A DNA stretch of 64,000 nucleotides, from contig JAJZUV010000003.1 of assembly GCA_021848345.1 (NCBI GenBank), positions 1-64,000 of the forward strand, given 5' to 3'. The translations under genes were made by a program, and so were the position numbers. The notes under the pieces are model-generated. The model was not told where the DNA came from. It did no database searches and saw only the letters and a program-made list of their open reading frames with translations. Every line of letters begins with the position of its first letter. The first letter of the stretch is position 1. This document shows, in pieces, positions 1 to 64,000 of the stretch. This DNA comes from Pseudomonadota bacterium (GTDB lineage: Bacteria; Pseudomonadota; Gammaproteobacteria; Burkholderiales; Burkholderiaceae_C).

Positions 1-139
1 CCCCGACCATCATCACGTCGCCGTGGGCGAAGTTGATCAGGTTGACGATCCCGTAGACCATCGTGTAACCCAGTGCTACAAGGGCATACATGCTGCCCAG
101 CACCAGGCCGTTCACCAACTGCTGTATAAAAGTTTGCAT
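1..139 (-). CDS. livH: Branched-chain amino acid ABC transporter permease, N-terminal fragment
   Basis: Only the first 46 codons lie in the window; the gene continues beyond base 1. The translation starts MQTFIQQLVNGLVLGSMYAL and continues through a hydrophobic segment into NLINFAHGDVMMVG, the characteristic N-terminus of LivH-type inner-membrane permeases of the high-affinity leucine/isoleucine/valine transporter. The ATG at 139-137 has an AAGGA Shine-Dalgarno eight bases upstream, which supports the start. LivH normally pairs with LivM, LivG, LivF and a periplasmic binding protein; those genes would lie outside the window. Substrate specificity within the family (amino acids, urea, amides) cannot be told from this fragment. 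Confidence 0.85.
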   Translation of the reverse strand, partial: MQTFIQQLVNGLVLGSMYALVALGYTMVYGIVNLINFAHGDVMMVG

Positions 140-588
140 CCCGAAAGTCCTTGTGGGTACGGTGCACGCGATGCGGCTACCCATGCGACCTCGGGGTTTC
201 GCGGAAGGTGATCCCGCGCTTCCCCCGCCGGGGCTCCGCCCGCGCCTGGTGGGCTCGGACGGGACTCCGGCATGCCGATGAGTCTCCTGGTGGCAGACCA
301 CTCAGGCGCACCCGTGATCTTGCCGACTTTGTAGGTTTAACCGGTAATGATAACCACGGGGATTAACCCGTCTCCCCCACAGGCTGGGGGCAAGCCCTGT
401 TGCGCGAAGGTCCCGCACTGTGCTCGCCGTCGGCTCGACAAGGGCCCGACGAGCCGGATGGGACCGACCGTCCGGGTCCGCTCCACGACGAGGGCTCGGC
501 ATGGATTCCGTGCGGGAAGCCAGCAAGGGAAGCAGCAAGATGCATGCCCGCATGTTGCAACGCACGATGCCGCGTGCGCGGGCGGGGT
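140..588. other. Intergenic region between livH and rarA
   Basis: No convincing gene is seen in these 449 bases; the open frames present are high-GC shadows without Shine-Dalgarno sequences. Bases 325-365 are more AT-rich than the surroundings and probably hold the livH promoter, but no clear -35/-10 pair could be assigned. A small hairpin with CCCCCA/TGGGGG arms lies at about 374-390, without a T-run on either strand, so it is not a convincing terminator for rarA. Confidence 0.4.
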
Positions 589-2007
589 TCAGTCGCCTGT
601 TCCATCCCCCGGCGTCGCCTCCGGGCTCTCGTCGGACGGCTCGCCACGCGCACCGGCCGCGCCCGCGCGTGCCTGCCGGTTCAGGCGCCGAAGCTCCGCC
701 AGGCGCTCTCCGAGGCGCGCCTCCAGGCCGCGCGGCGTGGGCCGATACAGGCGAGCCTCCGCCATGCCCTGCGGGAAATAGCGCTCGCCGGCGGCGAAGG
801 CGCCGGGCTCGTCGTGCGCGTAGCGGTACTCGGCCCCCGCACCGATTTCGCGCATCAGGCGCGTCGGTGCATTGCGCAGGTGCATGGGAACCGGCGCGCT
901 GCCGTGCCGACGCACCAGTTCGCGCGCCTCGCCGGCGGCGACGTAGGCGGCATTGGACTTGGGCGCCAGCGCCAGGTAGAGCACGGCCTGCGCCAGCGCC
1001 AGTTCGCCCTCGGGACTGCCCAGGCGTTCGTAGGCGGCCATCGCGTCCAGGCTCAGCGAAAGCGCGCGCGGATCGGCCAGCCCGATGTCCTCGCTGGCCA
1101 TGCGAATCAGACGCCGGCCGATGTAGGCGGCGTCCACGCCGCCGTCGACCATGCGCGAGAACCAGTACAGCGCGGCGTCGGGATCGCTGCCGCGCACCGA
1201 TTTGTGCAAGGCCGAGATGACGTCGTAGAACTGGTCGCCGCCCTTGTCGTAGCGACGCAGGGTCTCGGCCAGCGCGGACTGCAGCAGGGCCATGTCCACG
1301 CTGGCGCTTCCCGCCGCCCTCGCCGTGGCGGCGACCGCCTCGACCGCGTTGAGCAGCCGCCTGCCGTCGCCGTCGGCGTGCTCGGCCAGCAGGCGCAGCG
1401 CGTCGGGCTCGATGTCCAGTCCTCCGCTGGCCTGCAGGCCGCGGCGCGCCAGCAGTTCCAGTTCCTTCGGCTGCAGCGATTGCAGCACGTAGACGGTGGC
1501 GCGCGACAGCAAGGCGCTGTTGACCTCGAAGGAGGGGTTCTCGGTGGTCGCGCCGATGAAGGTGAACAGCCCCGATTCGACATGCGGCAGGAAGGCGTCC
1601 TGCTGGCTCTTGTTGAAGCGGTGCACCTCGTCGACGAACACCAGCGTGGGCTGGCCGGCGGCGCGCGCCGCCTGCGCCTGCACCACCGCCTCGCGAATCT
1701 CCTTGACCCCGGCGAGCACCGCGGAAATGGCGATGAAATGGGCCCCGAAACGCTGCGCGATGAGCCTGGCGAGCGTGGTCTTGCCCACGCCGGGCGGGCC
1801 CCACAGGATCATCGAATGCAGGCGCCTGGTATCGAAGGCCAGGCGCAGCGGCTTGCCGGGCGTCAGCAGGTGCGCCTGGCCGATCACCTCGTCGATGTCG
1901 CGCGGCCGCAGACGCTCGGCCAGGGGCGCGTCGGCACCCGCTCGCGGAGCGCCGGACGGAGCCGGATCCTGCGGATCGGGGTCGAACAGGTCGGCGCTGC
2001 GGACCAT
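589..2007 (-). CDS. rarA: Replication-associated recombination protein A (AAA+ ATPase)
   Basis: RarA (MgsA) is a clamp-loader-like AAA+ ATPase acting at stalled replication forks. The 472-residue protein shows Walker A GPPGVGKT at residues 70-77, Walker [11 protein letters not shown] at about 123-132, and the sensor-1 segment [10 protein letters not shown] just after. The C-terminal half carries the family's tetramerisation region (ending near [15 protein letters not shown]), followed by a roughly 45-residue Arg/Ala-rich tail with no recognisable motif. The length is slightly above the usual 430-450 residues because of that tail and a 30-residue N-terminal leader. The gene follows lolA with a 19-base gap, giving the ftsK-lolA-rarA order common in proteobacteria. 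Confidence 0.95.
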
Positions 2008-2026
2008 GATCGGGGCCTGCGAGGCT

Positions 2027-2698
2027 TCAGGCCCCGCCGGGGCGGATCACCGCGGCGCCGGGGGGCGGCGTGAATTCGAAGCTTCCGGCGGGAAACGCGG
2101 GGTTGGCGTGCTGCGCGCTGAACCGGATGGTCGAGGTGCGGCGAAAGGCGTCGCGCAGGACCATCTCCTCGAGCTGCGGACCCTGCGCGCTTTCGCGCAG
2201 GCCCAGGCGCACCCAGACGAAGGACGAGTCGCTGCTGCGCGGCGTGGCCTGCACCCATTGCAGCCCGCCTTGCGCGGGCAATGCCTGGAGCCGGAACACC
2301 CGCTGCACGTCGGCCCCGGCCAGCAAGGCCGCGGGCGTGCTGCCCAGCGCCTCGGTCTGGGTGCTGATGGTCACCTGGTCCAGGTCGTGGTCGTAGGTCC
2401 AGATGGTGCTCCCGTCGCTGACGATGTCCTGCCGGTAGGGCTTGAGGTACACCCAGCGAAAGCGCCCCGGACGCTCGAAGGAAAAGCGGCCGGAAGACAC
2501 CTGCGGAGCGCCGCCCCGGTCGGTCGCCACGCTTTGCGTGAACTCGGCCTGGGCGCCGTGGGTGTCGTGCAGCCACTGCTGCAGCAGCGTGAGCCCGTCG
2601 GGCGCCGCGGCGACGGCCAGGGGCAGGGTCGCGCCGAACAGGGCCAGGCCCAGCAACAGGCGCCGCGCAGCGGAAATGGGGGCTGGGAAACGGGACAT
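2027..2698 (-). CDS. lolA: Outer-membrane lipoprotein carrier LolA
   Basis: LolA is the periplasmic chaperone that carries lipoproteins from LolCDE to LolB in the outer membrane. The 223-residue protein has a signal peptide (basic start, hydrophobic core, cleavage near residues 31-32 after AVAAA). The mature part shows the family signature, with EFTQSV near the start, then [16 protein letters not shown], then [12 protein letters not shown]. The mature length is normal for the family. It lies between ftsK (73-base gap) and rarA (19-base gap) on the same strand and is probably co-transcribed with them. Confidence 0.95.
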
Positions 2699-2771
2699 CG
2701 ACGGGTGCCTCGGTGGAGCGGAAGTCAGGGTGGATGGGAATGCGACGGCGCCGGCGCGCCCTGCGCGGGCC

Positions 2772-5105
2772 TCAGGACTCGCCGCGCGCGGGCACCAGGA
2801 TGTCGCGGTTGCCGTTGCTCGACAGCGGCGACACCAGACCGGCCTTTTCCATCTGGTCGAGCAGGCGCGCCGAGCGGTTGTAGCCGATGCGCAGGTGACG
2901 CTGCACCAGCGAGATCGAGGCCTTGCGGTTCTGCAGCACGATCTGCACGGCCTGGTCGTACAGCGGGTCGCTCTCGGCGTCGCCGCCGCCCTCGAAACCG
3001 CCGGCCTCGCCGTCGGCGCCGAGTTCGGGCTCGAGCAGGCCCGGCACGTAATCGGGTTCGCCCTGGGTCTTGAGCTGCTCGACCACCCGATGCACCTCGG
3101 AGTCGGAGACGAAGGCTCCGTGCACCCGCTGCGGCGCGCCGGAGCCGGGCGGCAGGTACAGCATGTCGCCCATGCCCAGCAGGCTCTCGGCGCCCATCTG
3201 GTCGAGGATGGTGCGCGAATCGACCTTGCTGGACACCTGGAAGGCGATGCGCGTGGGAATGTTGGCCTTGATCAGCCCGGTGATCACGTCCACGCTGGGG
3301 CGCTGCGTGGCCAGGATCAGGTGAATGCCCGCGGCGCGCGCCTTCTGCGCCAGGCGGGCGATGAGTTCCTCGATCTTCTTGCCCACGACCATCATCAGGT
3401 CGGCCAGCTCGTCGATGACCACCACGATGAAGGGCATGTGCTGCAGCGGCTCCGGACTCTCCGGGGTCAGCGACAGCGGATTGGGCACGTGTTCGCCGCG
3501 CTGCGCCGCTTCCGCGATGCGCGCGTTGTAGCTGGCCAGGTTGCGCACGCCCAGCTTGCTCATGACCTTGTAGCGACGGTCCATCTCGCCCACGCACCAG
3601 TTCAGCGCGTGCGCGGCCTGCTTCATGTCGGTGACCACCGGCGCCAGCAGGTGCGGGATGCCCTCGTACACGCTGAGCTCGAGCATCTTCGGGTCGATCA
3701 TGATCATGCGCACCTGGCGCGCCTCGGCCTTGTACAGCAGGCTGAGGATCATCGCGTTGATGCCCACCGACTTGCCCGAACCGGTGGTGCCGGCGACGAG
3801 CAGGTGGGGCATGCGCGCCAGGTCGGCCACCACCGGGTTGCCGACGATGTCCTTGCCCAGGCCCATGCTGAGCATGGACTGCGCGTCGTTGTAGACCTGC
3901 GATCCCAGGATCTCGCCCAGGCCGATGGTCTGGCGCTTGGCGTTGGGAAGCTCCAGCGCCATGGTGTTCTTGCCGGGGATGGTCTCGACCACGCGGATGC
4001 TCACCAGCGACAGCGCGCGCGCCAGGTCGCGCGAAAGCGTCACCACCTGCGAACCCTTCACCCCGGGCTCGGGCTCCACCTCGTAGCGCGTGATCACCGG
4101 GCCGGGCAGCGCCGCCACCACGCGCACGGACACGCCGAAGTCCTTGAGCTTCTTCTCGATCAGGCGCGAGGTGAACTCCAGGGTCTCGGCCGACACCGCG
4201 TCGCGCGCGGCCTGCGCCTGGTCGAGCAGGTCCAGCGTGGGCAGGGCCGAGTTGGGCATCTCCTGGAACAGCGCCTTCTGGCGCTCGCGCTGCACGCGCG
4301 GCGACTGCGCGACCTGCACGACGGCCGGCTCGATGAACACCGGGGCGAACACTTCCTCGGTTTCACGGGCGGCCTGGTCCTGCACGTCGGCCTCGCGCTC
4401 GCGCAGCGCCAGCTGACCGGCCTCGCGGTCCTGGCGCCGCGCGCGGCGCGCGCGCAGGCGATTCCAGGCCCACTCGATGCCCGCGCCGCAACGCTCGGCG
4501 GCATCGACCCAGCTGAAGCGCGCGAACCAGGACAGCGACATCAGGAATACCGCCAGCAGCACGATGGCGCTGCCGGTGAACCCCAGCAGGTGCTGCAGCC
4601 CCCCGCCCAGCCAGGAACCGATGACCCCGCCGGCCTGGCCCGGAAGCAGCGCCCCCAGGTGCCACAGGCGCGTGGCCTCCAGCGCCGCGCTGGACAGCGG
4701 CAGCAGCGCCAGGCCGGCCGCGAAGCCCAGGCGGCGCCACCAGGAGACGGGCTCGTCCTGCGCGGCGGCCTCCAGCGCGGCCGGATGGGCCTGGCGCCAG
4801 GCCCGCAGCAGCCCGTACAGCCCCATGGGCAGGATCCACAACGCGGAAAAGCCCAGCAGGAAATACAGGATGTCGGCGGCCCAGGCGCCGACCGTCCCCA
4901 CCAGATTGGCGGTGGCGTGGGAGGCTGAGCCGGAGGTCGACCACGAGGGATCGTCCCGGTGGTAGCTGAGCAGCGCCAGCAGCAGCAACAGCCAGGCGAT
5001 GGCGCCGCTGGCCAGGCGCAACTCGGCCAGCAGGCGACTCTTGCGCGCGGCGGGGCGGCGCGCTTCGTTGCGCGTACCGATCCAGGGCAGGGAAAAACGA
5101 CTCAA
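2772..5105 (-). CDS. ftsK: DNA translocase FtsK
   Basis: FtsK is the septal DNA pump that clears the chromosome terminus and activates XerCD at dif. The 777-residue protein has about four N-terminal transmembrane segments (residues ~27-190), a short Arg/Glu-rich linker, the RecA-like motor with Walker A GTTGSGKS and Walker [11 protein letters not shown], and a C-terminal gamma winged helix ([20 protein letters not shown]) that reads KOPS sites. The start is an inferred TTG: it is the first possible start in the frame and is needed to include the first membrane segment, but no Shine-Dalgarno is visible. It lies 43 bases downstream of the Crp/Fnr gene. Confidence 0.93.
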
Positions 5106-5148
5106 GGTTGCAACGGGAAAGTACGCGGCCGGTGCGCGTCGGGACGGC

Positions 5149-5820
5149 TCAGGTCATGTTGGCGATGCGATCGCGCACCACCAGCGAGCCGTCGTCGCGA
5201 TCGAGCACCAGCGACTGTTGTTCGAAATCCTTCATCACGCGGCTGACCATCTCGCGCGACGCGCCGACCATCTTGGCCAGGTCCTGACGCGAGGGCTTGT
5301 TGCGCACGATGCGCTCGGCGCCATCGGTCTCGCTCATTTCCAGCAGCGCACGCGCAACGCGCCCGTAGACGTCCAGCAGGGCCAGCGACTCGATCTTGCG
5401 ATCGGCGCCGCGCAGGCGATGCACCAGACCGCGCATGATCGAGAAACTCATGCTGGTGTTCTCGGGCAGGCTTTGCAGAAAGGCCACGCGCCCGAGCATC
5501 AGCACGTCGGTCTGCACCTCGGCGATCACCGAGGCCGAATGCGGCTGGCCGTCGATCAGGCTCATCTCGCCGACATGGTCGCCGGGATGCAGCACCGCCA
5601 GGATCACCTCGCGCCCGCGCGAATCCACGCTGATCACGCGCGCGCGGCCGGCCAGGATGATGAACAGGGCATTGGAGCGCCCGCCCTGTTCGACCAGGCA
5701 TTCGCCGCGCTTGTAGCGCTTCTTGACGATGGACTGCGAAAGCGTCCAGGCTTGCGCCTCGGTGAGCACCGAGAACATCGGCACGCGCCGCACCAGATCG
5801 ATATTCGAGATCGCAACCAT
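5149..5820 (-). CDS. Crp/Fnr-family transcriptional regulator
   Basis: The 223-residue protein has a cyclic-nucleotide-binding-like beta-roll ([19 protein letters not shown] at the phosphate-binding cassette) and a C-terminal winged helix with recognition segment [19 protein letters not shown]. No N-terminal cysteine cluster is visible, so it is not an oxygen-sensing Fe-S FNR; it looks closer to the Crp-like proteins of betaproteobacteria. The start MVAISN at 5820 is chosen because it resembles the start of close relatives; an in-frame ATG at 5850 would add ten residues. It diverges from trxB and precedes ftsK on the same strand by 43 bases. The effector is unknown. Confidence 0.85.
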
Positions 5821-5909
5821 GTCGTGTCCGCCGCTGTTGCCCAGGTGCATGCTAACCCACCACGGCCGCCGGCGAACGCCCCGGGGCGCGCGCCGGGGCG
5901 GCGCCCTAG

Positions 5910-6947
<1,038 letters not shown>

Positions 6948-6998
6948 AGGCGGCCTGGCGGGAAGCCCCCTCGCCGCGCGCGGGGGCCCCGGCCCGTC

Positions 6999-7589
6999 TC
7001 AACCGGCGACGGGCGGCGGCGCGTTCAGGAAATGCGCGCGGTAGTGCAGCAGTTCGTCGATGGATTCGTGAATGTCGGCCAGCGCGGTGTGCTCCTGGCG
7101 CTTCTTGAAGGCGGAGTGCACCTCCGGGCGCCAGCGCCGCGCCAGCTCCTTGAGAGTGCTGACGTCCAGGTTGCGGTAGTGGAAAAAAGCCTCCAGGCGG
7201 GGCATCCAGCGCGCCATGAAGCGGCGGTCCTGGCAGATGCTGTTGCCGCACATGGGACTTTTCCCCGCCGGCACGTAGCGGGCCGCGAAATCGATCATCG
7301 CCTGCTCCGCCCCCGGCTCGTCCACGGTGCTGGCCGCGACCCGCGCGGTCAGCCCGGAACGCCCGTGGGTGCCCTGGTTCCAGGCGTCCATCGCCGCCAT
7401 CACCTCGGCCGGCTGGTGCACCGCGATCACGGGCCCCTCGACCCGGCGCGTGACCTGGGCATCGGTGACCACCAGCGCGACCTCGATGATGCGGTCGTTC
7501 AGCGGATCCAGGCCGGTCATCTCCATGTCGACCCACAGGAGATTGGATTCGTGCAAAGGCAGATCGGAGGGATTCAGGATGGTGCTCAT
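6999..7589 (-). CDS. orn: Oligoribonuclease
   Basis: Orn is a DEDDh 3'-5' exonuclease that degrades RNA dinucleotides. It also removes pGpG, the product of EAL phosphodiesterases, which matters in a window with four EAL proteins. The 196-residue protein begins [20 protein letters not shown], with the first catalytic acidic pair in DMEMTGLD, and ends with the [14 protein letters not shown] helix carrying the last His and Asp of the DEDDh set. The ATG at 7589 gives the family's usual length; upstream in-frame codons only extend into unrelated sequence. Confidence 0.95.
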
Positions 7590-7751
7590 GCGCGCAGGGC
7601 GGGGAGCCGGGCCTGCCGCGACCCGCGGCCGCGCGCCGACACCCCGCGAATGGGATAATGGGGCCGCCGCGCGAGCCCTGCGCGGCGCATCGAATCCGCA
7701 TTCTCGCATGAGCCCCGACCACGCCGGACGGCCCCCCGTCCGGTCGCTTCC

Positions 7752-9038
7752 ATGAGTGCCTCCCGCATTTCCCTTTTCTGCAGCCTGGGATTCGCCGCCG
7801 CGCTGCTGCTGGCCACCGCGCTTCGCCTGTGGCTGGGCCTGCGCCAGATCCGCCACGTGCAGCGCCATCGCGAACGCGTGCCCGAGGCCTTCGCCGGGGT
7901 GATCGGGGTCGAGGCCCACCGCAAGGCGGCCGACTACACCAGCGCGCGCCAGCGCGTGGGCCTCTGGCATACCCTGTTCTCGGCGGTGGTCGTGCTGGGC
8001 TGGACCCTGCTGGGCGGTCTGCAATGGCTGGCCGGACTGAATTCCGCGGCCTTCGGCAGCGGCCTGGGCGCGCAATTGCTGCTGCTGGCCGAATTCGGCC
8101 TGATCGGGGCGCTGCTCGACCTTCCCTGGGATCTGTGGCGCACCTTCGGGCTGGAGTCGCGCTTCGGGTTCAATCGCAGCACGCCGGCCTTGTTCGCCGC
8201 CGACCAGCTCAAGGGCCTGCTGCTGGGCGCGGCGCTGATGGCGCCGCTGGCCTTGCTGGTGCTATGGCTGATGCGCATCAGCGACTGGTGGTGGCTGTGG
8301 GCCTGGGCCGGCTTCGCCGGCTTCAGCCTGGCCATGATGGTGATTTTCCCGACCTGGATCGCGCCCCTGTTCAATCGATTCGAGCCCCTGCCGGACGGCG
8401 AGGTGAAGACCCGTGCGCAGGACCTGATGCGGCGCTGCGGCTTCGCGCTGCAGGGCCTGTACGTGATGGACGGCTCGCGGCGCAGCGCGCACGCCAACGC
8501 CTATTTCACCGGCATCGGCTCGGCCCGCCGCGTGGTGCTGTTCGACACCCTGCTCGGCCAGCTCGACGCGCTGCAGATCGAGGCCGTGCTGGCGCACGAG
8601 GTCGGGCATTACAAGCGGCGCCACATCCAGCAGCGCCTGGTGCTGACCCTGGCGATGAGCCTGGGCGGCTTCGCGCTGCTGGGATGGCTGGCCTCGCGCA
8701 GCTGGTTCTACACCGGGCTGGGGTTCCAGCCCGACCTGCTGGCCGGCAACGCCGCCGCCGCGCTGATCCTGTTCAGCCTGGCGCTGCCCGTGTTCGGGGT
8801 GTTCGTCACGCCGCTGGGAGCCGGCTGGTCGCGCAGGCACGAGTTCGAGGCCGACGCCTACGCCGCCGAGCACAGCGACGCCCATGCGCTGGGCAGCGCG
8901 CTGCTGCGCATGTACCGCGACAACGCTTCCACGCTCACGCCGGACCCCTGGTTCGTGCGCTTCTACTACAGTCACCCGCCGGCGCTGCAGCGCCTGGCGC
9001 GCCTGGGCCTTCCGGCGGCGCCGGCCGTGCCCGCCTGA
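7752..9038 (+). CDS. M48 family (STE24/CAAX-protease-like) membrane metallopeptidase
   Basis: The 428-residue membrane protein carries the zinc motif HEVGH at residues 282-286 and the third-ligand segment EFEAD at 364-368, both as expected for Ste24/HtpX-type proteases. The N-terminal half has several long hydrophobic segments, as in eukaryotic CAAX prenyl protease 1. The substrate in bacteria is not established; a membrane quality-control role is the usual guess. It is followed 11 bases later by rsgA on the same strand; orn and this gene next to rsgA is a common betaproteobacterial arrangement. Confidence 0.9.
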
Positions 9039-9049
9039 TCGCCCCCCGC

Positions 9050-9997
9050 GTGCGCCACTCGCAGACCCGGAGCGCGCGAGCGCCGGAGCAGTCGTCCGCG
9101 CCGACGGACGGCGTGCGCGCGCGTATCGTCGGCGCCTTCGGCCGCAACTACCTGGCGCAAGAGGGCGCCGGCCCGGCCGTGGCCTGCGTCGCGCGGGGCA
9201 AGCGCAGCGAAGTGGTATGCGGCGACGAGGTGATGTTGCAACCCGGCGATCCCGCGCTGATCCTGCGGGTCCTGCCCCGGCGCAATGCGCTGTGGCGCGA
9301 GGACGCGTGGCGCAGCAAGGTGTTCGCGGCCAATCTGGACCTGCTGCTGGTGGTCACCGCGCCGGAGCCGACGCCCAACCTGGACCTGGTGGGCCGCGCG
9401 CTGATCGCGGCGCGCGCCGAGGGCATCGACACCCTGCTGCTGCTCAACAAATGCGAGCTCCCCGGCGCGGCGGCGCTGCGCGCGCGCCTGCGCCCGCTGG
9501 AAAGCGCCGGCCAGGCGCTGCTCGAATTGTCGGCACGCCAGCACCCGGCGCGGGCGCTGGAAAGCCTGCGCCCGTGGCTGGAGCGCCGCACCTGCATGCT
9601 GATCGGCGCATCCGGCGTGGGCAAGTCCACGCTGGCCAACGCGCTGGTGCCGGGTCTGCAGGCGCAGACCCAGGAGTTGAGCGAGGCGCTCGATGCCGGG
9701 CGCCACACCACGACCAGCACGCGATTGTGGAAGCTCCCAGGCCTGCCGGAGGGCAGCGCGCTGCTGGACTCGCCCGGCTTCCAGGCCTTCGGACTGCATC
9801 ACCTGAGCGTGACCCAGCTGCAGCACGCGCTTCCGGAGCTGGCAGCGCGCATCGGGCAGTGCCGGTTCCAGAACTGCAGCCATCGCCAGGAGCCCGGCTG
9901 CGTGGTGCGCGACGCCGTGCAGGCCGGCGAGATCGACCCCGAGCGCTACGCGCTGTATCTGCGGGTCCTGGGCGAGCTGCTGGCGCCGCGGCACTGA
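9050..9997 (+). CDS. rsgA: Ribosome small subunit-dependent GTPase A
   Basis: RsgA (YjeQ) is a circularly permuted GTPase that helps mature the 30S subunit. The 315-residue protein has an OB-fold N-terminal half, then G4 NKCE, the P-loop GASGVGKST, G3 DSPGF, and a C-terminal zinc site CRFQNCSHRQEPGC. The G4 motif ends in Glu rather than the usual Asp (NKxD), an unusual substitution in the guanine-recognition position. The start is uncertain: GTG at 9050 gives a basic leader like that of relatives, while GTG at 9113 has a better Shine-Dalgarno (GGACGG) and would give 294 residues. It converges with argF. Confidence 0.92.
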   Translation: MRHSQTRSARAPEQSSAPTDGVRARIVGAFGRNYLAQEGAGPAVACVARGKRSEVVCGDEVMLQPGDPALILRVLPRRNALWREDAWRSKVFAANLDLLLVVTAPEPTPNLDLVGRALIAARAEGIDTLLLLNKCELPGAAALRARLRPLESAGQALLELSARQHPARALESLRPWLERRTCMLIGASGVGKSTLANALVPGLQAQTQELSEALDAGRHTTTSTRLWKLPGLPEGSALLDSPGFQAFGLHHLSVTQLQHALPELAARIGQCRFQNCSHRQEPGCVVRDAVQAGEIDPERYALYLRVLGELLAPRH

Positions 9998-10018
9998 AGC
10001 GGGCGGCGCGCGAGGGCT

Positions 10019-10960
10019 TCAGTCGGGCAACTGGCCCAGCAGCATGAACTCCATCAGCGCCTTCTGCACATGCAGGCGGTTCTCGGCCTCGTCCCACACC
10101 ACGCTCTGCGGACCGTCGATGACCTCGCCCTGCACTTCCTCGCCGCGATGCGCGGGAAGGCAGTGCATGAACAATGCCTGAGGGTCTGCACGCTCCATCA
10201 TCCGGGTGTCGACCATGAAGCCCTGGAAGGCCTGCAGGCGCTGCGCGTTCTCGGCCTCGTAGCCCATGCTGGTCCACACGTCGGTGGTCACCAGATGGGC
10301 GCCCTCGCAGGCCTGCAGCGGGTCGTCGAAACAGCGCAGGCATGCGCGCTCGGCCTCGCTCACCGGATAGCCGGCGCGCTGCAGGTCCACGCCGTAACCC
10401 GCGGGACCGCTGAAGTGCACCTTGAAGCCGAGGATGGCCGCCGCCTGCAGCCAGGTGTAGAGCATGTTGTTGGCGTCGCCCACCCAGGCCACCGTCTTGC
10501 CGGCGATGTCGCCCCGGTGCTCGATGTAGGTGAACACGTCCGCCAGCACCTGGCAGGGGTGGAACTCGTTGGTCAGGCCGTTGATCACCGGCACCCGCGA
10601 ATGGGCGGCGAAGCGCTCGACGATGTCGTGGCCGTAGGTGCGGATCATCACCAGGTCGACCATGCGGGAGAACACCTGCGCCGCATCCTCGATGGGCTCG
10701 CCTCGACCGAGCTGGCTGTCGCGGGTGTTGATGTAGATCGCGGCGCCGCCGAGCTGGTGCATGCCGGCCTCGAAACTCAGCCGGGTGCGCGTGGAATGCT
10801 TCTCGAAAATCATCGCCAGCGTGCGGTCGACCAGCGGCTGGTGCATCTCGTAGCGCTTGAAGCGCGCCTTGATCAGCGAGCTGCGATGGAACAGGTAGGC
10901 GTATTCCTCGCGGTCGAGGTCGCTGAACTGCAGGTAATGGCGAGGCGTCGGGTGGCTCAT
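10019..10960 (-). CDS. argF: Ornithine carbamoyltransferase
   Basis: ArgF makes citrulline from ornithine and carbamoyl phosphate. The 313-residue protein shows the carbamoyl-phosphate motif STRTR (in KHSTRTRLSFE), the ornithine-site segment FHPCQVLAD, and the catalytic HCLPAHRGEEV near the C-terminus. It starts 11 bases after the argD stop, so argD-argF is probably one transcript supplying two consecutive arginine-pathway enzymes (acetylornithine to ornithine requires ArgJ or ArgE, not in this window). Confidence 0.96.
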   Translation of the reverse strand: MSHPTPRHYLQFSDLDREEYAYLFHRSSLIKARFKRYEMHQPLVDRTLAMIFEKHSTRTRLSFEAGMHQLGGAAIYINTRDSQLGRGEPIEDAAQVFSRMVDLVMIRTYGHDIVERFAAHSRVPVINGLTNEFHPCQVLADVFTYIEHRGDIAGKTVAWVGDANNMLYTWLQAAAILGFKVHFSGPAGYGVDLQRAGYPVSEAERACLRCFDDPLQACEGAHLVTTDVWTSMGYEAENAQRLQAFQGFMVDTRMMERADPQALFMHCLPAHRGEEVQGEVIDGPQSVVWDEAENRLHVQKALMEFMLLGQLPD

Positions 10961-10971
10961 CGCATGGCTCC

Positions 10972-12150
10972 TCAGGCGGCAGCGACGAAACGCTGCACCA
11001 GCGGCACCAGCAGCGCCAGCAGTTGCTCGGCCTCCTCGCTGCGCAGCACCAGCGCCGGCAGCAGCCGGATCACGGTGTCGTGGGTGACGTTGATCAGCAG
11101 ACCGGCCTGACGCGCCTGCTCGACCAGCGCGCCGCAGGGACGCTCGAGCTCGATGCCGATCATCAGGCCGCTGCCGCGCACCTCGCGCACCCCCGGCAGG
11201 CCGCCCAGGCGCTCGCGCAACTGCTCGATCATCCAGGCACCGACGCGGGCCGCGTTGTCCAGCAGCCCTTCGTCCTCGACGATGGACAGGGTCTCGAGCG
11301 CGGCGCGGCAGGCCAGCGGATTGCCGCCGAAGGTGCTGCCGTGCTGGCCGGGGCCGAACACCCGCGCCGCCTCGCCGTAGCCCAGCAGCGCGCCGATCGG
11401 AACGCCCGAGGCCAGCCCCTTGGCCATGGCCACCACGTCGGGGCGCACATCGGCCCACTGGTGCGCCAGCCACTTGCCGGTGCGCCCCATGCCGCACTGC
11501 ACCTCGTCGATCATCAGCAGCCAGCCGTGGCGGTCGCACATGCGCCGCAGGAAACGCAGGAATTCCAGCTGCGCGGGCCGGATGCCCCCCTCGCCCTGGA
11601 TGGCCTCGATGAACACCGCGCTCAGCCCCGGGTTGTCGCGCGCGGCGCGTTCGACGGCCGCCTCGTCGTTGAGCTCGACGCGTACGAAACCCTCGACCAG
11701 CGGCTCGAAGCCCTGCTGCACCTTCGGGTTGCCGGTGGCCGACAAGGTGGCCAGCGAACGCCCGTGGAACGCTCCCTCGAACACCAGGATCTGCGGCAGC
11801 GCGTGACCCCGGCGATGCCCCCAGAGGCGGGCCAGCTTGATCGCCGCCTCGTTGGCTTCCAGCCCGGAGTTGCAGAAGAACGCCGCATCGGCGCCGGACA
11901 GCGCGCACAGGCGGTCGGCCAGCCGGTCCTGCAGCGGGATTTCGTACACGTTGGAGCAGTGGATCAGCTTGCCCACCTGGTCGCGCAGCGCAGCCACGAG
12001 GCGCGGGTGCGCATGCCCGACGGTGTTGACGGCGATGCCGCCGAGACCGTCGAGATAGCGCCGCCCCTGCTCGTCCCACACCCATACGCCCTCGCCGTGG
12101 CTGAGCGCCAGCGGTTGGCGGGAATAGTTCTGCATCAGGTGGCCGGGCAT
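10972..12150 (-). CDS. argD: Acetylornithine aminotransferase
   Basis: A class-III PLP aminotransferase of arginine biosynthesis, 392 residues. Visible motifs are the cofactor-binding FFCNSGLEANEAAIKLAR, the aspartate of LLMIDEVQCGMGRTGK, and the Schiff-base lysine in VVAMAKGLASGVPIGA. The start at 12150 is chosen over a TTG at 12174 because a clear GAGGAA Shine-Dalgarno sits at 12162-12157, six bases before the ATG. ArgD enzymes of this type often also act as succinyldiaminopimelate aminotransferases; that cannot be decided here. It is the first gene of the argD-argF pair. Confidence 0.95.
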   Translation of the reverse strand: MPGHLMQNYSRQPLALSHGEGVWVWDEQGRRYLDGLGGIAVNTVGHAHPRLVAALRDQVGKLIHCSNVYEIPLQDRLADRLCALSGADAAFFCNSGLEANEAAIKLARLWGHRRGHALPQILVFEGAFHGRSLATLSATGNPKVQQGFEPLVEGFVRVELNDEAAVERAARDNPGLSAVFIEAIQGEGGIRPAQLEFLRFLRRMCDRHGWLLMIDEVQCGMGRTGKWLAHQWADVRPDVVAMAKGLASGVPIGALLGYGEAARVFGPGQHGSTFGGNPLACRAALETLSIVEDEGLLDNAARVGAWMIEQLRERLGGLPGVREVRGSGLMIGIELERPCGALVEQARQAGLLINVTHDTVIRLLPALVLRSEEAEQLLALLVPLVQRFVAAA

Positions 12151-12318
12151 GGGCTGTTCCTCGATGATGGGCAATGGGCTGTCGGCTATCGGCAGGCGCC
12201 GGCGGGTGCCGGCCTGCGCTGGCGTGCTGCGGGAGGGCCGCGCGGCGGCCGCGGCGGGCGGCTCGCCCGCGGGTATCGGGCCGCCAACGCTCCAGGCGCG
12301 AATTCGCGCAAGGTCCGA

Positions 12319-14781
12319 TTATAGGAAGCGCCGCTCGCGCATCCACCCGGCCAGGCGATCGGCGGGCATCGGACGGGCGAACCAGTACCCCTGCGCGCAG
12401 TCGCAACCGCGCTCGCGCAGGAACTCCAGCTGGGCCCGCGTTTCCACGCCCTCGGCCACCACCCGCAGGCCCAGGCCGTGCGCCATGGTGACGATCGCCT
12501 CGACGATCGCGCGGTCGCTCGCATGCTCCTCGATGCCGATGACGAAGCTGCGGTCGATCTTGAGTTCGTGCACCGCGAAGCGCTTGAGGTAGGACAGGGA
12601 GGAGAAACCGGTCCCGAAGTCGTCCACGCTGACCGCGAAGCCGGCGGCCGTCAACTGCTCCACCTTGGCGCAGGAGACCAGCGGATCGGCCATCGCGCTC
12701 TCGGTGATTTCCAGGCACAGGCGCTGCGGCGCGACCTCGTGCTGGCGCAGGATGGCCAGCAGCGACTCGACCATGCCCTCGTGGTGGAAATGCACGGCCG
12801 ACAGGTTCAGGCTCAGCAGGCCGGGCCGCAGGCCCCGCGCATCCCAGGCACGCAACTGGCGGCAGGCCTCGTGCAACACCCATTCGGTGAGTTCGCCGAT
12901 GAGCCCGCAACCCTCGGCCAGCGGCACGAAACTCGCCGGCGACACCGAGGTGCCGTCGCCTCGGCGCCAGCGCAGCAACGCCTCGCAGCCGTGCAGCACG
13001 GCGTCGCCGGCACGCAACTGGGGCTGGTAGTCCAGCGACAGCTCGCCGCCCTGCGCGAGCGCGCGGCGCAGGGCCTGCTCCAGTTCGAAGCGCGCGCGCA
13101 GGTCCTGCATCAGCGTGGGGCTGTAGCTCTGCACGGGATCGGCGCCCGGCTGGCGCGCGCCCTGCAGCGCGGCCTCGGCCTGCAGCAGCAGATCCTCGGC
13201 TTCGCTGGTGCCCTGCGCGCACAGGCTCAGGCCCACGGCCACATCGAGCACGAATTGCGCGCCGGCGACGTCGAAGGGCTCGGCCAGCGCGCGGCGCAGG
13301 CGCTCGCCCATCTGTCGCAGCGGCTCCGCGGATACCGGCTCACCCTGCACGGCGAAGCGCGTCTCGGCGATGCGCGCGACCAGATACGAGGGTCCGCACA
13401 GTTCGCGCAGCCGCGTCGCCGCATGGCGCAGGGCCTGGCGCGCCGAGTCGTTGCCGGCCACGCTGGCCAGGCTCTGGCGCTCGCCCAGCGCCACCACCAG
13501 CACGCCGATCGGCACCTGGCCGTCGCGCTGGCGTCCGAGGTCGTGGCGCAGGCGATCGAGGAACAGGCTGCGATTGGGCAGGCTGGTCGTCTCGTCGTGG
13601 GTGCCGAGGTAGAGCAGCTGCGCCTCGCGGGATTTGCGCTCGGTGATGTCGCGCACCACCTCCCAGATTCCCACCGGCTCGCCGCCGACGTCGCGGCGCA
13701 GCATGGCCGAAGCCTCGATCCAGCGCTCCGAACCGTCGCCCGCGCGTACGCGCCCCTCGTAAGGGCCGAGGGTCTGCCAGCGCAGGCAGTCGCCGCGCAG
13801 GCCCTCCCAGTCCGGCCCGGCGGCGGCGTCGCGCGCGTGGGCCTCGTCGTGCCAGCCGCGGGCGCGCTTTCCGAACAACCCGAGGAAGCGGTCGTTGCAC
13901 TGCTGGATGGATCCGTCGAGCGCGTACAGCGCGACGGCTTCGTCGAGGTGCTCGAAGAAGTCGCGCAGCTTGCGCTCCTCGGTCTGCACCTGTTGCTGCA
14001 GCCCGACTTCGACGGAGACGTCCTCGAACAGCCAGGCCCAGAGCGTCGAACGCCCGCGCACCGGCGCCAGCGTGACCCGCAGGGCGCGCGGGGAGCCCTC
14101 CGGGAAATGCCACAGCCGCGTGCTGCCGCGCTCCTGCGCCCCGGGCTCGAGCAGGGCCTTCGCCTGCTCCCGGATGCCGACGGCATCGCTGGCGCGCCCG
14201 ATCATGGCCTGCAGCGCGCGCGCGAGTTCCGGCGCGGCGATCTCGCCCTCGGTCACGCCCAGCAATGCGGCCGCGTTGGCGTTCACGTAGCCCAGCGCCG
14301 CCTCGGGGTGCACCAGCGCCATGGCCTGGGGCAGCGACTGCGCCAGCGCGCGCATCTGCGCGTCGGCCACGTCCTGCAAGGGCGTGGCGTCGACGCTGCG
14401 CACCAGCACATCGAGCACGAGTTCGATCAGCCCCTCCTGGCGCAGCACGTCGGCCGGCACGGCTTCGGCCGCGTCCCAGGCCACGAACACGCCCAGCGCA
14501 CCGCCACCGGAAAGCGCGCGCCGCAGTTGCAGCAGGGCCCGCGGGACCTGACGCAGGCGCGCCCGCAGCGCCAGCGGCAGGCGCTCGGCGATGTCTCCCG
14601 GTTCCCGCAGCAGTTCAAAGCCATCCGCGGCCGGCGCGACCAGGAAGGCGCCGTCGATCCAGCCGGCAGGCTGGCACAGCACGGGGCTCGCGGCCAGGCG
14701 CTCGTCCGCGCGCCAGAAACACACGCCCGAGGCGTTCAGGTAGCGCAGCAGCTCGCCGACATAGCGCAGGCGGCTAGGCAT
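12319..14781 (-). CDS. PAS-PAS-degenerate GGDEF-EAL protein, probable c-di-GMP phosphodiesterase
   Basis: The 820-residue protein has a GAF-like N-terminal region (1-130), two PAS-like domains (~135-250 and ~260-395), a GGDEF domain (~400-550) and an EAL domain (~560-815). The cyclase signature is lost: the GGDEF position reads AETRF (residues 472-476). The EAL domain keeps the expected catalytic residues: E600 of EALLRW, NLS, EITES, DDFGTG, KIDRSF, EGVET and QGYWF. I therefore infer a phosphodiesterase whose GGDEF is at most regulatory. Its start codon lies inside the end of the upstream RsbQ-like hydrolase gene (8-base overlap), implying translational coupling. Confidence 0.9.
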   Translation of the reverse strand: MPSRLRYVGELLRYLNASGVCFWRADERLAASPVLCQPAGWIDGAFLVAPAADGFELLREPGDIAERLPLALRARLRQVPRALLQLRRALSGGGALGVFVAWDAAEAVPADVLRQEGLIELVLDVLVRSVDATPLQDVADAQMRALAQSLPQAMALVHPEAALGYVNANAAALLGVTEGEIAAPELARALQAMIGRASDAVGIREQAKALLEPGAQERGSTRLWHFPEGSPRALRVTLAPVRGRSTLWAWLFEDVSVEVGLQQQVQTEERKLRDFFEHLDEAVALYALDGSIQQCNDRFLGLFGKRARGWHDEAHARDAAAGPDWEGLRGDCLRWQTLGPYEGRVRAGDGSERWIEASAMLRRDVGGEPVGIWEVVRDITERKSREAQLLYLGTHDETTSLPNRSLFLDRLRHDLGRQRDGQVPIGVLVVALGERQSLASVAGNDSARQALRHAATRLRELCGPSYLVARIAETRFAVQGEPVSAEPLRQMGERLRRALAEPFDVAGAQFVLDVAVGLSLCAQGTSEAEDLLLQAEAALQGARQPGADPVQSYSPTLMQDLRARFELEQALRRALAQGGELSLDYQPQLRAGDAVLHGCEALLRWRRGDGTSVSPASFVPLAEGCGLIGELTEWVLHEACRQLRAWDARGLRPGLLSLNLSAVHFHHEGMVESLLAILRQHEVAPQRLCLEITESAMADPLVSCAKVEQLTAAGFAVSVDDFGTGFSSLSYLKRFAVHELKIDRSFVIGIEEHASDRAIVEAIVTMAHGLGLRVVAEGVETRAQLEFLRERGCDCAQGYWFARPMPADRLAGWMRERRFL

Positions 14782-15601
14782 CGTCCGGATCCCGCAGGCA
14801 CTCGCGCAAGGCCTCGGCGACGCGCTCCGGCTGCGTCATGTGCGGAAAATGCCCGTGGGCGTCGATCCACAACAGGCGACGCGCGCGCCCCTGCTCGGCC
14901 AGCCATCGCGCGGCGGGCGCGGGCACGACCGGGTCCGGGTCGGCCGCGATCACGTACAGCGGCGTGTCCAGGCGCCGCACGTCCTCGCGATGGTCCGACA
15001 GCAAGGTGGCCCGCAGCAAGCCGAGCGCGATGTCCGGACGCAGCGCCAGCAGGCAGTCGGTGAACTCTGAGGCGCCGAATCCCGCCCCTTGCTCGCCCAC
15101 GGCGGCGCGCGCGAATCCATTGGCCCAGGCGACGTAGTTGCTGCTCATGCCCGCCAGCATGGCCTCGGCCTCGCCGCGGCCCAGACCTCCGACGTAGGCT
15201 TCGTCGGGATCGTCGACGTAGCGCGCGCTGGCGCCGATGGCGATGACCCGCGAGAACAGGCCGGGTTGCGCGTTGGCGGCCAGCATGCCCACCATCGCCC
15301 CCAGCGAATGCCCGATGTAGACGGCGTCGGTCACGCCGAGTTCGCGCGCCAGCATGAGCAGGTCCTCGGCGAAGCCGAACAGGTTGCGGTGGCGCTCGGC
15401 ATGGAACGCCGCCTGGGTCGACGCGGTCGCGCCGGCGAGGTCGTAGCGCAGGATGCGCCGCCCGTCGCGCAGCAGGTCCGGCACCTGGGCGCCCCAACTC
15501 GTCTGGTCGGTGCCGAAGCCGTGCCCCAGCACCATCCAGCGCGATCCGCTGCCGCAGACGGTCGCATTCAGGCTCTCGGCCCAGGTCCTGATGCCCGGCA
15601 T
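14774..15601 (-). CDS. RsbQ-like alpha/beta hydrolase
   Basis: The 275-residue protein resembles Bacillus RsbQ and the plant D14/KAI2 family throughout, not only around the nucleophile: GHGFGTDQTSW, LRYDLAGAT, VYIGHSLGAMVGMLAA, then SDHREDVRRL and the C-terminal GHFPHMTQPE. The predicted triad is Ser99 (GHSLG), Asp223 and His251. The ATG at 15601 has a GAGGGGAC Shine-Dalgarno directly before it, which excludes the longer frame to 15652. No signal peptide is seen, so it is cytoplasmic. RsbQ works with the PAS domain of RsbP; here the downstream overlapping gene encodes a PAS-containing EAL protein, which suggests an analogous sensor pair. The ligand is unknown. Confidence 0.85.
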   Translation of the reverse strand: MPGIRTWAESLNATVCGSGSRWMVLGHGFGTDQTSWGAQVPDLLRDGRRILRYDLAGATASTQAAFHAERHRNLFGFAEDLLMLARELGVTDAVYIGHSLGAMVGMLAANAQPGLFSRVIAIGASARYVDDPDEAYVGGLGRGEAEAMLAGMSSNYVAWANGFARAAVGEQGAGFGASEFTDCLLALRPDIALGLLRATLLSDHREDVRRLDTPLYVIAADPDPVVPAPAARWLAEQGRARRLLWIDAHGHFPHMTQPERVAEALRECLRDPDDA

Positions 15602-15751
15602 GTCCCCCTCACGCGCTATGGGCGTGCCTGCGGCAGGCGAAGCCCGCGGCACGATTTGTCCTCGACGCGCCAGGTTTGCGGCTGTTGCGCGCTTATGGGC
15701 AATGATGCTTGTTCAGAAGAACTTTGTGAAGCCCGGCGAACGAAGCCAAGC

Positions 15752-15778
15752 AAAAAGCCCGCGCAAGGCGGGCTTTTT
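15752..15778 (-). terminator. Terminator downstream of rpsT
   Basis: An AAAAAGCCCGC / GCGGGCTTTTT inverted repeat around a short loop, with runs of A on one side and T on the other, is a typical intrinsic terminator that can work in both directions. On the minus strand it lies about 50 bases after the rpsT stop. Confidence 0.85.
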
Positions 15779-15828
15779 GTCGCACTCGGCCCGCGCGAAG
15801 CGGGCGCCTGTCGCCGCGGTGAGCCGGC

Positions 15829-16125
15829 TCAGGCCCCCATCGACTTCAGGGCGGCGTTCAGGCGGCTCTTGTCGCGAGCGGCCTTGTTGGGGTGGAACAG
15901 ACCCTTGCGGGCAATGGAGTCCAGCACCGGCACGGCCGCCTTGAAGGCTTCCGCGGCGCGCTCCTTGTCGCCGGCGGCGATGGCCTTGCGCACCGACTTC
16001 ACCGCGGTACGAAAGCGCGAACGCATCGCCGAATTCGCGGCATTGAGCTTGATGTCCTGACGCGCGCGCTTGCGCCCGGAGGGCGTGCGGGCGCTCTTCT
16101 TTTTCGCTTGCGCGGATGTCGCCAT
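15829..16125 (-). CDS. rpsT: 30S ribosomal protein S20
   Basis: S20 is a primary 16S rRNA-binding protein. The 98-residue basic protein begins [20 protein letters not shown] and has the family's three-helix pattern ([19 protein letters not shown], then [20 protein letters not shown]). The length is slightly above the usual 86-88 residues because of a longer N-terminus. It is divergent from murJ, the classic rpsT/murJ arrangement, and has its own terminator. Confidence 0.96.
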
Positions 16126-16162
16126 GGAAATTGACCTCGAAAAAATTCCGGGAAAAGTGTCA

Positions 16163-16168
16163 AGTATA
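16163..16168 (-). promoter_or_regulatory. Probable rpsT -10 element
   Basis: On the minus strand the bases read TATACT, one mismatch from the sigma-70 -10 consensus, about 38 bases before the rpsT ATG, predicting a leader of about 30 nucleotides. No good -35 hexamer is seen at the normal spacing, so the promoter remains tentative. Confidence 0.45.
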
Positions 16169-16210
16169 GCGTCAAGCGCCGCCCGCGCATAGGCCAAGGG
16201 CCGCCTGGAT

Positions 16211-16240
16211 GGGGAAAAAGCCCCTTTTCCCCTTTATACT
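16211..16240 (+). promoter_or_regulatory. Inverted repeat and -10 box upstream of murJ
   Basis: A perfect 8-base inverted repeat GGGGAAAA / TTTTCCCC (16211-16218 and 16225-16232, spacer 6) is followed by TATACT at 16235-16240. The box ends only eight bases before the GTG start of murJ. If it is used, the murJ message would begin at about 16247 and be essentially leaderless. The -35 position (16212-16217) would fall in the left arm and matches the consensus poorly. Confidence 0.4.
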
Positions 16241-16248
16241 CCGTCCCC

Positions 16249-17796
16249 GTGAACCTGCTGCGCGCCGCCTACACCGTCTCGCTGATGACCCTGGTGTCGC
16301 GCATCACGGGCCTGGCGCGCGAGGTTCTGATCGCGCGCTACTTCGGCGCCACCGCGTGGACCGACGCGTTCAACGTGGCCTTCCGCCTGCCCAATCTGCT
16401 GCGCCGGCTGTTCGCGGAAGGCGCATTCTCGCAGGCCTTCATCCCCATCCTGGCGGCGTCGCGCGAGAACGACAGTCCGGAAGCCAACCGCCGCCTGATC
16501 GACGACGTGGCCACGGCGCTGGCCTGGATCCTCGCCGGGGTCAGCGTGGCGGGCGTGATCGCCGCGCCGGTGCTGGTGCTGCTCACCGCCTCCGGGCTGC
16601 ACCCCGCGGCCTTCGACGCCGCCGCCTGGATGACCCGGCTCATGTTCCCCTACGCCGGAATCATTTCCCTGGTGGCGCTGTCGGCGGGAATCCTCAACAC
16701 CTGGAAGCACTTCACCGTGCCGTCGCTGACCCCGGCGCTGCTCAACCTGAGCGTCATCGCCGCGGCCGTGCTGCTGCACGGCTTCATGCATCCGCCGGTG
16801 TACGCGCTGGCGGTGGGCGTGGTGGCCGGCGGGATCGTGCAGCTGGCCGTGCAGGTGCCCGCGCTGCGTCGCTACGCCCTGCTGCCGCGCCTGCACCTGA
16901 ACTTTCTCGCCGCCTGGCGCTCGCCCGGCGTGCGCCGCGTGGTCAAGCAGATGCTTCCGGCCAGCCTGGCGGTCTCGGTGGCCCAGGTATCGCTGGTCAT
17001 CAACACCCAGATCGCCTCGCACCTGCGCCCGGGCAGCGTGTCCTGGCTGGCCTATGCCGATCGCCTGATGGAGTTTCCCACCGCCCTGCTCGGGGTGGCG
17101 CTCGGCTCGGTGCTGCTGCCCAGCCTGTCGCGCGCCTACGCCGCCAGCGACGCGGGTCGCTACAGCTCGCTGCTCGACTGGGGACTGCGCCTGGTGCTGG
17201 TGCTGGCCCTGCCGGCGGCGATCGCGCTGGGGATCTTCGCCACGCCGCTGGTATCCATTCTGTTCCAGTATGGGCATTTCAACGCCGCCGACGTGGAGCA
17301 GACCACGAGCGCACTGCGCTGCTACGGCGTCGGTCTGCTGGGGCTGGTCGGGGTGAAGATCCTGGCGCCCGGCTTCTACGCCCGGCGCGACATCCGCACC
17401 CCGGTGAAGATGGCCCTGGTGGTGCTGGTGTGCACCCAGTTGCTCAACCTCGTGTTCGTGCCCCGCCTGGAGCACGCCGGCCTGGCGCTGGCCATCTCCT
17501 GCGGGGCGCTGCTCAACGCCGGCCTGCTGCTGCGCGGCCTGTGGCTGCGCGGCAGCTACCGTGCGCAGCCGGGCTGGGCCGGCTTTGCCGGCCGCGTGCT
17601 GCTGGCACAGCTTCCGCTGGCGCTCGTGCTCGGCTGGGGCGCTGCGCGCCTGCCCTGGCTGGACTGGCCCGGAGCCCATGGCCACCTGCTGCGCCTGGGC
17701 GCCGCCTTCGGACTGCTCGCGGCGGCGGCCCTGGCCTATTTCGCGACCCTGGCGCTGCTCGGTCTGCGCCCCGGACATTTCCGACACGCCGAGTGA
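16249..17796 (+). CDS. murJ: Lipid II flippase MurJ
   Basis: MurJ flips lipid II across the inner membrane for peptidoglycan synthesis. The 515-residue protein has about 14 hydrophobic segments and starts VNLLRAAYTVSLMTLVSRIT, followed by FNVAFRLPNLLRRLFAEGAF, the family's signature N-terminal region. GTG is chosen because it matches the MNLLRA start of relatives; there is no Shine-Dalgarno, consistent with the near-leaderless promoter suggested just upstream. It is divergent from rpsT and followed by a DksA-like gene 92 bases later. Confidence 0.95.
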   Translation: MNLLRAAYTVSLMTLVSRITGLAREVLIARYFGATAWTDAFNVAFRLPNLLRRLFAEGAFSQAFIPILAASRENDSPEANRRLIDDVATALAWILAGVSVAGVIAAPVLVLLTASGLHPAAFDAAAWMTRLMFPYAGIISLVALSAGILNTWKHFTVPSLTPALLNLSVIAAAVLLHGFMHPPVYALAVGVVAGGIVQLAVQVPALRRYALLPRLHLNFLAAWRSPGVRRVVKQMLPASLAVSVAQVSLVINTQIASHLRPGSVSWLAYADRLMEFPTALLGVALGSVLLPSLSRAYAASDAGRYSSLLDWGLRLVLVLALPAAIALGIFATPLVSILFQYGHFNAADVEQTTSALRCYGVGLLGLVGVKILAPGFYARRDIRTPVKMALVVLVCTQLLNLVFVPRLEHAGLALAISCGALLNAGLLLRGLWLRGSYRAQPGWAGFAGRVLLAQLPLALVLGWGAARLPWLDWPGAHGHLLRLGAAFGLLAAAALAYFATLALLGLRPGHFRHAE

Positions 17797-17888
17797 GGGC
17801 CGCGCTTGCCGCGGATCAAGGCGCGCGGGCGAGCGGCCGCACACAATGGCGCGCAGGGCGGCCGTTGCCGCCGTCGCCGGAGATCGTC

Positions 17889-18257
17889 ATGTCCCTGAGC
17901 CCGCAGGACCTGCAACGCCTGGAACAGGCGCTGCTGCGCCGACGCGCCGCCGTGCTCGATGAACTGCGCCGCGAGACCCGCGACGAGGACGGCCTGCTGA
18001 GCCTGCCCAGCCATCGCGGCGAAAGCGACCGCGGAGTGGACTTCGAGATGGAGGCGGTGGACCTGGCGCAGAGCCTGCGCGACGCCGGAGAGATCCAGGC
18101 CATCGACGCGGCGCTCGCGCGCCTGCGCGACGGCCGCTACGGCCTGTGCACCGACTGCGGCGAGGCGATCGACGCCCAGCGCCTGCTGGCGCAGCCCGCG
18201 GCGCCGCGATGCGCCGCCTGCCAGCAGCGCTTCGAGCGCACCCACGCCAGCGCCTGA
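17889..18257 (+). CDS. TraR/DksA-type C4 zinc-finger protein
   Basis: The 122-residue protein has an N-terminal helical segment rich in Glu/Arg and a C-terminal four-cysteine zinc finger with Cys87, Cys90, Cys108 and Cys111 (CTDC ... CAAC). It belongs to the DksA/TraR family, whose members bind the RNA polymerase secondary channel. It is shorter than canonical DksA (about 150 residues), and the coiled-coil tip cannot be aligned confidently, so a true DksA function with ppGpp is uncertain. It converges with purM across 16 bases. Confidence 0.85.
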   Translation: MSLSPQDLQRLEQALLRRRAAVLDELRRETRDEDGLLSLPSHRGESDRGVDFEMEAVDLAQSLRDAGEIQAIDAALARLRDGRYGLCTDCGEAIDAQRLLAQPAAPRCAACQQRFERTHASA

Positions 18258-18273
18258 CGGCGCGCGCGCGACC

Positions 18274-19326
<1,053 letters not shown>

Positions 19327-19414
19327 GTCGGGATGGTCTTGGCCGCGCGCGCCGGACGGACGGGCCCGGGCGCCTAAAATAGGCGGTCATTGTAGGGCGC
19401 GCGCCACGCCGCCG

Positions 19415-20518
19415 ATGCGTCGAGTCCGTCCGCCCCTTTCGCCCCCATCCTCGCCCGTGCCGATTTCCCAACGCGCCCAGATCCGCATCGCATGGCTGCT
19501 GCTGCTCGCCGTGCTGCTGGGCGTCGGCTGGCTGCTCGGTGCGGTGCTGATGCCCTTCCTGCTGGCCCTGACCGTGGCCTACGCGCTGCACCCGGCGGTC
19601 GAACGCATGGCGCGCTGGCGCATCCCGAGACTGATCGGCGCCAGCGTCGCGCTGGTGCTGCTGGCCGTGGCGCTGGTGGCCCTGGGCAGCCTGATCGTGT
19701 CGGTGCTCGACACCACGGTGCCGCAATTGCAGAAGCAGGTGCCGGGCCTGCTGGGCAAGCTCACCGAATGGCTGGGCGCGGTGGCGGCGCGCATGGGCAT
19801 GCAGACCCACCTCGACCTCGCCACGCTGGGTTCGGCGCTCACCCGCAGCATCTCCGGCGACCCGCAGCGCTGGGCCCTGCAGGTGCTGAGTTCCGCCCGC
19901 ACCGGCGGCAGCACGCTGCTGAACCTGCTGGCCAACGCGGTGCTGGTGCCGGTGCTCACGCTGTACCTGCTGCTCGACTGGCGCGAACTCATGCAGCGCG
20001 CCACCGGGCTGGTGCCGCTGCGGCATCGGGAGGGCCTGGGCGCACTGCTCGAGGAGTGCGACGAGGTGCTCGGCCGCTATCTGCGCGGCCAGCTCACCGT
20101 GATGCTCCTGCTGGCCGCCTTCTACGCCGTGGGCCTGGGCCTGGCGGGCTTCCAGCTCGCCGTGCCCATCGGCGTGTTCACCGGGCTGGCCGTGGCCGTG
20201 CCCTTCATCGGCTTCGGCATCGGGCTGGTGCTGGCCCTGCTGGCCGGGGCGCTGCAATTCCAGAGCTGGTACGCGCTGGGCGCGGTGGCCGTGGTCTACG
20301 GCCTCGGGCAGGTGCTGGAGAGTTCCTACCTGACGCCGCGCCTGCTCGGACGCAGCATCGGCCTGCATCCGCTGTTCGTCATTTTCCTGCTGCTGGCCTT
20401 CGGCGACCTGTTCGGATTCGTCGGCGTGTTGCTGGCGCTGCCGGCGGGGGCCTTGATGCTGGTGGTGGCCCGGCACCTGGTGCGCTGGTACCGCGGCAGC
20501 GCCCTGTACCTGCAGTGA
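19415..20518 (+). CDS. AI-2E transporter (PerM) family membrane protein
   Basis: The 367-residue protein has a PerM/TqsA-like pattern: two or three N-terminal membrane segments, a soluble region (about residues 85-180) and further segments with GLAVAVPFIGFGIGLVLALL and the conserved ESSYLTPRLLGRSIGLHP. Members include exporters and unrelated ion transporters, so the substrate is unknown. In betaproteobacteria this gene is regularly found between purM and hda. ATG at 19415 is chosen; GTG at 19457 would remove a proline-rich 14-residue leader and is possible. hda begins 10 bases after the stop. Confidence 0.85.
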   Translation: MRRVRPPLSPPSSPVPISQRAQIRIAWLLLLAVLLGVGWLLGAVLMPFLLALTVAYALHPAVERMARWRIPRLIGASVALVLLAVALVALGSLIVSVLDTTVPQLQKQVPGLLGKLTEWLGAVAARMGMQTHLDLATLGSALTRSISGDPQRWALQVLSSARTGGSTLLNLLANAVLVPVLTLYLLLDWRELMQRATGLVPLRHREGLGALLEECDEVLGRYLRGQLTVMLLLAAFYAVGLGLAGFQLAVPIGVFTGLAVAVPFIGFGIGLVLALLAGALQFQSWYALGAVAVVYGLGQVLESSYLTPRLLGRSIGLHPLFVIFLLLAFGDLFGFVGVLLALPAGALMLVVARHLVRWYRGSALYLQ

Positions 20519-20528
20519 TTCGCCCGCA

Positions 20529-21296
20529 GTGAGCCCTTCCGCCTCGATTTCCCCCGCGCATCAACTCCTGCTGGAACTCCAGTGGAGCGACGAGCCCACG
20601 CTGGACAATTTCGAGCCCGGCGCCAACGCCATGGCCCTGCAGGCGCTGCGCGCACTGCTGGCGGGCGACGGCGCGGCCGGGCGCGCCTTGTACCTGTGGG
20701 GCGGCGCGGCCAGCGGCAAGACCCACCTGCTGCGCGCTGCCTGCGCGGCGATGCAGGCGCAGGGACAGCCGGCCTGGCTGCTCGGACCGCACAGCCCACC
20801 CTCGCACTGGCCGGCGCTGGAACAGATCGCGCGGGCCGGGGCCCACGCGCTGCTGGCGGTCGACGACGCGCAGGACTGCAACGACTGGCAGCAGGACTGG
20901 CTGTTCGGCCTGTACAACGCGGCCCGGCAGGTCGGCTGCGGTTTCCTGGCCGCGGCCGACCGCGCCCCCGCCGAACTGGCGCTGCGCGAGGACCTGCGCA
21001 CGCGCATGGCCTGGGGCCTGGGCCTGCGCCTGCAGCCGCTGGACGACGCGGCCAAGCAACGCGTGCTGGCGCGCATCGCCGCCGCGCACGGGCTGCAGCT
21101 GCGCGAGGAGCTGAGCCGCTATATTCTCGATCACCACGCCCGGGACATGGCCTCGCTGGTGGAGCTGCTGCGCCGGCTCGACGCCTTCGCGCTGCGCCAC
21201 GGCCGTGCCGCCAGCATTCCGCTGCTCAAGGCGATGCTGAACGAGACGGCCGCCGATTCCGGGGCCCTGCCGCGGCCCTGCCCGGCCCAACCCTGA
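20529..21296 (+). CDS. hda: DnaA regulatory inactivator Hda
   Basis: Hda is a DnaA-related AAA+ protein that, with the sliding clamp, promotes ATP hydrolysis by DnaA. The 255-residue protein (GTG start) has QLLLELQWSDEPTLDNFEPG at the N-terminus, a P-loop GGAASGKTHLL and the DDAQ Walker B segment. The early QLLLEL stretch is a plausible clamp-binding motif. It is followed by the HAD phosphatase gene after 12 bases and begins a run of closely packed genes through folK. Confidence 0.92.
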   Translation: MSPSASISPAHQLLLELQWSDEPTLDNFEPGANAMALQALRALLAGDGAAGRALYLWGGAASGKTHLLRAACAAMQAQGQPAWLLGPHSPPSHWPALEQIARAGAHALLAVDDAQDCNDWQQDWLFGLYNAARQVGCGFLAAADRAPAELALREDLRTRMAWGLGLRLQPLDDAAKQRVLARIAAAHGLQLREELSRYILDHHARDMASLVELLRRLDAFALRHGRAASIPLLKAMLNETAADSGALPRPCPAQP

Positions 21297-21308
21297 TTCC
21301 ACGCGCGC

Positions 21309-21986
21309 ATGCCGCACCGCAACCTGGCCCTGTTCGATCTCGACAACACCCTGCTGCCCTTCGACTCGGACCACGCCTGGGGAGAGTTCTGCGTGCGCCT
21401 GGGCTGGGTCGACGGCGCGCAGCACCGCGAGGCCAACGACCGCTTCTACGCCGAATATCGGGCCGGCACGCTGGACCTGCCGAGCTACCTGCGCTTCTCC
21501 CTGGCGCCGCTGGTGGGCCGTTCCCCGCTGGAACTCGAACGCGCGCACGCCGAATTCATGCGCGACGTGGTGCTGCCGCAGCTGAGGCCGGCGGCGCTGG
21601 ATCTGGTGCGCAGGCACCAGGCGCAGGGCGACCTGTGCGCCATCGTCACCGCGACCAACGATTTCGTCACTGGGCCGATCGCCCGGGCCTTCGGCGTGCA
21701 GCACCTGATCGCGGTGCAGACCGAGCGCGACGCCCGCGGCCAGTACACCGGCGGCTGGGTGGGCGTGCCCTCGTTCCGCGAAGGCAAGGTGCAGCGCACC
21801 ACCGAGTGGCTGCGCGAGCAGTCGCTGCAATGGGCCGACGTCGCACGGTCGTGGTTCTATTCGGACTCGATCAACGACCGGCCCCTGCTCGAACATGTCA
21901 GCCACCCCGTCGCGGTGCACCCCGACCCGCTGCTGGCCGAACTGGCGGCGCAGCGCGGTTGGCCCGTCCTGAACCTTTTCCCATGA
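21309..21986 (+). CDS. HAD superfamily hydrolase, subfamily IB
   Basis: The 225-residue protein has motif I DLDNTLL near the N-terminus, motif II TATND, and motif IV SDSINDRPLLE, as in SerB-like phosphatases. The substrate of this betaproteobacterial group is not established; phosphoserine or histidinol-phosphate activity has been proposed for relatives. Its stop overlaps the pcnB start (ATGA), implying coupled translation in an hda-HAD-pcnB-folK unit. Confidence 0.9.
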   Translation: MPHRNLALFDLDNTLLPFDSDHAWGEFCVRLGWVDGAQHREANDRFYAEYRAGTLDLPSYLRFSLAPLVGRSPLELERAHAEFMRDVVLPQLRPAALDLVRRHQAQGDLCAIVTATNDFVTGPIARAFGVQHLIAVQTERDARGQYTGGWVGVPSFREGKVQRTTEWLREQSLQWADVARSWFYSDSINDRPLLEHVSHPVAVHPDPLLAELAAQRGWPVLNLFP

Positions 21987-23434
21987 TCCGAAAACTCATC
22001 GATCGCATCTTCTCCCCCAGGAAGGCCGCCGGCGCGCTGGGCAAGCGGGTCGAGACACCGGGCTCCGGCCTGGGCATCGACCCCTCGCGCCTGCCCAACT
22101 CGGCGCTGACCGTCGTGCGCACCCTGCAGCAGGCCGGATTCGAGGCCTACATCGTCGGCGGCGCGGTACGCGACATGCTGCTGGGGCTCAAGCCCAAGGA
22201 CTTCGACGTGGCCACCAACGCCACGCCCGAGCAGGTCAAGCCGCTGTTCCGGCGCGCCCTGCTGATCGGCCGGCGCTTCCGCATCGTGCACGTGCTGTTC
22301 GGGCGCGAGGTCATCGAGGTGTCGACCTTCCGCGCCAATCCGGACGGCGCGTCGGCTGCGGTCGACGGCGACGAACGCGACGCCCACAAGCTGGCCGGGC
22401 GCCACCACGCGGTGGACACCAGCGGGCGCGTGCTGCGCGACAACGTCTGGGGCAGCCAGGACGAGGACGCGGCGCGGCGCGACTTCAGCGTCAACGCGCT
22501 GTACTACGACCCGTCGCGCGACATGGTGATCGACTACCACCACGGCCTGCGCGACCTCAAGGCGCGCACCCTGCGCATGATCGGCGAACCCTCGCGGCGC
22601 TATCGCGAGGATCCGGTGCGCCTGCTGCGCGTGGCCCGCTTCGCCGCCAAGCTGGGCTTCGACATCGCGCCGGGCACGCTGCACCCCATCGCCTCGCATG
22701 CCGAACTGTTGCGAAACGTCCCGTCGGCCCGACTGTTCGACGAGACCATCAAGCTGCTGCAGACCGGCCACGCGCTGGCCTCGCTGGACAACCTGCGCCG
22801 CCTGGGCCTGCACAAGGGCCTGCTGCCCTTGATCGACCTGGCGCTGAGCCAGCCGCGCGGCGAGGCCTTCGTGATGGCCGCGCTTGGCGACACCGATGCG
22901 CGCATCGGTGCCGGCAAGACGGCCAGCCCGGCGTTCCTGTTCGCCTGCCTGCTGTGGCCGCAGGTGGGCCAGCGCTGGACCCAGTTGCAGGTCGAGGGCG
23001 TGCCGCTGATCGCGGCGCTGGACCAGGCCGCCGACGAGGTGCTGGCGGCGCAGGCCGAGCGCCTGGCCATCCAGCGACGCATCAGCGTGGACATGCGGGA
23101 AATCTGGGCGCTGCAGCCCCGCCTGGCGCGGCGCAGTTCGCGCTACGCCTACGGCGCGCTGGAACACCCGCGTTTCCGCGCCGGCTTCGACTTCCTGCTG
23201 CTGCGCGCGCGCACCGGCGAAGCGGCGCCCGAACTGGCCCAATGGTGGCAGGATTTCCAGGATGCCGACGAGGCCGGGCGCGCCGACCTGCTGGAACAGG
23301 CGGCCCGCGGCGGGCCGGCGGAGGCCCCGAAGAAGCGCCGCCGGCGCCGGCGCAAGCCGGGCGCCGGCGCCGACTCGCCCGCGGCGGAGGCCACGGCGTC
23401 GGGCGACACCAGCGACACCGGGACGCAGCATTGA
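21983..23434 (+). CDS. pcnB: Poly(A) polymerase I
   Basis: PcnB adds poly(A) tails that mark RNAs for decay. The 483-residue protein carries the nucleotidyltransferase signature IVGGAVRDMLLGLKPKDFDV, the RRDFSVNALYYDP segment and the RRYREDPVRLLRVARFAAKL helix that separates poly(A) polymerases from CCA-adding enzymes. The C-terminus ends in a very basic KKRRRRRRKP stretch expected to bind RNA. It overlaps the HAD gene by four bases and folK by four bases (TTGA). Confidence 0.94.
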   Translation: MIRKLIDRIFSPRKAAGALGKRVETPGSGLGIDPSRLPNSALTVVRTLQQAGFEAYIVGGAVRDMLLGLKPKDFDVATNATPEQVKPLFRRALLIGRRFRIVHVLFGREVIEVSTFRANPDGASAAVDGDERDAHKLAGRHHAVDTSGRVLRDNVWGSQDEDAARRDFSVNALYYDPSRDMVIDYHHGLRDLKARTLRMIGEPSRRYREDPVRLLRVARFAAKLGFDIAPGTLHPIASHAELLRNVPSARLFDETIKLLQTGHALASLDNLRRLGLHKGLLPLIDLALSQPRGEAFVMAALGDTDARIGAGKTASPAFLFACLLWPQVGQRWTQLQVEGVPLIAALDQAADEVLAAQAERLAIQRRISVDMREIWALQPRLARRSSRYAYGALEHPRFRAGFDFLLLRARTGEAAPELAQWWQDFQDADEAGRADLLEQAARGGPAEAPKKRRRRRRKPGAGADSPAAEATASGDTSDTGTQH

Positions 23435-23991
23435 ACGTGCGCGCGGCCGACCCGGTCAGTCCGGCGCCACCGGCAGGGCCGGCCGCCGACCCGCGGATCG
23501 CGCTGATCGGGCTGGGCGCCAACCTGGGAGACGCCGCGCGGACCCTGCGCGCGGCGCTGCGCGACCTCGCCGACTGCCCCGGCTGCGAGCTGCTGGGCTG
23601 CTCCGGCCTGTGGAGCAGTGCCCCGGTCGACGCGCAGGGCCCCGACTACTGCAACGCCGTGGCGGAGCTGCGCTGCGAGCTCGCTCCCCACGAACTGCTC
23701 AGGGAATTGCAAAGGGTGGAGCAGCGCCACGGACGGGTGCGCCCGAGCGGCGTGCGCAATGCGCCCCGCACCCTCGACCTGGATCTGCTGTGCTTCGGCG
23801 AGCGGCGGCTGCACACGCCCGAGCTCAGCCTGCCGCACCCGCGCATGCATCTGCGCGCCTTCGTGCTGGCCCCGCTGGCCGAACTGCGGCCAGGGTGGCG
23901 CCTGCCGGACGGCGAGCCCATCGCCGAGGCCTTGCGCCGCCTGCGGGCCGAAGGGCAGCAACTGCGGCGCATCGGCCCCCTGGCGCCCTGA
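23431..23991 (+). CDS. folK: 6-hydroxymethyl-7,8-dihydropterin pyrophosphokinase
   Basis: FolK transfers pyrophosphate to the pterin in folate synthesis. The 186-residue protein shows [18 protein letters not shown] and then the HPPK signature [14 protein letters not shown] followed by [20 protein letters not shown]. The TTG start at 23431 overlaps the pcnB stop; GTG at 23437 is almost as likely and would shorten the protein by two residues. A roughly 25-residue Pro/Ala leader precedes the domain. Confidence 0.93.
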
Positions 23992-24060
23992 TCCGGCGCC
24001 GCCGCGCCGCGCCGCGCGTGGCCCAGATCGGCGAATTCGGAGACCGCCGCGGCTTGGGGC

Positions 24061-24066
24061 TATAAT
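24061..24066 (+). promoter_or_regulatory. rpsP operon promoter -10
   Basis: A perfect TATAAT lies 146 bases upstream of the rpsP ATG within a locally AT-richer stretch. The -35 region (TTCGGA at 24036-24041, spacer 19) is a weak match. A transcript from here would have a leader of about 140 nucleotides, long enough for structure; none was resolved by eye. Confidence 0.6.
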
Positions 24067-24211
24067 GAAATGTTTCCCGGCGACCCTCGCCTGCACGCAA
24101 GGCGCGAGAGTCCGTGGAGTGTGGTTCCCTGAACGGGCTGGTCGAACCGAGCCGCCGGGGCTACCGATTTCTCGCAGCAACCGATTCGAAGCAATCGCAG
24201 GAATTCCGATC

Positions 24212-24499
24212 ATGGTCGTCATTCGTCTGTCCCGCGCCGGCGCCAAGGGCCGCCCCTTCTACCACATCGTGGCCACCGACTCGCGCAACCGCCGCGACGG
24301 GCGCTACATCGAGCGCCTGGGCTTCTACAACCCGGTGGCCCGCGGCCAGGAAGAAGGCCTGCGTGTGTCGCTGGAGCGCCTGCAGTACTGGACCGGCGTC
24401 GGTGCGCAGCTGTCCGACACCGTGCAGCGCCTGGTCAAGCAACAGGCCAAGCAACCGGCCCCGCAAGCGGCCCAGCAAGCGGCCACCGCCGCGGCTTGA
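24212..24499 (+). CDS. rpsP: 30S ribosomal protein S16
   Basis: The 95-residue protein starts [20 protein letters not shown] and contains [19 protein letters not shown], the S16 signature. The C-terminus is extended by an Ala/Gln-rich tail. First gene of the conserved rpsP-rimM-trmD-rplS cluster; its TGA overlaps the rimM ATG (TGATG). Confidence 0.97.
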
Positions 24500-25149
24500 T
24501 GCCCGACCGGTCGCGGCCGCGCTCCGGCGCGACCGCGCGGCAGCGCGCGATGAACCCCGACACGCGCGGCAAGGCGCCCGGCGCCGGAGCGACGCCCGAA
24601 GGGCGCTGGCCCGATGGCCTGATCGAAGTGGGCCACGTGCTCGACGCCTGGGGCACGCGCGGGTGGATCAAGGTCGCGCCCGACGCGGCCGATCCCGCGG
24701 CACTGCTCAAGGCCCCGATCTGGTGGTTGCGCAGTCCGTCCGCCGCAGGTGCCGCGCGGCACCTGGAACTTCCCCGGCGCCTGGCGCGCCGTCACGCCCA
24801 AAGCGTGGTGGCCCTGCTCGAGGGAATCGCCGAGCGTGACCAGGCCGAGGCCCTGAAGGGCTGGAGCATCCATCTGCGCCGCGAGGACTTCCCGCCTCCG
24901 GCGGGCGACGAGTTCTACTGGGTCGATCTGATCGGTTGCGAGGTGAGCAACCGCGAGGGCGTGCTCCTGGGGCGCGTGGTCGGCCTGCTCGACAGCGGCG
25001 CGCAGGCCGTGCTGCGCCTGCGGCGCCCCGAGTCCGAGGCGCCGGCACAGGCGGCCGAGCGACTGATCCCCTTCGTCGACGCCTACATCGTCTCGGTCGA
25101 GCTGGACGCGCGGCGCATCGTCGCCGACTGGCAGCCCGACTACGACTGA
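24499..25149 (+). CDS. rimM: 16S rRNA-processing protein RimM
   Basis: RimM assists 30S head assembly with S19. The protein (216 residues from the ATG overlapping the rpsP stop) has a disordered Arg/Gly-rich leader, the RimM domain opening [18 protein letters not shown], and a C-terminal PRC-barrel with [13 protein letters not shown] and [14 protein letters not shown]. The start is uncertain: ATG at 24550 would give 199 residues and still precede the domain. Confidence 0.93.
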
Positions 25150-25159
25150 GGGGGCGTCG

Positions 25160-25954
25160 ATGCCGCGCTTCGACGTTCTCACCCTGTTCGCGGGCTACTT
25201 CGAGCCGCTGCGCAGCCAGGGCATCTGCCGACGCGCCTTCGACAGCGGCGCGCTGCAACTGCATGCCTGGAACCCGCGCGACCACGCCAGCGGCGCGCAT
25301 CGCAGCGTGGACGACCGCCCCTACGGCGGCGGCCCGGGCATGGTGATGCTGGCCGAACCGCTGCTGGGCGCCTTGCGCGCCGCGCAGGCGGCGCGGCGCG
25401 AGGCCGGGCTGGGCGCCGCCCCGGTGCTGCTGTTCAGCCCCACCGGGCGCGCGCTGCGCCAGCCCGAGGTGCAGGAGCTGGCCGCATCCGAAGGCGCGGT
25501 GCTGGTGTGCGGGCGCTACGAGGGCGTGGACCAGCGCTTCATCGATCGTTACGTGGACCGGGAAATCAGCCTGGGCGACTTCGTGCTGTCCGGCGGCGAG
25601 ATCCCGGCGATGGCCCTGATCGACGCGGTAGCGCGTCTGCAGCCCGGCGTGCTGGGCGACGAACTGTCGGCGCAGCAGGACAGCTTCTCCGACGGCCTGC
25701 TGGACTGCCCCCACTACACGCGCCCGCCGAGCTTCGAGGGCAGCGAGGTGCCGCAGGTCCTGCAAAGCGGAGACCACGCGCGCATCGCGCGCTGGCGCCG
25801 GGACCGCATGATCGAGCTGAGCTGGCTCAGGCGCCCCGAACTGGTGCTGGAACTCGAACGCGCCGGACGTCTGGACCGCCACGACCTGCGCATGCTGGCG
25901 ACGTTGCGCGCGCGGAACGCCGAAACCTCCGGGGACGCGTCCGGACAGGCCTGA
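25160..25954 (+). CDS. trmD: tRNA (guanine-N1)-methyltransferase
   Basis: TrmD makes m1G37 in tRNAs, preventing frameshifts. The 264-residue protein has [12 protein letters not shown] at the start, [13 protein letters not shown], and the SAM-binding trefoil-knot segments [13 protein letters not shown] and [13 protein letters not shown]. It is ten bases downstream of rimM and shares its operon. Confidence 0.97.
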
Positions 25955-25979
25955 GCGGCTTTCCCGCCGGGCATTGCGG

Positions 25980-25985
25980 TATACT
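25980..25985 (+). promoter_or_regulatory. Possible internal promoter upstream of rplS
   Basis: TATACT lies 76 bases before the rplS ATG in the 106-base gap between trmD and rplS. It matches the -10 consensus at five of six positions; the -35 is poor. It could let rplS be transcribed independently of the upstream operon. Confidence 0.35.
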
Positions 25986-26060
25986 CGAGCGTTTTTCGCG
26001 ATCCTCTGCCCGGCACAATCCTCCTACAACCCGCGCGGCGCAAGATCCCAGGAGTCCTCC

Positions 26061-26426
26061 ATGAGCAGTCATCTGATCCAGCAACTCGAGCAGGAAGAAA
26101 TCCAGCGCCTGACCCAGGGCAAGGAGATCCCCGATTTCGCCCCCGGCGACACCGTGGTGGTCAACGTCAACGTGGTCGAAGGTTCGCGCAAGCGCGCGCA
26201 GGCCTACGAAGGCGTGGTGATCGCGCGCAGCAACCGCGGGCTGAACTCCAGCTTCATCGTGCGCAAGATCTCCTCCGGCGAAGGCGTCGAGCGTACCTTC
26301 CAGCTGTACTCGCCGATGATCGCCTCCATCCAGGTCAAGCGCCGCGGCGACGTGCGCCGCGCCAAGCTGTACTACCTGCGCGGGCGCACCGGCAAGTCGG
26401 CCCGCATCAAGGAAAAGCTGGCCTGA
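26061..26426 (+). CDS. rplS: 50S ribosomal protein L19
   Basis: The 121-residue protein contains the L19 hallmarks [35 protein letters not shown] and [20 protein letters not shown]. An AGGAG Shine-Dalgarno lies seven bases before the ATG. It closes the rpsP-rimM-trmD-rplS cluster and is followed by a terminator. Confidence 0.97.
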
Positions 26427-26467
26427 CCATCGACGCGAAGATGCCCCCGGCATCGCGCCCGATGCGC

Positions 26468-26497
26468 AGCCGACCCTCGGGTCGGCTGTTTGCTTTT
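26468..26497 (+). terminator. Terminator downstream of rplS
   Basis: An 8-base stem AGCCGACC / GGTCGGCT with a CTCG loop is followed by GTTTGCTTTT, the pattern of an intrinsic terminator, 41 bases after the rplS stop. Confidence 0.85.
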
Positions 26498-26534
26498 GGG
26501 CACGCGCCGAACGATGCAAGGCCCGTAGGCCCCA

Positions 26535-26678
26535 TGAGCGCCGCGCGCGGCCGCTCCGAAGCGGCGCTCCACTCCCTCGGGGAGTCGAGCGTAGCGAGGA
26601 GGGCTGTCCTGAGCGCCGCGCGCGGCCGCTCCGAAGCGGCGCTCCACTCCCTCGGGGAGTCGAGCGTAGCGAGGAGGG
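26535..26678. repeat. Two tandem copies of a 69-bp element (75-bp period)
   Basis: Bases 26535-26603 and 26610-26678 are identical as far as can be read by eye, separated by six bases (CTGTCC). Each copy holds nested inverted repeats: GAGCGCCGC / GCGGCGCTC, an alternative GCCGCT / AGCGGC hairpin, and CTCCC / GGGAG. The end of the second copy, GAGGAGGG at 26671-26678, falls seven bases before the ATG of the NUDIX gene and looks like its Shine-Dalgarno. The element resembles a REP-type extragenic palindrome; a genome search is needed to know its copy number. Confidence 0.85.
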
Positions 26679-26685
26679 TCGTCAC

Positions 26686-27438
26686 ATGACCACGCCAGGA
26701 CCCCTTCCCACCCAGCAGGCCGAACAGGCGCCGGTGCTGGAGCGCCACGACCAACTGCCCGCGGTGCCGCCGCAGCGCCTGCAGCCGCAGGCCTTGCGCG
26801 AAACCTTCGCGCGCTGGCATGGCGCCGGCGCGACCGGCGGCGCCGCGGCCTGGCAGCCAGAACGAGCCGGTGACCTGGCGCCCCACCAGCCCCGCGCGCT
26901 GCGCCAGGCCTCGGTCCTGGTGCCGCTGGTGGTACGCGAATCCGGGTTGCAGCTGCTGCTGACCCGGCGCGACCCACGGCTTTCCGTGCATGCCGGTCAG
27001 ATCAGCTTTCCCGGCGGCGGGCGCGACCCGGACGACCGCGACGCGGTGCACACGGCGCTGCGCGAGGCCGAGGAGGAGATCGGGCTGGCCCCGGCCGCGG
27101 TGGAGACCCTGGGCTGCATGCCCCTGTACACCACGGTCACCGGCTTCGCCGTGACCCCGGTGGTGGCGCTGGTCGACCCGCGCGCGCCCTGGCGACCGCA
27201 GCAGACCGAGGTCGCCGAGGTGTTCGAGGTGCCGCTGGCCTTCCTGATGAACCCCGCGCATCACGAGCTGCGCGGCTGGGACACGCCGGAGGCCGCCGCG
27301 GGGGTTCCCGGCGCGGGCCCGGGGCGGCGCGTGTTCTTCGCCATGCCCTGGCGCGACGAGCGCACCGGACAACAGTACTTCATCTGGGGCGCCACCGCGG
27401 CCATGATCCGCAACCTGTACCGGCTGCTCATCGCTTAG
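26686..27438 (+). CDS. NUDIX hydrolase, probable CoA pyrophosphatase
   Basis: The 250-residue protein has a Gln/Pro-rich N-terminal third and a NUDIX domain with SFPGGGRDPDD followed by ALREAEEEIGL. The full pattern fits the CoA-pyrophosphatase (NudL/Nudt7) branch, including RRDPRLSVHAGQISFPGG upstream of the Nudix box. It would cleave CoA or related dinucleotides. The first Glu of the classical box appears as Asp, common in this branch. Translation starts directly downstream of the tandem repeat. Followed nine bases later by the CobD-like gene. Confidence 0.9.
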   Translation: MTTPGPLPTQQAEQAPVLERHDQLPAVPPQRLQPQALRETFARWHGAGATGGAAAWQPERAGDLAPHQPRALRQASVLVPLVVRESGLQLLLTRRDPRLSVHAGQISFPGGGRDPDDRDAVHTALREAEEEIGLAPAAVETLGCMPLYTTVTGFAVTPVVALVDPRAPWRPQQTEVAEVFEVPLAFLMNPAHHELRGWDTPEAAAGVPGAGPGRRVFFAMPWRDERTGQQYFIWGATAAMIRNLYRLLIA

Positions 27439-27447
27439 CATGCGCAC

Positions 27448-28419
27448 ATGGCGTTCTTCTCCGTCCTGCTTTCCTTGCTGCTGGAACAGATCAAGCCCCT
27501 CGGGCGCCTGAGCCTGGTCTACGCGCTGCGCACCTGGGTCGCCGACTTCGCGTCGCGCAATTTCGACGCCGGCGAGCGCCGCCACGGCCTGGCCGCCTGG
27601 TTCATCGCGGTGGTGCTGCCGTCGCTGCTGACCCTGGGGGTGTACTGGACGGCATTGCGCGTGAACGTGCTGCTGGCCTTCGCGTGGAATGTCGCGGTGC
27701 TGTATTTCACGCTGGGTTTCCGGCAGTTCTCCCACTATTTCACCGACATCAGCGACGCGTTGAATCGCGGGGACATTCCCGGCGCGCGCGCCATCCTGCG
27801 CCAGTGGAAATCCCTGGACACGCTGGAGATGTCGGCCGACGACGTGATCCAGCAGACCATCGAGCACGCGCTGGTGGCCGCGCAGCGCTACGTGCTGGGC
27901 GTGTTCTTCTGGTTCCTGCTGCCCCTGGGCCCGGCCGGCGCGGTGCTCTACCGCATGGCCGAGTTCACCGCCGGCAAGTGGAACTCCAGCGGGTCCGAGG
28001 CCAGCCCCTGGCTGCGCGAGTTCGCCAGCCGCGCCTTTTTCGTGCTCGACTGGCTGCCGGCGCGCCTGACCGCGGTGGGCTACGCGGTGGTGGGCAACTT
28101 CGAGGAAGCGGCCGACATGTGGCGCAACTACGCGCGCCTGTGGCCGGACAGCAATACCGGGGCCATGCTGGCCTCGGCGGCCGGCGCGGTGGGCATCCGC
28201 CTCGGCGCCACCGCCAACCCGGTGGCCCCCGAGGGCCCGGAGCCGGGCGAGCACACCTGGGGCGAGGCGATCGACGCCGAACCCCTGGTGGCGCCGCAGA
28301 TGCCCGGCGCGGTGCCCCAGGCGGGGCACCTGCGCAGCGTGGTCGGACTGGTGTGGCGCTCGGTGCTGCTGTGGATGCTGCTGCTGGCCGTGGTCACCAT
28401 CACCATGTGGGTGTCCTGA
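27448..28419 (+). CDS. CobD/CbiB family membrane protein
   Basis: The 323-residue protein has several membrane segments (e.g. around residues 50-90, 150-175 and 300-320) and the CobD-like patterns LGFRQFSHYFTDISDALN and ARAILRQWKSLDT. In CobD/CbiB the family makes adenosylcobinamide from cobyric acid; in many betaproteobacteria this gene is found beside the NUDIX gene and away from cobalamin genes, so its role may be different. It converges with htpG. Confidence 0.82.
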   Translation: MAFFSVLLSLLLEQIKPLGRLSLVYALRTWVADFASRNFDAGERRHGLAAWFIAVVLPSLLTLGVYWTALRVNVLLAFAWNVAVLYFTLGFRQFSHYFTDISDALNRGDIPGARAILRQWKSLDTLEMSADDVIQQTIEHALVAAQRYVLGVFFWFLLPLGPAGAVLYRMAEFTAGKWNSSGSEASPWLREFASRAFFVLDWLPARLTAVGYAVVGNFEEAADMWRNYARLWPDSNTGAMLASAAGAVGIRLGATANPVAPEGPEPGEHTWGEAIDAEPLVAPQMPGAVPQAGHLRSVVGLVWRSVLLWMLLLAVVTITMWVS

Positions 28420-28453
28420 GCCCGGACCCCGGACACCCCGCGCACCAGCGCCT

Positions 28454-30421
28454 TCAGTCCACCGCGCGCAGCAGCCAGCGGTTGACCCGCTGCACGTAGG
28501 CGGCGGGATCCTCCGGCATGCCGCCCTCGGCCAGCAGGGCCTGGTCGAACAGGATGCGGCTGAGCTCGGCGAAGGCCTCGTCCTGCCCCTCCCCGGACGC
28601 CTTGCCCTGCAGGCGCTTGACCAGCTCGTGCTCGGGGTTGATTTCCAGGATCGGCTCGGAGCGCGGCGCCTCCTGCCCCGCCTGGCGCAGCAGGCGCGCC
28701 AGGTGCGAGCTGAGTTCGCCCTCGTCGGCCACCAGGCAGGCCGGCGACTCGACCAGGCGCGAGCTGATGCGAACGTCCTTCGCCAGCCCCTGCAGCGCCG
28801 CCTTCATGCGCTCGAGCAGTTCCTTGTGGGTCTGCGCGGCTTCCTCGGCCTGGCGCTTGTCCTGCTCGTCCTGCAGCGCGCCCAGATCGGCACCGCCGCG
28901 CGCCACCGACTGCAGCGGCTTGCCGCCGAACTCGTGCAGCGAGCCGAGCATCCACTCGTCCACGCGGTCGGTCAGCAGCAGCACCTCGACGCCCTTGCTG
29001 CGGAACATCTCCAGCTGCGGGCTGGAGCGCGCGGCGCGCGGGTTGTCGGCGGTGACGTAGTAGATCGCCGTCTGCTCGGGCTTCATGCGCGCCACGTAGT
29101 CGGCCAGCGAGACGTCCTGCGCGTCCCCATCGTTGTGGGTGGAGGCAAAGCGCAGCAGCCCGGCCAGGCGCTCCCGGTTGGCGAAGTCCTCCCCCACCCC
29201 TTCCTTGAGCACCTGCCCGAACTCGTTCCAGAACAGCGCGTACTTGTCGCGCTGGGCCTGGTCCTCGCTGCCGGCCATGTCCTCGAGCATCTGCAGCACG
29301 CGGCGCGTGCTGCCGTCGCGGATGGCACGCATGTCGCGGCTTTCCTGCAGCAGTTCCCGCGACACGTTCAGCGGCAGGTCGGCGCTGTCGATCACCCCGC
29401 GCACGAAACGCAGGTACCCCGGCAGCAGGCTGCCGGCATCGTCCAGGATGAACACGCGCTTGACGTAGAGCTTGACCCCGGCCTGGGTGTCGCGGTTGTA
29501 CAGGTCGAACGGCGCCTTGGCCGGCACGTACAGCAGTTGCGTGTACTCGCTGCGGCCCTCCACGCGGTTGTGGGTCCAGGCCAGCGGGGCCTGGTCGTCG
29601 TGGGCGATCTGCTTGTAGAAGTCGACGTACTGCTGCTCGTCGAGCTCGGACTTGGGCCGCGCCCACAGCGCCGCGGCCTTGTTCACCTGTTCCCACTCGT
29701 CGCGCACCACGTCCTGCTTGGTCTCGGCGTCCCACTCGCGCTTGCGCATCTCGATGGGCAGGGAGATGTGGTCGGAGTAGCGCCCGACGATGCTCTTGAG
29801 TTTCCACTGCGCCAGCAGATCGCCGAACTGCTGCTCCTCCGCGTCGGCGCGCAGGTGCAGGATCACGTCGGTGCCGCGCCCGGGGCGTTCGATGGCCTCG
29901 ACGCTGAACTCGCCGGTGCCGTCGGATGACCAGCGCACGCCCTGCGAGGCGGGCAGCCCGGCGCGGCGGCTTTCCACGACGATGCGATCGGCGACGATGA
30001 ACCCGGAGTAGAAGCCCACGCCGAACTGGCCGATCAGGCTGGCGTCGCCCTTGCGGTCCTCGCCCATGCGTTGCATGAACTCGCGCGTGCCGGACTTGGC
30101 GATCGTGCCCAGATGCTCGATCGCATCCTCCATGGACAGCCCGATGCCGTTGTCGCCGACCGTCAGCGTGCGGGCCTCGGGGTCGAAATCGATGCGGATG
30201 CGCAGCGCCGAATCGCCCTCCCACAACGCGCTGTCGTCGATGGCCAGGTAGCGCAGCTTGTCGCAGGCGTCCGAGGCGTTGGAGATCAGCTCGCGCAGGA
30301 AGATGTCCCGATTGGAGTACAGGGAATGCGCGACCAGGTGCAGCAGTTGCCGGACCTCGGCCTGGAAGGCATGGGTATGCGGCGCGCCGGCCTGCGGCGG
30401 ATTCGAGGTGGATGTGCTCAT
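28454..30421 (-). CDS. htpG: Molecular chaperone HtpG (Hsp90)
   Basis: The 655-residue protein has the GHKL ATPase motifs [26 protein letters not shown] and [11 protein letters not shown], a middle domain with the conserved [12 protein letters not shown] and [18 protein letters not shown], and a C-terminal dimerisation region ending in a short Arg/Ala/Val tail with no MEEVD, as in bacteria. The length is slightly above that of E. coli HtpG. tatD lies downstream of it in reverse order: tatD is the upstream gene on the minus strand, with a 129-base gap. Confidence 0.96.
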
Positions 30422-30550
30422 GTCGGTCGGGTGTGGAACGGAGAAGCGGGATCGGACGGGCGGCCGTCGACGCGGCCGCTCAGCCGCAAGGGTGAGCCGC
30501 GGTCGCAGCGCGCCCTCGCTGCCCCGCAGATGGGGGCTGCCAGCCGGACT

Positions 30551-31393
30551 TCAAGCCCGCGCCGGCACGGTGCCCTCGCCCCCCAGCAGCGCGCGCAGGC
30601 GGGGCAGGGCGCGCATGGCGTTGGCGGCCGTCACCGTCGCCGCGTGCTGCGGGGTCCAGCCCCGCAGGCCGGCCAGCACCGCGCCGATGCGCGGCAATTC
30701 GGAGGGCTCGTTGGGTCGCGGCTCCGCGCCGTGGGCGATCCACTGCGGGGCCATGTCGGGAGCATCGGTCTCCAGCACCAGCGCCTGCTCCGGCAGGCCC
30801 TGCGCCAGCCGGCGGATGTTGCGCGAGCCCTCGAAACTCAGCGTGCCGCCGAAACCCAGGCACAGGCCCTGGGCCAGGAAGGCCCGCGCCTGCTGCTCGC
30901 TGCCGTTGAAGGCATGCGCGATGCCGCCGCGCTCGCGCGCGCCCCAGGCGCGTCGGCGCAGCGCCGCGGCGACCGCGTCCTGCGCCCGGCGCACGTGCAG
31001 CAGCACCGGCAGCGCGAACTCGGCGGCCAGTTCCAGCTGGCGCTCCAGCCACCACGCCTGTTCGTCGCGCTCGCCGGGCTGCCGCGCGACCAGGTGGTCC
31101 AGGCCGATCTCGCCCACCGCCACCAGGCGCGGGTCGTCGAGGCGCCGCTGCAGTTCCTCGCGCAGCAGCCCCAGGTCCTCCCGGCGCAGGCGCGGCACGT
31201 ACAGGGGATGCACCCCCAGCGCGTAGGCGTGGCCGTGGGCATGGGCCAGTTCGCGCACGGCGGCGAAATTCGCCGGTTCCACCGCCGGGATCACCACGCA
31301 GCGCACCCCCGCCCTTGCCGCTCGCTGCAGCACGGCGGCGCGCTGGGCATCGAGCTCGGCGGCGTCGAGGTGGGCGTGGGTGTCGATCCACAT
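30551..31393 (-). CDS. TatD family metal-dependent hydrolase
   Basis: The 280-residue protein opens MWIDTHAHLDAAELDAQR (the HxH metal motif), then has VGEIGLDHL, LLHVRRAQD, AHAFNGSEQQA and LVLETDAPDM, which supply the remaining metal ligands of the TatD/YcfH DNase fold. The longer frame to 31600 only extends into the tRNA-Ser gene on the opposite strand, so the ATG at 31393 is chosen. Likely role is in DNA or D-amino-acid-tRNA turnover; the exact substrate is unknown. Confidence 0.92.
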   Translation of the reverse strand: MWIDTHAHLDAAELDAQRAAVLQRAARAGVRCVVIPAVEPANFAAVRELAHAHGHAYALGVHPLYVPRLRREDLGLLREELQRRLDDPRLVAVGEIGLDHLVARQPGERDEQAWWLERQLELAAEFALPVLLHVRRAQDAVAAALRRRAWGARERGGIAHAFNGSEQQARAFLAQGLCLGFGGTLSFEGSRNIRRLAQGLPEQALVLETDAPDMAPQWIAHGAEPRPNEPSELPRIGAVLAGLRGWTPQHAATVTAANAMRALPRLRALLGGEGTVPARA

Positions 31394-31518
31394 GGGTGGG
31401 AAGGGTCGGCAGGTGTGCAATAATGGATGGCTGTATTGTGCGGCAGGCGCCAAGCCTGGGCACGGCTTGCGGGAATGCGCGCGAGGCCGGGCCCGGAACG
31501 CGGCCCGCGCCCGTGCAT

Positions 31519-31611
31519 GGAGACGTGACCGAGAGGCCGAAGGTGCTCCCCTGCTAAGGGAGTATGCGGTGTAGAGCCGCATCGTGGGTTCGAATCCCAC
31601 CGTCTCCGCCA
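31519..31611 (+). tRNA. tRNA-Ser (anticodon GCT)
   Basis: The sequence folds as a class-II tRNA: acceptor arms GGAGACG / CGTCTCC, anticodon stem CTCCC / GGGAG enclosing CTGCTAA (anticodon GCT at 31553-31555), a long variable arm around TATGCGGTGTAGAGCCGCATC, the T-arm GTGGGTTCGAATCCCAC, discriminator G and an encoded CCA. It reads AGC and AGU. A strong terminator follows. Confidence 0.97.
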
Positions 31612-31618
31612 GACGCGA

Positions 31619-31649
31619 AGCCCGAGCCCGTCATGGGCTCGGGCTTTTT
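31619..31649 (+). terminator. Terminator downstream of tRNA-Ser
   Basis: An 11-base perfect stem AGCCCGAGCCC / GGGCTCGGGCT with a five-base loop is followed by five Ts on the plus strand, ending the tRNA transcript. The minus-strand side has only two Us, so termination of the convergent TPR-glycosyltransferase gene here would be weaker. Confidence 0.9.
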
Positions 31650-31663
31650 CGTGTGCCCTGCGG

Positions 31664-33706
31664 CTACGCCAGGGCCTGCGTGCTCGCCCATGCGGCCAGT
31701 TCGCGCGCCACCTCGGCCACCGTGGGCTGCCAGTCGCCGGCCTGGCGCTGACGGAACAGGCGCATGGTGCGCGGGTACCAGGGCGTATCGGCGCGCCCGG
31801 TCAGCCAGCGCCAGTCGGTGCGATGCGCCGGCAGCAGGACCCAGCAGGGCTTGCCCAGCGCCCCCGCGAGATGCGCCACCGCGGTATCGACGCAGATCAC
31901 CAGATCGAGTTGCTCGACGATGGCCGCGGTGTCGGCGAAATGTTCGATCTCCGAACCCAGGTGCACCAGGCGCCCGAGGGCCTGGGCGCGCAGCGCCTGG
32001 TCCTCGCCCTGCCCTTTTTGCAGGCTGACGAAGCCGATCCCCGCGATCTCCCACAGCGCGTCGAGCGACTCCAGGCCGGGCAGGGAGCGCATCGCGTCAT
32101 TCGCGTGCAGGCTGGAACCCTTCCAGACCAGACCCACGCGCCTGGGCGCATCCGCAAGGCGCTGCGCCCAGCGGCGAACCCTCTGCGGATCGGCCTTCAG
32201 GTAGGGAATCGGGGCGGGGATGGTGTCGAGCGTGGTGTCGAACAGCGCCGGCAGGCTCATGCCGAACACCCAGTAGTCGTGCGCAGCCATGCCCTGGCCG
32301 TGCTCCACCACCGCGTCCACGCCCTGCAGCGAGCGCATCAGCTCGACCAGCGCGGGCTTGCACGACAAGGTCACGCGTGCCGCTCCGCGCGCCTTGAGCT
32401 CGGGCGCGAAACGGGCGAACTGGATGTCGTCCCCGCTGCCCTGCTCGGGCACCACGACGATCGAGCGCCCCTGCAACGACTGCCCGGTCCAGCGCGGCCA
32501 GGGCCACGGCGGGGGAGCGGTCACGGCGCGCAGCAGGCCCGGCTCGTAGCGTGCCTCGTGCAAGGGCCAGGCCTCGCGCATGCGCCCCAGGCGCAGCAGT
32601 AACAGGCCGAGATTGAACCGGGCGGTCGGGTCCCCGGGTTGCAGGTGCAGCGCCTGTCGGAACGCCTGCTGCGCCTCGTCGGGGCGACCGAGCTCCTGCA
32701 GCACGATGCCCAGGTTCATGCGCGGCAAGGCGGCATCCGCGCGCAGCGCCGCCGCGCGTCGAAAGGCCTGCTCCGCTTCGTCCAGGCGCCGTTGCGCCTG
32801 CAGCAAATTGCCCATGTTGAGCTCGTAGCCGTAGGCTTCGCCGCCGGCGTCGCGCGCCCGCGCGAACAGCCGTGCCGCCTCCTCGTGGCGCCCCAGCTCG
32901 AGCAGCAGGGATCCCAGCTGGTTGCACGCGTCCACGCGCGCCGCCTCGATGGCCAGGGTCTGGCGCAAGGCCTGTTCGGCGGGTTCCAGCCGGCGCAGAT
33001 CCCACAAGGTCAGCGCGCGCTGGTAATGGGCCTCGGCCATCCCGGGGTCGAGCTGCGCCACCCGCTCGAAGCTGGCCAGCGCCTGCTCATGGCGCCCCAG
33101 CGCACGCAGCGCCAGCCCCAGGTTCAGGTGCAGGCCGGGGAAGTCGGCGGACAGCGCATGGGCGCGCAGATAGCAAGCCACGGCCTGCTCGTGCCGCCCC
33201 TCGGACTGGAACAGCGCGCCGCGATAGAACAGCAGTTCCTCGGCGTCTGCGTCCAGCGCCAGGCCCTGGTCGGCGGCACGGGCGGCGCGTGCCGGATCGC
33301 CGGCGGCCAGGCACATGCGGCACATTTCCCGCAAGCCCGGCAGGAAGTCGGGCTTGCGCTCGATGGCCGTCTGCACGAGTTCGACGGCCCCGGGCAGATC
33401 GCCCCGCATCTCCGCGATCTGCCCGAGCAGCAGCCACGGATCGGCAAGACCGGCGTCGAGCGCGGCGGCCCGCGTCAGGCTCTCGCCCGCCTCGGCCAGG
33501 CGCCCCGCCTGCTTGTACGCGAAGCCGAGGTTGAGAAAGGCCGCGGCGTTCGTCGGATCGATCCCGCAGACCCGCGCGTAGGCCTCGGCCGCCTCGTCGG
33601 GACGCCCCTCGGCAAGTCGGGCGTTGCCCTGGCGCATCAGCGTCGCCGGCGTCTCGTCGGCATGCTTGCTGCTCGCCTCGCGGCGCCTGAACCACTGTGA
33701 GATCAC
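31664..33706 (-). CDS. TPR-repeat glycosyltransferase-like protein
   Basis: The 680-residue protein has about eleven TPR-type repeats (residues ~20-420, e.g. AAFLNLGFAYKQAGRLAEA) followed by a GT-B-like C-terminal domain (~430-670) with GRSIVVVPEQGSGDDIQFAR, RVGLVWKGSS, and DLVICVDTAVAHLAGALGKP, which resembles the nucleotide-sugar half of heptosyltransferase-like enzymes. The GTG start at 33706 has a GGAGGGG Shine-Dalgarno. No signal peptide, so cytoplasmic. This layout is like TPR-glycosyltransferases that modify flagellin or other proteins. A clear paralogue lies at 38898-41012. Target unknown. Confidence 0.85.
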   Translation of the reverse strand: MISQWFRRREASSKHADETPATLMRQGNARLAEGRPDEAAEAYARVCGIDPTNAAAFLNLGFAYKQAGRLAEAGESLTRAAALDAGLADPWLLLGQIAEMRGDLPGAVELVQTAIERKPDFLPGLREMCRMCLAAGDPARAARAADQGLALDADAEELLFYRGALFQSEGRHEQAVACYLRAHALSADFPGLHLNLGLALRALGRHEQALASFERVAQLDPGMAEAHYQRALTLWDLRRLEPAEQALRQTLAIEAARVDACNQLGSLLLELGRHEEAARLFARARDAGGEAYGYELNMGNLLQAQRRLDEAEQAFRRAAALRADAALPRMNLGIVLQELGRPDEAQQAFRQALHLQPGDPTARFNLGLLLLRLGRMREAWPLHEARYEPGLLRAVTAPPPWPWPRWTGQSLQGRSIVVVPEQGSGDDIQFARFAPELKARGAARVTLSCKPALVELMRSLQGVDAVVEHGQGMAAHDYWVFGMSLPALFDTTLDTIPAPIPYLKADPQRVRRWAQRLADAPRRVGLVWKGSSLHANDAMRSLPGLESLDALWEIAGIGFVSLQKGQGEDQALRAQALGRLVHLGSEIEHFADTAAIVEQLDLVICVDTAVAHLAGALGKPCWVLLPAHRTDWRWLTGRADTPWYPRTMRLFRQRQAGDWQPTVAEVARELAAWASTQALA

Positions 33707-33758
33707 CGAGGCCCCTCCCCAGTTCCCGCGCCCGCGCACCCCGGCTTCGCCCGGGTGC

Positions 33759-34979
33759 TCAGGTCTCGGTGCGCCTTCCCTTGCTGACCGACGCGGCCAG
33801 CAGGATCCCCACCATCACGACCAGGAAGCGCCCTTCGTTGACGTCCATCAGCAGGGAATTGAACAGGCTTCCCACGCCGATGGTCACGAGTACGCCCCAC
33901 GCGAAGTCGCGTTCCAGGCGAGGCAGGCCGCGCGCGTCCCTCCATGCCGCGACGGCCAGGCCCAGCAGCAGGAGCAGTCCGATCACCCCGAGTTGCTCGG
34001 TGGTGTTGAGGTATTCGTTATGCGGGTTGGCGGTGTGCGGATCGTGCGGCGCGACACGGGTGTATTGCAGGTCCATGCTGCCGGTGCCGTTCCCGATCAC
34101 CGGATGCTGCTCGATGATGTGCAGGGTGTTGGTCCAGAACTGCAGGCGCAGGCCCCAGGAGGTATCGGCCAGTGCGCTGTCATGCTCCGCCTCGGCGCGC
34201 TGGTATTGACGCAGGTTCTGCACGCCCTGCTCCATGCGCATGCGCGCCACCGGAAAGGCGGTGAACGCCACCCCGGCGATCAGCAGCGCGGTAAGCCCGC
34301 CGGCCACCAAGCCCTTGAAGCCGAGACGCTGCGCGCCCAGCAGGACGACCAGCGCGAGCACGATCACGTAGCCCGTGCGGGCGATGCCCACGTACAGCAC
34401 GTCGAGGGCCAGCAGGGCCGCCAGCACCGCCCACAGCACGCGTCGCCTGCCCGGCTCGAAGGCCATGCGCGCGAAGGCAAAGGCCGCGAAGGCCTCGATG
34501 GTTCCGAAGTGGATGTGCCCCTGCACGATACTCGCTTCCCAGCGCTGCGGCACCCAACCGAAAAACCGCGCGTAGGACATCGCCGAGGCCAGCACGGCAC
34601 CCCACAGGAAGGCGCGCAGCGCGCGCTGGCGCCAGGTGTCGTCGGCCACCGCGACGATCAGCACGGGCAGCAGCAGCAGCTTGGCGTACTTGCCCATGAC
34701 GTCGGCCTGCTGGGCATGGGTGCCGCTGCTGTAGGTCATGCCCAGCAGGAACATCAGCAGCAGCGCCGTGGCCCAGATGGCCGTGGGACTGGCGCGCCAG
34801 CGCAGCCACTGCCACCGCCAGCCTCCGGAAAGCAGCCAGGCGGCCAGGAACAACACCGCCGCGACCGAGCCGCTGGCGGTGGGCAGGCTGAGCGTGAACG
34901 CCAGCAGCACGGCTGCCGGTCCGAGAACGCCCATGCGAGGCGGTCGCGCATCGCCGACGGCGCAGAGAGTCGTGGACAT
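33759..34979 (-). CDS. O-antigen ligase / Wzy_C family membrane protein
   Basis: The 406-residue protein has about ten to twelve hydrophobic segments and one large soluble loop (about residues 240-340) containing WTNTLHIIEQHPVIGNGTGS and ANPHNEYLNTTEQLG; the H-N-x-Y-L stretch is typical of WaaL/TfpO/PglL-like ligases. It could attach O-antigen to lipid A core, or transfer an oligosaccharide to pilin or other proteins. No pilin-ligase-specific domain is evident, and the two readings cannot be separated by eye. ATG at 34979 is preferred over a TTG six codons upstream, though neither has a good Shine-Dalgarno. Downstream of the DxD glycosyltransferase gene and upstream of the TPR-glycosyltransferase. 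Confidence 0.85.
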   Translation of the reverse strand: MSTTLCAVGDARPPRMGVLGPAAVLLAFTLSLPTASGSVAAVLFLAAWLLSGGWRWQWLRWRASPTAIWATALLLMFLLGMTYSSGTHAQQADVMGKYAKLLLLPVLIVAVADDTWRQRALRAFLWGAVLASAMSYARFFGWVPQRWEASIVQGHIHFGTIEAFAAFAFARMAFEPGRRRVLWAVLAALLALDVLYVGIARTGYVIVLALVVLLGAQRLGFKGLVAGGLTALLIAGVAFTAFPVARMRMEQGVQNLRQYQRAEAEHDSALADTSWGLRLQFWTNTLHIIEQHPVIGNGTGSMDLQYTRVAPHDPHTANPHNEYLNTTEQLGVIGLLLLLGLAVAAWRDARGLPRLERDFAWGVLVTIGVGSLFNSLLMDVNEGRFLVVMVGILLAASVSKGRRTET

Positions 34980-35139
34980 GGAAATTCGTGAAGGCAAGGC
35001 TGCCCCGGAACCTTCCGGATCGCCGCGGGGGGCAGGTGCGAACTACGCGGCTCGAGATGCGCCCGCATGCTAGCACCGGCCCGCGTGCCCCTCCCCCGGC
35101 TCGCGAGCGGCGCGCGCCGAGGCTGGAGGGTGCGGATTC

Positions 35140-35958
35140 TCAGCCTGGAACGAATTCCGCCTCGTCCCAGTCGTTCCCGAAATACCCCAGCAGATCGCTC
35201 ATCAGGGTGATGCGGTCGCCGGAGATCGCCGACTCCAGGGTATTGGCCAGGCTTTTCCTGCGCCCGGTCGCGATCTGGCTTTTCACGATGCCGTTGCGGC
35301 TCAGGTGGCCGCTGAACCAGACATCGTCGTCGAACCAGGCGCGCGCGGGCGCGCCGCGCAGATCCAGCAGCACGGACGGATCGAGCATGTCGGCACGCAG
35401 GCAGTAGCCCCCCGCGCCCTGCATGACGGCCACGCGGCGGCGCCCGGCCTTGAGCGCGCGGTCGCCGTGGCAATCCTGCGCGCTCAGGCTGCGCGGCAAC
35501 AGCAGGCCGTTGGCGCAAAAGCATTCGCGGCCAGAGCCCGCGGCCTCGGCATCGATCAGCTGGCGCAGCAGCGCGCGGTGGTAGAACATGTCGTCGTCGA
35601 CCACGACGATGCGCTCGCGCGTGCCGCGCAGGCGCTCCAGCGTGGGGATCAGCTTGGTCGCCGGGCCCACGTCGCGCGCCACGCGCTGGACCTTGACCAC
35701 CTGCAGTCCGTCCAGGAAGGAGGGAAGCCGGCGCTCGCCGAACAGGTCGATGCCGACGTTGACATGGATCTCCCGCGGTGCCAGGTCCTGCCCCAGCAGA
35801 CTCAGCAGGGTGGGCCGCAGCCCGGCGATGCGCCCCGGCGTGGTCGACAAGGTGACCAGTGGACTGTCCTCGGTTGCGCGCGCGGCGGCGCGAGCGTCCA
35901 TGCGGCGCAGGTCGCGCAGTTCGTGCAGGCGCGAACGCCACATCTTGGTGAATTTCAT
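35140..35958 (-). CDS. DxD-type glycosyltransferase-like protein
   Basis: The 272-residue protein lacks a signal peptide and shows VTLSTTPGRIAGLRPTLLSL near the start, then ERIVVVDDDMFYH (a DxD-type metal motif) and WFDDDVWFSGHLSRNGI further on. These fit a GT-A-fold glycosyltransferase acting on a nucleotide sugar in the cytoplasm. No narrower family can be named. Its ATG overlaps the stop of the upstream MFS transporter gene (ATGA), an unusual coupling. A 160-base gap separates it from the O-antigen-ligase-like gene. Confidence 0.75.
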   Translation of the reverse strand: MKFTKMWRSRLHELRDLRRMDARAAARATEDSPLVTLSTTPGRIAGLRPTLLSLLGQDLAPREIHVNVGIDLFGERRLPSFLDGLQVVKVQRVARDVGPATKLIPTLERLRGTRERIVVVDDDMFYHRALLRQLIDAEAAGSGRECFCANGLLLPRSLSAQDCHGDRALKAGRRRVAVMQGAGGYCLRADMLDPSVLLDLRGAPARAWFDDDVWFSGHLSRNGIVKSQIATGRRKSLANTLESAISGDRITLMSDLLGYFGNDWDEAEFVPG

Positions 35959-37256
35959 GCTGCCTCGTCGCGTGTTTCCGGCATGATCAGCATAGCGGCC
36001 ACGGCCACCACGCTGGCCGCGGTCGCGTACCAGGCCGGCGCGATGGGGTTGCCGGTGGCGTGGATCAGCCAGGTGACGATGAACTGGGTGGTGCCGCCGA
36101 AGATCGACACCCCGACCGCATAGGCCACGCCCAGGCCGAGGGCGCGGTGGCGGCGCTCGAACACCTCGGGCACGGCCACCAGCGTGGCGGCGCCGGTGAG
36201 CGCGTTGATGGCCGCCAGCACCGAGGTGACCAGCACCAGGGTCAGCGCGCCCGGCGCGGCATCCAGCAGCATGAAGGCCGGCACCGTGGCCAGGGCCGAG
36301 ACCACGCGCGGCCACAGCATGGTCGGCTTGCGCCCGAAACGATCGCACATCCACCCGCCGACCACCGCGAACACCAGGGTGAACAGGCCCAGCGCCACGG
36401 TCGCCGCCATCGCCGCCTCGGGAGGCATCCCGAGCGTGGCGATGGCGTAGGTGGTCATGTAGCTGCCGATGTAGGCGGACACCGTGCCGCCCAGGATCAC
36501 GCCGACGGCGATCAACACGTAGCGCACAGGAGCGCGCTGAGGACGAAGCTCCGGCTTCGCGGCAGCCGCGTGCAGGGTCTCGGGCATGGAACTGCGCAGG
36601 TACAGCGCCAGCGGCACGACCAGCAGGCCGAGCAGGAAGGCCGCGCGCCAGCCCCAGGCCAGCATGGCCTCGTGCCCGAGCAGGCGCCCGAACAGCAGGC
36701 CCATCAGCCCCGCCACCAGGATGCCGGCGCCCTGGCTGGCGAACTGCCAGCTGGCGTACAGGCCGCGCCGACCGGCCGGCGCGGCCTCGATGAGAAAGGC
36801 GCTGGAGGGGCCGATCTCGCCCCCCAGCGCGAAGCCCTGCACCAGGCGCGCCAGCACCACGATGACCGGCGCGGCCAGGCCGATGCTGGCATACGACGGC
36901 GTCAGCGCCACGCCCAGCGTGCCCAGGGTCATCAGCGCCAGGGTCAGGATCAGGCTGGCGCGCCGGCCGACGCGGTCGCCCATGAGCCCGAACACCACGC
37001 CACCCACCGGACGCGCGAAAAAGCCGAAGCCGAACACCGCCAGCGACAGCAGCAGGCTCATGTAGCTGCTGTGTACTGGGAAGAAGGTCTTGCCGATGTA
37101 CACGGCGAAAAAGGCATAGCTGAGGAAGTCGTAGAACTCCAGCGCGTTGCCGGCCACGGCCGCTGCCACCACCCGGCGCGGCGCGTGCGTCGGCGCCGCG
37201 GGCCGCGGCGCATCCAGTCGTGCCGACGGGTCGGGCCTGGGAAGGGTCGAATGCAT
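35955..37256 (-). CDS. MFS transporter, metabolite:H+ symporter (MHS) family
   Basis: The 433-residue protein has twelve predicted membrane segments, with NALEFYDFLSYAFFAVYIG in segment 1, FARPVGGVVFGLMGDRVGRR between segments 2 and 3, and GGEIGPSSAFLIEAAPAGRR before segment 5. This pattern is that of MHS symporters for small carboxylates (citrate, alpha-ketoglutarate, shikimate, proline). The substrate is unknown. ATG at 37256 has a GAGGAG Shine-Dalgarno eight bases upstream. Its stop overlaps the next glycosyltransferase start. Confidence 0.88.
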   Translation of the reverse strand: MHSTLPRPDPSARLDAPRPAAPTHAPRRVVAAAVAGNALEFYDFLSYAFFAVYIGKTFFPVHSSYMSLLLSLAVFGFGFFARPVGGVVFGLMGDRVGRRASLILTLALMTLGTLGVALTPSYASIGLAAPVIVVLARLVQGFALGGEIGPSSAFLIEAAPAGRRGLYASWQFASQGAGILVAGLMGLLFGRLLGHEAMLAWGWRAAFLLGLLVVPLALYLRSSMPETLHAAAAKPELRPQRAPVRYVLIAVGVILGGTVSAYIGSYMTTYAIATLGMPPEAAMAATVALGLFTLVFAVVGGWMCDRFGRKPTMLWPRVVSALATVPAFMLLDAAPGALTLVLVTSVLAAINALTGAATLVAVPEVFERRHRALGLGVAYAVGVSIFGGTTQFIVTWLIHATGNPIAPAWYATAASVVAVAAMLIMPETRDEAA

Positions 37257-37345
37257 GGTGTCGTCTCCTCGTTGAAAGCCAGTCTCGGCGGCGCGCCTCG
37301 CGCACCATCCCGATGGCCCGCGACGCAGCAGCGCCCGGGATCGGC

Positions 37346-38449
37346 TCAGGACGCTGCCAGCCCCTGCACCGCCTGCAGCAACGCAACCCGGGTCTGCCCG
37401 AGCACCATGCCGCGCCAGTCGTCGCTGTCGCAGCAGAAGGCGTCGCGCATGCGCCGGTTCAGCTCGTCGCGCAGTCCCTGGGGCGCCTCGGGATGGCGCC
37501 GCAGCCATGCGTGGGCGCGCAGGCAGCCCAGCACCTCGTCCTGCTCGACGGTGCCGAACTCCAGGCCCATCAGCGCCAGGCGCGCGCCCGGGCATTCGTC
37601 GCAGGCGGCCGTCACCACCGGGCCGGACACGTCGGCGGACACCGAATCGCCGGCGAACGGGGCGAACAGATCGGCGCCCCACCAGGCCCGGGCCATCGCG
37701 TGGTCCTGCTCCAGCGGGCGGCCGGCGTAGATCTTCTCGCCGTGCCCGTAGGGACCGAGGCCGGTGTGGATGTCCACCCAGCCCAGGTGAGTGGCCGCCC
37801 CGGCGTGGCGACGCAACAGCGCGCGCAGGGTGCGATTGCTCCAGCTCGGGCCGGTTCCGCCGTAGAACACGCCGTCCGGCGAGGTGTACTGGCCCGCGGT
37901 GACGGCCTTGCGGAAGGCCGGCATGCCGTGGGCTTCGATCCACTGCTGCAGGGCCTGCCGGTCGGTCGGCCCGGGCGGCCACTGCGCCGGCATCAGCAGC
38001 GGCTCCAGCTCGGCGTAGACCGGATTGGCCGGCAGCGGGCGCCCGAAGTCGATGTGGTTGCGGTTGAGGTCGACGTTGTCCTCGTTGGTGCGCTGCAGGT
38101 GCGAGAAGCCGTAGGGATTGACCGCGTGCACCAGCAGCAGGGCCACCTCGGCGCGCTGCGCGCGCTGCAGCAGTTCCTGGTCCTGCAGCAGCGCCAGTTG
38201 CGCCGCCGAACCGGCGAAACCCTCCGGGCCGTGGGTGCCCGAGCTGACCACTAGCACCTTGCGCGCGCCGGAGCCGCCGATCACCGCCGTGTCGATGGCC
38301 AGTTCCTCGCCGCGCGCACCGCGCACACCCGGCAGCATGTCGGACTCGATGGTGGCGCCGCGCGCGCGGGCGGCCTCGAGGAAGCGCGCTCGCGCCTGGT
38401 CGTAGTGACCGGAGAAATTGCGCGAAACCGGGGCGTTGGGCGTTTGCAT
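37346..38449 (-). CDS. DUF2817 / M14-like metallopeptidase family protein
   Basis: The 367-residue protein has SGTHGPEGFAGSAAQLALL, NEDNVDLNRNHIDF and HLGWVDIHTGLGPYG. These match the DUF2817 group, which is related to M14 carboxypeptidases; the His/Glu/His set for a zinc site is plausibly in THGPEG and DIHTG. There is no signal peptide. Substrate unknown. It is the first gene of a possible minus-strand run followed by the MHS transporter (89-base gap), which may import the substrate or export a product. Confidence 0.78.
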   Translation of the reverse strand: MQTPNAPVSRNFSGHYDQARARFLEAARARGATIESDMLPGVRGARGEELAIDTAVIGGSGARKVLVVSSGTHGPEGFAGSAAQLALLQDQELLQRAQRAEVALLLVHAVNPYGFSHLQRTNEDNVDLNRNHIDFGRPLPANPVYAELEPLLMPAQWPPGPTDRQALQQWIEAHGMPAFRKAVTAGQYTSPDGVFYGGTGPSWSNRTLRALLRRHAGAATHLGWVDIHTGLGPYGHGEKIYAGRPLEQDHAMARAWWGADLFAPFAGDSVSADVSGPVVTAACDECPGARLALMGLEFGTVEQDEVLGCLRAHAWLRRHPEAPQGLRDELNRRMRDAFCCDSDDWRGMVLGQTRVALLQAVQGLAAS

Positions 38450-38571
38450 GGCGCTAGCTTAAGGCAGGCGCGCGTGCGCTGCGCGAATCTGGAAGACCGT
38501 GGAAGCGTTCGGTGATAATGGAACGTGCAAGGCTGGCCGACCTGCCGGCCCGACAACGCGAATGGAGAGCG

Positions 38572-38877
38572 ATGGTGCTGCTGGGATGGTTCGACGCCGC
38601 GCAGGCGGGCGCATTCGGCGAAGAGCTCGCCAGGTTCTGCGATTCCGAGCTTCGGCTCATCGCCACGGCCAGCCCCGGCAAACGCGAGGACAGGCGCCGC
38701 AAGCTGCTGGGCAAGGTGCTGCAGCGCGCACGCGATTTCGCGGCCGCGCATCCCCTCAACACCTACAAGAAGGCCAAGCTGGGCAATCGCCTGAAATGGA
38801 CCCTGAAGGATCTGGGGCACGACGACGACTTCGTCGACCTGCTGGTCAAGGAAATCCTGCTGGCCCTGGCCCGCTGA
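38572..38877 (+). CDS. Small basic hypothetical protein
   Basis: The 101-residue protein starts MVLLGWFDAAQAGAFGEELA and is mostly helical, with a basic middle (GKREDRRRKLLGKVLQRARD) and a hydrophobic end (FVDLLVKEILLALAR). I do not recognise a family. The ATG at 38572 is chosen because GGAGAG lies eight bases upstream; an ATG at 38518 would add 18 residues but has weaker support. It lies 20 bases upstream of the TPR-glycosyltransferase gene and is probably co-transcribed with it. Confidence 0.7.
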   Translation: MVLLGWFDAAQAGAFGEELARFCDSELRLIATASPGKREDRRRKLLGKVLQRARDFAAAHPLNTYKKAKLGNRLKWTLKDLGHDDDFVDLLVKEILLALAR

Positions 38878-38897
38878 ACCGCGCAGGGGGAGCCCGC

Positions 38898-41012
38898 ATG
38901 CTGAACTCGATCCGCCGACTGTTCGGACAGGCTTCGCGCGACGACGCCCCGCGGGTGCAGGGTGCGCGCGCCGAGTCGGTGCCGACATCGCCCGCGGCGC
39001 TGGCGGCCGAATCCGCGGCCCGCAGCGCCGGAGCCGCCGAACTCGCGTCGCGCGGCAACCGCTGCGTGGCCCAGGGGCAGCTGCAGGAGGCGGTAGCCTG
39101 CTACGAGCAGGCTCTGGCGCTGGACCCGGCGCACGTGGTCGCCTGCTCCAACCTGGGCTTCGCGCTGCTGCGGCTCGGCCGGCTCGACGAGGCGCAGGCC
39201 TGGCTGGACAAGGCGCTGGCGCTGGATCCCTCGCGCGAGGAACCCTATCTGTTCCTGGGCCAGATCGCCGAGTCGCGCGGCGACACCGAAACGGCGATTC
39301 GCCGCCTGCGCGAGGCCTTGCGGCACAAACCCGACTTCGGCTTCGCATGGCAGGAACTGTGCCGGCTGCAGTTCCAGGCCGGCGACGCGGCGCAGGCGCT
39401 GCAGTCGGCGCGCAGCGGACTGCACGCGGCGCCGGACCTGCCGATGCTGCACTTCTACCTGGGCAATCTGTTGTTCGAGCAGTCGGACCACCGGGCCGCG
39501 GCGGCCGCCTTCCGGCGCGCGCTCGAGCTCGCGCCGGACTTCGCGCAGGCTCAGGTGAATCTGGGGCGGGCCCTGCACAGACTGCACGAATCCGAGGATG
39601 CGTTGAACGCCCTGGAGCGTGCCGTCGAGCTCGACCCCGAGTCGCATGAAGCGCACTTCCACCGCGGACTCGCATTGCAGGAGCTTGCGCGTTTCGACGA
39701 AGCGGCCGCGGCTTTCGAACAGTCGCTGCGCATCGCTCCGGACGACCTCGACACCTTGTACGCGCTGATCGAACTGGCCGCGCGCCGCCGCTGGTTCGAT
39801 CGCACGCAGGCCTTGCTGGAACGCACCCAGGCCCTGGATGGCCAAGCGGGCCGCCACTGGGTGGTGCGCGGCAATGTGCTCAAGGCGCAGGGGCGGCTGC
39901 AGGAAGCCGAACAGGCCTATCGCCATGCCCTGGTCGGGCAACCGGATTTCTATGACGCGCTGAACAACCTCGGGGCCCTGCTCATGCCGGATCGGCCGGA
40001 CGAGGCGGAGGCGGCCTATCGCGAGGCCATGCGCCTGGACCCCGGCAACGCGACGGCGCGCTGGAACCTCAGCCTGCTGCTGTTGCGCACGGGGCGCATG
40101 CAGGAGGCTTGGCCGCTGCACGAGGCCCGCTTCGATGTCTCGCTCCCGCAGCTCGTGACCCGCGCGCCGGACCTGAGGTTTCCGCCGTGGAAGGGCGAAC
40201 CCCTGGCCGGCAGGTCGATCATCGTGGTCGGCGAACAGGGGTTCGGCGACGAGGTCCAGCTGGCCCGCTACGTGCAATTGCTCAAGCAACGTGGCGCGGT
40301 CCGGGTATCGCTGCAATGCAAGATCGCATTGAAGCCCCTGCTCGTCACGACGACCGGCGTCGACGCGGTGTACGGTGGCGCGGAACGCTTTGAGACCCAC
40401 GACTACTGGGTCCTGGCCTTCAGCCTTCCGGGACTCCTCGGCACCACGCTGGAGACGATTCCCGCGCGACTTCCCTACCTGAGCGCCGATCCCGAGCGCG
40501 TGCGCGCCTGGGAGCCCCGCATCCCGGTGGCGAAGCGGCGCATCGGCCTGGTCTGGAAGGGCTCCGCCGGCCATGGCAACGATCTGAACCGCTCGCTGCC
40601 CGACCTGCAGGCCTTGGCACCCCTTTGGCCCGCCTGCGAGGACGCGGCCTTCGCGAGCCTGCAAAAGGGTCAGGGCGAGGACGAGGCGGCAAGGGCCGGT
40701 CCGCAACAGCCCATCGTCGACCTCGCGCCGGGAATCGCCGATTTCGCCGATACCGCGGCCATCCTCTCGCAACTCGACCTGCTGATCTGCGTGGACACTT
40801 CCACCGCGCACGTCGCAGGCGCGTTGGGCCGTCCCTGCTGGGTGTTGCTGCCCGCGGTGGGCTGCGACTGGCGCTGGCTGACCGCGCGCGAGGACTCTCC
40901 GTGGTACCCGGGCGTGATGCGCCTGTTCCGCCAGGCGCCGGGCGAGCCCTGGGGGGCCGTGGTCGAGCGGGTCGCCCAGGCGCTGCGCGCCTGGAAGCTC
41001 GCGCAGGCCTGA
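38898..41012 (+). CDS. TPR-repeat glycosyltransferase-like protein (paralogue)
   Basis: The 704-residue protein has a roughly 45-residue leader, about eleven TPR-type repeats (50-440) and the same GT-B-like C-terminal domain as the 31664-33706 gene: GRSIIVVGEQGFGDEVQLAR, RRIGLVWKGSAGHGND, and DLLICVDTSTAHVAGALGRP, both ending with a DWRWL...SPWYP segment. The ATG at 38898 follows an AGGGGGAG Shine-Dalgarno. The two paralogues flank the glycan locus on opposite strands. A role in protein glycosylation is inferred from the family layout, not shown. Confidence 0.85.
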   Translation: MLNSIRRLFGQASRDDAPRVQGARAESVPTSPAALAAESAARSAGAAELASRGNRCVAQGQLQEAVACYEQALALDPAHVVACSNLGFALLRLGRLDEAQAWLDKALALDPSREEPYLFLGQIAESRGDTETAIRRLREALRHKPDFGFAWQELCRLQFQAGDAAQALQSARSGLHAAPDLPMLHFYLGNLLFEQSDHRAAAAAFRRALELAPDFAQAQVNLGRALHRLHESEDALNALERAVELDPESHEAHFHRGLALQELARFDEAAAAFEQSLRIAPDDLDTLYALIELAARRRWFDRTQALLERTQALDGQAGRHWVVRGNVLKAQGRLQEAEQAYRHALVGQPDFYDALNNLGALLMPDRPDEAEAAYREAMRLDPGNATARWNLSLLLLRTGRMQEAWPLHEARFDVSLPQLVTRAPDLRFPPWKGEPLAGRSIIVVGEQGFGDEVQLARYVQLLKQRGAVRVSLQCKIALKPLLVTTTGVDAVYGGAERFETHDYWVLAFSLPGLLGTTLETIPARLPYLSADPERVRAWEPRIPVAKRRIGLVWKGSAGHGNDLNRSLPDLQALAPLWPACEDAAFASLQKGQGEDEAARAGPQQPIVDLAPGIADFADTAAILSQLDLLICVDTSTAHVAGALGRPCWVLLPAVGCDWRWLTAREDSPWYPGVMRLFRQAPGEPWGAVVERVAQALRAWKLAQA

Positions 41013-41033
41013 AGCGCCGAACCGGGGCCGGGT

Positions 41034-41471
41034 TCAGGCGCCCTGCACCTCGACCTGCACGTCCACGTTGTTGCGCGTGGCGTGCGAGTACGGGCAGACC
41101 TTCTCATGGGCCTCCATCGCGAGGGCCTGAAGTTCCTGCTGGGGCAGCGAGCGGTCCTCCACGTGCAGTTTCACCGCCAGCCCGAAGCCGCCCGCCGCGC
41201 GCGGGCCGATGGACACCGTGCAGGTCACGCTGGCGCCGGAGGCATTCTTCTTGTGCTGCTTGGCCACGAAGTCCAGCGCACCGCCGAAACAGGCTGCGTA
41301 GCCGGCCGCGAACAGGTCTTCCGGGGTCGTCGTGGCGGGCTTTCCCGGGCCGCCCATGGCCTTGGGCACCGACAGGTCGACGCTGACCTGTCCGTCCTGC
41401 GAACGGGTATGTCCGTTGCGTCCGCCGGTGGCGGTGGCGCTGGTGGTGTAGACGACCTGGATACTGTCCAT
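41034..41471 (-). CDS. Organic hydroperoxide resistance protein (Ohr/OsmC)
   Basis: Ohr reduces organic hydroperoxides via a thiol pair. The 145-residue protein opens MDSIQVVYTTSATATGGRNG and contains the two family cysteines, Cys61 in AAGYAACFGGALDF and Cys126 in EKVCPYSHATRNN. Length and motif positions fit Ohr rather than OsmC. No OhrR (MarR) gene adjoins it, and no clear operator was found upstream. It converges with the TPR-glycosyltransferase gene. Confidence 0.92.
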   Translation of the reverse strand: MDSIQVVYTTSATATGGRNGHTRSQDGQVSVDLSVPKAMGGPGKPATTTPEDLFAAGYAACFGGALDFVAKQHKKNASGASVTCTVSIGPRAAGGFGLAVKLHVEDRSLPQQELQALAMEAHEKVCPYSHATRNNVDVQVEVQGA

Positions 41472-41675
41472 GGCTGATCTCTCCGATGAGGGGGTGGAAC
41501 ACTCTCGCGTCGCCGCGTCCGCGCTCGCGCGGACACGGTCCGTGGAGCAGTCTAAGGCGCCGCCGCGCAACTTTCAGGACAGGTCCGCGGATCCCGGCCG
41601 GGCCGCGGGCCCTGGATGCCGCCGCGTACTGTGGATATCATCAGTCCCGCGGCACCGCGGCCGCGACCTCCACGC

Positions 41676-42848
41676 ATGGCCTCCGACTCCGTCCAGCTTC
41701 CGCCCCGGCGCATCGCGCATCTGGACATGGATGCCTTTTTCGCATCGGTGGAACTGCTGAGCTACCCCGAACTGCGCGGCCTGCCGGTGGTGGTGGGCGG
41801 GCGCCACCGCTGGCAACCCGAGCGCCTGGCCGACGGCTCCTGGCGTTTCGCGCGCCTGCGCGACTACGCCGGGCGCGGCGTGGTCACCACGTCCACCTAC
41901 GAGGCGCGCGCGCTGGGCGTGTTCTCGGCCATGGGCATGATGAAGGCCGCCCGCCTGGCCCCCGACGCGATCCTGCTGCCGGCGCGCTTCGAGGCTTACC
42001 GCGAGTATTCACGGCGCTTCAAGGCCGCGGTGGCGACGATCGCGCCGCACATCGAGGACCGTGGCATCGACGAGATCTACATCGACCTGAGCGGGCATGC
42101 CCAGGCCGACACCGAGGCGCTGGCCCGCGGCATCCAGGAGGCGGTGCGCGAGGCCACCGGGCTGAGCTGCTCCATCGGCGTGACGCCCAACAAGCTGTTG
42201 TCCAAGATCGCCTCCGAACTGCGCAAGCCCGGGGGCGTCACCGTGCTGCACATGCACGATCTGCCCGAGCGCATCTGGCCCCTGCCGGCGGCGAAGGTCA
42301 ACGGCATCGGGCCGAAGGCTGCCGAGCGCCTGCGCGCGCTGGGCATCGTGACCATCGGCGAGCTGGCCGCCGCCGCGCCCGAACGGCTGCAGGAGCATTT
42401 CGGACGCGGCTACGCGGCCTGGCTGCACGCGGTCGCGCACGGCCGCGACGATCGCCCGGTGCAGACCCACTCGGAGCCCAAGTCGGTCAGCCGCGAGACC
42501 ACCTTCGAGCGCGACCTGCATCCGCGCCGCGACCGCGACGAACTGTCGCGCCTGTTCACCGAACTGTGCCGGCAACTGGCCGAGGACCTGCGGCGCAAGG
42601 GCTGCGCGGCGCGCACCATCGGCATCAAGCTGCGCTTCGAGGACTTCCGCACGGTCACGCGCGACCTGTCCCTGCCCCATCCCGTGGCCGACGCGCGCGC
42701 CATCCGGGACGCCGCCGGCCAGTGCCTGCGCCGCGTCGATCTCGACCGCCGGCTGCGACTTCTGGGCGTGCGAGCGGCCGCGCTGCACGATGTGTCCGCG
42801 CTCGGGAGCGACCCGGCGGCGATGCAGCTCAACCTGCTCGAGCCCTGA
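41676..42848 (+). CDS. dinB: DNA polymerase IV (Y-family)
   Basis: The 390-residue protein has RRIAHLDMDAFFASVE (first catalytic acid), DEIYIDLSG (second acid pair), the helix-hairpin-helix NGIGPKAAERLRALGI and a little-finger domain, ending with a probable clamp-binding motif MQLNLLEP. It does error-prone translesion synthesis. The start is uncertain: ATG at 41676 lies 12 residues before the domain, while ATG at 41616 would add 20 residues; neither has a clear Shine-Dalgarno. It converges closely with the GAF-GGDEF gene. Confidence 0.92.
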   Translation: MASDSVQLPPRRIAHLDMDAFFASVELLSYPELRGLPVVVGGRHRWQPERLADGSWRFARLRDYAGRGVVTTSTYEARALGVFSAMGMMKAARLAPDAILLPARFEAYREYSRRFKAAVATIAPHIEDRGIDEIYIDLSGHAQADTEALARGIQEAVREATGLSCSIGVTPNKLLSKIASELRKPGGVTVLHMHDLPERIWPLPAAKVNGIGPKAAERLRALGIVTIGELAAAAPERLQEHFGRGYAAWLHAVAHGRDDRPVQTHSEPKSVSRETTFERDLHPRRDRDELSRLFTELCRQLAEDLRRKGCAARTIGIKLRFEDFRTVTRDLSLPHPVADARAIRDAAGQCLRRVDLDRRLRLLGVRAAALHDVSALGSDPAAMQLNLLEP

Positions 42849-42865
42849 CGCCGGCCCGTCGCCGC

Positions 42866-45142
42866 TCAGGACCCTCGCGACGAGGACACCACCTGCAAGG
42901 CCGGCGCGGCGCGCGGCGCGGCGCCTTCCAGTCGCGCGCCGGCCGCCGGCGCGAGCTGCCACCAGCGCGCACGGTCGCGTTTGTGCAGCTTGGCCTGGTA
43001 CATCGCCGCGTCCGCCTGGCGCACCAGACCCTCCGGGTCCTGGGCGTCCAGCGGAAACAGGGCCAGGCCCATGGACATGCCCACGCTCGCCCTGCAACCC
43101 GGCGCCAGCTCGAAGGGCTGATCCACGGCCGCGTGCAGGCGGCGCAGCACGTCGCCCAACTGCTCCAGCACGTGGGCCGCGTCGATCTGTTCGATGACCA
43201 CGACGAACTCGTCGCCACCCAGCCGCACCAGCACGTCGAACTTGCGGATCGCGCCACGCAGACGCTGCGCGATCTCCCGCAGCAGCAGGTCGCCCACGTC
43301 GTGGCCCCAGGTGTCGTTGACCGGTTTGAAATCGTCCAGGTCGAGCATGCCCACGGCCAGCACGCTGCCGTCGCGCCGCGCCGCGGCCAGGGCCTGCGGC
43401 AGGTACTGGGTGAGCGCGAAGCGATTGGGCAGGCCGGTCAGCAGGTCGTGGCGCGCGCGATGCGACTCCTCCAGTTGCAGGTCGTTGAGCCGCCGCTTGA
43501 TGTCCAGCTCGTCCAGGCCGTGGCCGAGCAGCTCGGCCAGGCGCTGGCACAACTCGGTGGTCGCCTCGTCGAAGGCATCGCGTTGCGGCGACACGAACAC
43601 CAGCACGGCCCAGATGGAAGCGCCGCGGAACACCGGCGCGGCCAGCGCCGAACGCCAGTCGTAGCGGGTCATCGACTCCCGCCACGGCGCCATGCGGGCA
43701 TCCCCCAGCAGGTCGTTGCAGCAGGCGTTGCGATGGCTGTCCCAGACCCGCAGCACCAGCGGGGAACGGTCGACGTCGTGCAGACTGATGTGCAGCGCGT
43801 CGAGCTGATCCGCCCCGCTGCCCGCGCGCGCGATCACCTCGACGCGCCCGGCATCGTCCGGGCGCGCCATCCACGCCGCATGGAACTGCGTGCCCTCGGT
43901 GAGGGTCTGGCAGGTGCGCAGCAGCATGTCGGGAACGCTGCGCGCCTGCAGCAGCACGTCGCCTTCGCGCATGAGCGCGCGATACAGGCGCTGCAGCTGC
44001 TGCATGCGCCGACGCTGCTCCAGCGCCTGCATCGCGCGCTGCACCGCCAGGCCCACGTTGAGCAGCACGTCCAGCGTGGCGGGATCGAAGGCCCCGGGCT
44101 CGTCCAGGCACAGCACCAGTACCGAGCCCGGCGCGGCCTGCTCGGCTTCGGTGTCGCGCAACGGCAGCGCGGCCACCGATCCGCAGGCCGGCTCGCCGGA
44201 GAAACAGGCCGTCGCCTCGTCCCAGGCACGCAGCGCCTGGGCATGCCCCGGCAGATCCCCCGGGTCCGCGCGCGCCGTGAAGCGCGCCAGCACCTCCAGT
44301 TCGCCGCCGGCCTCGGCGGCGCGCCCGATCCAGGCGTGGCTCAGGCCGCCGCGCTGCACGGCCACCCGACATGCCGACTGGCGGAACTGATCCAGGTCCT
44401 GCGCCTGCGCACCGAGCTGGCCCAGTTCCACCAGCAGCGCGTTCAGGCGCGCCATGCGATGCGCGCGCAGCGCCTGCTGCTCGCGCAGTTGCATGGCCCG
44501 GCCCGCCTGCGCGCGCCACGCCAGGCCGCGCGCGTGACGCTGCTGCGCCGCGCGCACCGTCAGCACCACGAACAGCAGGTAGGCCGCGCCCAGCAGGGCC
44601 GCCGGATGCACGGCCGGGCTGCTGCCCAGGCTCAGCCAGACCACCAGCGGCAGCAAGGCGCCGGCCGCGAAGCCCAGCGCGGCGAAGGCATCGAAGGCCA
44701 GCGCGAACGCGATCCCTCCGGCCACGCAGGCGACGACGAAGGCAGCCAGGCCGGCCGCCAGACCCTGACGCGGGGCCAGCCACCAAGGCATCAGTCCCCA
44801 CAGCAGGCCGTTGACGGTACCGCCGACGCACAACACGCGGTGCGTGAGCCGGCGCGCGCCGTCCGCTCCATGTGGATGCCGGCCGCGCCCGAGGTGAAGC
44901 GACGCGCGCCGGTGCAGCAGCAAGGCAGGCGATTGCGAGCCCAGCACCAGCAGTACCCAGGCCGTCACAGCCAGCTGGCCCGCGTACGGAATGAACAACC
45001 ACGCGCAGGCGGCGCAGGCAACCGCCTGCGCCAGCGCGACCAGGCCCAGCGAGTCCAGCAACTGAAACGGTTGCTCCGTGCCGGGCGGCAAGCCGCGCGA
45101 TGCCGACCCCGCCGCAGCCCGCGATGAAGGCTCCTGCTGCAC
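42866..45142 (-). CDS. Membrane-bound GAF-GAF-GGDEF diguanylate cyclase
   Basis: The 758-residue protein has about six N-terminal membrane segments (residues ~28-190), two GAF-like domains (~225-560) and a GGDEF domain with an intact GGDEF motif (642-646) preceded by DLLTGLPNR. It should make c-di-GMP. No EAL domain is present. The GTG start at 45142 is set by an AAGGA Shine-Dalgarno. The GGDEF domain and its end (ARWWQL) closely match those of the divergent neighbour at 45435, so the two are likely to have arisen by duplication. Signal sensed: unknown. Confidence 0.88.
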   Translation of the reverse strand: MQQEPSSRAAAGSASRGLPPGTEQPFQLLDSLGLVALAQAVACAACAWLFIPYAGQLAVTAWVLLVLGSQSPALLLHRRASLHLGRGRHPHGADGARRLTHRVLCVGGTVNGLLWGLMPWWLAPRQGLAAGLAAFVVACVAGGIAFALAFDAFAALGFAAGALLPLVVWLSLGSSPAVHPAALLGAAYLLFVVLTVRAAQQRHARGLAWRAQAGRAMQLREQQALRAHRMARLNALLVELGQLGAQAQDLDQFRQSACRVAVQRGGLSHAWIGRAAEAGGELEVLARFTARADPGDLPGHAQALRAWDEATACFSGEPACGSVAALPLRDTEAEQAAPGSVLVLCLDEPGAFDPATLDVLLNVGLAVQRAMQALEQRRRMQQLQRLYRALMREGDVLLQARSVPDMLLRTCQTLTEGTQFHAAWMARPDDAGRVEVIARAGSGADQLDALHISLHDVDRSPLVLRVWDSHRNACCNDLLGDARMAPWRESMTRYDWRSALAAPVFRGASIWAVLVFVSPQRDAFDEATTELCQRLAELLGHGLDELDIKRRLNDLQLEESHRARHDLLTGLPNRFALTQYLPQALAAARRDGSVLAVGMLDLDDFKPVNDTWGHDVGDLLLREIAQRLRGAIRKFDVLVRLGGDEFVVVIEQIDAAHVLEQLGDVLRRLHAAVDQPFELAPGCRASVGMSMGLALFPLDAQDPEGLVRQADAAMYQAKLHKRDRARWWQLAPAAGARLEGAAPRAAPALQVVSSSRGS

Positions 45143-45292
45143 CTTGTTCCTTGTTCTCGTTCGTTCGTGTCGATGCCCCGGCCGCGATGCGCGGCGACCG
45201 CGCCGCGGCACAACGGCGTGGATGCCATTTTGCGTCCTCGGCGCGGCGATGGCATCCGGCCCCGCCCCACAAACGCAATATGGAGGCGGTTT

Positions 45293-45308
45293 CGTGACAT
45301 TGTTCACG
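45293..45308. promoter_or_regulatory. CRP-like palindrome in the divergent c-di-GMP promoter region
   Basis: CGTGACATTGTTCACG has perfect CGTGA / TCACG arms around six bases, matching the core of the CRP consensus (TGTGA-N6-TCACA) at GTGA/TCAC. It lies between the two divergent c-di-GMP genes, 151 bases from one start and 127 from the other. The binding protein is not known. Confidence 0.5.
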
Positions 45309-45434
45309 CCTGCGTGGCGGCGATGCATCCGACAATGGGCTGCCCTTCGCGCGCGGACCGTCTCCCTGGGTAGGTGTCGCGCGTACTCGAGCCGGGAGAT
45401 CCCGGCCCGCGCACCCGCACGGATTCCGCCCGTC

Positions 45435-48400
45435 ATGAAAACCCACACCCCCCAGCAGGCCCCGCCGGGCGCGAGCCCCCGGGAGCACGGCGCGCCCGCG
45501 TCCGCCGGCGGGGTGCGCGCCGCCGCCGATGCGCTCCGGGATGCGGCGGACGAAGCGGCATCTCCGGAGGACGAAAGCGCCCGCCTCGACCAGGCGGCCT
45601 CGCTGGCCGCGCGGGCGCTGAATCTCCAGGCCGTCCTGTTGCGCCTGCGCGACGACGAGGAATGGCTGCAGGGACTGCACGACGGCGGCGACACCCGCGC
45701 CTGCGCGGCCCTGCTGCGCGCCGCGAGCGGCCGGCACGCGCGATCCATCGAGGCCGTCGAGGCCACCGGCGCCGCCGACGCGCGGCTCGCGCCGGTGACA
45801 GCGCCCGGTTGCGCGGCGGGGGACCTCGGCCTGTGCGAGCGCGAGGCCCTGCATGACCCAGGGGGCCGTGAGCTGGCCGTGGTGTGGGTCGGCGACGTCG
45901 CCGCGCGGGATCTGCGCGAGCACGAGCGCGAGTTGTTGCGCGGCATCGCGCGGCAGGCCTTCGAATGGCTGGCGGCCCGGCGCGCCGCGCAGCGTCTTGC
46001 GCGCGACAGGCGCCACCTGCAGCGTCGCGCAGACTTCACCGCCGTGCTGGCACGTTCCAACCAGCTGATCGCGCAGGCCCCGGACGAGCAGACCATGCTG
46101 CAAGGCATCTGCGACATGACGGTGTCCGACGGTGGACTGCGCCTGGCCTGGGTGGGCTGCCCCGACGCTCGGGGGCAGCTGGACTACCTGGCCAGCGCCG
46201 GCGAACGGGACTATCTGGACGGACTGGTCCTCTCGGTGCACCCCGACCGGGTCGAGGGCTGCGGCGCGGCGGGCCATGCGTGGCGCGAGCAGCGCGCGTA
46301 CTTCCTCGCTTCCTTCGCGCGCTCGCCGATGCTGGAACCCTGGCGCGAGCGCGCCGCGCGCTGCGGCATGCGGGCCACCGCCACGCTGCCCATCCGGCGC
46401 GCCGGGAGCATGTGGGGCGTGTTCACGGCCATGCACAGCGACGAGGATGCCTTCGACGAGCAGTTGCAGACCCTGCTCACCGAACTGGCGCACAACATCT
46501 CCCGCGGACTGGACAGGCTCGACGCCGCGCGTCGCGAGCGCGAACTCACCGGGCTGCAGCAGGCGCTGCTGGATCACACGCTGGCCGGCATCGTGGTGGT
46601 GCGCGACCGTTACATCGTCAGCGCCAACCGACGCTTCGCGCTGATGCTGGGCCACGATGACCCGACCCAGCTGGTCGGACGTTCCACGCGCATGGTCTAC
46701 GCCTCGCAGGCCGAGTACCTGCGGGTGGGCAACATCTACCCGCGCCTGCGCCAGCTCGGCAGCGCGCTGGCCATGGACGTGCGCGTGCAGCGCCGCGACG
46801 GCGCGGAACTGCTGTGCGACGTGTCGGTGGGCCTGACCCGCGACGACCAGGACACGTCCGTGTGGACCTTCCAGGACGTCACCGAACGCGCGCGCCTGCA
46901 GCAGCGACTGCGCCATGAGGCGCTGCACGACCTGCTGACCGACCAGCCCAACCGGCGCGCCCTCGAACAATACCTGCCACAGGCCCTGGCGCGCGCGCGA
47001 CGCAACGGCCGGGCGGTCGCGGTGGGAATGCTCGACCTGGACGATTTCAAGCCGGTCAACGACAGCTTCGGCCATGACGCCGGCGACCGCCTGCTGCAGG
47101 AAGTCGCGCAGCGCCTGCGCTCGCTGCTGCGCGAATGCGATTTCCTGGCGCGCCTGGGTGGGGACGAATTCGTCGTCGTGGTCGAGGAACTCGAGGCGCG
47201 CCATCTGGCGCGCCAGCTCAGCCGGCTGCTGCGGCGCCTGCACGGCGCGGTGGAACGCCCCTTCGCGCTCGGGCCCTCGGTGCAGGCCAGCGTGGGCATG
47301 ACCATGGGCCTGGCCGCCTTCCCCGCCGACGGCGCCGACAGCGACACCCTGCTGCGCCAGGCCGACGCCGCGCTCTACCAGGTCAAGGCGCGCAAGCAGC
47401 AGCGCAGGCGCTGGTGGCAGCTCGGCGTGCGTCAGGCGGCCGAGCCGGGCCAGGACCCCGCCTTCGACCCCTACGGCCCCGAGGCCGTGCAGTTGCTGGG
47501 GCAGGTGCGCAACCTGCTGAGCGAGGCCACCGAGCGCTTCGCGCAGGCCTTCTACGACGATGTTCGGCAGGACCCGCGGACCCGCGCCATCGTCTCCTCG
47601 CTGCAAGGCGACGAACTGCAGGCGCTGCGCGCACGCCGCGCGGAGCACCTGCGCTTCGTGCTGGACGCCGCGACCACGCGCGAGGAGGTGCTGCGCCAGG
47701 CCCGACGCCTGGGCGAGGTGCATGCGCTGGTGGGGGTCGGCGCCGAGCACATGATCCGCCCGCAGGGGCTGTACCGGCGCCTGGCCGGCGAAGCGCTGGG
47801 CGGCTCGACACTGACCGCGCGCGCACGCTTTCAACTGTTGCGCCTGATCGAGGAACGCCTGGAGGACGACCTGCAGGCGCAGATGGGCGCGCTGGCCGAT
47901 GTCGGATCGAGCTATTTCTCCGCGCTCACCCCCGACGCGCTGCCGGCGCGCGCGCTGTGGCGCGACGCGGTGCACGAGCTCATCGCCCCCATCGGCCGGC
48001 TGCCGGGGCTGCTGGCCTGCCACGTCATGCGCCCGGATACCCAGGGCGTGTTCCAGCGCGAGGCCGCCAGCGGTCCGCGCTCCGCGGACATCATCGAGTG
48101 GCTGGGCCAGGCCCGCTTCCAGGCCTGCCTGGAAAACGCCGGCGCCGACGACAGCGGGCTGCTCGTGCAGGCCTGGCACGCCGCGCGCATCCAGCACTGC
48201 GACTCCTACGCCAGCGACCCCAGGGTGCGCCATTGGAGCGCCATGGCCGCGGAGCTCGGCGTGCGCAGCGCGCTGGCCGTTCCGGTTCCCGGGGAACAGG
48301 GACAGCCGGTGTTCGTGCTCGGCCTGTTCGGCGCCTGGCCGAACCAGTTCTCCAGCCCCGGCATGCAACAGTTCGCCAGATCGCTGCAACAGCACGCGGC

Positions 48401-49466
48401 GCGGGTCTGGCAGTCCTGCCGACGCGCCACGGCCTGCGAGCCGCTGGCCCAGGCGCAGGCGCAGGTGTGCCGCGAGCGATTGTTCTCGGGGGGCCTGGAG
48501 ATGTTCGTGCAACCCGTGGTGGACCTGGTCGACGGCTCCTGCCGGCGCGTCGAGGCCCTGGCACGCCTGCGCCTGGCCGACGGCACCGTGCTGGCGCCCG
48601 CGCGTTTCCTGCCCATCCTCGGCGACACCGAGCTCGACCGCCTGCTGCGCCAGGGCCTCGACCAGGTGTGCCAGCAGTTGCGCGCCTGGGACGCCCAGGG
48701 CCTGTCGATGGAGGCGGCGCTCAACCTGCCGCCGTCCACGCTGCTGGACCCCGAATGCACGCTCTGGGTGGAACAGGCGCTGCGGCGCCACGGCGTGGCG
48801 CCGCAGCGCCTGACCCTGGAACTGCTGGAGAACCAGGACGTGGACATGCGCACGCAAAGCGCCGCGCTGCGGGCGCTCAAGGCGCTGGGCGTGCGCCTGG
48901 CCATGGACGATCTGGGCTCCGGCTACAGCAGCCTGCAGCGCCTGTCCATGCTGCCCTTCGACTGCATCAAGCTCGACCAGGGCCTGACCCTGGAACTGCG
49001 CCGCGCGCCGCTGCAGACCCTGGGGCTGATGCGGGCGATCATCCAGCTGGGCCACGACCTGCAGCGCCAGATCGTCGTGGAAGGCGCGGAGGACGACGGA
49101 GTGCTGGAGGCCGTGCTGGCGCTCGGCGCGACACGGGCGCAGGGCTACGGCCTGGCGCGCCCCATGCCCGCCGGCGAATTCGCGCGTTGGCGGGCCGGGT
49201 TCCGCCTGGGCGTGCACGCCTCGCGGGTGAGCACCTGGCTGGGCGCGCTGGCCACGCACTGGATGGACCCGCGCAGCCCCAGGCGCGAGTCCGCGCCGGC
49301 ACTGCAGCGATTCCTGGACGCCTCGGCACCAACCGAGGTGCGCACCTGGCACGCGCAGGCACGCGGCCACGGAGGCACCGCCGAGCAGGCCCGCGAGCGC
49401 CTGACCGAATGGCTGGTCGGGCGCGTGCGCGCGGAACGGGCCGGGGACCCGGAGCAGGATGGGTGA
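45435..49466 (+). CDS. GAF-GAF-PAS-GGDEF-globin-GAF-EAL c-di-GMP protein
   Basis: A 1343-residue soluble protein. Domains as read: GAF-like (~45-195), GAF (~200-370), PAS (~376-495), GGDEF (~505-660, intact GGDEF 575-579), a globin-coupled-sensor globin (~676-800) with predicted proximal His763 in LGEVHALVGVG, GAF (~835-1000), EAL (~1010-1260; E1040 in EALAR, NLPP, DDLGSG, KLDQG, VEGAED, QGYG) and an unassigned 80-residue C-terminus. Both enzyme halves look capable of catalysis. A globin lying between GGDEF and EAL is unusual; in known examples it is N-terminal. ATG at 45435 is the only good start. Confidence 0.88.
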   Translation: MKTHTPQQAPPGASPREHGAPASAGGVRAAADALRDAADEAASPEDESARLDQAASLAARALNLQAVLLRLRDDEEWLQGLHDGGDTRACAALLRAASGRHARSIEAVEATGAADARLAPVTAPGCAAGDLGLCEREALHDPGGRELAVVWVGDVAARDLREHERELLRGIARQAFEWLAARRAAQRLARDRRHLQRRADFTAVLARSNQLIAQAPDEQTMLQGICDMTVSDGGLRLAWVGCPDARGQLDYLASAGERDYLDGLVLSVHPDRVEGCGAAGHAWREQRAYFLASFARSPMLEPWRERAARCGMRATATLPIRRAGSMWGVFTAMHSDEDAFDEQLQTLLTELAHNISRGLDRLDAARRERELTGLQQALLDHTLAGIVVVRDRYIVSANRRFALMLGHDDPTQLVGRSTRMVYASQAEYLRVGNIYPRLRQLGSALAMDVRVQRRDGAELLCDVSVGLTRDDQDTSVWTFQDVTERARLQQRLRHEALHDLLTDQPNRRALEQYLPQALARARRNGRAVAVGMLDLDDFKPVNDSFGHDAGDRLLQEVAQRLRSLLRECDFLARLGGDEFVVVVEELEARHLARQLSRLLRRLHGAVERPFALGPSVQASVGMTMGLAAFPADGADSDTLLRQADAALYQVKARKQQRRRWWQLGVRQAAEPGQDPAFDPYGPEAVQLLGQVRNLLSEATERFAQAFYDDVRQDPRTRAIVSSLQGDELQALRARRAEHLRFVLDAATTREEVLRQARRLGEVHALVGVGAEHMIRPQGLYRRLAGEALGGSTLTARARFQLLRLIEERLEDDLQAQMGALADVGSSYFSALTPDALPARALWRDAVHELIAPIGRLPGLLACHVMRPDTQGVFQREAASGPRSADIIEWLGQARFQACLENAGADDSGLLVQAWHAARIQHCDSYASDPRVRHWSAMAAELGVRSALAVPVPGEQGQPVFVLGLFGAWPNQFSSPGMQQFARSLQQHAARVWQSCRRATACEPLAQAQAQVCRERLFSGGLEMFVQPVVDLVDGSCRRVEALARLRLADGTVLAPARFLPILGDTELDRLLRQGLDQVCQQLRAWDAQGLSMEAALNLPPSTLLDPECTLWVEQALRRHGVAPQRLTLELLENQDVDMRTQSAALRALKALGVRLAMDDLGSGYSSLQRLSMLPFDCIKLDQGLTLELRRAPLQTLGLMRAIIQLGHDLQRQIVVEGAEDDGVLEAVLALGATRAQGYGLARPMPAGEFARWRAGFRLGVHASRVSTWLGALATHWMDPRSPRRESAPALQRFLDASAPTEVRTWHAQARGHGGTAEQARERLTEWLVGRVRAERAGDPEQDG

Positions 49467-49535
49467 CCCGGGTCCGCCATCCCGCTCGCGATACTGCTCG
49501 GCGCTTGATGCCTTTTTAATACAGCCCGCCGAACA

Positions 49536-51959
49536 ATGGCCCGCAACCTATCCGTTGCGGGAACCATGGGCGCACATCCCTTCCGATTCGCCGCCGACAG
49601 CGGCCTGCGTTTCACACCGTTTCGAGCCCTGGCGGCGCTGGGCCGGGTGCGCCGCGACGGACGCGATGCGCTCACGGGCCTGGCCACCCGTGCCGCACTG
49701 GAGCGCCGCGTGGCCGAACTCGCCGACCCGCCGTGCGCGGGCGAGCAACTGGCGGTGCTGGTGCTGGACGTCTACCGCTTCGGCAGCATCAACGAGGCCT
49801 GGGGCCGCCAGGCCGGCGACGCCGTGCTGGTCGAACTGGCGCGCCGGCTGCGCGAACTCGGCGGCAGCGAACTGCTGGCACGCGTGGGAGCCGATTCCAT
49901 CGGGGTCCTGTTGCGCGGAGCCGCCGCCGACGACTGGCGCGGCGTGGTCGAGCGCATGATCAAGAGCCTGCGCGAACCCTTCGCGGTGGGCGGCTCCCAC
50001 ACCCGCAAGCTCTCGGCCTCGGTGGGCTGCGCCCTGTTCCCGCAGGACGCCAGCAGTGCCTCGCGCCTGCTCGGGCTGGCGGAAGCCGCCGTGTTCAGCC
50101 AGGCCGAACGCGATCTGCAGCGACGCAGCGAGGCGCTGGACCCGTACGGCGACGAGACCGCCGCCACGATGGCCTGGCTGCAGCGATTCCTGGGCCCGCA
50201 ACTGCCGCGGCTCAACGAGGAATTCCTCGCCGGGCTGGGACTCTCGGACCATGCGCACGGAGGCGGCGCATCGTGCCTGCCCGCGCGCGACGCGGTGCAA
50301 CTGCTGCCCGAACTCGACGGCTACGTGCCTTTGCTGCTGGCCCCGGGGCTGCGCCAGGCGCGACACCGCGAACACGCCGAGCGTCTGGGGCGGCTGCTCG
50401 CCGCGCTGGGACTTCCGGCGCAGGTGGGCGTGGGCGCGATGGGCCATCTCTACCAGGGCGTGGCGGTCCTGGCGCACCGTATCCCGGCGCGCCTGAGCGA
50501 GCGCACGCTGCTGCTGGGCACCCTGCTGCGACGCATGGAGGCCGACATCGGCTTCCAGCACCAGGGCGCCGAGGCGCTGCGTCACGAACTGATCGAACGC
50601 CTGCGCCATCTGGGAACCGCCATGCAGGCGGCGCGACGACGCAGCGGCCTGCTGGACATGGTGGTCGACGGCCTGCAACAACTTCCCTTCGTCGCGTGCT
50701 GCGCCGTATACACCCAGGACGCGCGCGGCGCCTTCGTGCTGGAGGCGCAAAGCTCGGCCCACGAACCCTGGAGCGGCGAGCCGGCACCGTCGCCGCACGA
50801 TCCCGACACGGCCCAGGCGCGCGGCGGCGCGCTGGCGCGCTGCTGGCTGCGCGCGGCAGTCGAGTTCGGCCCGGACATCGCGCGCGCGGCCCGCCAGGGA
50901 CAGGACTGGGCCGTGCAACTGCTGGGCCTCGGTGTGCGCGCCTCGGTGGCGGTGCCGGTGCTCGACGCCTCCGGCAACGTGATGGTGGTGCTGCAGTTGT
51001 ACGGGCGTCTGCCGGGACAGTTCGGCACCCAGCTCATGCGCCATGCGCTGGACTCGCTGCGAGCCTCGGTGGCGATGGAACTGGCGCGCGTGGGCGAAGG
51101 CATCGCGCTGCCGGCGGTGGCCGCCGACGAACGCGCGCTGTGGCGCCAGCGCCTGTTCGGCGGCGGCCTGCGCATGTTCATGCAACCCATCGTCGACCTG
51201 CGCCAGCAGCGCTGCACCCGGGTGGAGGCGCTGGCGCGCCTGCAACTCGACGAACGCACCCTGCTGACGCCCGGACGCTTCCTGCCGGTGCTGGGCCAGC
51301 ATGAACTGGACCGCCTGTTCCTCGACGGCCTGAACCTGTCGCTGCAGGCGCTGCTCGACTGGGAACGCCAGGGACTGAGCCTGGACTTGTCGCTCAACCT
51401 TCCCCCGTCCACGCTGCGCCACGCCGACTGCGTGGACTGGGTGCGCTCGGGCCTGGAGCGTCGCGGCATCGACCCGCGCCGGCTCAGCCTGGAGATCCTG
51501 GAGGATCGCGACGTGGCCACGCAGGCCACCATGCGCGACACCACCGAGCGCCTGCGCGCGCTCGGGGTGCGCCTGGTGCTGGACGATCTGGGCGCGGGCT
51601 ACAGCAGCCTGCTGCGGCTCAACAGCCTGCCCATCGACATGGTGAAGGTGGACCAGGGACTGGTGCACGGCATCGTCGCCAACAATCCCCGCGCCGTGCC
51701 GCTGGTGGCCGGACTGGTCGACCTGGCCCGCCGGCTCGACCTGGGCATCACCATCGAGGGTCTGGAGACCCAGATCCTGCTGGAATACGCCCAGTACCTG
51801 CAGGCCGACTTCGGCCAGGGCATGGCGATCTCGCCTCCGCTGGAGCCGCGGCGCGTGCCGGGCTGGGCGCGCGCCTGGCGCATGCCGGCGCTGTCGGGCA
51901 TCGCGCCCTTCGCCTCCATGCTCGATCCCGAGGCCCGCGCCACGCGCCGGCTTCTTTGA
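49536..51959 (+). CDS. Degenerate GGDEF-globin-like-GAF-EAL protein
   Basis: The 807-residue protein has the same domain order as the 45435 gene without the N-terminal sensors: GGDEF-like (~45-195) with GADSI (118-122) in place of GGDEF, a globin-like domain (~200-330) starting DPYG, GAF (~365-530) and EAL (~530-790). In the globin-like part the predicted haem-ligand position reads LGLPAQVGVG, with Pro294 or its neighbours where the paralogue has His763. The EAL keeps EALAR, NLPP, DDLGAG, KVDQG, EGLET and GQGM. I infer a phosphodiesterase lacking cyclase and probably haem. ATG at 49566 is an alternative start. Confidence 0.85.
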   Translation: MARNLSVAGTMGAHPFRFAADSGLRFTPFRALAALGRVRRDGRDALTGLATRAALERRVAELADPPCAGEQLAVLVLDVYRFGSINEAWGRQAGDAVLVELARRLRELGGSELLARVGADSIGVLLRGAAADDWRGVVERMIKSLREPFAVGGSHTRKLSASVGCALFPQDASSASRLLGLAEAAVFSQAERDLQRRSEALDPYGDETAATMAWLQRFLGPQLPRLNEEFLAGLGLSDHAHGGGASCLPARDAVQLLPELDGYVPLLLAPGLRQARHREHAERLGRLLAALGLPAQVGVGAMGHLYQGVAVLAHRIPARLSERTLLLGTLLRRMEADIGFQHQGAEALRHELIERLRHLGTAMQAARRRSGLLDMVVDGLQQLPFVACCAVYTQDARGAFVLEAQSSAHEPWSGEPAPSPHDPDTAQARGGALARCWLRAAVEFGPDIARAARQGQDWAVQLLGLGVRASVAVPVLDASGNVMVVLQLYGRLPGQFGTQLMRHALDSLRASVAMELARVGEGIALPAVAADERALWRQRLFGGGLRMFMQPIVDLRQQRCTRVEALARLQLDERTLLTPGRFLPVLGQHELDRLFLDGLNLSLQALLDWERQGLSLDLSLNLPPSTLRHADCVDWVRSGLERRGIDPRRLSLEILEDRDVATQATMRDTTERLRALGVRLVLDDLGAGYSSLLRLNSLPIDMVKVDQGLVHGIVANNPRAVPLVAGLVDLARRLDLGITIEGLETQILLEYAQYLQADFGQGMAISPPLEPRRVPGWARAWRMPALSGIAPFASMLDPEARATRRLL

Positions 51960-51969
51960 TGTCACCACA

Positions 51970-53823
51970 ATGTCATCAGCCCGAGCGACCATGGGCGACA
52001 AAGTATGCTCCGCCGCCATGGCCGCCATCGCTCCGCCCCTGTTCTCTCCTGTCGACGCCGAGCCGGACCGCCTGGCGCTTTTCCAGGAGATCCTGGAAGG
52101 AAACCTGCTGCGCACGGTATTCCAGCCGGTACTCGACCTTCGCAACCGCAGCTTCCACGGTTTCGAGGCCCTGATCCGGGGGCCGGCCGGCAGCCCGCTG
52201 GAACGCCCTGACCATCTGTTCGACTGCGCGCGCCGCAGCGCCCGCGTGGCAGAGTTCGACCGTCTGTGCGTGCAGACCAGCATCGAGGCCTTCGCCGCCG
52301 CCGAACTGCAGGGGCATCTGTTCCTCAACGTCACCGAGGCGCTGTTCGACTCCGGCTGGTTCGCGCAGGAGCCCACGCTGCGCTGGCTGCAGGAGCGCGG
52401 GTTGCCCCCGTCGCGCCTGGTGCTCGAACTGCTGGAGTCGGACTCGCTGGCCGAGGACACCCAGGCCTTTTCCGCGGCGCGCTTCCTGCGCGACCTGGGC
52501 TACGGGCTGGCGCTGGACGACCTGGGCCAGGGCTTCGGGCGCTTCGCGCTGTGGAAACGACTGCGCCCGCGCTACCTGAAGGTGGACCGCAGCTACATCG
52601 CCGACCTGGCCGGCGACCCCTTCAAGGCGGCCTTCGTGCGCTCCATGCTGCTGCTGGCCGAGGCCAGCCAGTCGGTGGTGGTGGCCGAGGGGGTGGAATC
52701 CGAACGCGACCTGCTGACCCTGCGCGAAATCGGGGTCAGCATGGCCCAGGGCTATTTCATCGCCAGGCCCCAGCCCAGCCCGTCCGCCGAGCCCGGCGCG
52801 CACACCCGCGAGGTGCTGGGCAACCCGCAGCCGGCGCTGCACGCGCTGGCCAGCCGCGGCAGCATCGAACAATCGGTGCTGGGACTGGCGCGCCCCATCG
52901 AGCCGGTGCAGCCGCAGGTCAAGCTCGACCACGTGCTGCGCATGCTGGAGCAGGACCCGGACCTGACCTCGGTGCCCATCGTCGACGGCCAGGGCCAGGC
53001 GCTGGGCATCATCAACCGCTACGTGGTCGCCGACCGGCTGTTCCGCCCGCACGTGCGCGACCTGTTCGGCAACAAGCCCTGCACCCTGGTGATGAGCAGC
53101 GACGTGCTGCGCCTGGACGCCAAGAGCAGCCTGCAGCAGGCCAGCAGCCTGATCGCCGACTCCAGCTATCGCCACGCCACCGAGGGGGTGCTGGTGACCG
53201 ACGGCGGCCAGTACCGCGGACTGCTGCTGGTGGGCGACCTGCTGCGCCTGGTCACCGAGTTCCAGGTGCAGGCGGCGCGCTACGCGAACCCTCTGACCCT
53301 GCTGCCGGGCAACGTGCCGATCAACGACTGCATCGACCGCTGGCTGCACGAGGAACGCCAGTTCGCCGCCGCCTACGCCGACATCGACAACTTCAAGCCC
53401 TTCAACGACAAGTTCGGCTACCGCATGGGCGACGAGATCATCCTCATGCTGGCCGACCTGCTGCGCAGCCAGCTGCCTCCGGGCGAGCAGTTCCTCGCCC
53501 ACATCGGCGGCGACGACTTCGTCGCGCTGTCGTGCTCGCCGGACTGGGAGACGCGGATGCAGGCGGTGCTGCGGGCCTTCGAGGCCGGCGTGGCGCAGTT
53601 CTTCGAGCCGGCGGTGCTGGAGCAGAAGGGCTACTGGTCGGAGAACCGGCGCGGCGACGCGATGTTCTTCCCCGTGCCCACGCTGTCCATCGGGGCCTTC
53701 GTGGTCAACCCCGGGCACTTCGATTCCCACCGCGAGGTGGCCAACGTGCTGGCCGAGCTCAAGCGCGCGGCCAAGCGCCTGCCGGGCAACGCGCTGTTCG
53801 TGGACCGGCGGCGCTACGGCTGA
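51970..53823 (+). CDS. EAL-CBS-GGDEF c-di-GMP protein
   Basis: The 617-residue protein has an EAL domain first (EAL at residues 66-68, FLNVTEA, DDLGQG, KVDRSY, AEGVES, QGYF), then a CBS-pair region (~295-425, with VPIVDGQGQALGIINRY and GVLVTDGGQYRGLLLVGDL), then GGDEF with GGDDF at 513-517. Both halves keep catalytic residues. CBS pairs bind adenylates or similar ligands. The gene starts ten bases after the previous stop and is probably co-transcribed. Starts at 51991 and 52018 are possible because no Shine-Dalgarno decides. Confidence 0.88.
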   Translation: MSSARATMGDKVCSAAMAAIAPPLFSPVDAEPDRLALFQEILEGNLLRTVFQPVLDLRNRSFHGFEALIRGPAGSPLERPDHLFDCARRSARVAEFDRLCVQTSIEAFAAAELQGHLFLNVTEALFDSGWFAQEPTLRWLQERGLPPSRLVLELLESDSLAEDTQAFSAARFLRDLGYGLALDDLGQGFGRFALWKRLRPRYLKVDRSYIADLAGDPFKAAFVRSMLLLAEASQSVVVAEGVESERDLLTLREIGVSMAQGYFIARPQPSPSAEPGAHTREVLGNPQPALHALASRGSIEQSVLGLARPIEPVQPQVKLDHVLRMLEQDPDLTSVPIVDGQGQALGIINRYVVADRLFRPHVRDLFGNKPCTLVMSSDVLRLDAKSSLQQASSLIADSSYRHATEGVLVTDGGQYRGLLLVGDLLRLVTEFQVQAARYANPLTLLPGNVPINDCIDRWLHEERQFAAAYADIDNFKPFNDKFGYRMGDEIILMLADLLRSQLPPGEQFLAHIGGDDFVALSCSPDWETRMQAVLRAFEAGVAQFFEPAVLEQKGYWSENRRGDAMFFPVPTLSIGAFVVNPGHFDSHREVANVLAELKRAAKRLPGNALFVDRRRYG

Positions 53824-53847
53824 GCCGGGCCGGCCGCGCCGGCGGAT

Positions 53848-54273
53848 TCAGATGCAGGAGTTGGGCAGATACTGCCGCGCCACGCTGCCGCTGTTGCAGG
53901 TCCACTTCAGCGACCCGGCGGCGCTGACGGCCGACAGGATCATCGTGCTCCCGGAAATCGCGTGATTGGCATTGTTGCCATAGGTCACCGTGACGCGGCC
54001 GTGGGAGACGTCCAGCGACTTCACGTAATTGCCCTGGATCGAACCCGACTGCGGCATCCGCGCGCTGCCGTTGCTCGGCGGAAACGTCCCGTAGGTGGTG
54101 TAGTAGTCCCACAGCGAGGACTTGTAGCCGTCGGCCAGCGAGACCCCCTCGGCGACCTGGGCGCGAATGGTGTAGGTCTGATACGCGGGGATGGCGATGG
54201 CGGCCAGGATGCCGATGATCGCCACCACGATCATCAGTTCGATCAGGGTGAAACCGCGCGACTTGTGGTTCAT
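53848..54273 (-). CDS. Type IV pilin (second of two)
   Basis: The 141-residue protein has a short leader MNHKSRG, the prepilin cleavage site G/FTLIE and the conserved hydrophobic helix ending [13 protein letters not shown], then a pilin globular domain with two cysteines (TCNSGSV...SCI) that can form the C-terminal disulfide loop. A GGGAG Shine-Dalgarno precedes the ATG. It lies downstream of the other pilin and of that gene's terminator, so its expression relies on read-through or an unseen promoter. Confidence 0.92.
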
Positions 54274-54316
54274 GGACGAACTCCCGTGTGGGGGCGAGGA
54301 CGGCCGCTGTGCCTAG

Positions 54317-54340
54317 AAAAAACCCGCCTTTCGGCGGGTT
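54317..54340 (-). terminator. Terminator between the two pilin genes
   Basis: On the minus strand AACCCGCC-GAAA-GGCGGGTTTTTT forms a strong stem-loop followed by a T-run, about 22 bases after the first pilin stop. It should end most of the first pilin's transcript and would set a lower level for the second pilin. Confidence 0.85.
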
Positions 54341-54362
54341 CTGAAGAATCACACTCTGGAGA

Positions 54363-54800
54363 TTATTTGGTGCAGGTCGACGGCAGGTAGTTGTTCGAGA
54401 TCGAGCCCGCCTGGCAGGTCCACTTGATGGAACCGGCCGAGGTGCTCGCCGACAGTTCCAGCGTGGAGCCGCTGATCGCCTTGTTCGCGTTCACGCCAAA
54501 GGTGATCAGGATCATGCCGCGGGTCGCTCCGACGTCCACGCTCGACACGTAGTTGCCGTTGATCGAGCCGGCGGTGGCAAGCCCAGCCGAGGCGTTCTTG
54601 CCCGGGAAGTCACCCTTGTTGGTGTAGTACTCGGCCATCGCCGTCTTCGCCGCATCGGCCAGCGACAGGCCTTCCGACACTTGCGCGCGGATGGTGTAGT
54701 TCTGGTAGGCGGGAATCGCGATCGCGGCCAGAATGCCGATGATGGCCACGACGATCATCAATTCGATCAGCGTGAAGCCTTGTTGCAATTGCTTTTTCAT
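54363..54800 (-). CDS. pilA: Type IV pilin, probable major pilin
   Basis: The 145-residue protein begins [19 protein letters not shown], the prepilin signature with Glu5 after the leader, continues through [18 protein letters not shown], and ends with a Cys pair (WTCQAGSI...TCTK). It is about half identical to the next pilin. An AAGGA Shine-Dalgarno and a consensus sigma-54 promoter 109 bases upstream mark it as the main gene. The assembly machinery (pilBCDMNOPQ) is not in the window. Confidence 0.93.
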
Positions 54801-54919
54801 ATGCGGATCCTTGGTTGTGGAAACTTGCCGGGTCTGCGGCGGGACTCGAGAAAATCACCGGTGTTCGAAACCGGCCGCTGCCGGGTCGACGTCAACCCCT
54901 GCCGGGGCGATGGAGTAGA

Positions 54920-54935
54920 AGCAATCGGCGTGCCA
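54920..54935 (-). promoter_or_regulatory. Sigma-54 (RpoN) promoter of the pilin gene
   Basis: On the minus strand the sequence TGGCAC-GCCGA-TTGCT matches the -24/-12 consensus TGGCAC-N5-TTGCW exactly. It predicts transcription from about 54909 and a 109-nucleotide leader. PilR-type activators usually drive such pilin promoters. Confidence 0.88.
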
Positions 54936-55083
54936 GGCCCGGCAAACGGTGCCCGGGGCGGGCTGGCGGGCCGTTTTCCTGTCCGTCCACGCCCCTGTCC
55001 AGGCCCCGGCGCGGCCAGGGCCGAAACCATGTCCAGGCTGCAAGCTGGCCACGGTGCCACGTGTCAGGGCAAAATAGCTGGAC

Positions 55084-55641
55084 ATGGCGCCCGCCGAGGT
55101 GCCGGAGGACGGGGGATTGGAACTCAACGCATGCAGCCGGCGCATGGCGTCGGTGGTGCTGGGCAGGAGCGAGCGCACGGTGCGCCGCTGGTGCGACGAG
55201 GGAACGCTGCGCCTGGTCGGCAGCGACGCCGCCGGGCGCGCGCTGGTGGCGCTGGAACAGGTGCTGGACATGCTCGATGGCCTGGGGGCGCAGGCCCCCT
55301 GCGGCGGCGACGCCCAGCTTTCGCGCCGGGAGTGGATGCGCCTGGTGCTCGAGGCCGATGCCGGCGACGCCGACGCGCTGGCCGGCCTGGGCACCCAGCT
55401 GCTGCACGAAGGGCGCGCCGCCGGCGCGGTCAGCCTGCTGCAGGAGGCCGCGCAACTGCAGCACGCCGACGCGATGCACTGGCTGTGCCACTGCCACCTG
55501 CGCGGCCTGGGCGTGCCGCGCGACCCCGACCTGGCGCTGATGTGGCTGCATCGCGCGGCCGCCCAGGGCCACGCGCTGGCGCGCGCGCAGGCACGCGCGC
55601 TGCGCCGGCTGTCGCTGGCCGAGGCCGCGCGCGCGGGCTGA
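55084..55641 (+). CDS. Helix-turn-helix / Sel1-repeat protein
   Basis: The 185-residue protein has an N-terminal DNA-binding-like helix pair (RRMASVVLGRSERTVRRWCD, like MerR/excisionase-type HTH) followed by two or three Sel1-type repeats (e.g. ADAMHWLCHCHLRGLGVPRD). It lies divergent from the pilin genes across 283 bases, with the sigma-54 site between. The layout suggests a small regulator or scaffold for pilin expression, but this is inference. No closer family name is offered. Confidence 0.75.
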   Translation: MAPAEVPEDGGLELNACSRRMASVVLGRSERTVRRWCDEGTLRLVGSDAAGRALVALEQVLDMLDGLGAQAPCGGDAQLSRREWMRLVLEADAGDADALAGLGTQLLHEGRAAGAVSLLQEAAQLQHADAMHWLCHCHLRGLGVPRDPDLALMWLHRAAAQGHALARAQARALRRLSLAEAARAG

Positions 55642-55676
55642 GCCCGAACGATCCGCGTGCCCGGCCGCGCCCGATT

Positions 55677-56924
55677 TCAACGCACCGCGTACATCGGCCC
55701 GTAGCCCAGCGGGCTGTTCATGCCCTGGATCACGTAGGCCACGCCGCGGCCGTAGAAAAAGGGCAGGCCCAGGTCCACCGGACTGCTGCTGGTGGCCGTC
55801 TGCGCGGCGATGTCGTTGAAGGCCAGGTAGTTCGCGAAGTCCATGCTGGAGTAGTCGCCCACGTACATCTGGGCGTTCAGCGAGCCCGCGGGCGCGGTGC
55901 CCGAGGAGGTGCTCAGCGTGATGGGCAGGTCGAGCAGCGAGGACGGGGTGTAGTTGCCGGCGCCGTCGGTGGGCACGCCGTTGAGCCAGGCGAAATTGAA
56001 GTTCGACCCGCTGTCCAGGAAGGAGCCCGCGTGCGGGACGCCCTGCACGCTGATGGTGATGTTGCCGCCGCTGTCGGACGCCAGCGGCGTGTAGCCCGTG
56101 ACCGCGTTGTCCGGCTGCGTGCCCACGCCCAGGCTGAGCACGCCGTAGGTGGTGCCGGCGCCCGAGGTGGGAATCGCCGGCAGTTGCAGCAACACGCCGT
56201 TGGTGTCGGTACTGTTCAGGTAGGGCACCGGGTTGGACACCTGCGCACTGGCCGAGGGCTGCGGCAGGAGCTCGGTACAGCTGCTGGAGGTGCAACCGTA
56301 ATAGACCTGGCCGTCGGCGACGAACTGCCCGACGCCGAGCAGGCCGTTGCCGCCCAGCGCCACCACGCTGCCGACGTCGGGCCCCGCGCTGGAGCAGCTC
56401 GACGGCGCGGCCGGCAACGCGGCGGAGCCGATCACCTGGATGGGCAGCGAGCTGGTGGTCTCGCCGCCCAGCAGCAGGCTCGCATGACTGACCGCGCCCC
56501 ACAGGTGGCCGTCGAGAAAGCGCGCGCACTCGGCCAGCTGGGTGCCGCCCGCGGCCGTGTCCACCGGCAGGTTCAGCCCGGCCAGCGTCCCCTGCAGCAC
56601 CCGCAGCCCGTAGGAGCCCGTGTCCAGCACCACGTGGTCGATGCTCACGCAGCGGGCGCTGGCGTCGCACACGCCGACGGTGACGTAGGGAATGTTCACG
56701 GTGGCCACGTTCGAGGAGGCCAGCGCGGGGTTCTGCTCGATGGTCACCAGCAACTGGTTGGCGCCCACCGCCGGCGCCACCGGGGCCGTCCCGGAGCTGC
56801 CCCCTCCTCCGCCGCAGGCCGCCAGCACCAGGCCCAGCGCCGCGGCGGCGCCCAGGCGCAAGGCGCGCCGGGCGCGCGCCGCCCCACGCGGGGCCGACGG
56901 CCCCGCCGCTCGCGGCGACTTCAT
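55677..56924 (-). CDS. DUF3443 lipoprotein
   Basis: The 415-residue protein has a lipobox LVLAAC with Cys37 followed by a GGGGG linker, then a Thr/Ser-rich domain with DHVVLDTGSYGLRVLQ and a later FLDSGSNFNF. The two D-T/S-G motifs resemble retropepsin/pepsin-like aspartic-protease active sites, though I cannot show protease activity. DUF3443 genes almost always follow DUF2844 genes; here they overlap by four bases (ATGA). Predicted location: outer-membrane or periplasmic lipoprotein. Confidence 0.85.
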   Translation of the reverse strand: MKSPRAAGPSAPRGAARARRALRLGAAAALGLVLAACGGGGGSSGTAPVAPAVGANQLLVTIEQNPALASSNVATVNIPYVTVGVCDASARCVSIDHVVLDTGSYGLRVLQGTLAGLNLPVDTAAGGTQLAECARFLDGHLWGAVSHASLLLGGETTSSLPIQVIGSAALPAAPSSCSSAGPDVGSVVALGGNGLLGVGQFVADGQVYYGCTSSSCTELLPQPSASAQVSNPVPYLNSTDTNGVLLQLPAIPTSGAGTTYGVLSLGVGTQPDNAVTGYTPLASDSGGNITISVQGVPHAGSFLDSGSNFNFAWLNGVPTDGAGNYTPSSLLDLPITLSTSSGTAPAGSLNAQMYVGDYSSMDFANYLAFNDIAAQTATSSSPVDLGLPFFYGRGVAYVIQGMNSPLGYGPMYAVR

Positions 56925-57463
56925 GGCTGAACCCCCAGTGCCGCCAGGTCGGTGCCGGGGGGAACCAGCGCCGGCACGTAGGCCGAGCCGGCATAGTCGC
57001 GCATATGCCCCCAGGCATGGGCCACCAGCGCCGCCGAGCGCACGCGCACCGGGGCCCGGTAGCCGGCGCTCGCGCGCGCGCCGCGCGCCGCCGCGTAGCC
57101 GGGGAAATAACTGCCGTACAACTGCTGCAGATCGGGTACGGTGGGACCCGACCAGGCCAGCGCGAACACCACGCCGTCGGCGCCCGCGTATTCGTGCACG
57201 GTGACCCCCGCCGGGGTACGCACGGTGGCGGCCTGCGATCCGGCCTGCGATCCGGCCTGCGATCCGGCCTGCGATCCGGCCGGCGATCCGCCCGGCGTGC
57301 CGGCGCGCAGGCTGTGCGCGCCGACCGTCACGCCGCCGTCGGCCGAAGCCGCGGCCAGCGGCGCGCCCAGCGCCGCCAGCGCGGGCGCCGGCGCCGTGCC
57401 GAGGGCCAGCAGCGCGCACACCGCCACGCGCAGCCGGTCGGAAGAGTTGCTGCGAAGATTCAT
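56921..57463 (-). CDS. DUF2844 exported protein
   Basis: The 180-residue protein has a signal peptide (1-30, ending APALA) and a conserved C-terminal region with HEYAGADGVVFALAWSGPT and AHAWGHMRDYAGSAYVP. Between them lies a GSQA-type repeat encoded by five 12-bp units (57231-57290). It overlaps the DUF3443 gene (ATGA) and is likely its partner. Function unknown. Confidence 0.85.
   Translation of the reverse strand: MNLRSNSSDRLRVAVCALLALGTAPAPALAALGAPLAAASADGGVTVGAHSLRAGTPGGSPAGSQAGSQAGSQAGSQAATVRTPAGVTVHEYAGADGVVFALAWSGPTVPDLQQLYGSYFPGYAAARGARASAGYRAPVRVRSAALVAHAWGHMRDYAGSAYVPALVPPGTDLAALGVQP
57231..57290. repeat. 12-bp minisatellite inside the DUF2844 gene
   Basis: Four exact copies of GGCCTGCGATCC and a fifth with one change (GGCCGGCGATCC) lie in tandem. 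Because the unit is a multiple of three, copy-number change keeps the frame and adds or removes A-G-S-Q units. Confidence 0.9.
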
Positions 57464-57528
57464 GCCAAGTTCCCAGGGAGCACGCTCCAGCGCGCCTGGG
57501 GCGCACTATAGCCGCGGCGACCCGCGCC

Positions 57529-57999
57529 TCAGGCGCGCGAGAACTCGATCAACCCGCGCGGGAGCAAATACAGCACCCGCGCGCGCCCGCCGCGCACCGT
57601 GGGCCGGTGCGCGCTGCCCGGGCCGTACACCACCCAGCCGGCCGCGTGGCCGTCGAAGCGCGCGTCGGCGTCGAGGGGCATGACCAGGTCGATCTCGCCT
57701 TGCGGGTGCACGTGGTGCGGACCTGCAATGTCTTGCATGTCGACCACGTCCACGGAGAAATCCTGCAAGGCCGGCTCGGGCTTGAACACCCTGCCGTAGC
57801 GGATGCCGGCGGCTTCGCGCTGGCACAGCAGGCCGTCGGCCACGCCCTGGTCGCAGGCGGCGCGAAGGCGGCGCGCCAGCGCGCTTTCGGCGCCGAATTC
57901 GGTGTTGAGCCTGGCCTGGAGCGCGGGGTCCAGGGCTTGGCCGGCAATCGCCGCGGTCAATTCGGCCACGGCTTGATGCAGCTCGGACAAGGAAGACAT
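57529..57999 (-). CDS. DUF4863 cupin-like protein
   Basis: The 156-residue protein has a helical N-terminal half and a cupin-like part with DIAGPHHVHPQGEIDLVMP, in which HHVHP...E is a plausible metal site. This family is commonly found next to benzoyl-CoA (box) oxidation genes, and here it is divergent from a BoxR-type regulator. The function is unknown. The start MSSLSE lacks a clear Shine-Dalgarno; a longer frame to 58083 would overlap the operator and is less likely. Confidence 0.8.
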   Translation of the reverse strand: MSSLSELHQAVAELTAAIAGQALDPALQARLNTEFGAESALARRLRAACDQGVADGLLCQREAAGIRYGRVFKPEPALQDFSVDVVDMQDIAGPHHVHPQGEIDLVMPLDADARFDGHAAGWVVYGPGSAHRPTVRGGRARVLYLLPRGLIEFSRA

Positions 58000-58032
58000 G
58001 GAACGGATGGCGTGGTTGTGGGAACGGCCGAT

Positions 58033-58048
58033 ATGCAGTATTGTGCTT
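58033..58048 (+). promoter_or_regulatory. Probable BoxR operator 1
   Basis: ATGCAGTATTGTGCTT contains GCA-N6-TGC and matches the reverse complement of the site at 58082-58097 at 14 of 16 positions. It lies in the 77-base divergent gap. Confidence 0.7.
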
Positions 58049-58076
58049 GCGACGAATCTACGGTTCCACTGCTTCG

Positions 58077-59024
58077 ATGTCAAGCACTATATTGCATGAT
58101 TCACAGCCTGCCGGGATCGACGCCGAGGTCTCCGACCGGGCCCCCCGCAGGGTGACGCCGGCCCGCCACCCCTTCCTGGTGGCGCTGGGCGAACGGGTGC
58201 GCGCGCTGCGGGCGCGGCGCGGACTGACCCGCAAGGCGGTGGCGCTGGCCTCGGAGGTCTCCGAGCGCCACCTGGCGAACCTGGAAGGGGGCGTCGGCAA
58301 CGCCTCGGTGCTGGTGCTGCTGCAGGTGGCACAGGCGCTGCAATGCTCGCTGGCGGAGTTGCTCGGCGACGTCACCGCTTCCTCGCCGGAATGGGTGCTG
58401 ATCCGGGAATTGCTGGAACACCGCGACGAAGCGACGCTGCAGAGGGTGCGCGCGACCATCGGCGAAATGCTGGGCACCGGCGGCGACAACGCGGCGCGCA
58501 GCTCGCGCATCGCGCTGGTCGGGTTGCGCGGGGCCGGCAAGTCCACGCTGGGGCGCATGCTGGCCGAGGACCTGGGCTTCGGCTTCGTCGAGCTCAGCCG
58601 GGAAATCGAGAAATTCGCCGGCTGCAGCGTGGCGGAGATCCAGTCGCTGTACGGCATGAACGCCTACCGGCGCTACGAGCGCCGCGCGCTGGAAGAGACC
58701 GTCCAGCTGTACACGGAAGCGGTGATCGCCACGCCCGGGGGGCTGGTGTCCGAACCCGCCACTTTCAACCTGCTGCTGGCGCACTGCACCACCATCTGGC
58801 TGCGCGCCACACCGCAGGACCATATGCAAAGGGTGATCAATCAGGGCGACTTGCGCCCGATGGCCGCCAGCGCCGAGGCCATGGGCGACCTGCGTACCAT
58901 TCTGGCCGGGCGCGAGGCCTTTTACGCCAAGGCCGAGTTCTCCCTCGACACCAGCGCCCAGGCGCTGCAGCCGACCTTCGTCGCGCTGCGCAACCTGGCG
59001 CGCGAAGCGCTGCACCTGGCCTGA
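58077..59024 (+). CDS. boxR: BoxR-type regulator (HTH-XRE plus shikimate-kinase-like domain)
   Basis: The 315-residue protein has an XRE-type helix-turn-helix (residues ~22-80, LTRKAVALASEVSERHLANLEG) and a C-terminal shikimate-kinase-like domain with Walker A GLRGAGKSTLGRM and the YRRYERRALEE region. This fusion is typical of BoxR/BzdR, repressors of benzoyl-CoA pathways that respond to benzoyl-CoA. ATG at 58077 lies between the two operators; GTG at 58152 is an alternative start without better support. No box catabolic genes lie in this window. Confidence 0.88.
   Translation: MSSTILHDSQPAGIDAEVSDRAPRRVTPARHPFLVALGERVRALRARRGLTRKAVALASEVSERHLANLEGGVGNASVLVLLQVAQALQCSLAELLGDVTASSPEWVLIRELLEHRDEATLQRVRATIGEMLGTGGDNAARSSRIALVGLRGAGKSTLGRMLAEDLGFGFVELSREIEKFAGCSVAEIQSLYGMNAYRRYERRALEETVQLYTEAVIATPGGLVSEPATFNLLLAHCTTIWLRATPQDHMQRVINQGDLRPMAASAEAMGDLRTILAGREAFYAKAEFSLDTSAQALQPTFVALRNLAREALHLA
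58082..58097 (-). promoter_or_regulatory. Probable BoxR operator 2
   Basis: The minus strand reads ATGCAATATAGTGCTT, the second near-copy (14 of 16) of the operator, centre 49 bases from the first and in opposite orientation. It overlaps the first codons of boxR if the ATG at 58077 is used, as expected for autorepression. Confidence 0.7.
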
Positions 59025-59062
59025 GACCTCGCGCCGCCCCCACCTTCCCACGGAGTCCTTCG

Positions 59063-59869
59063 ATGCCCGATACCTTGTCCGTCCTGCGCCGCGCCGGTGG
59101 CGTCGCCGAGCTGCGCATGTCGCGTCCCCAGGTGTTCAACGCCTTCGACGAGGCCATGATCGGCGAGCTCGACGCCGCCTTCGCGCAAGCCGCCGCCGAC
59201 CCCGAGGTGCGCGTGGTCGTGCTGTCCGGCGAAGGCAAGCACTTCAGCGCCGGCGCCGACCTGAGCTGGATGCAGCGCGCCAGCGAGGCCGACGAGCAGT
59301 GGAACCTGGCCGACGCGCGGCGCTTCGCCGCCATGCTGCGGCGCATCGATACCTGCCCCAAGCCGACCCTGGCGCGCATCCAGGGCGCGGCGCTGGGCGG
59401 CGGCTTCGGCCTGGCCTGCGTGTGCGACATCGCGATCGCCTCCGAGCAGGCCAGCTTCGCGGTGAGCGAGGCGCGATTCGGCATCCTGCCCTCGGTCATC
59501 GGCCCCTACGTGGTCAACGCGGTCGGCCGGCGCCAGGCGCGGCGCCTGGCGCTGAGCATGCGCCGCATCGGCGCGGCCGAGGCGCTGGCCATCGGACTGG
59601 TGCACGAAGTGGTCGCGCCCGACGCGCTGGACGCCGCGGTGCAGCGCACCGTGGACGAGGTGCTGCAGGGCGGGCCGCAGGCGCAGCGCGAGATCAAGCA
59701 GCTGTTCGCCGCGCTGGACGTCGGCCCGGTGACCGACGAGGTGGTGGAACTCACCGCGCGCACCATCAGCCGGGTGCGCGGCACCGAGGAGGCGCGCGCG
59801 GGCTTCGCCGCTTTCCTGGCCAAGCAGCCCGCGCCGTGGGCGCCGCGCGGCGACGAGCCGCAAGCCTGA
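59063..59869 (+). CDS. Enoyl-CoA hydratase/isomerase family protein
   Basis: The 268-residue crotonase-fold protein has the oxyanion-hole segments KHFSAGADLSWMQ and IQGAALGGGFGLACVCDIAI, and ends with EARAGFAAFLAKQPAPW. The two acidic catalytic residues typical of hydratases are not certain; the sequence resembles 3-methylglutaconyl-CoA hydratase (LiuC/AtuE) more than BoxC, which is twice as long. A GGAG Shine-Dalgarno precedes the ATG. It lies 38 bases after boxR. Confidence 0.85.
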   Translation: MPDTLSVLRRAGGVAELRMSRPQVFNAFDEAMIGELDAAFAQAAADPEVRVVVLSGEGKHFSAGADLSWMQRASEADEQWNLADARRFAAMLRRIDTCPKPTLARIQGAALGGGFGLACVCDIAIASEQASFAVSEARFGILPSVIGPYVVNAVGRRQARRLALSMRRIGAAEALAIGLVHEVVAPDALDAAVQRTVDEVLQGGPQAQREIKQLFAALDVGPVTDEVVELTARTISRVRGTEEARAGFAAFLAKQPAPWAPRGDEPQA

Positions 59870-59870
59870 G

Positions 59871-60572
59871 TCAGTGATAGGTGGAGGGGTCGCCCGGCGT
59901 TCCCGGGTCGGCCGCCATCGCCTCGCGCCACACGCGCAGCGGCACGTAGGTGCGCAAGCGTTGCAGCAGGCAGCGCGCCACCTCGGGCCCCGCCTCGTGG
60001 CCGACGAAGGGCAGCACGTCGGCGGTGACGTCGGCGCCCAGGCGCACCAGGTGCTCGGCGGCCTGCACGGTCAGCGCGTAGGGCATCACGGCGTCGCGCT
60101 TGCCGTGCAGCAGGTGCAGGGTGGTGCCGGCGCTGGCGCGCGTGGGCAGGCGCGCGAAGCGCGCGCCGATGCCGGCCACGCGACCGGCCGGCGGCTCTCG
60201 ATCGCGCGTGGACTCCAGCGCCATGATGCCGCCCTGGGAAAAGCCGATCAGCGCGGTCTGCGCCACCGTGGTGCCGGTCTGCGCCTGCCAATGGCGCACG
60301 GCCTCGAGAAAGCCCGGCATGGCCCCGGCCACACGCTCGGCGCGGTTGTCCTCGGTCACGCCGCGCAGGTCGAACCACTGGTAGCCCTGCGCGCCGGGAC
60401 AGGGCTCGGGAGCACGCAGGCTGACCACGCAGGCCTGCGGAAACTCCGCCGCGAGGCTGCGGCCCAGCGGTTCCATATCGTGTTCGTCGGCCCCGAATCC
60501 GTGGAGCAGCAGCACCAGCTGCTGCGCCTGGGCGGCGGGGCGGGCGATCACCAGCGAGGCGGGGGTAGGCAT
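59871..60572 (-). CDS. Esterase, phospholipase/carboxylesterase (YpfH-like) family
   Basis: The 233-residue alpha/beta hydrolase shows LLLHGFGADEHDMEPLGRSL, the nucleophile IGFSQGG, a later LHGKRDAVMP (Asp region) and FVGHEAGPE (His). Substrate unknown. MPTPAS at 60572 is preferred; an ATG at 60593 would add seven residues. It converges with the enoyl-CoA hydratase, the two stops lying one base apart. Confidence 0.87.
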   Translation of the reverse strand: MPTPASLVIARPAAQAQQLVLLLHGFGADEHDMEPLGRSLAAEFPQACVVSLRAPEPCPGAQGYQWFDLRGVTEDNRAERVAGAMPGFLEAVRHWQAQTGTTVAQTALIGFSQGGIMALESTRDREPPAGRVAGIGARFARLPTRASAGTTLHLLHGKRDAVMPYALTVQAAEHLVRLGADVTADVLPFVGHEAGPEVARCLLQRLRTYVPLRVWREAMAADPGTPGDPSTYH

Positions 60573-60688
60573 ATCAGTCCAGGCTCCAGGCATCCAGGCT
60601 CAGCATGCCATAGTGCAGGCCTGCCGACCAGTGGCGCGCGCCGCGCGGGCCGCGCGCCACCCGGGACCCCGCACGCCGCCAAGGGCTT

Positions 60689-61303
60689 TCAGGACTTCTT
60701 GGCCTCGCGCTCGGCGGCCAGCGTGGCGGCCACCGCCGGGCGCTGGGCCACGCGCTCCATGTAGGCCTGCAGCACCGGCCAGCGCGACAGGTCGAGCGCC
60801 ACGTAGGCGGCCCAGCTCAGCACCGTGTACAGGTAGGCGTCGGCCACGGTGAACCGCGTGCCCATCAGGTAGTCCTGCCCGCCCAGGGTCTTGGCCAGGT
60901 AGTCGAAGCGGCCGTACAGGCGCTGGCGCTGCAGTTCCTTGACCTCTTCGGGGAACTGCGGGCTGAACAGCGGGCTGTACTGCTTGTGCAGTTCGGTGGA
61001 GATGAAGTTCAGCCACTCCTGCAGACGGTAGCGCTCCAGCGTGCCGTTGGCCGGCGCCAGCCCGACGGCCGGCTTCTGGTCGGCCAGGTACTGCACGATG
61101 GCGGGTCCCTCGGTGAGCACCGAGCCGTCGTCGAGCTGCAGCACGGGCACGTAACCCTTGGGATTGATCGCGCGGAAGTCCTGGCCGCCGTCGAAGGTCT
61201 TGGCGCCCAGGTCGACCTTCACCAGCTCGGCCGGAAGGCCGAGTTCACGCAGCACGATGTGGGGCGACAGCGAGCAGGCGCCGGGGGAGAAATACAGTTT
61301 CAT
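60689..61303 (-). CDS. Glutathione S-transferase
   Basis: The 204-residue protein starts MKLYFSPGACSLSPHIVLRE, the beta-class bacterial GST opening with catalytic Cys10, and has INPKGYVPVLQLDDGSVLTE and TEGPAIVQYL in the thioredoxin-like glutathione site. Last gene of the MarR-cytochrome b561-YceI-YceI-GST run; the gap from the YceI gene is 12 bases. Confidence 0.93.
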   Translation of the reverse strand: MKLYFSPGACSLSPHIVLRELGLPAELVKVDLGAKTFDGGQDFRAINPKGYVPVLQLDDGSVLTEGPAIVQYLADQKPAVGLAPANGTLERYRLQEWLNFISTELHKQYSPLFSPQFPEEVKELQRQRLYGRFDYLAKTLGGQDYLMGTRFTVADAYLYTVLSWAAYVALDLSRWPVLQAYMERVAQRPAVAATLAAEREAKKS

Positions 61304-61315
61304 GGGACGGCCTCC

Positions 61316-61975
61316 TCAGGAGGGATTGCGTACGGCTTCGAGGGCCACGCGCACGTGGATCTTGTGGCCGATGCCTCCTGAGAAGGTATCGATGCCGAAC
61401 TCGGTACGGTCGATGACTCCGGTGGCGACGAAGCCGCTGAGATAGCCGCCCCAGGGCTTGGGCAGCGAGGGCACGTCGCCGGCGCCGATCAGGCGCACGC
61501 GGAAGCTCACTGGACGGGTCACGCCATGCAGGCTCAACTCGCCGTGCAGCACGCCGCCGCGGGGCCCGTGCGGCACGTAGCGGGTGCCGACGAAATGCAT
61601 GGTCGGGTACTTGGCGGCATCGAGGAAACCGGCGCCGGCGACCATCTTGTCCCGCGCCGGCAGATAGGTGGTGACGCTGTCCACCTGCACCGTGATGTCG
61701 GCCTTGTCCGCCTTCGGGTCGCGCGGATCGAAGGTGAAGCTTCCGCTGACCTTGGTGAAGGCGCCATCCACCAGCGCCACGCCGGCGTGGCCGATGCTGA
61801 ACTGCACGCTGGAATGATCGGGGTCGACGGTGTAGCTGCCGGCCGGGTTGGCGTGCTGCACCGTGTAGGCCTGCACCGCGGCGGGCGCGTCGGCGGCGAC
61901 CGCGGGAGCGGCCGCCGCGGCCAGCGACAGCGCGCCGGCGCCCAGCGCGAGACTCAGTCGGGAAAGGGTGTTCAT
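61316..61975 (-). CDS. YceI family periplasmic protein (1)
   Basis: The 219-residue protein has a signal peptide (1-28) and a YceI lipocalin-like domain: YTVDPDHSSVQFSIGHAG, FDPRDPKADKADITVQVD and FVATGVIDRTEFGID. YceI proteins bind isoprenoid lipids such as quinones in the periplasm. Second YceI of a tandem pair. Confidence 0.92.
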   Translation of the reverse strand: MNTLSRLSLALGAGALSLAAAAAPAVAADAPAAVQAYTVQHANPAGSYTVDPDHSSVQFSIGHAGVALVDGAFTKVSGSFTFDPRDPKADKADITVQVDSVTTYLPARDKMVAGAGFLDAAKYPTMHFVGTRYVPHGPRGGVLHGELSLHGVTRPVSFRVRLIGAGDVPSLPKPWGGYLSGFVATGVIDRTEFGIDTFSGGIGHKIHVRVALEAVRNPS

Positions 61976-62006
61976 GGAAGGTTTCCTTGTCGTGCTGAAT
62001 GAACAA

Positions 62007-62597
62007 TCAGGGGGCGACCACCAGGTGCACGTGCACCGGAATGTCCGCCGCCACCACGCTGGTGTCGGCCCAGCTGCCGCTGCCCAGGCCCCAGGCCGTG
62101 CGCTGGAGCTTGAAATCCGCGTCCATGCTCAGGTCCTTGCCCTGCGCATGGGTCGTCACGAGCACGCTCAGCGGGTGGGTGACGCCGCGCACGGTGAAGT
62201 TGCCCTCGACCTGGTAGCGCCCCGGGCCGGCGGCGCTCCAGGCGGTGGAGACGAAGCGGGCCTGCGGATCCGCCTTGGCGTTGAGCCAGTCGGCCCCGCG
62301 CAGCAGATCGTTGGTCTGGGATTCGCCGGCGTCGACGCTGGCCGCGTCCACCGAGACCTGCACGCTGCTGGCCTTCAGGTCCTGCGGCGCGAAATGCACC
62401 TGCGCGTGCACGGTGCCGAAGTGGCCCTTCATGGCCACGCCCATCTGCGTGGCCTGGAACGCGACCTGCGCGCCGGGCTGCACCCGCGCATACACCGCGG
62501 GGGCGGCTTGCGCGCCGGCCGCCAGGCCCAGCGCGGCCAACGGAACGAGAAGGGGACGAAGGGGGCGCGCGAAGCGCCGGCATGCACTCTCGGACAT
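62007..62597 (-). CDS. YceI family periplasmic protein (2)
   Basis: The 196-residue protein has a signal peptide (cleavage near residue 32) and a divergent YceI domain (VSVDAASVDAGESQTNDLLR, ARFVSTAWSAAGPGRYQVEG, FTVRGVTHPLSVLV). The start ATG at 62597 has AAGGAG seven bases upstream, inside the end of the cytochrome b561 gene region. It lies four bases downstream of the cytochrome b561 gene; cytochrome b561 plus YceI is a recurring pair. Confidence 0.92.
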   Translation of the reverse strand: MSESACRRFARPLRPLLVPLAALGLAAGAQAAPAVYARVQPGAQVAFQATQMGVAMKGHFGTVHAQVHFAPQDLKASSVQVSVDAASVDAGESQTNDLLRGADWLNAKADPQARFVSTAWSAAGPGRYQVEGNFTVRGVTHPLSVLVTTHAQGKDLSMDADFKLQRTAWGLGSGSWADTSVVAADIPVHVHLVVAP

Positions 62598-62601
62598 CAC
62601 G

Positions 62602-63150
62602 TCACTCCTTGGAAGATCCCGGCAGCATGCGCAGCAGCACGCCGTCGCGATCGATGAAATGGTGTTTCAGCGCGGCGCCCACATGGGCCGCCACGACCGC
62701 CGCCAGCGTGAAGTTCAGCCAGGTATGCACCCGGGCCAGCTCGCGGGCCAGCGCATGGTCGGGCGCCAGCAGGTTGGGCAGGGGCAATACGCCCCACCAC
62801 ACCACCCGGATGCCCGAGGCCGAACTCAGCGCCCAGCCGGAAAGAGGTATGCACAGGATCAGCAGATACAGCAGGCCATGCAGGGCCTCCGCGGCGAGCT
62901 GCTGCCAGCGCGGCACCGAATCCGGCAGCGCCGGCGGTCGGTGGCCGACGCGCCAGACGATGCGCAGCACCACCAGCAGCAGCACGGTGATGCCGAACCA
63001 CTTGTGCCAGGAGTACAGCTCCAGCTTGCGCACCGACAGTTGCAGCCCGTGCATGTACAGACCCAGCGGGAACAGCCCGAAGATCAGCAGGGCGATCAGC
63101 CAGTGCAGCAGCATCGCGATACCGGTGTAGCGCCGGGTCGGTCGAACCAT
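62602..63150 (-). CDS. Cytochrome b561 family protein
   Basis: The 182-residue membrane protein has four hydrophobic segments with the histidines of a diheme b561 (HWLIALLIFGLFPLGLY, SWHKWFGITVLLLVVLR, LHGLLYLLILCIPLSGW, HTWLNFTLAAVVAAHVGAAL). It would oxidise ubiquinol or exchange electrons with superoxide at the membrane. It begins two bases after the marR stop. Confidence 0.93.
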   Translation of the reverse strand: MVRPTRRYTGIAMLLHWLIALLIFGLFPLGLYMHGLQLSVRKLELYSWHKWFGITVLLLVVLRIVWRVGHRPPALPDSVPRWQQLAAEALHGLLYLLILCIPLSGWALSSASGIRVVWWGVLPLPNLLAPDHALARELARVHTWLNFTLAAVVAAHVGAALKHHFIDRDGVLLRMLPGSSKE

Positions 63151-63152
63151 GA

Positions 63153-63629
63153 TCAGGATTCCTTGTGAAGGCCGCCGGGGCCAGGTTGCTCGGCCTGCGC
63201 CTGCTCGAAGGCCTGCCGGATGGCGCGCAACACCCGCGCCGCCTGCTCGAAGTCGATGTCGGACACGCGTTCGAATGCCCGCCCCACATGCTGTCCGTGG
63301 GCCGGAAACACCTGCTCGAAAAGCGTCTGTCCGGCCTGGGTCAGGCACACGATCTGCCCGCGACCGTCCTGCGGGTCGGGGTCGCGGCGCACCAGGCCCT
63401 TTGCCAGCATACGGTCCACCACGCCGGTCAGCGTGCCCTTGGTGATGAGGGTCTTCGCGCCCAGGGTCTTGGGATTCATCCCCGGCGTGTTGCCCAGCGT
63501 GGCCAGCACGTCGAACTGCGCCGGCGTCAGGCCCAATTGCGCCACGTGCGCCGCCGAATAGCGCTCGAAGGCCTGGTAGGCCCGCACGAGTTCGCGCAGC
63601 AACGGCAGATGGGGACGGGCGGAGGACAT
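63153..63629 (-). CDS. MarR family transcriptional regulator
   Basis: The 158-residue protein has a winged helix (LTPAQFDVLATLGNTPGMNP, then TLITKGTLTGVVDRMLAKGLV) flanked by dimerisation helices. No conserved redox cysteine is evident, so a ligand rather than an oxidant may be the signal. Its promoter carries an inverted repeat in the spacer, which implies autorepression. It is the first gene of the b561-YceI-YceI-GST operon. Confidence 0.92.
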   Translation of the reverse strand: MSSARPHLPLLRELVRAYQAFERYSAAHVAQLGLTPAQFDVLATLGNTPGMNPKTLGAKTLITKGTLTGVVDRMLAKGLVRRDPDPQDGRGQIVCLTQAGQTLFEQVFPAHGQHVGRAFERVSDIDFEQAARVLRAIRQAFEQAQAEQPGPGGLHKES

Positions 63630-63682
63630 CGGTTGCGGGGCGTGGCGCCTGCGGCGCCGGGATGTGCAGGAACGATCGGCGC

Positions 63683-63711
63683 ATATTAGTTCTCGTTAGA
63701 ACCATCTGTAA
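63683..63711 (-). promoter_or_regulatory. marR operon promoter with operator in the spacer
   Basis: On the minus strand TTACAG (63711-63706) and TAATAT (63688-63683) are separated by exactly 17 bases. The spacer contains the inverted repeat GTTCT-AACG-AGAAC (63702-63689). A regulator bound here would block RNA polymerase. Confidence 0.65.
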
Positions 63712-63734
63712 TTCCCTCCAAACCTGTAAGGTCT

Positions 63735-63748
63735 TTGATCCGGATCAT
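63735..63748. promoter_or_regulatory. FNR/Anr-type box
   Basis: TTGATCCGGATCAT matches the FNR consensus TTGAT-N4-ATCAA at nine of ten defined positions. It lies in the divergent region between marR and the AcoR-like gene. Confidence 0.5.
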
Positions 63749-63766
63749 GACCGGGCCATCCGGCGC

Positions 63767-63787
63767 ACTGTCGCAGGCTGCGACAGT
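63767..63787. promoter_or_regulatory. Perfect 21-bp palindrome upstream of the AcoR-like gene
   Basis: ACTGTCGCAG-G-CTGCGACAGT is an exact inverted repeat with ten-base arms. A further partial copy TGCGACACT lies at 63807-63815. This looks like a regulator operator or an upstream activating sequence. Confidence 0.65.
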
Positions 63788-63866
63788 CGACAGCGCCGAC
63801 GGCCGGTGCGACACTGGTTCGACGAGCCGGCGTCGGCACCGCACGCCGCCGGCCAGGAGACAAGCC

Positions 63867-64000
63867 ATGCTCGAACCCCGCCCACGCGGAAGCGGCGCAG
63901 CGGCGCCCGCGCTGCCCGCCGCGCAGCAATTGCAACTGGCGCGCCGACGCTTTTTCGACGAGGGCGCGGACCCCGGCGCGCTGGTGCCGGAATCCATCGT
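63867..64000 (+). CDS. AcoR-like sigma-54-dependent regulator, N-terminal fragment
   Basis: Forty-four codons are in the window. The start has an AGGAG Shine-Dalgarno. The peptide QLQLARRRFFDEGADPGALV continuing to PESI resembles the first 45 residues of AcoR-type enhancer-binding proteins, which regulate acetoin, alcohol or aldehyde metabolism. The AAA+ and DNA-binding domains lie outside the window, so the assignment rests on the N-terminus only. Confidence 0.55.
   Translation, partial: MLEPRPRGSGAAAPALPAAQQLQLARRRFFDEGADPGALVPESI

Follow-up and report, generated by a model that had tools for sequence, protein, structure and literature searches.

Cyclic di-GMP is a biofilm signal that is made by GGDEF domains and broken by EAL domains. 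In DosC (YddV), BpeGReg and AvGReg a globin is followed by a middle domain and then by GGDEF, and in DcpG the globin is N-terminal, ahead of both enzymes. Globin-coupled sensors are described with an N-terminal globin in two accounts (PMC8846402, PMC10882959). According to the latter, DcpG from Paenibacillus dendritiformis contains globin, GGDEF and EAL, has dual activity and is active as a phosphodiesterase in its O2 form, and a Vibrio globin HD-GYP enzyme is also active in the O2 form (PMC10882959). AFE_1712 of Acidithiobacillus ferrooxidans is named as a 'Protoglobin-GGDEF-EAL-CZB' protein (PMC6416229). An architecture with an internal globin was not found by name in the open-licence papers searched, and other print may have it.

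The window analyzed here, a stretch of 64,000 nucleotides, comes from a near relative of Thiomonas, a genus of mine-water bacteria. It includes a gene, here called P (45435..49466, + strand), that is open from ATG to stop without interruption and encodes a 1343-residue sensor with the order GAF-PAS-GGDEF-globin-GAF-EAL, as judged from the open frame, Pfam, our own profiles and the order in relatives. Approximately 200 N-terminal residues carry no domain assignment and are followed by Pfam matches to a front GAF (residues 217–359) and a PAS domain (376–482). The GGDEF domain (46920..47402, +; residues 496–656; PF00990, E = 2.4e-42) has both its GGDEF motif (575–579) and an I-site, RECD (566–569). 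The protoglobin segment as modelled spans 47436..47954 (+; residues 668–840; PF11563, AlphaFold, Foldseek), with a Pfam core at residues 683–798 that includes distal Tyr707 and proximal His763, and with a closing helix of 37 residues (about 795–831) in the AlphaFold model. The rear GAF fills the interval between globin and EAL (47946..48416, +; about residues 838–994) and is positioned by our own profile; Pfam finds two GAF stretches in P and gives coordinates for the better one only. The EAL domain (48474..49163, +; residues 1014–1243; PF00563, E = 7.4e-49) has a complete catalytic set, with the expected residue at all nine scored positions, which we take, in P and relatives alike, to be those of RocR. 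P is a dual GGDEF-EAL protein with both motifs intact, and both activities are predicted.

The initial annotation had placed a globin between GGDEF and EAL on the basis of the motifs DPYG and LGEVHALVGVG, and this agrees with the Pfam order above; both motifs are found, the histidine of VHAL is residue 763 as forecast, and GAF and EAL follow the globin as it had proposed. Among the 25 of 32 NCBIfam matches listed for P, only the general GGDEF domain TIGR00254 is above cut-off. The C-terminal tail of about 100 residues matches no Pfam family at E <= 0.1, as is the case for three of five tails scanned (P included). The tail of L027 has a CZB match below cut-off (24.8 bits versus 29.4) and a weak ExsE match, and the single Pfam match in that of L024 is at chance level.

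The HMM and AlphaFold checks proposed with the annotation both favor a globin. The segment scores above the curated cut-off of Protoglobin PF11563 over residues 683–798 (33.9 bits versus 25; E = 3.8e-8), and the match is therefore beyond chance. Searching the PDB with the segment alone placed the Geobacter sensor globin 2w31 first without significance (E = 0.082). A profile of 18 relatives returned 2w31 (E = 5.4e-4), 8h17 (E = 5.6e-4) and HemAT 1or4 (E = 0.033) at the top; 8h17 is the globin domain of a T. elongatus protein. The segment is modelled as a confident globin fold (mean pLDDT 85.9, pTM 0.79), and its 22 best Foldseek matches are the globin domains of the haem-containing globin-coupled sensors DosC, BpeGReg, the Geobacter sensor, HemAT and AfGcHK, together with 8h17, with DosC 4zvb first (E = 9.9e-5, TM by target 0.76). 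His763 lines up with the haem ligand and Tyr707 with the distal tyrosine, and both are invariant in all 18 aligned relatives. Profile and model together confirm the predicted globin, which is of the kind seen in globin-coupled sensors and has both the proximal histidine and the distal tyrosine; it would hold haem with O2 as ligand.

Long overlapping frames on the opposite strand, such as 42009-49370 (-), could hint that the Protoglobin match is spurious or that the frame is a false fusion. The likelihood of this is negligible, as it is refuted by the Pfam score, the model, the Foldseek matches, dN/dS values far below 1, and the recurrence of the order GGDEF-globin-GAF-EAL in all 17 loci that were scanned. 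The same order is found in nine of the ten family members of the genome that carries P. Pfam scores above cut-off in only five of these ten, so the family is probably under-annotated. A globin-GAF segment is present in every one of the 28 genomes sampled from the genus, with 2–19 profile matches per genome. Spread of the family by plasmids was considered and set aside, with one of 72,556 plasmid records matched (E <= 1e-3).

As in globin-coupled sensors, the chain continues beyond the globin into an output (globin-GAF-EAL). The globin does not open the protein as it does in characterised sensors; about 670 residues, GGDEF among them, precede it. We compared 62 proteins, 54 with GGDEF and eight without, in a set that was not sampled for frequency. 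The eight are globin-GAF-EAL proteins that begin with the globin: a Caballeronia plasmid protein, L141 from P's own genome, L148, L154, L157, L158, and two from L160. On the tree their GGDEF-less state requires at least three state changes, counting starred branches; L141 and L080, the latter on a long branch, are placed by unstarred branches (93/81 and 93/88, respectively). Among the 54, the linker from GGDEF to globin has a median length of 19 residues and ranges from 4 to 62, compared with a median of 3 (1–16) from globin to GAF and 19 (17–26) from GAF to EAL. The nine EAL catalytic positions show no substitutions across the 62 proteins and only gaps, in two cut-off frames, a count that leans toward retention of EAL because two proteins lacking an in-frame EAL (L150 and D of L007) were excluded. 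GGDEF is degraded in some members, and haem residues are changed in some. Among seven orthologs of P, dN/dS is 0.090 for EAL, 0.111 for GGDEF, 0.178 for GAF and 0.304 for the globin, so that among these core domains the globin is under the weakest constraint.

The stand-alone globin-GAF-EAL proteins, the steady rear linkers, the unchanged EAL residues, and the GAF and PAS domains that GGDEF already has in front of it all suggest that the globin acts on GAF-EAL. In our judgment P is probably a globin-sensor phosphodiesterase to which a separately sensed cyclase has been fused N-terminally, making a two-headed c-di-GMP enzyme, and the globin most likely gates EAL. With GAF-EAL favored as its target, the globin occupies its usual place relative to the likely output.

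The initial annotation had instead proposed that an internal globin could switch P between making and breaking c-di-GMP in response to oxygen or another gas. Its structural premise holds, as a globin of the sensor type does sit between two motif-intact catalytic domains, but the comparison favors GAF-EAL as the target over a switch. In the fullest form of that proposal, one gas event at the globin would drive GGDEF and EAL in opposite directions, from synthesis to breakdown. Coupling of globin to GGDEF in P is possible because GGDEF is intact and strongly constrained, and 54 of the 62 proteins have it fused ahead of the globin. DcpG, for its part, responds oppositely to O2 and NO (PMC10882959). 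However, the rear unit stands alone in the other eight, the GGDEF-globin linker is the most variable in length, the decay of GGDEF in some members has no counterpart among the EAL residues, and GGDEF is preceded by sensors of its own. We consider opposite control of both enzymes unlikely, though worth keeping in mind.

Under the two-unit reading, the front GAF-PAS would feed the diguanylate cyclase, and the globin, closing helix, GAF and EAL would form a complete globin-coupled sensor phosphodiesterase. His763 would bind haem and Tyr707 would steady O2. Ligand on the haem may then reposition the closing helix and, by way of GAF, the EAL dimer, with the signal passing from globin to EAL. Gas would set the rate of c-di-GMP breakdown and the front sensors the rate of synthesis. 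That O2 raises the phosphodiesterase activity of P is a guess by analogy with DcpG and the Vibrio globin HD-GYP enzyme.

P is flanked by further c-di-GMP genes. A divergent neighbor (42866..45142, - strand; start likely at about 45142) encodes a GAF-GGDEF diguanylate cyclase, as assigned from Pfam matches of a longer frame, start candidates and the GGDEF motif. The next gene after P, here called D (49536..51959, +; 807 residues), consists of a degraded GGDEF (GADSI), a globin lacking the proximal histidine, GAF and EAL, according to Pfam, our own profile and a model. Pfam recovers GGDEF, EAL and, just under cut-off, GAF; the globin is found by our profile. Among the 25 of 27 NCBIfam matches listed for D, TIGR00254 is the sole model above cut-off. 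The degraded globin (50118..50615, +), supported by model and Foldseek, has leucine at both the proximal-histidine and distal-tyrosine positions. The third gene of the run (51970..53823, +; 617 residues) is EAL-CBS-GGDEF by Pfam, and the same neighbors are present in relatives.

The proximal histidine is present in 45 of the 54 proteins with GGDEF and five of the eight without, and its absence from the remaining nine and three implies that some members do not need haem. Relatives lacking it include D and its orthologs, L024, L060, L143, L080 and L160. Joint loss of histidine and tyrosine gives no real support as proof of haem: both are lost in D, but L024 and L060 retain the tyrosine, and the L143 match does not include that part of the globin. 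RsbR-type proteins have haem-free globins, and the globin of P might similarly have ceased to sense haem ligands and serve as a dimer or partner-docking domain. The histidine-less relatives fit this idea, as does purifying selection on the D globin (dN/dS 0.147). Nevertheless, for P itself it appears quite improbable, given the invariance of His763 and Tyr707 and the haem sensors that are the best structural matches. A broader speculation, which we regard as a long shot, is that the genus evolved a tunable O2-sensing array from one globin-GAF-EAL unit, at about ten copies per genome, most of them equipped with a cyclase and front sensors of their own. Certain copies, D for example, would have given up haem and serve as dimer partners, and mixed dimers with haem-bearing copies would grade the O2 thresholds of c-di-GMP breakdown.

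The family offers a direct test of how a mid-chain sensor divides its signal in a dual enzyme, and P's genome supplies natural controls in L141, without GGDEF, and D, without the haem ligand. It may also link O2 to biofilms in Thiomonas; one article notes a Thiomonas island with many GGDEF/EAL proteins, and the word 'globin' does not occur in its main text (PMC2829063).

Compared with known systems, P resembles DcpG in joining a globin sensor, GGDEF and EAL in one chain, but its globin follows GGDEF and precedes GAF-EAL, and a GAF and a PAS stand at its front. DosC (YddV), BpeGReg and AvGReg differ in that the globin drives a cyclase C-terminal to it, where P has GAF-EAL, although the DosC and BpeGReg globins share the fold of P and are among its best Foldseek matches. 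The Vibrio fluvialis GCS-HD-GYP is likewise a globin-gated c-di-GMP phosphodiesterase, as is proposed for P, but it has an HD-GYP output, an N-terminal globin and no cyclase (PMC10882959). Acidithiobacillus AFE_1712, by its published description, and ACAty_RS14615 of pACA1.1 are also acidophile GGDEF-EAL proteins with a protoglobin; in the latter the globin is N-terminal and our profile finds no GAF. WP_244817502.1 from plasmid p1 of Caballeronia sp. Lep1P3, annotated merely as an EAL domain-containing protein, shares the globin-GAF-EAL unit but lacks GGDEF and has asparagine at the proximal-histidine position. In contrast to the N-terminal globin of described sensors, the P family carries its globin after a cyclase and before a phosphodiesterase.

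The open frame at 45435-49466 on the forward strand encodes a 1343-residue protein, P. About 200 unassigned residues precede its first Pfam domain, a GAF domain (residues 217-359), which is followed by PAS (376-482), GGDEF (496-656), Protoglobin (PF11563, 683-798) and EAL (1014-1243) domains. The Protoglobin match has E = 3.8e-8 and scores 33.9 bits, above the cut-off of 25. A second GAF domain between globin and EAL (about residues 838-994) was found with a profile built in this analysis. The initial annotation had placed a globin between GGDEF and EAL, with GAF and then EAL behind it, and had proposed a profile search of the segment; the domain order and the PF11563 match bear this out. The motifs it predicted, DPYG and LGEVHALVGVG with the histidine at residue 763, are likewise present.

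In a PDB search, the top match of the lone globin segment was the globin of the Geobacter globin-coupled sensor (GCS), 2w31, at a non-significant E value of 0.082. A profile built from 18 relatives matched 2w31 at E = 5.4e-4 and 8h17 at E = 5.6e-4. AlphaFold gave a confident globin model of residues 668-840 (mean pLDDT 85.9, pTM 0.79), closing with a helix of 37 residues, and its structural matches favor a GCS-type fold. The best 22 Foldseek matches are the globin domains of DosC, BpeGReg, Geobacter GCS, HemAT and AfGcHK together with 8h17, the first being DosC (4zvb; E = 9.9e-5, TM by target 0.76), and seven have E ≤ 0.001.

P belongs to a family. Scanning genome contigs once with the globin-GAF segment yielded 17 loci, named as Thiomonas sp. 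or Proteobacteria metagenome-assembled genomes, with 36-97% identity in their best segments. The best relatives that carry a genus name suggest that the source organism is Thiomonas or a near relative of it. All 17 have the order GGDEF-globin-GAF-EAL, and in one (L017) the EAL domain is cut by the frame end and resumes in another frame. With a 24-row globin-GAF profile, 10 family members were identified in the window's own genome, nine with GGDEF in front and one without; PF11563 exceeds the Pfam cut-off in five of the 10. One of these proteins (L142:39-4784, contig C6) carries FIST, FIST_C and PAS domains ahead of GGDEF-globin-GAF-EAL. The same genome has a classical-order globin-GGDEF protein (L028:2852-4843, contig C11), whose Pfam globin match is below cut-off and whose histidine lies one residue away from the usual position (GKLFHAW).

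At E ≤ 1e-30, the globin-GAF profile matched 28/28 genomes of the genus, with 2-19 matches each and 316 in total, counted as matches and not as resolved genes. In wider draws it matched 4/60 genomes of the taxonomic family, 10/250 of the order, 13/369 of the class and 1/398 of the phylum, the last being the window's own. All these draws overlap and contain the window's genome, and in the large ones scoring covered the 5 to 8 top candidates of each genome. Twenty regions were hand-picked from class-level Protoglobin matches, mostly for long frames and thus not as a frequency sample: the globin lies behind GGDEF in 11 (in L075 with GGDEF split between frames) and is N-terminal in eight, and L073 was assigned to neither class.

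The rear unit, globin-GAF-EAL, also stands alone as a protein without GGDEF. We compared 62 proteins with globin, GAF and EAL within one frame; this excluded a cut copy of the neighboring gene D at L007 (frame without GAF), L150 (without EAL) and L028, as well as globins of the classical N-terminal type that have no GAF behind them (L065, L072, L074, L076-L079). Eight of the 62 lack GGDEF and begin with the globin. They are L141, which is in the window's own genome, L148, L154, L157, L158, two proteins at L160 and one from a Caballeronia plasmid (L080). In a tree with L069 (globin-GAF-GAF-GGDEF-EAL) as a 63rd row, six of the eight cluster with L069, while L080 and L141 are nested among GGDEF-bearing proteins. 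Starred branches force at least three state changes for the GGDEF-less group; the branches of L080 (long) and L141 are unstarred. The midpoint root serves drawing only and carries no order of the two states. The N-terminal globin-GAF of L069 (3897-7100) matches the family profile, of which L069 is itself a row, and a GGDEF-globin-GAF frame at L150:1976-4204 stops ahead of any EAL.

In the 54 proteins with GGDEF, the linkers have a median of 3 residues between globin and GAF (range 1-16), 19 between GAF and EAL (17-26) and 19 between GGDEF and globin (4-62). We consider it reasonably likely that P comprises two sensor-output units in one chain, in which the front sensors would drive the cyclase and the globin would drive the phosphodiesterase through its closing helix and GAF domain; haem, oxygen and the globin-to-EAL direction are what we infer. 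The initial annotation had read the globin as a switch between making and breaking c-di-GMP. Its GCS-type globin between GGDEF and EAL stands, but action of the globin on both enzymes in opposite directions seems rather unlikely compared with action on EAL.

Nine catalytic EAL positions, numbered after RocR, show no substitutions in the 62 proteins and gaps only in the cut-off frames L017 and L061, a count that leans towards conservation because an EAL match was required for entry. The GGDEF motif is altered in 10/54, six being D and its orthologs and one the split frame of L075. Among seven orthologs of P (21 pairs, Nei-Gojobori), dN/dS is 0.090 for EAL and 0.111 for GGDEF; therefore both enzymes are strongly constrained, and the globin (0.304) less so, with values of 0.178 for GAF, 0.311 for the front part and 0.425 for the tail. 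This tail, C-terminal to EAL (49149-49463), is common to several members. The end of the L027 protein has a CZB zinc-binding match below cut-off, recalling the CZB domain of AFE_1712 (PMC6416229).

The proximal histidine is kept in 45/54 proteins with GGDEF and 5/8 without, and the distal tyrosine in 42/54 and 4/8, respectively. In the window's own genome the histidine is changed to arginine in L143, whose match lacks the front of the globin, and to glutamine in L024. The next gene, D (49536-51959, forward strand), is a tandem paralog of P and has GADSI for GGDEF, leucine at both haem positions of its globin, a GAF domain and an intact EAL. Its globin is missed by Pfam and scores 52 bits with our profile. 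The AlphaFold model (pLDDT 82.8) has GCS globins as its best nine Foldseek matches (best E = 3.8e-3, none at 0.001; rmsd 4.4 to 5.1), with phycobiliproteins among those ranked lower. The D globin is constrained (dN/dS 0.147 over six orthologs and 15 pairs, against 0.304 for P), and the orthologs in L008-L012 share the losses of GGDEF motif, haem histidine and distal tyrosine. For P itself, which has His763, a haem-free role of the globin appears improbable, and we favor the globin as the sensor of the phosphodiesterase.

P and D belong to a four-gene c-di-GMP cluster (42866-53823), flanked on one side by a divergent gene for a GAF-GGDEF protein and on the other by a gene for an EAL-CBS-GGDEF protein. 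Compared on their c-di-GMP domains alone, matching genes occur in the same order in all five relatives whose flanks are long enough (L008-L012), although in L010 the locus ends within the fourth gene. An impB/mucB/samB (DNA polymerase IV-like) family gene lies at 41616-42848. A divergent diguanylate cyclase gene also precedes the Caballeronia globin-GAF-EAL gene (L080:2561-3544), as beside P.

Our literature search covered open-licence papers. A review places haem protoglobin or PAS domains N-terminally in c-di-GMP enzymes (PMC8846402), and according to a research paper the sensor generally sits at the N-terminus (PMC10882959). In the main text of the Thiomonas genome paper, a GGDEF/EAL-rich island is described and 'globin' occurs zero times (PMC2829063). 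In Acidithiobacillus, 80 GGDEF-EAL proteins with Protoglobin are reported, with Protoglobin-GGDEF-EAL-CZB as a named architecture (PMC6416229), and sensors are put in the N-terminal regions (PMC4331095). Our claim of novelty is limited because other proteins of this set may be arranged as P is; the one compared by sequence is encoded on pACA1.1. In the pACA1.1 protein the globin is N-terminal, whereas in P it is internal, behind GGDEF.
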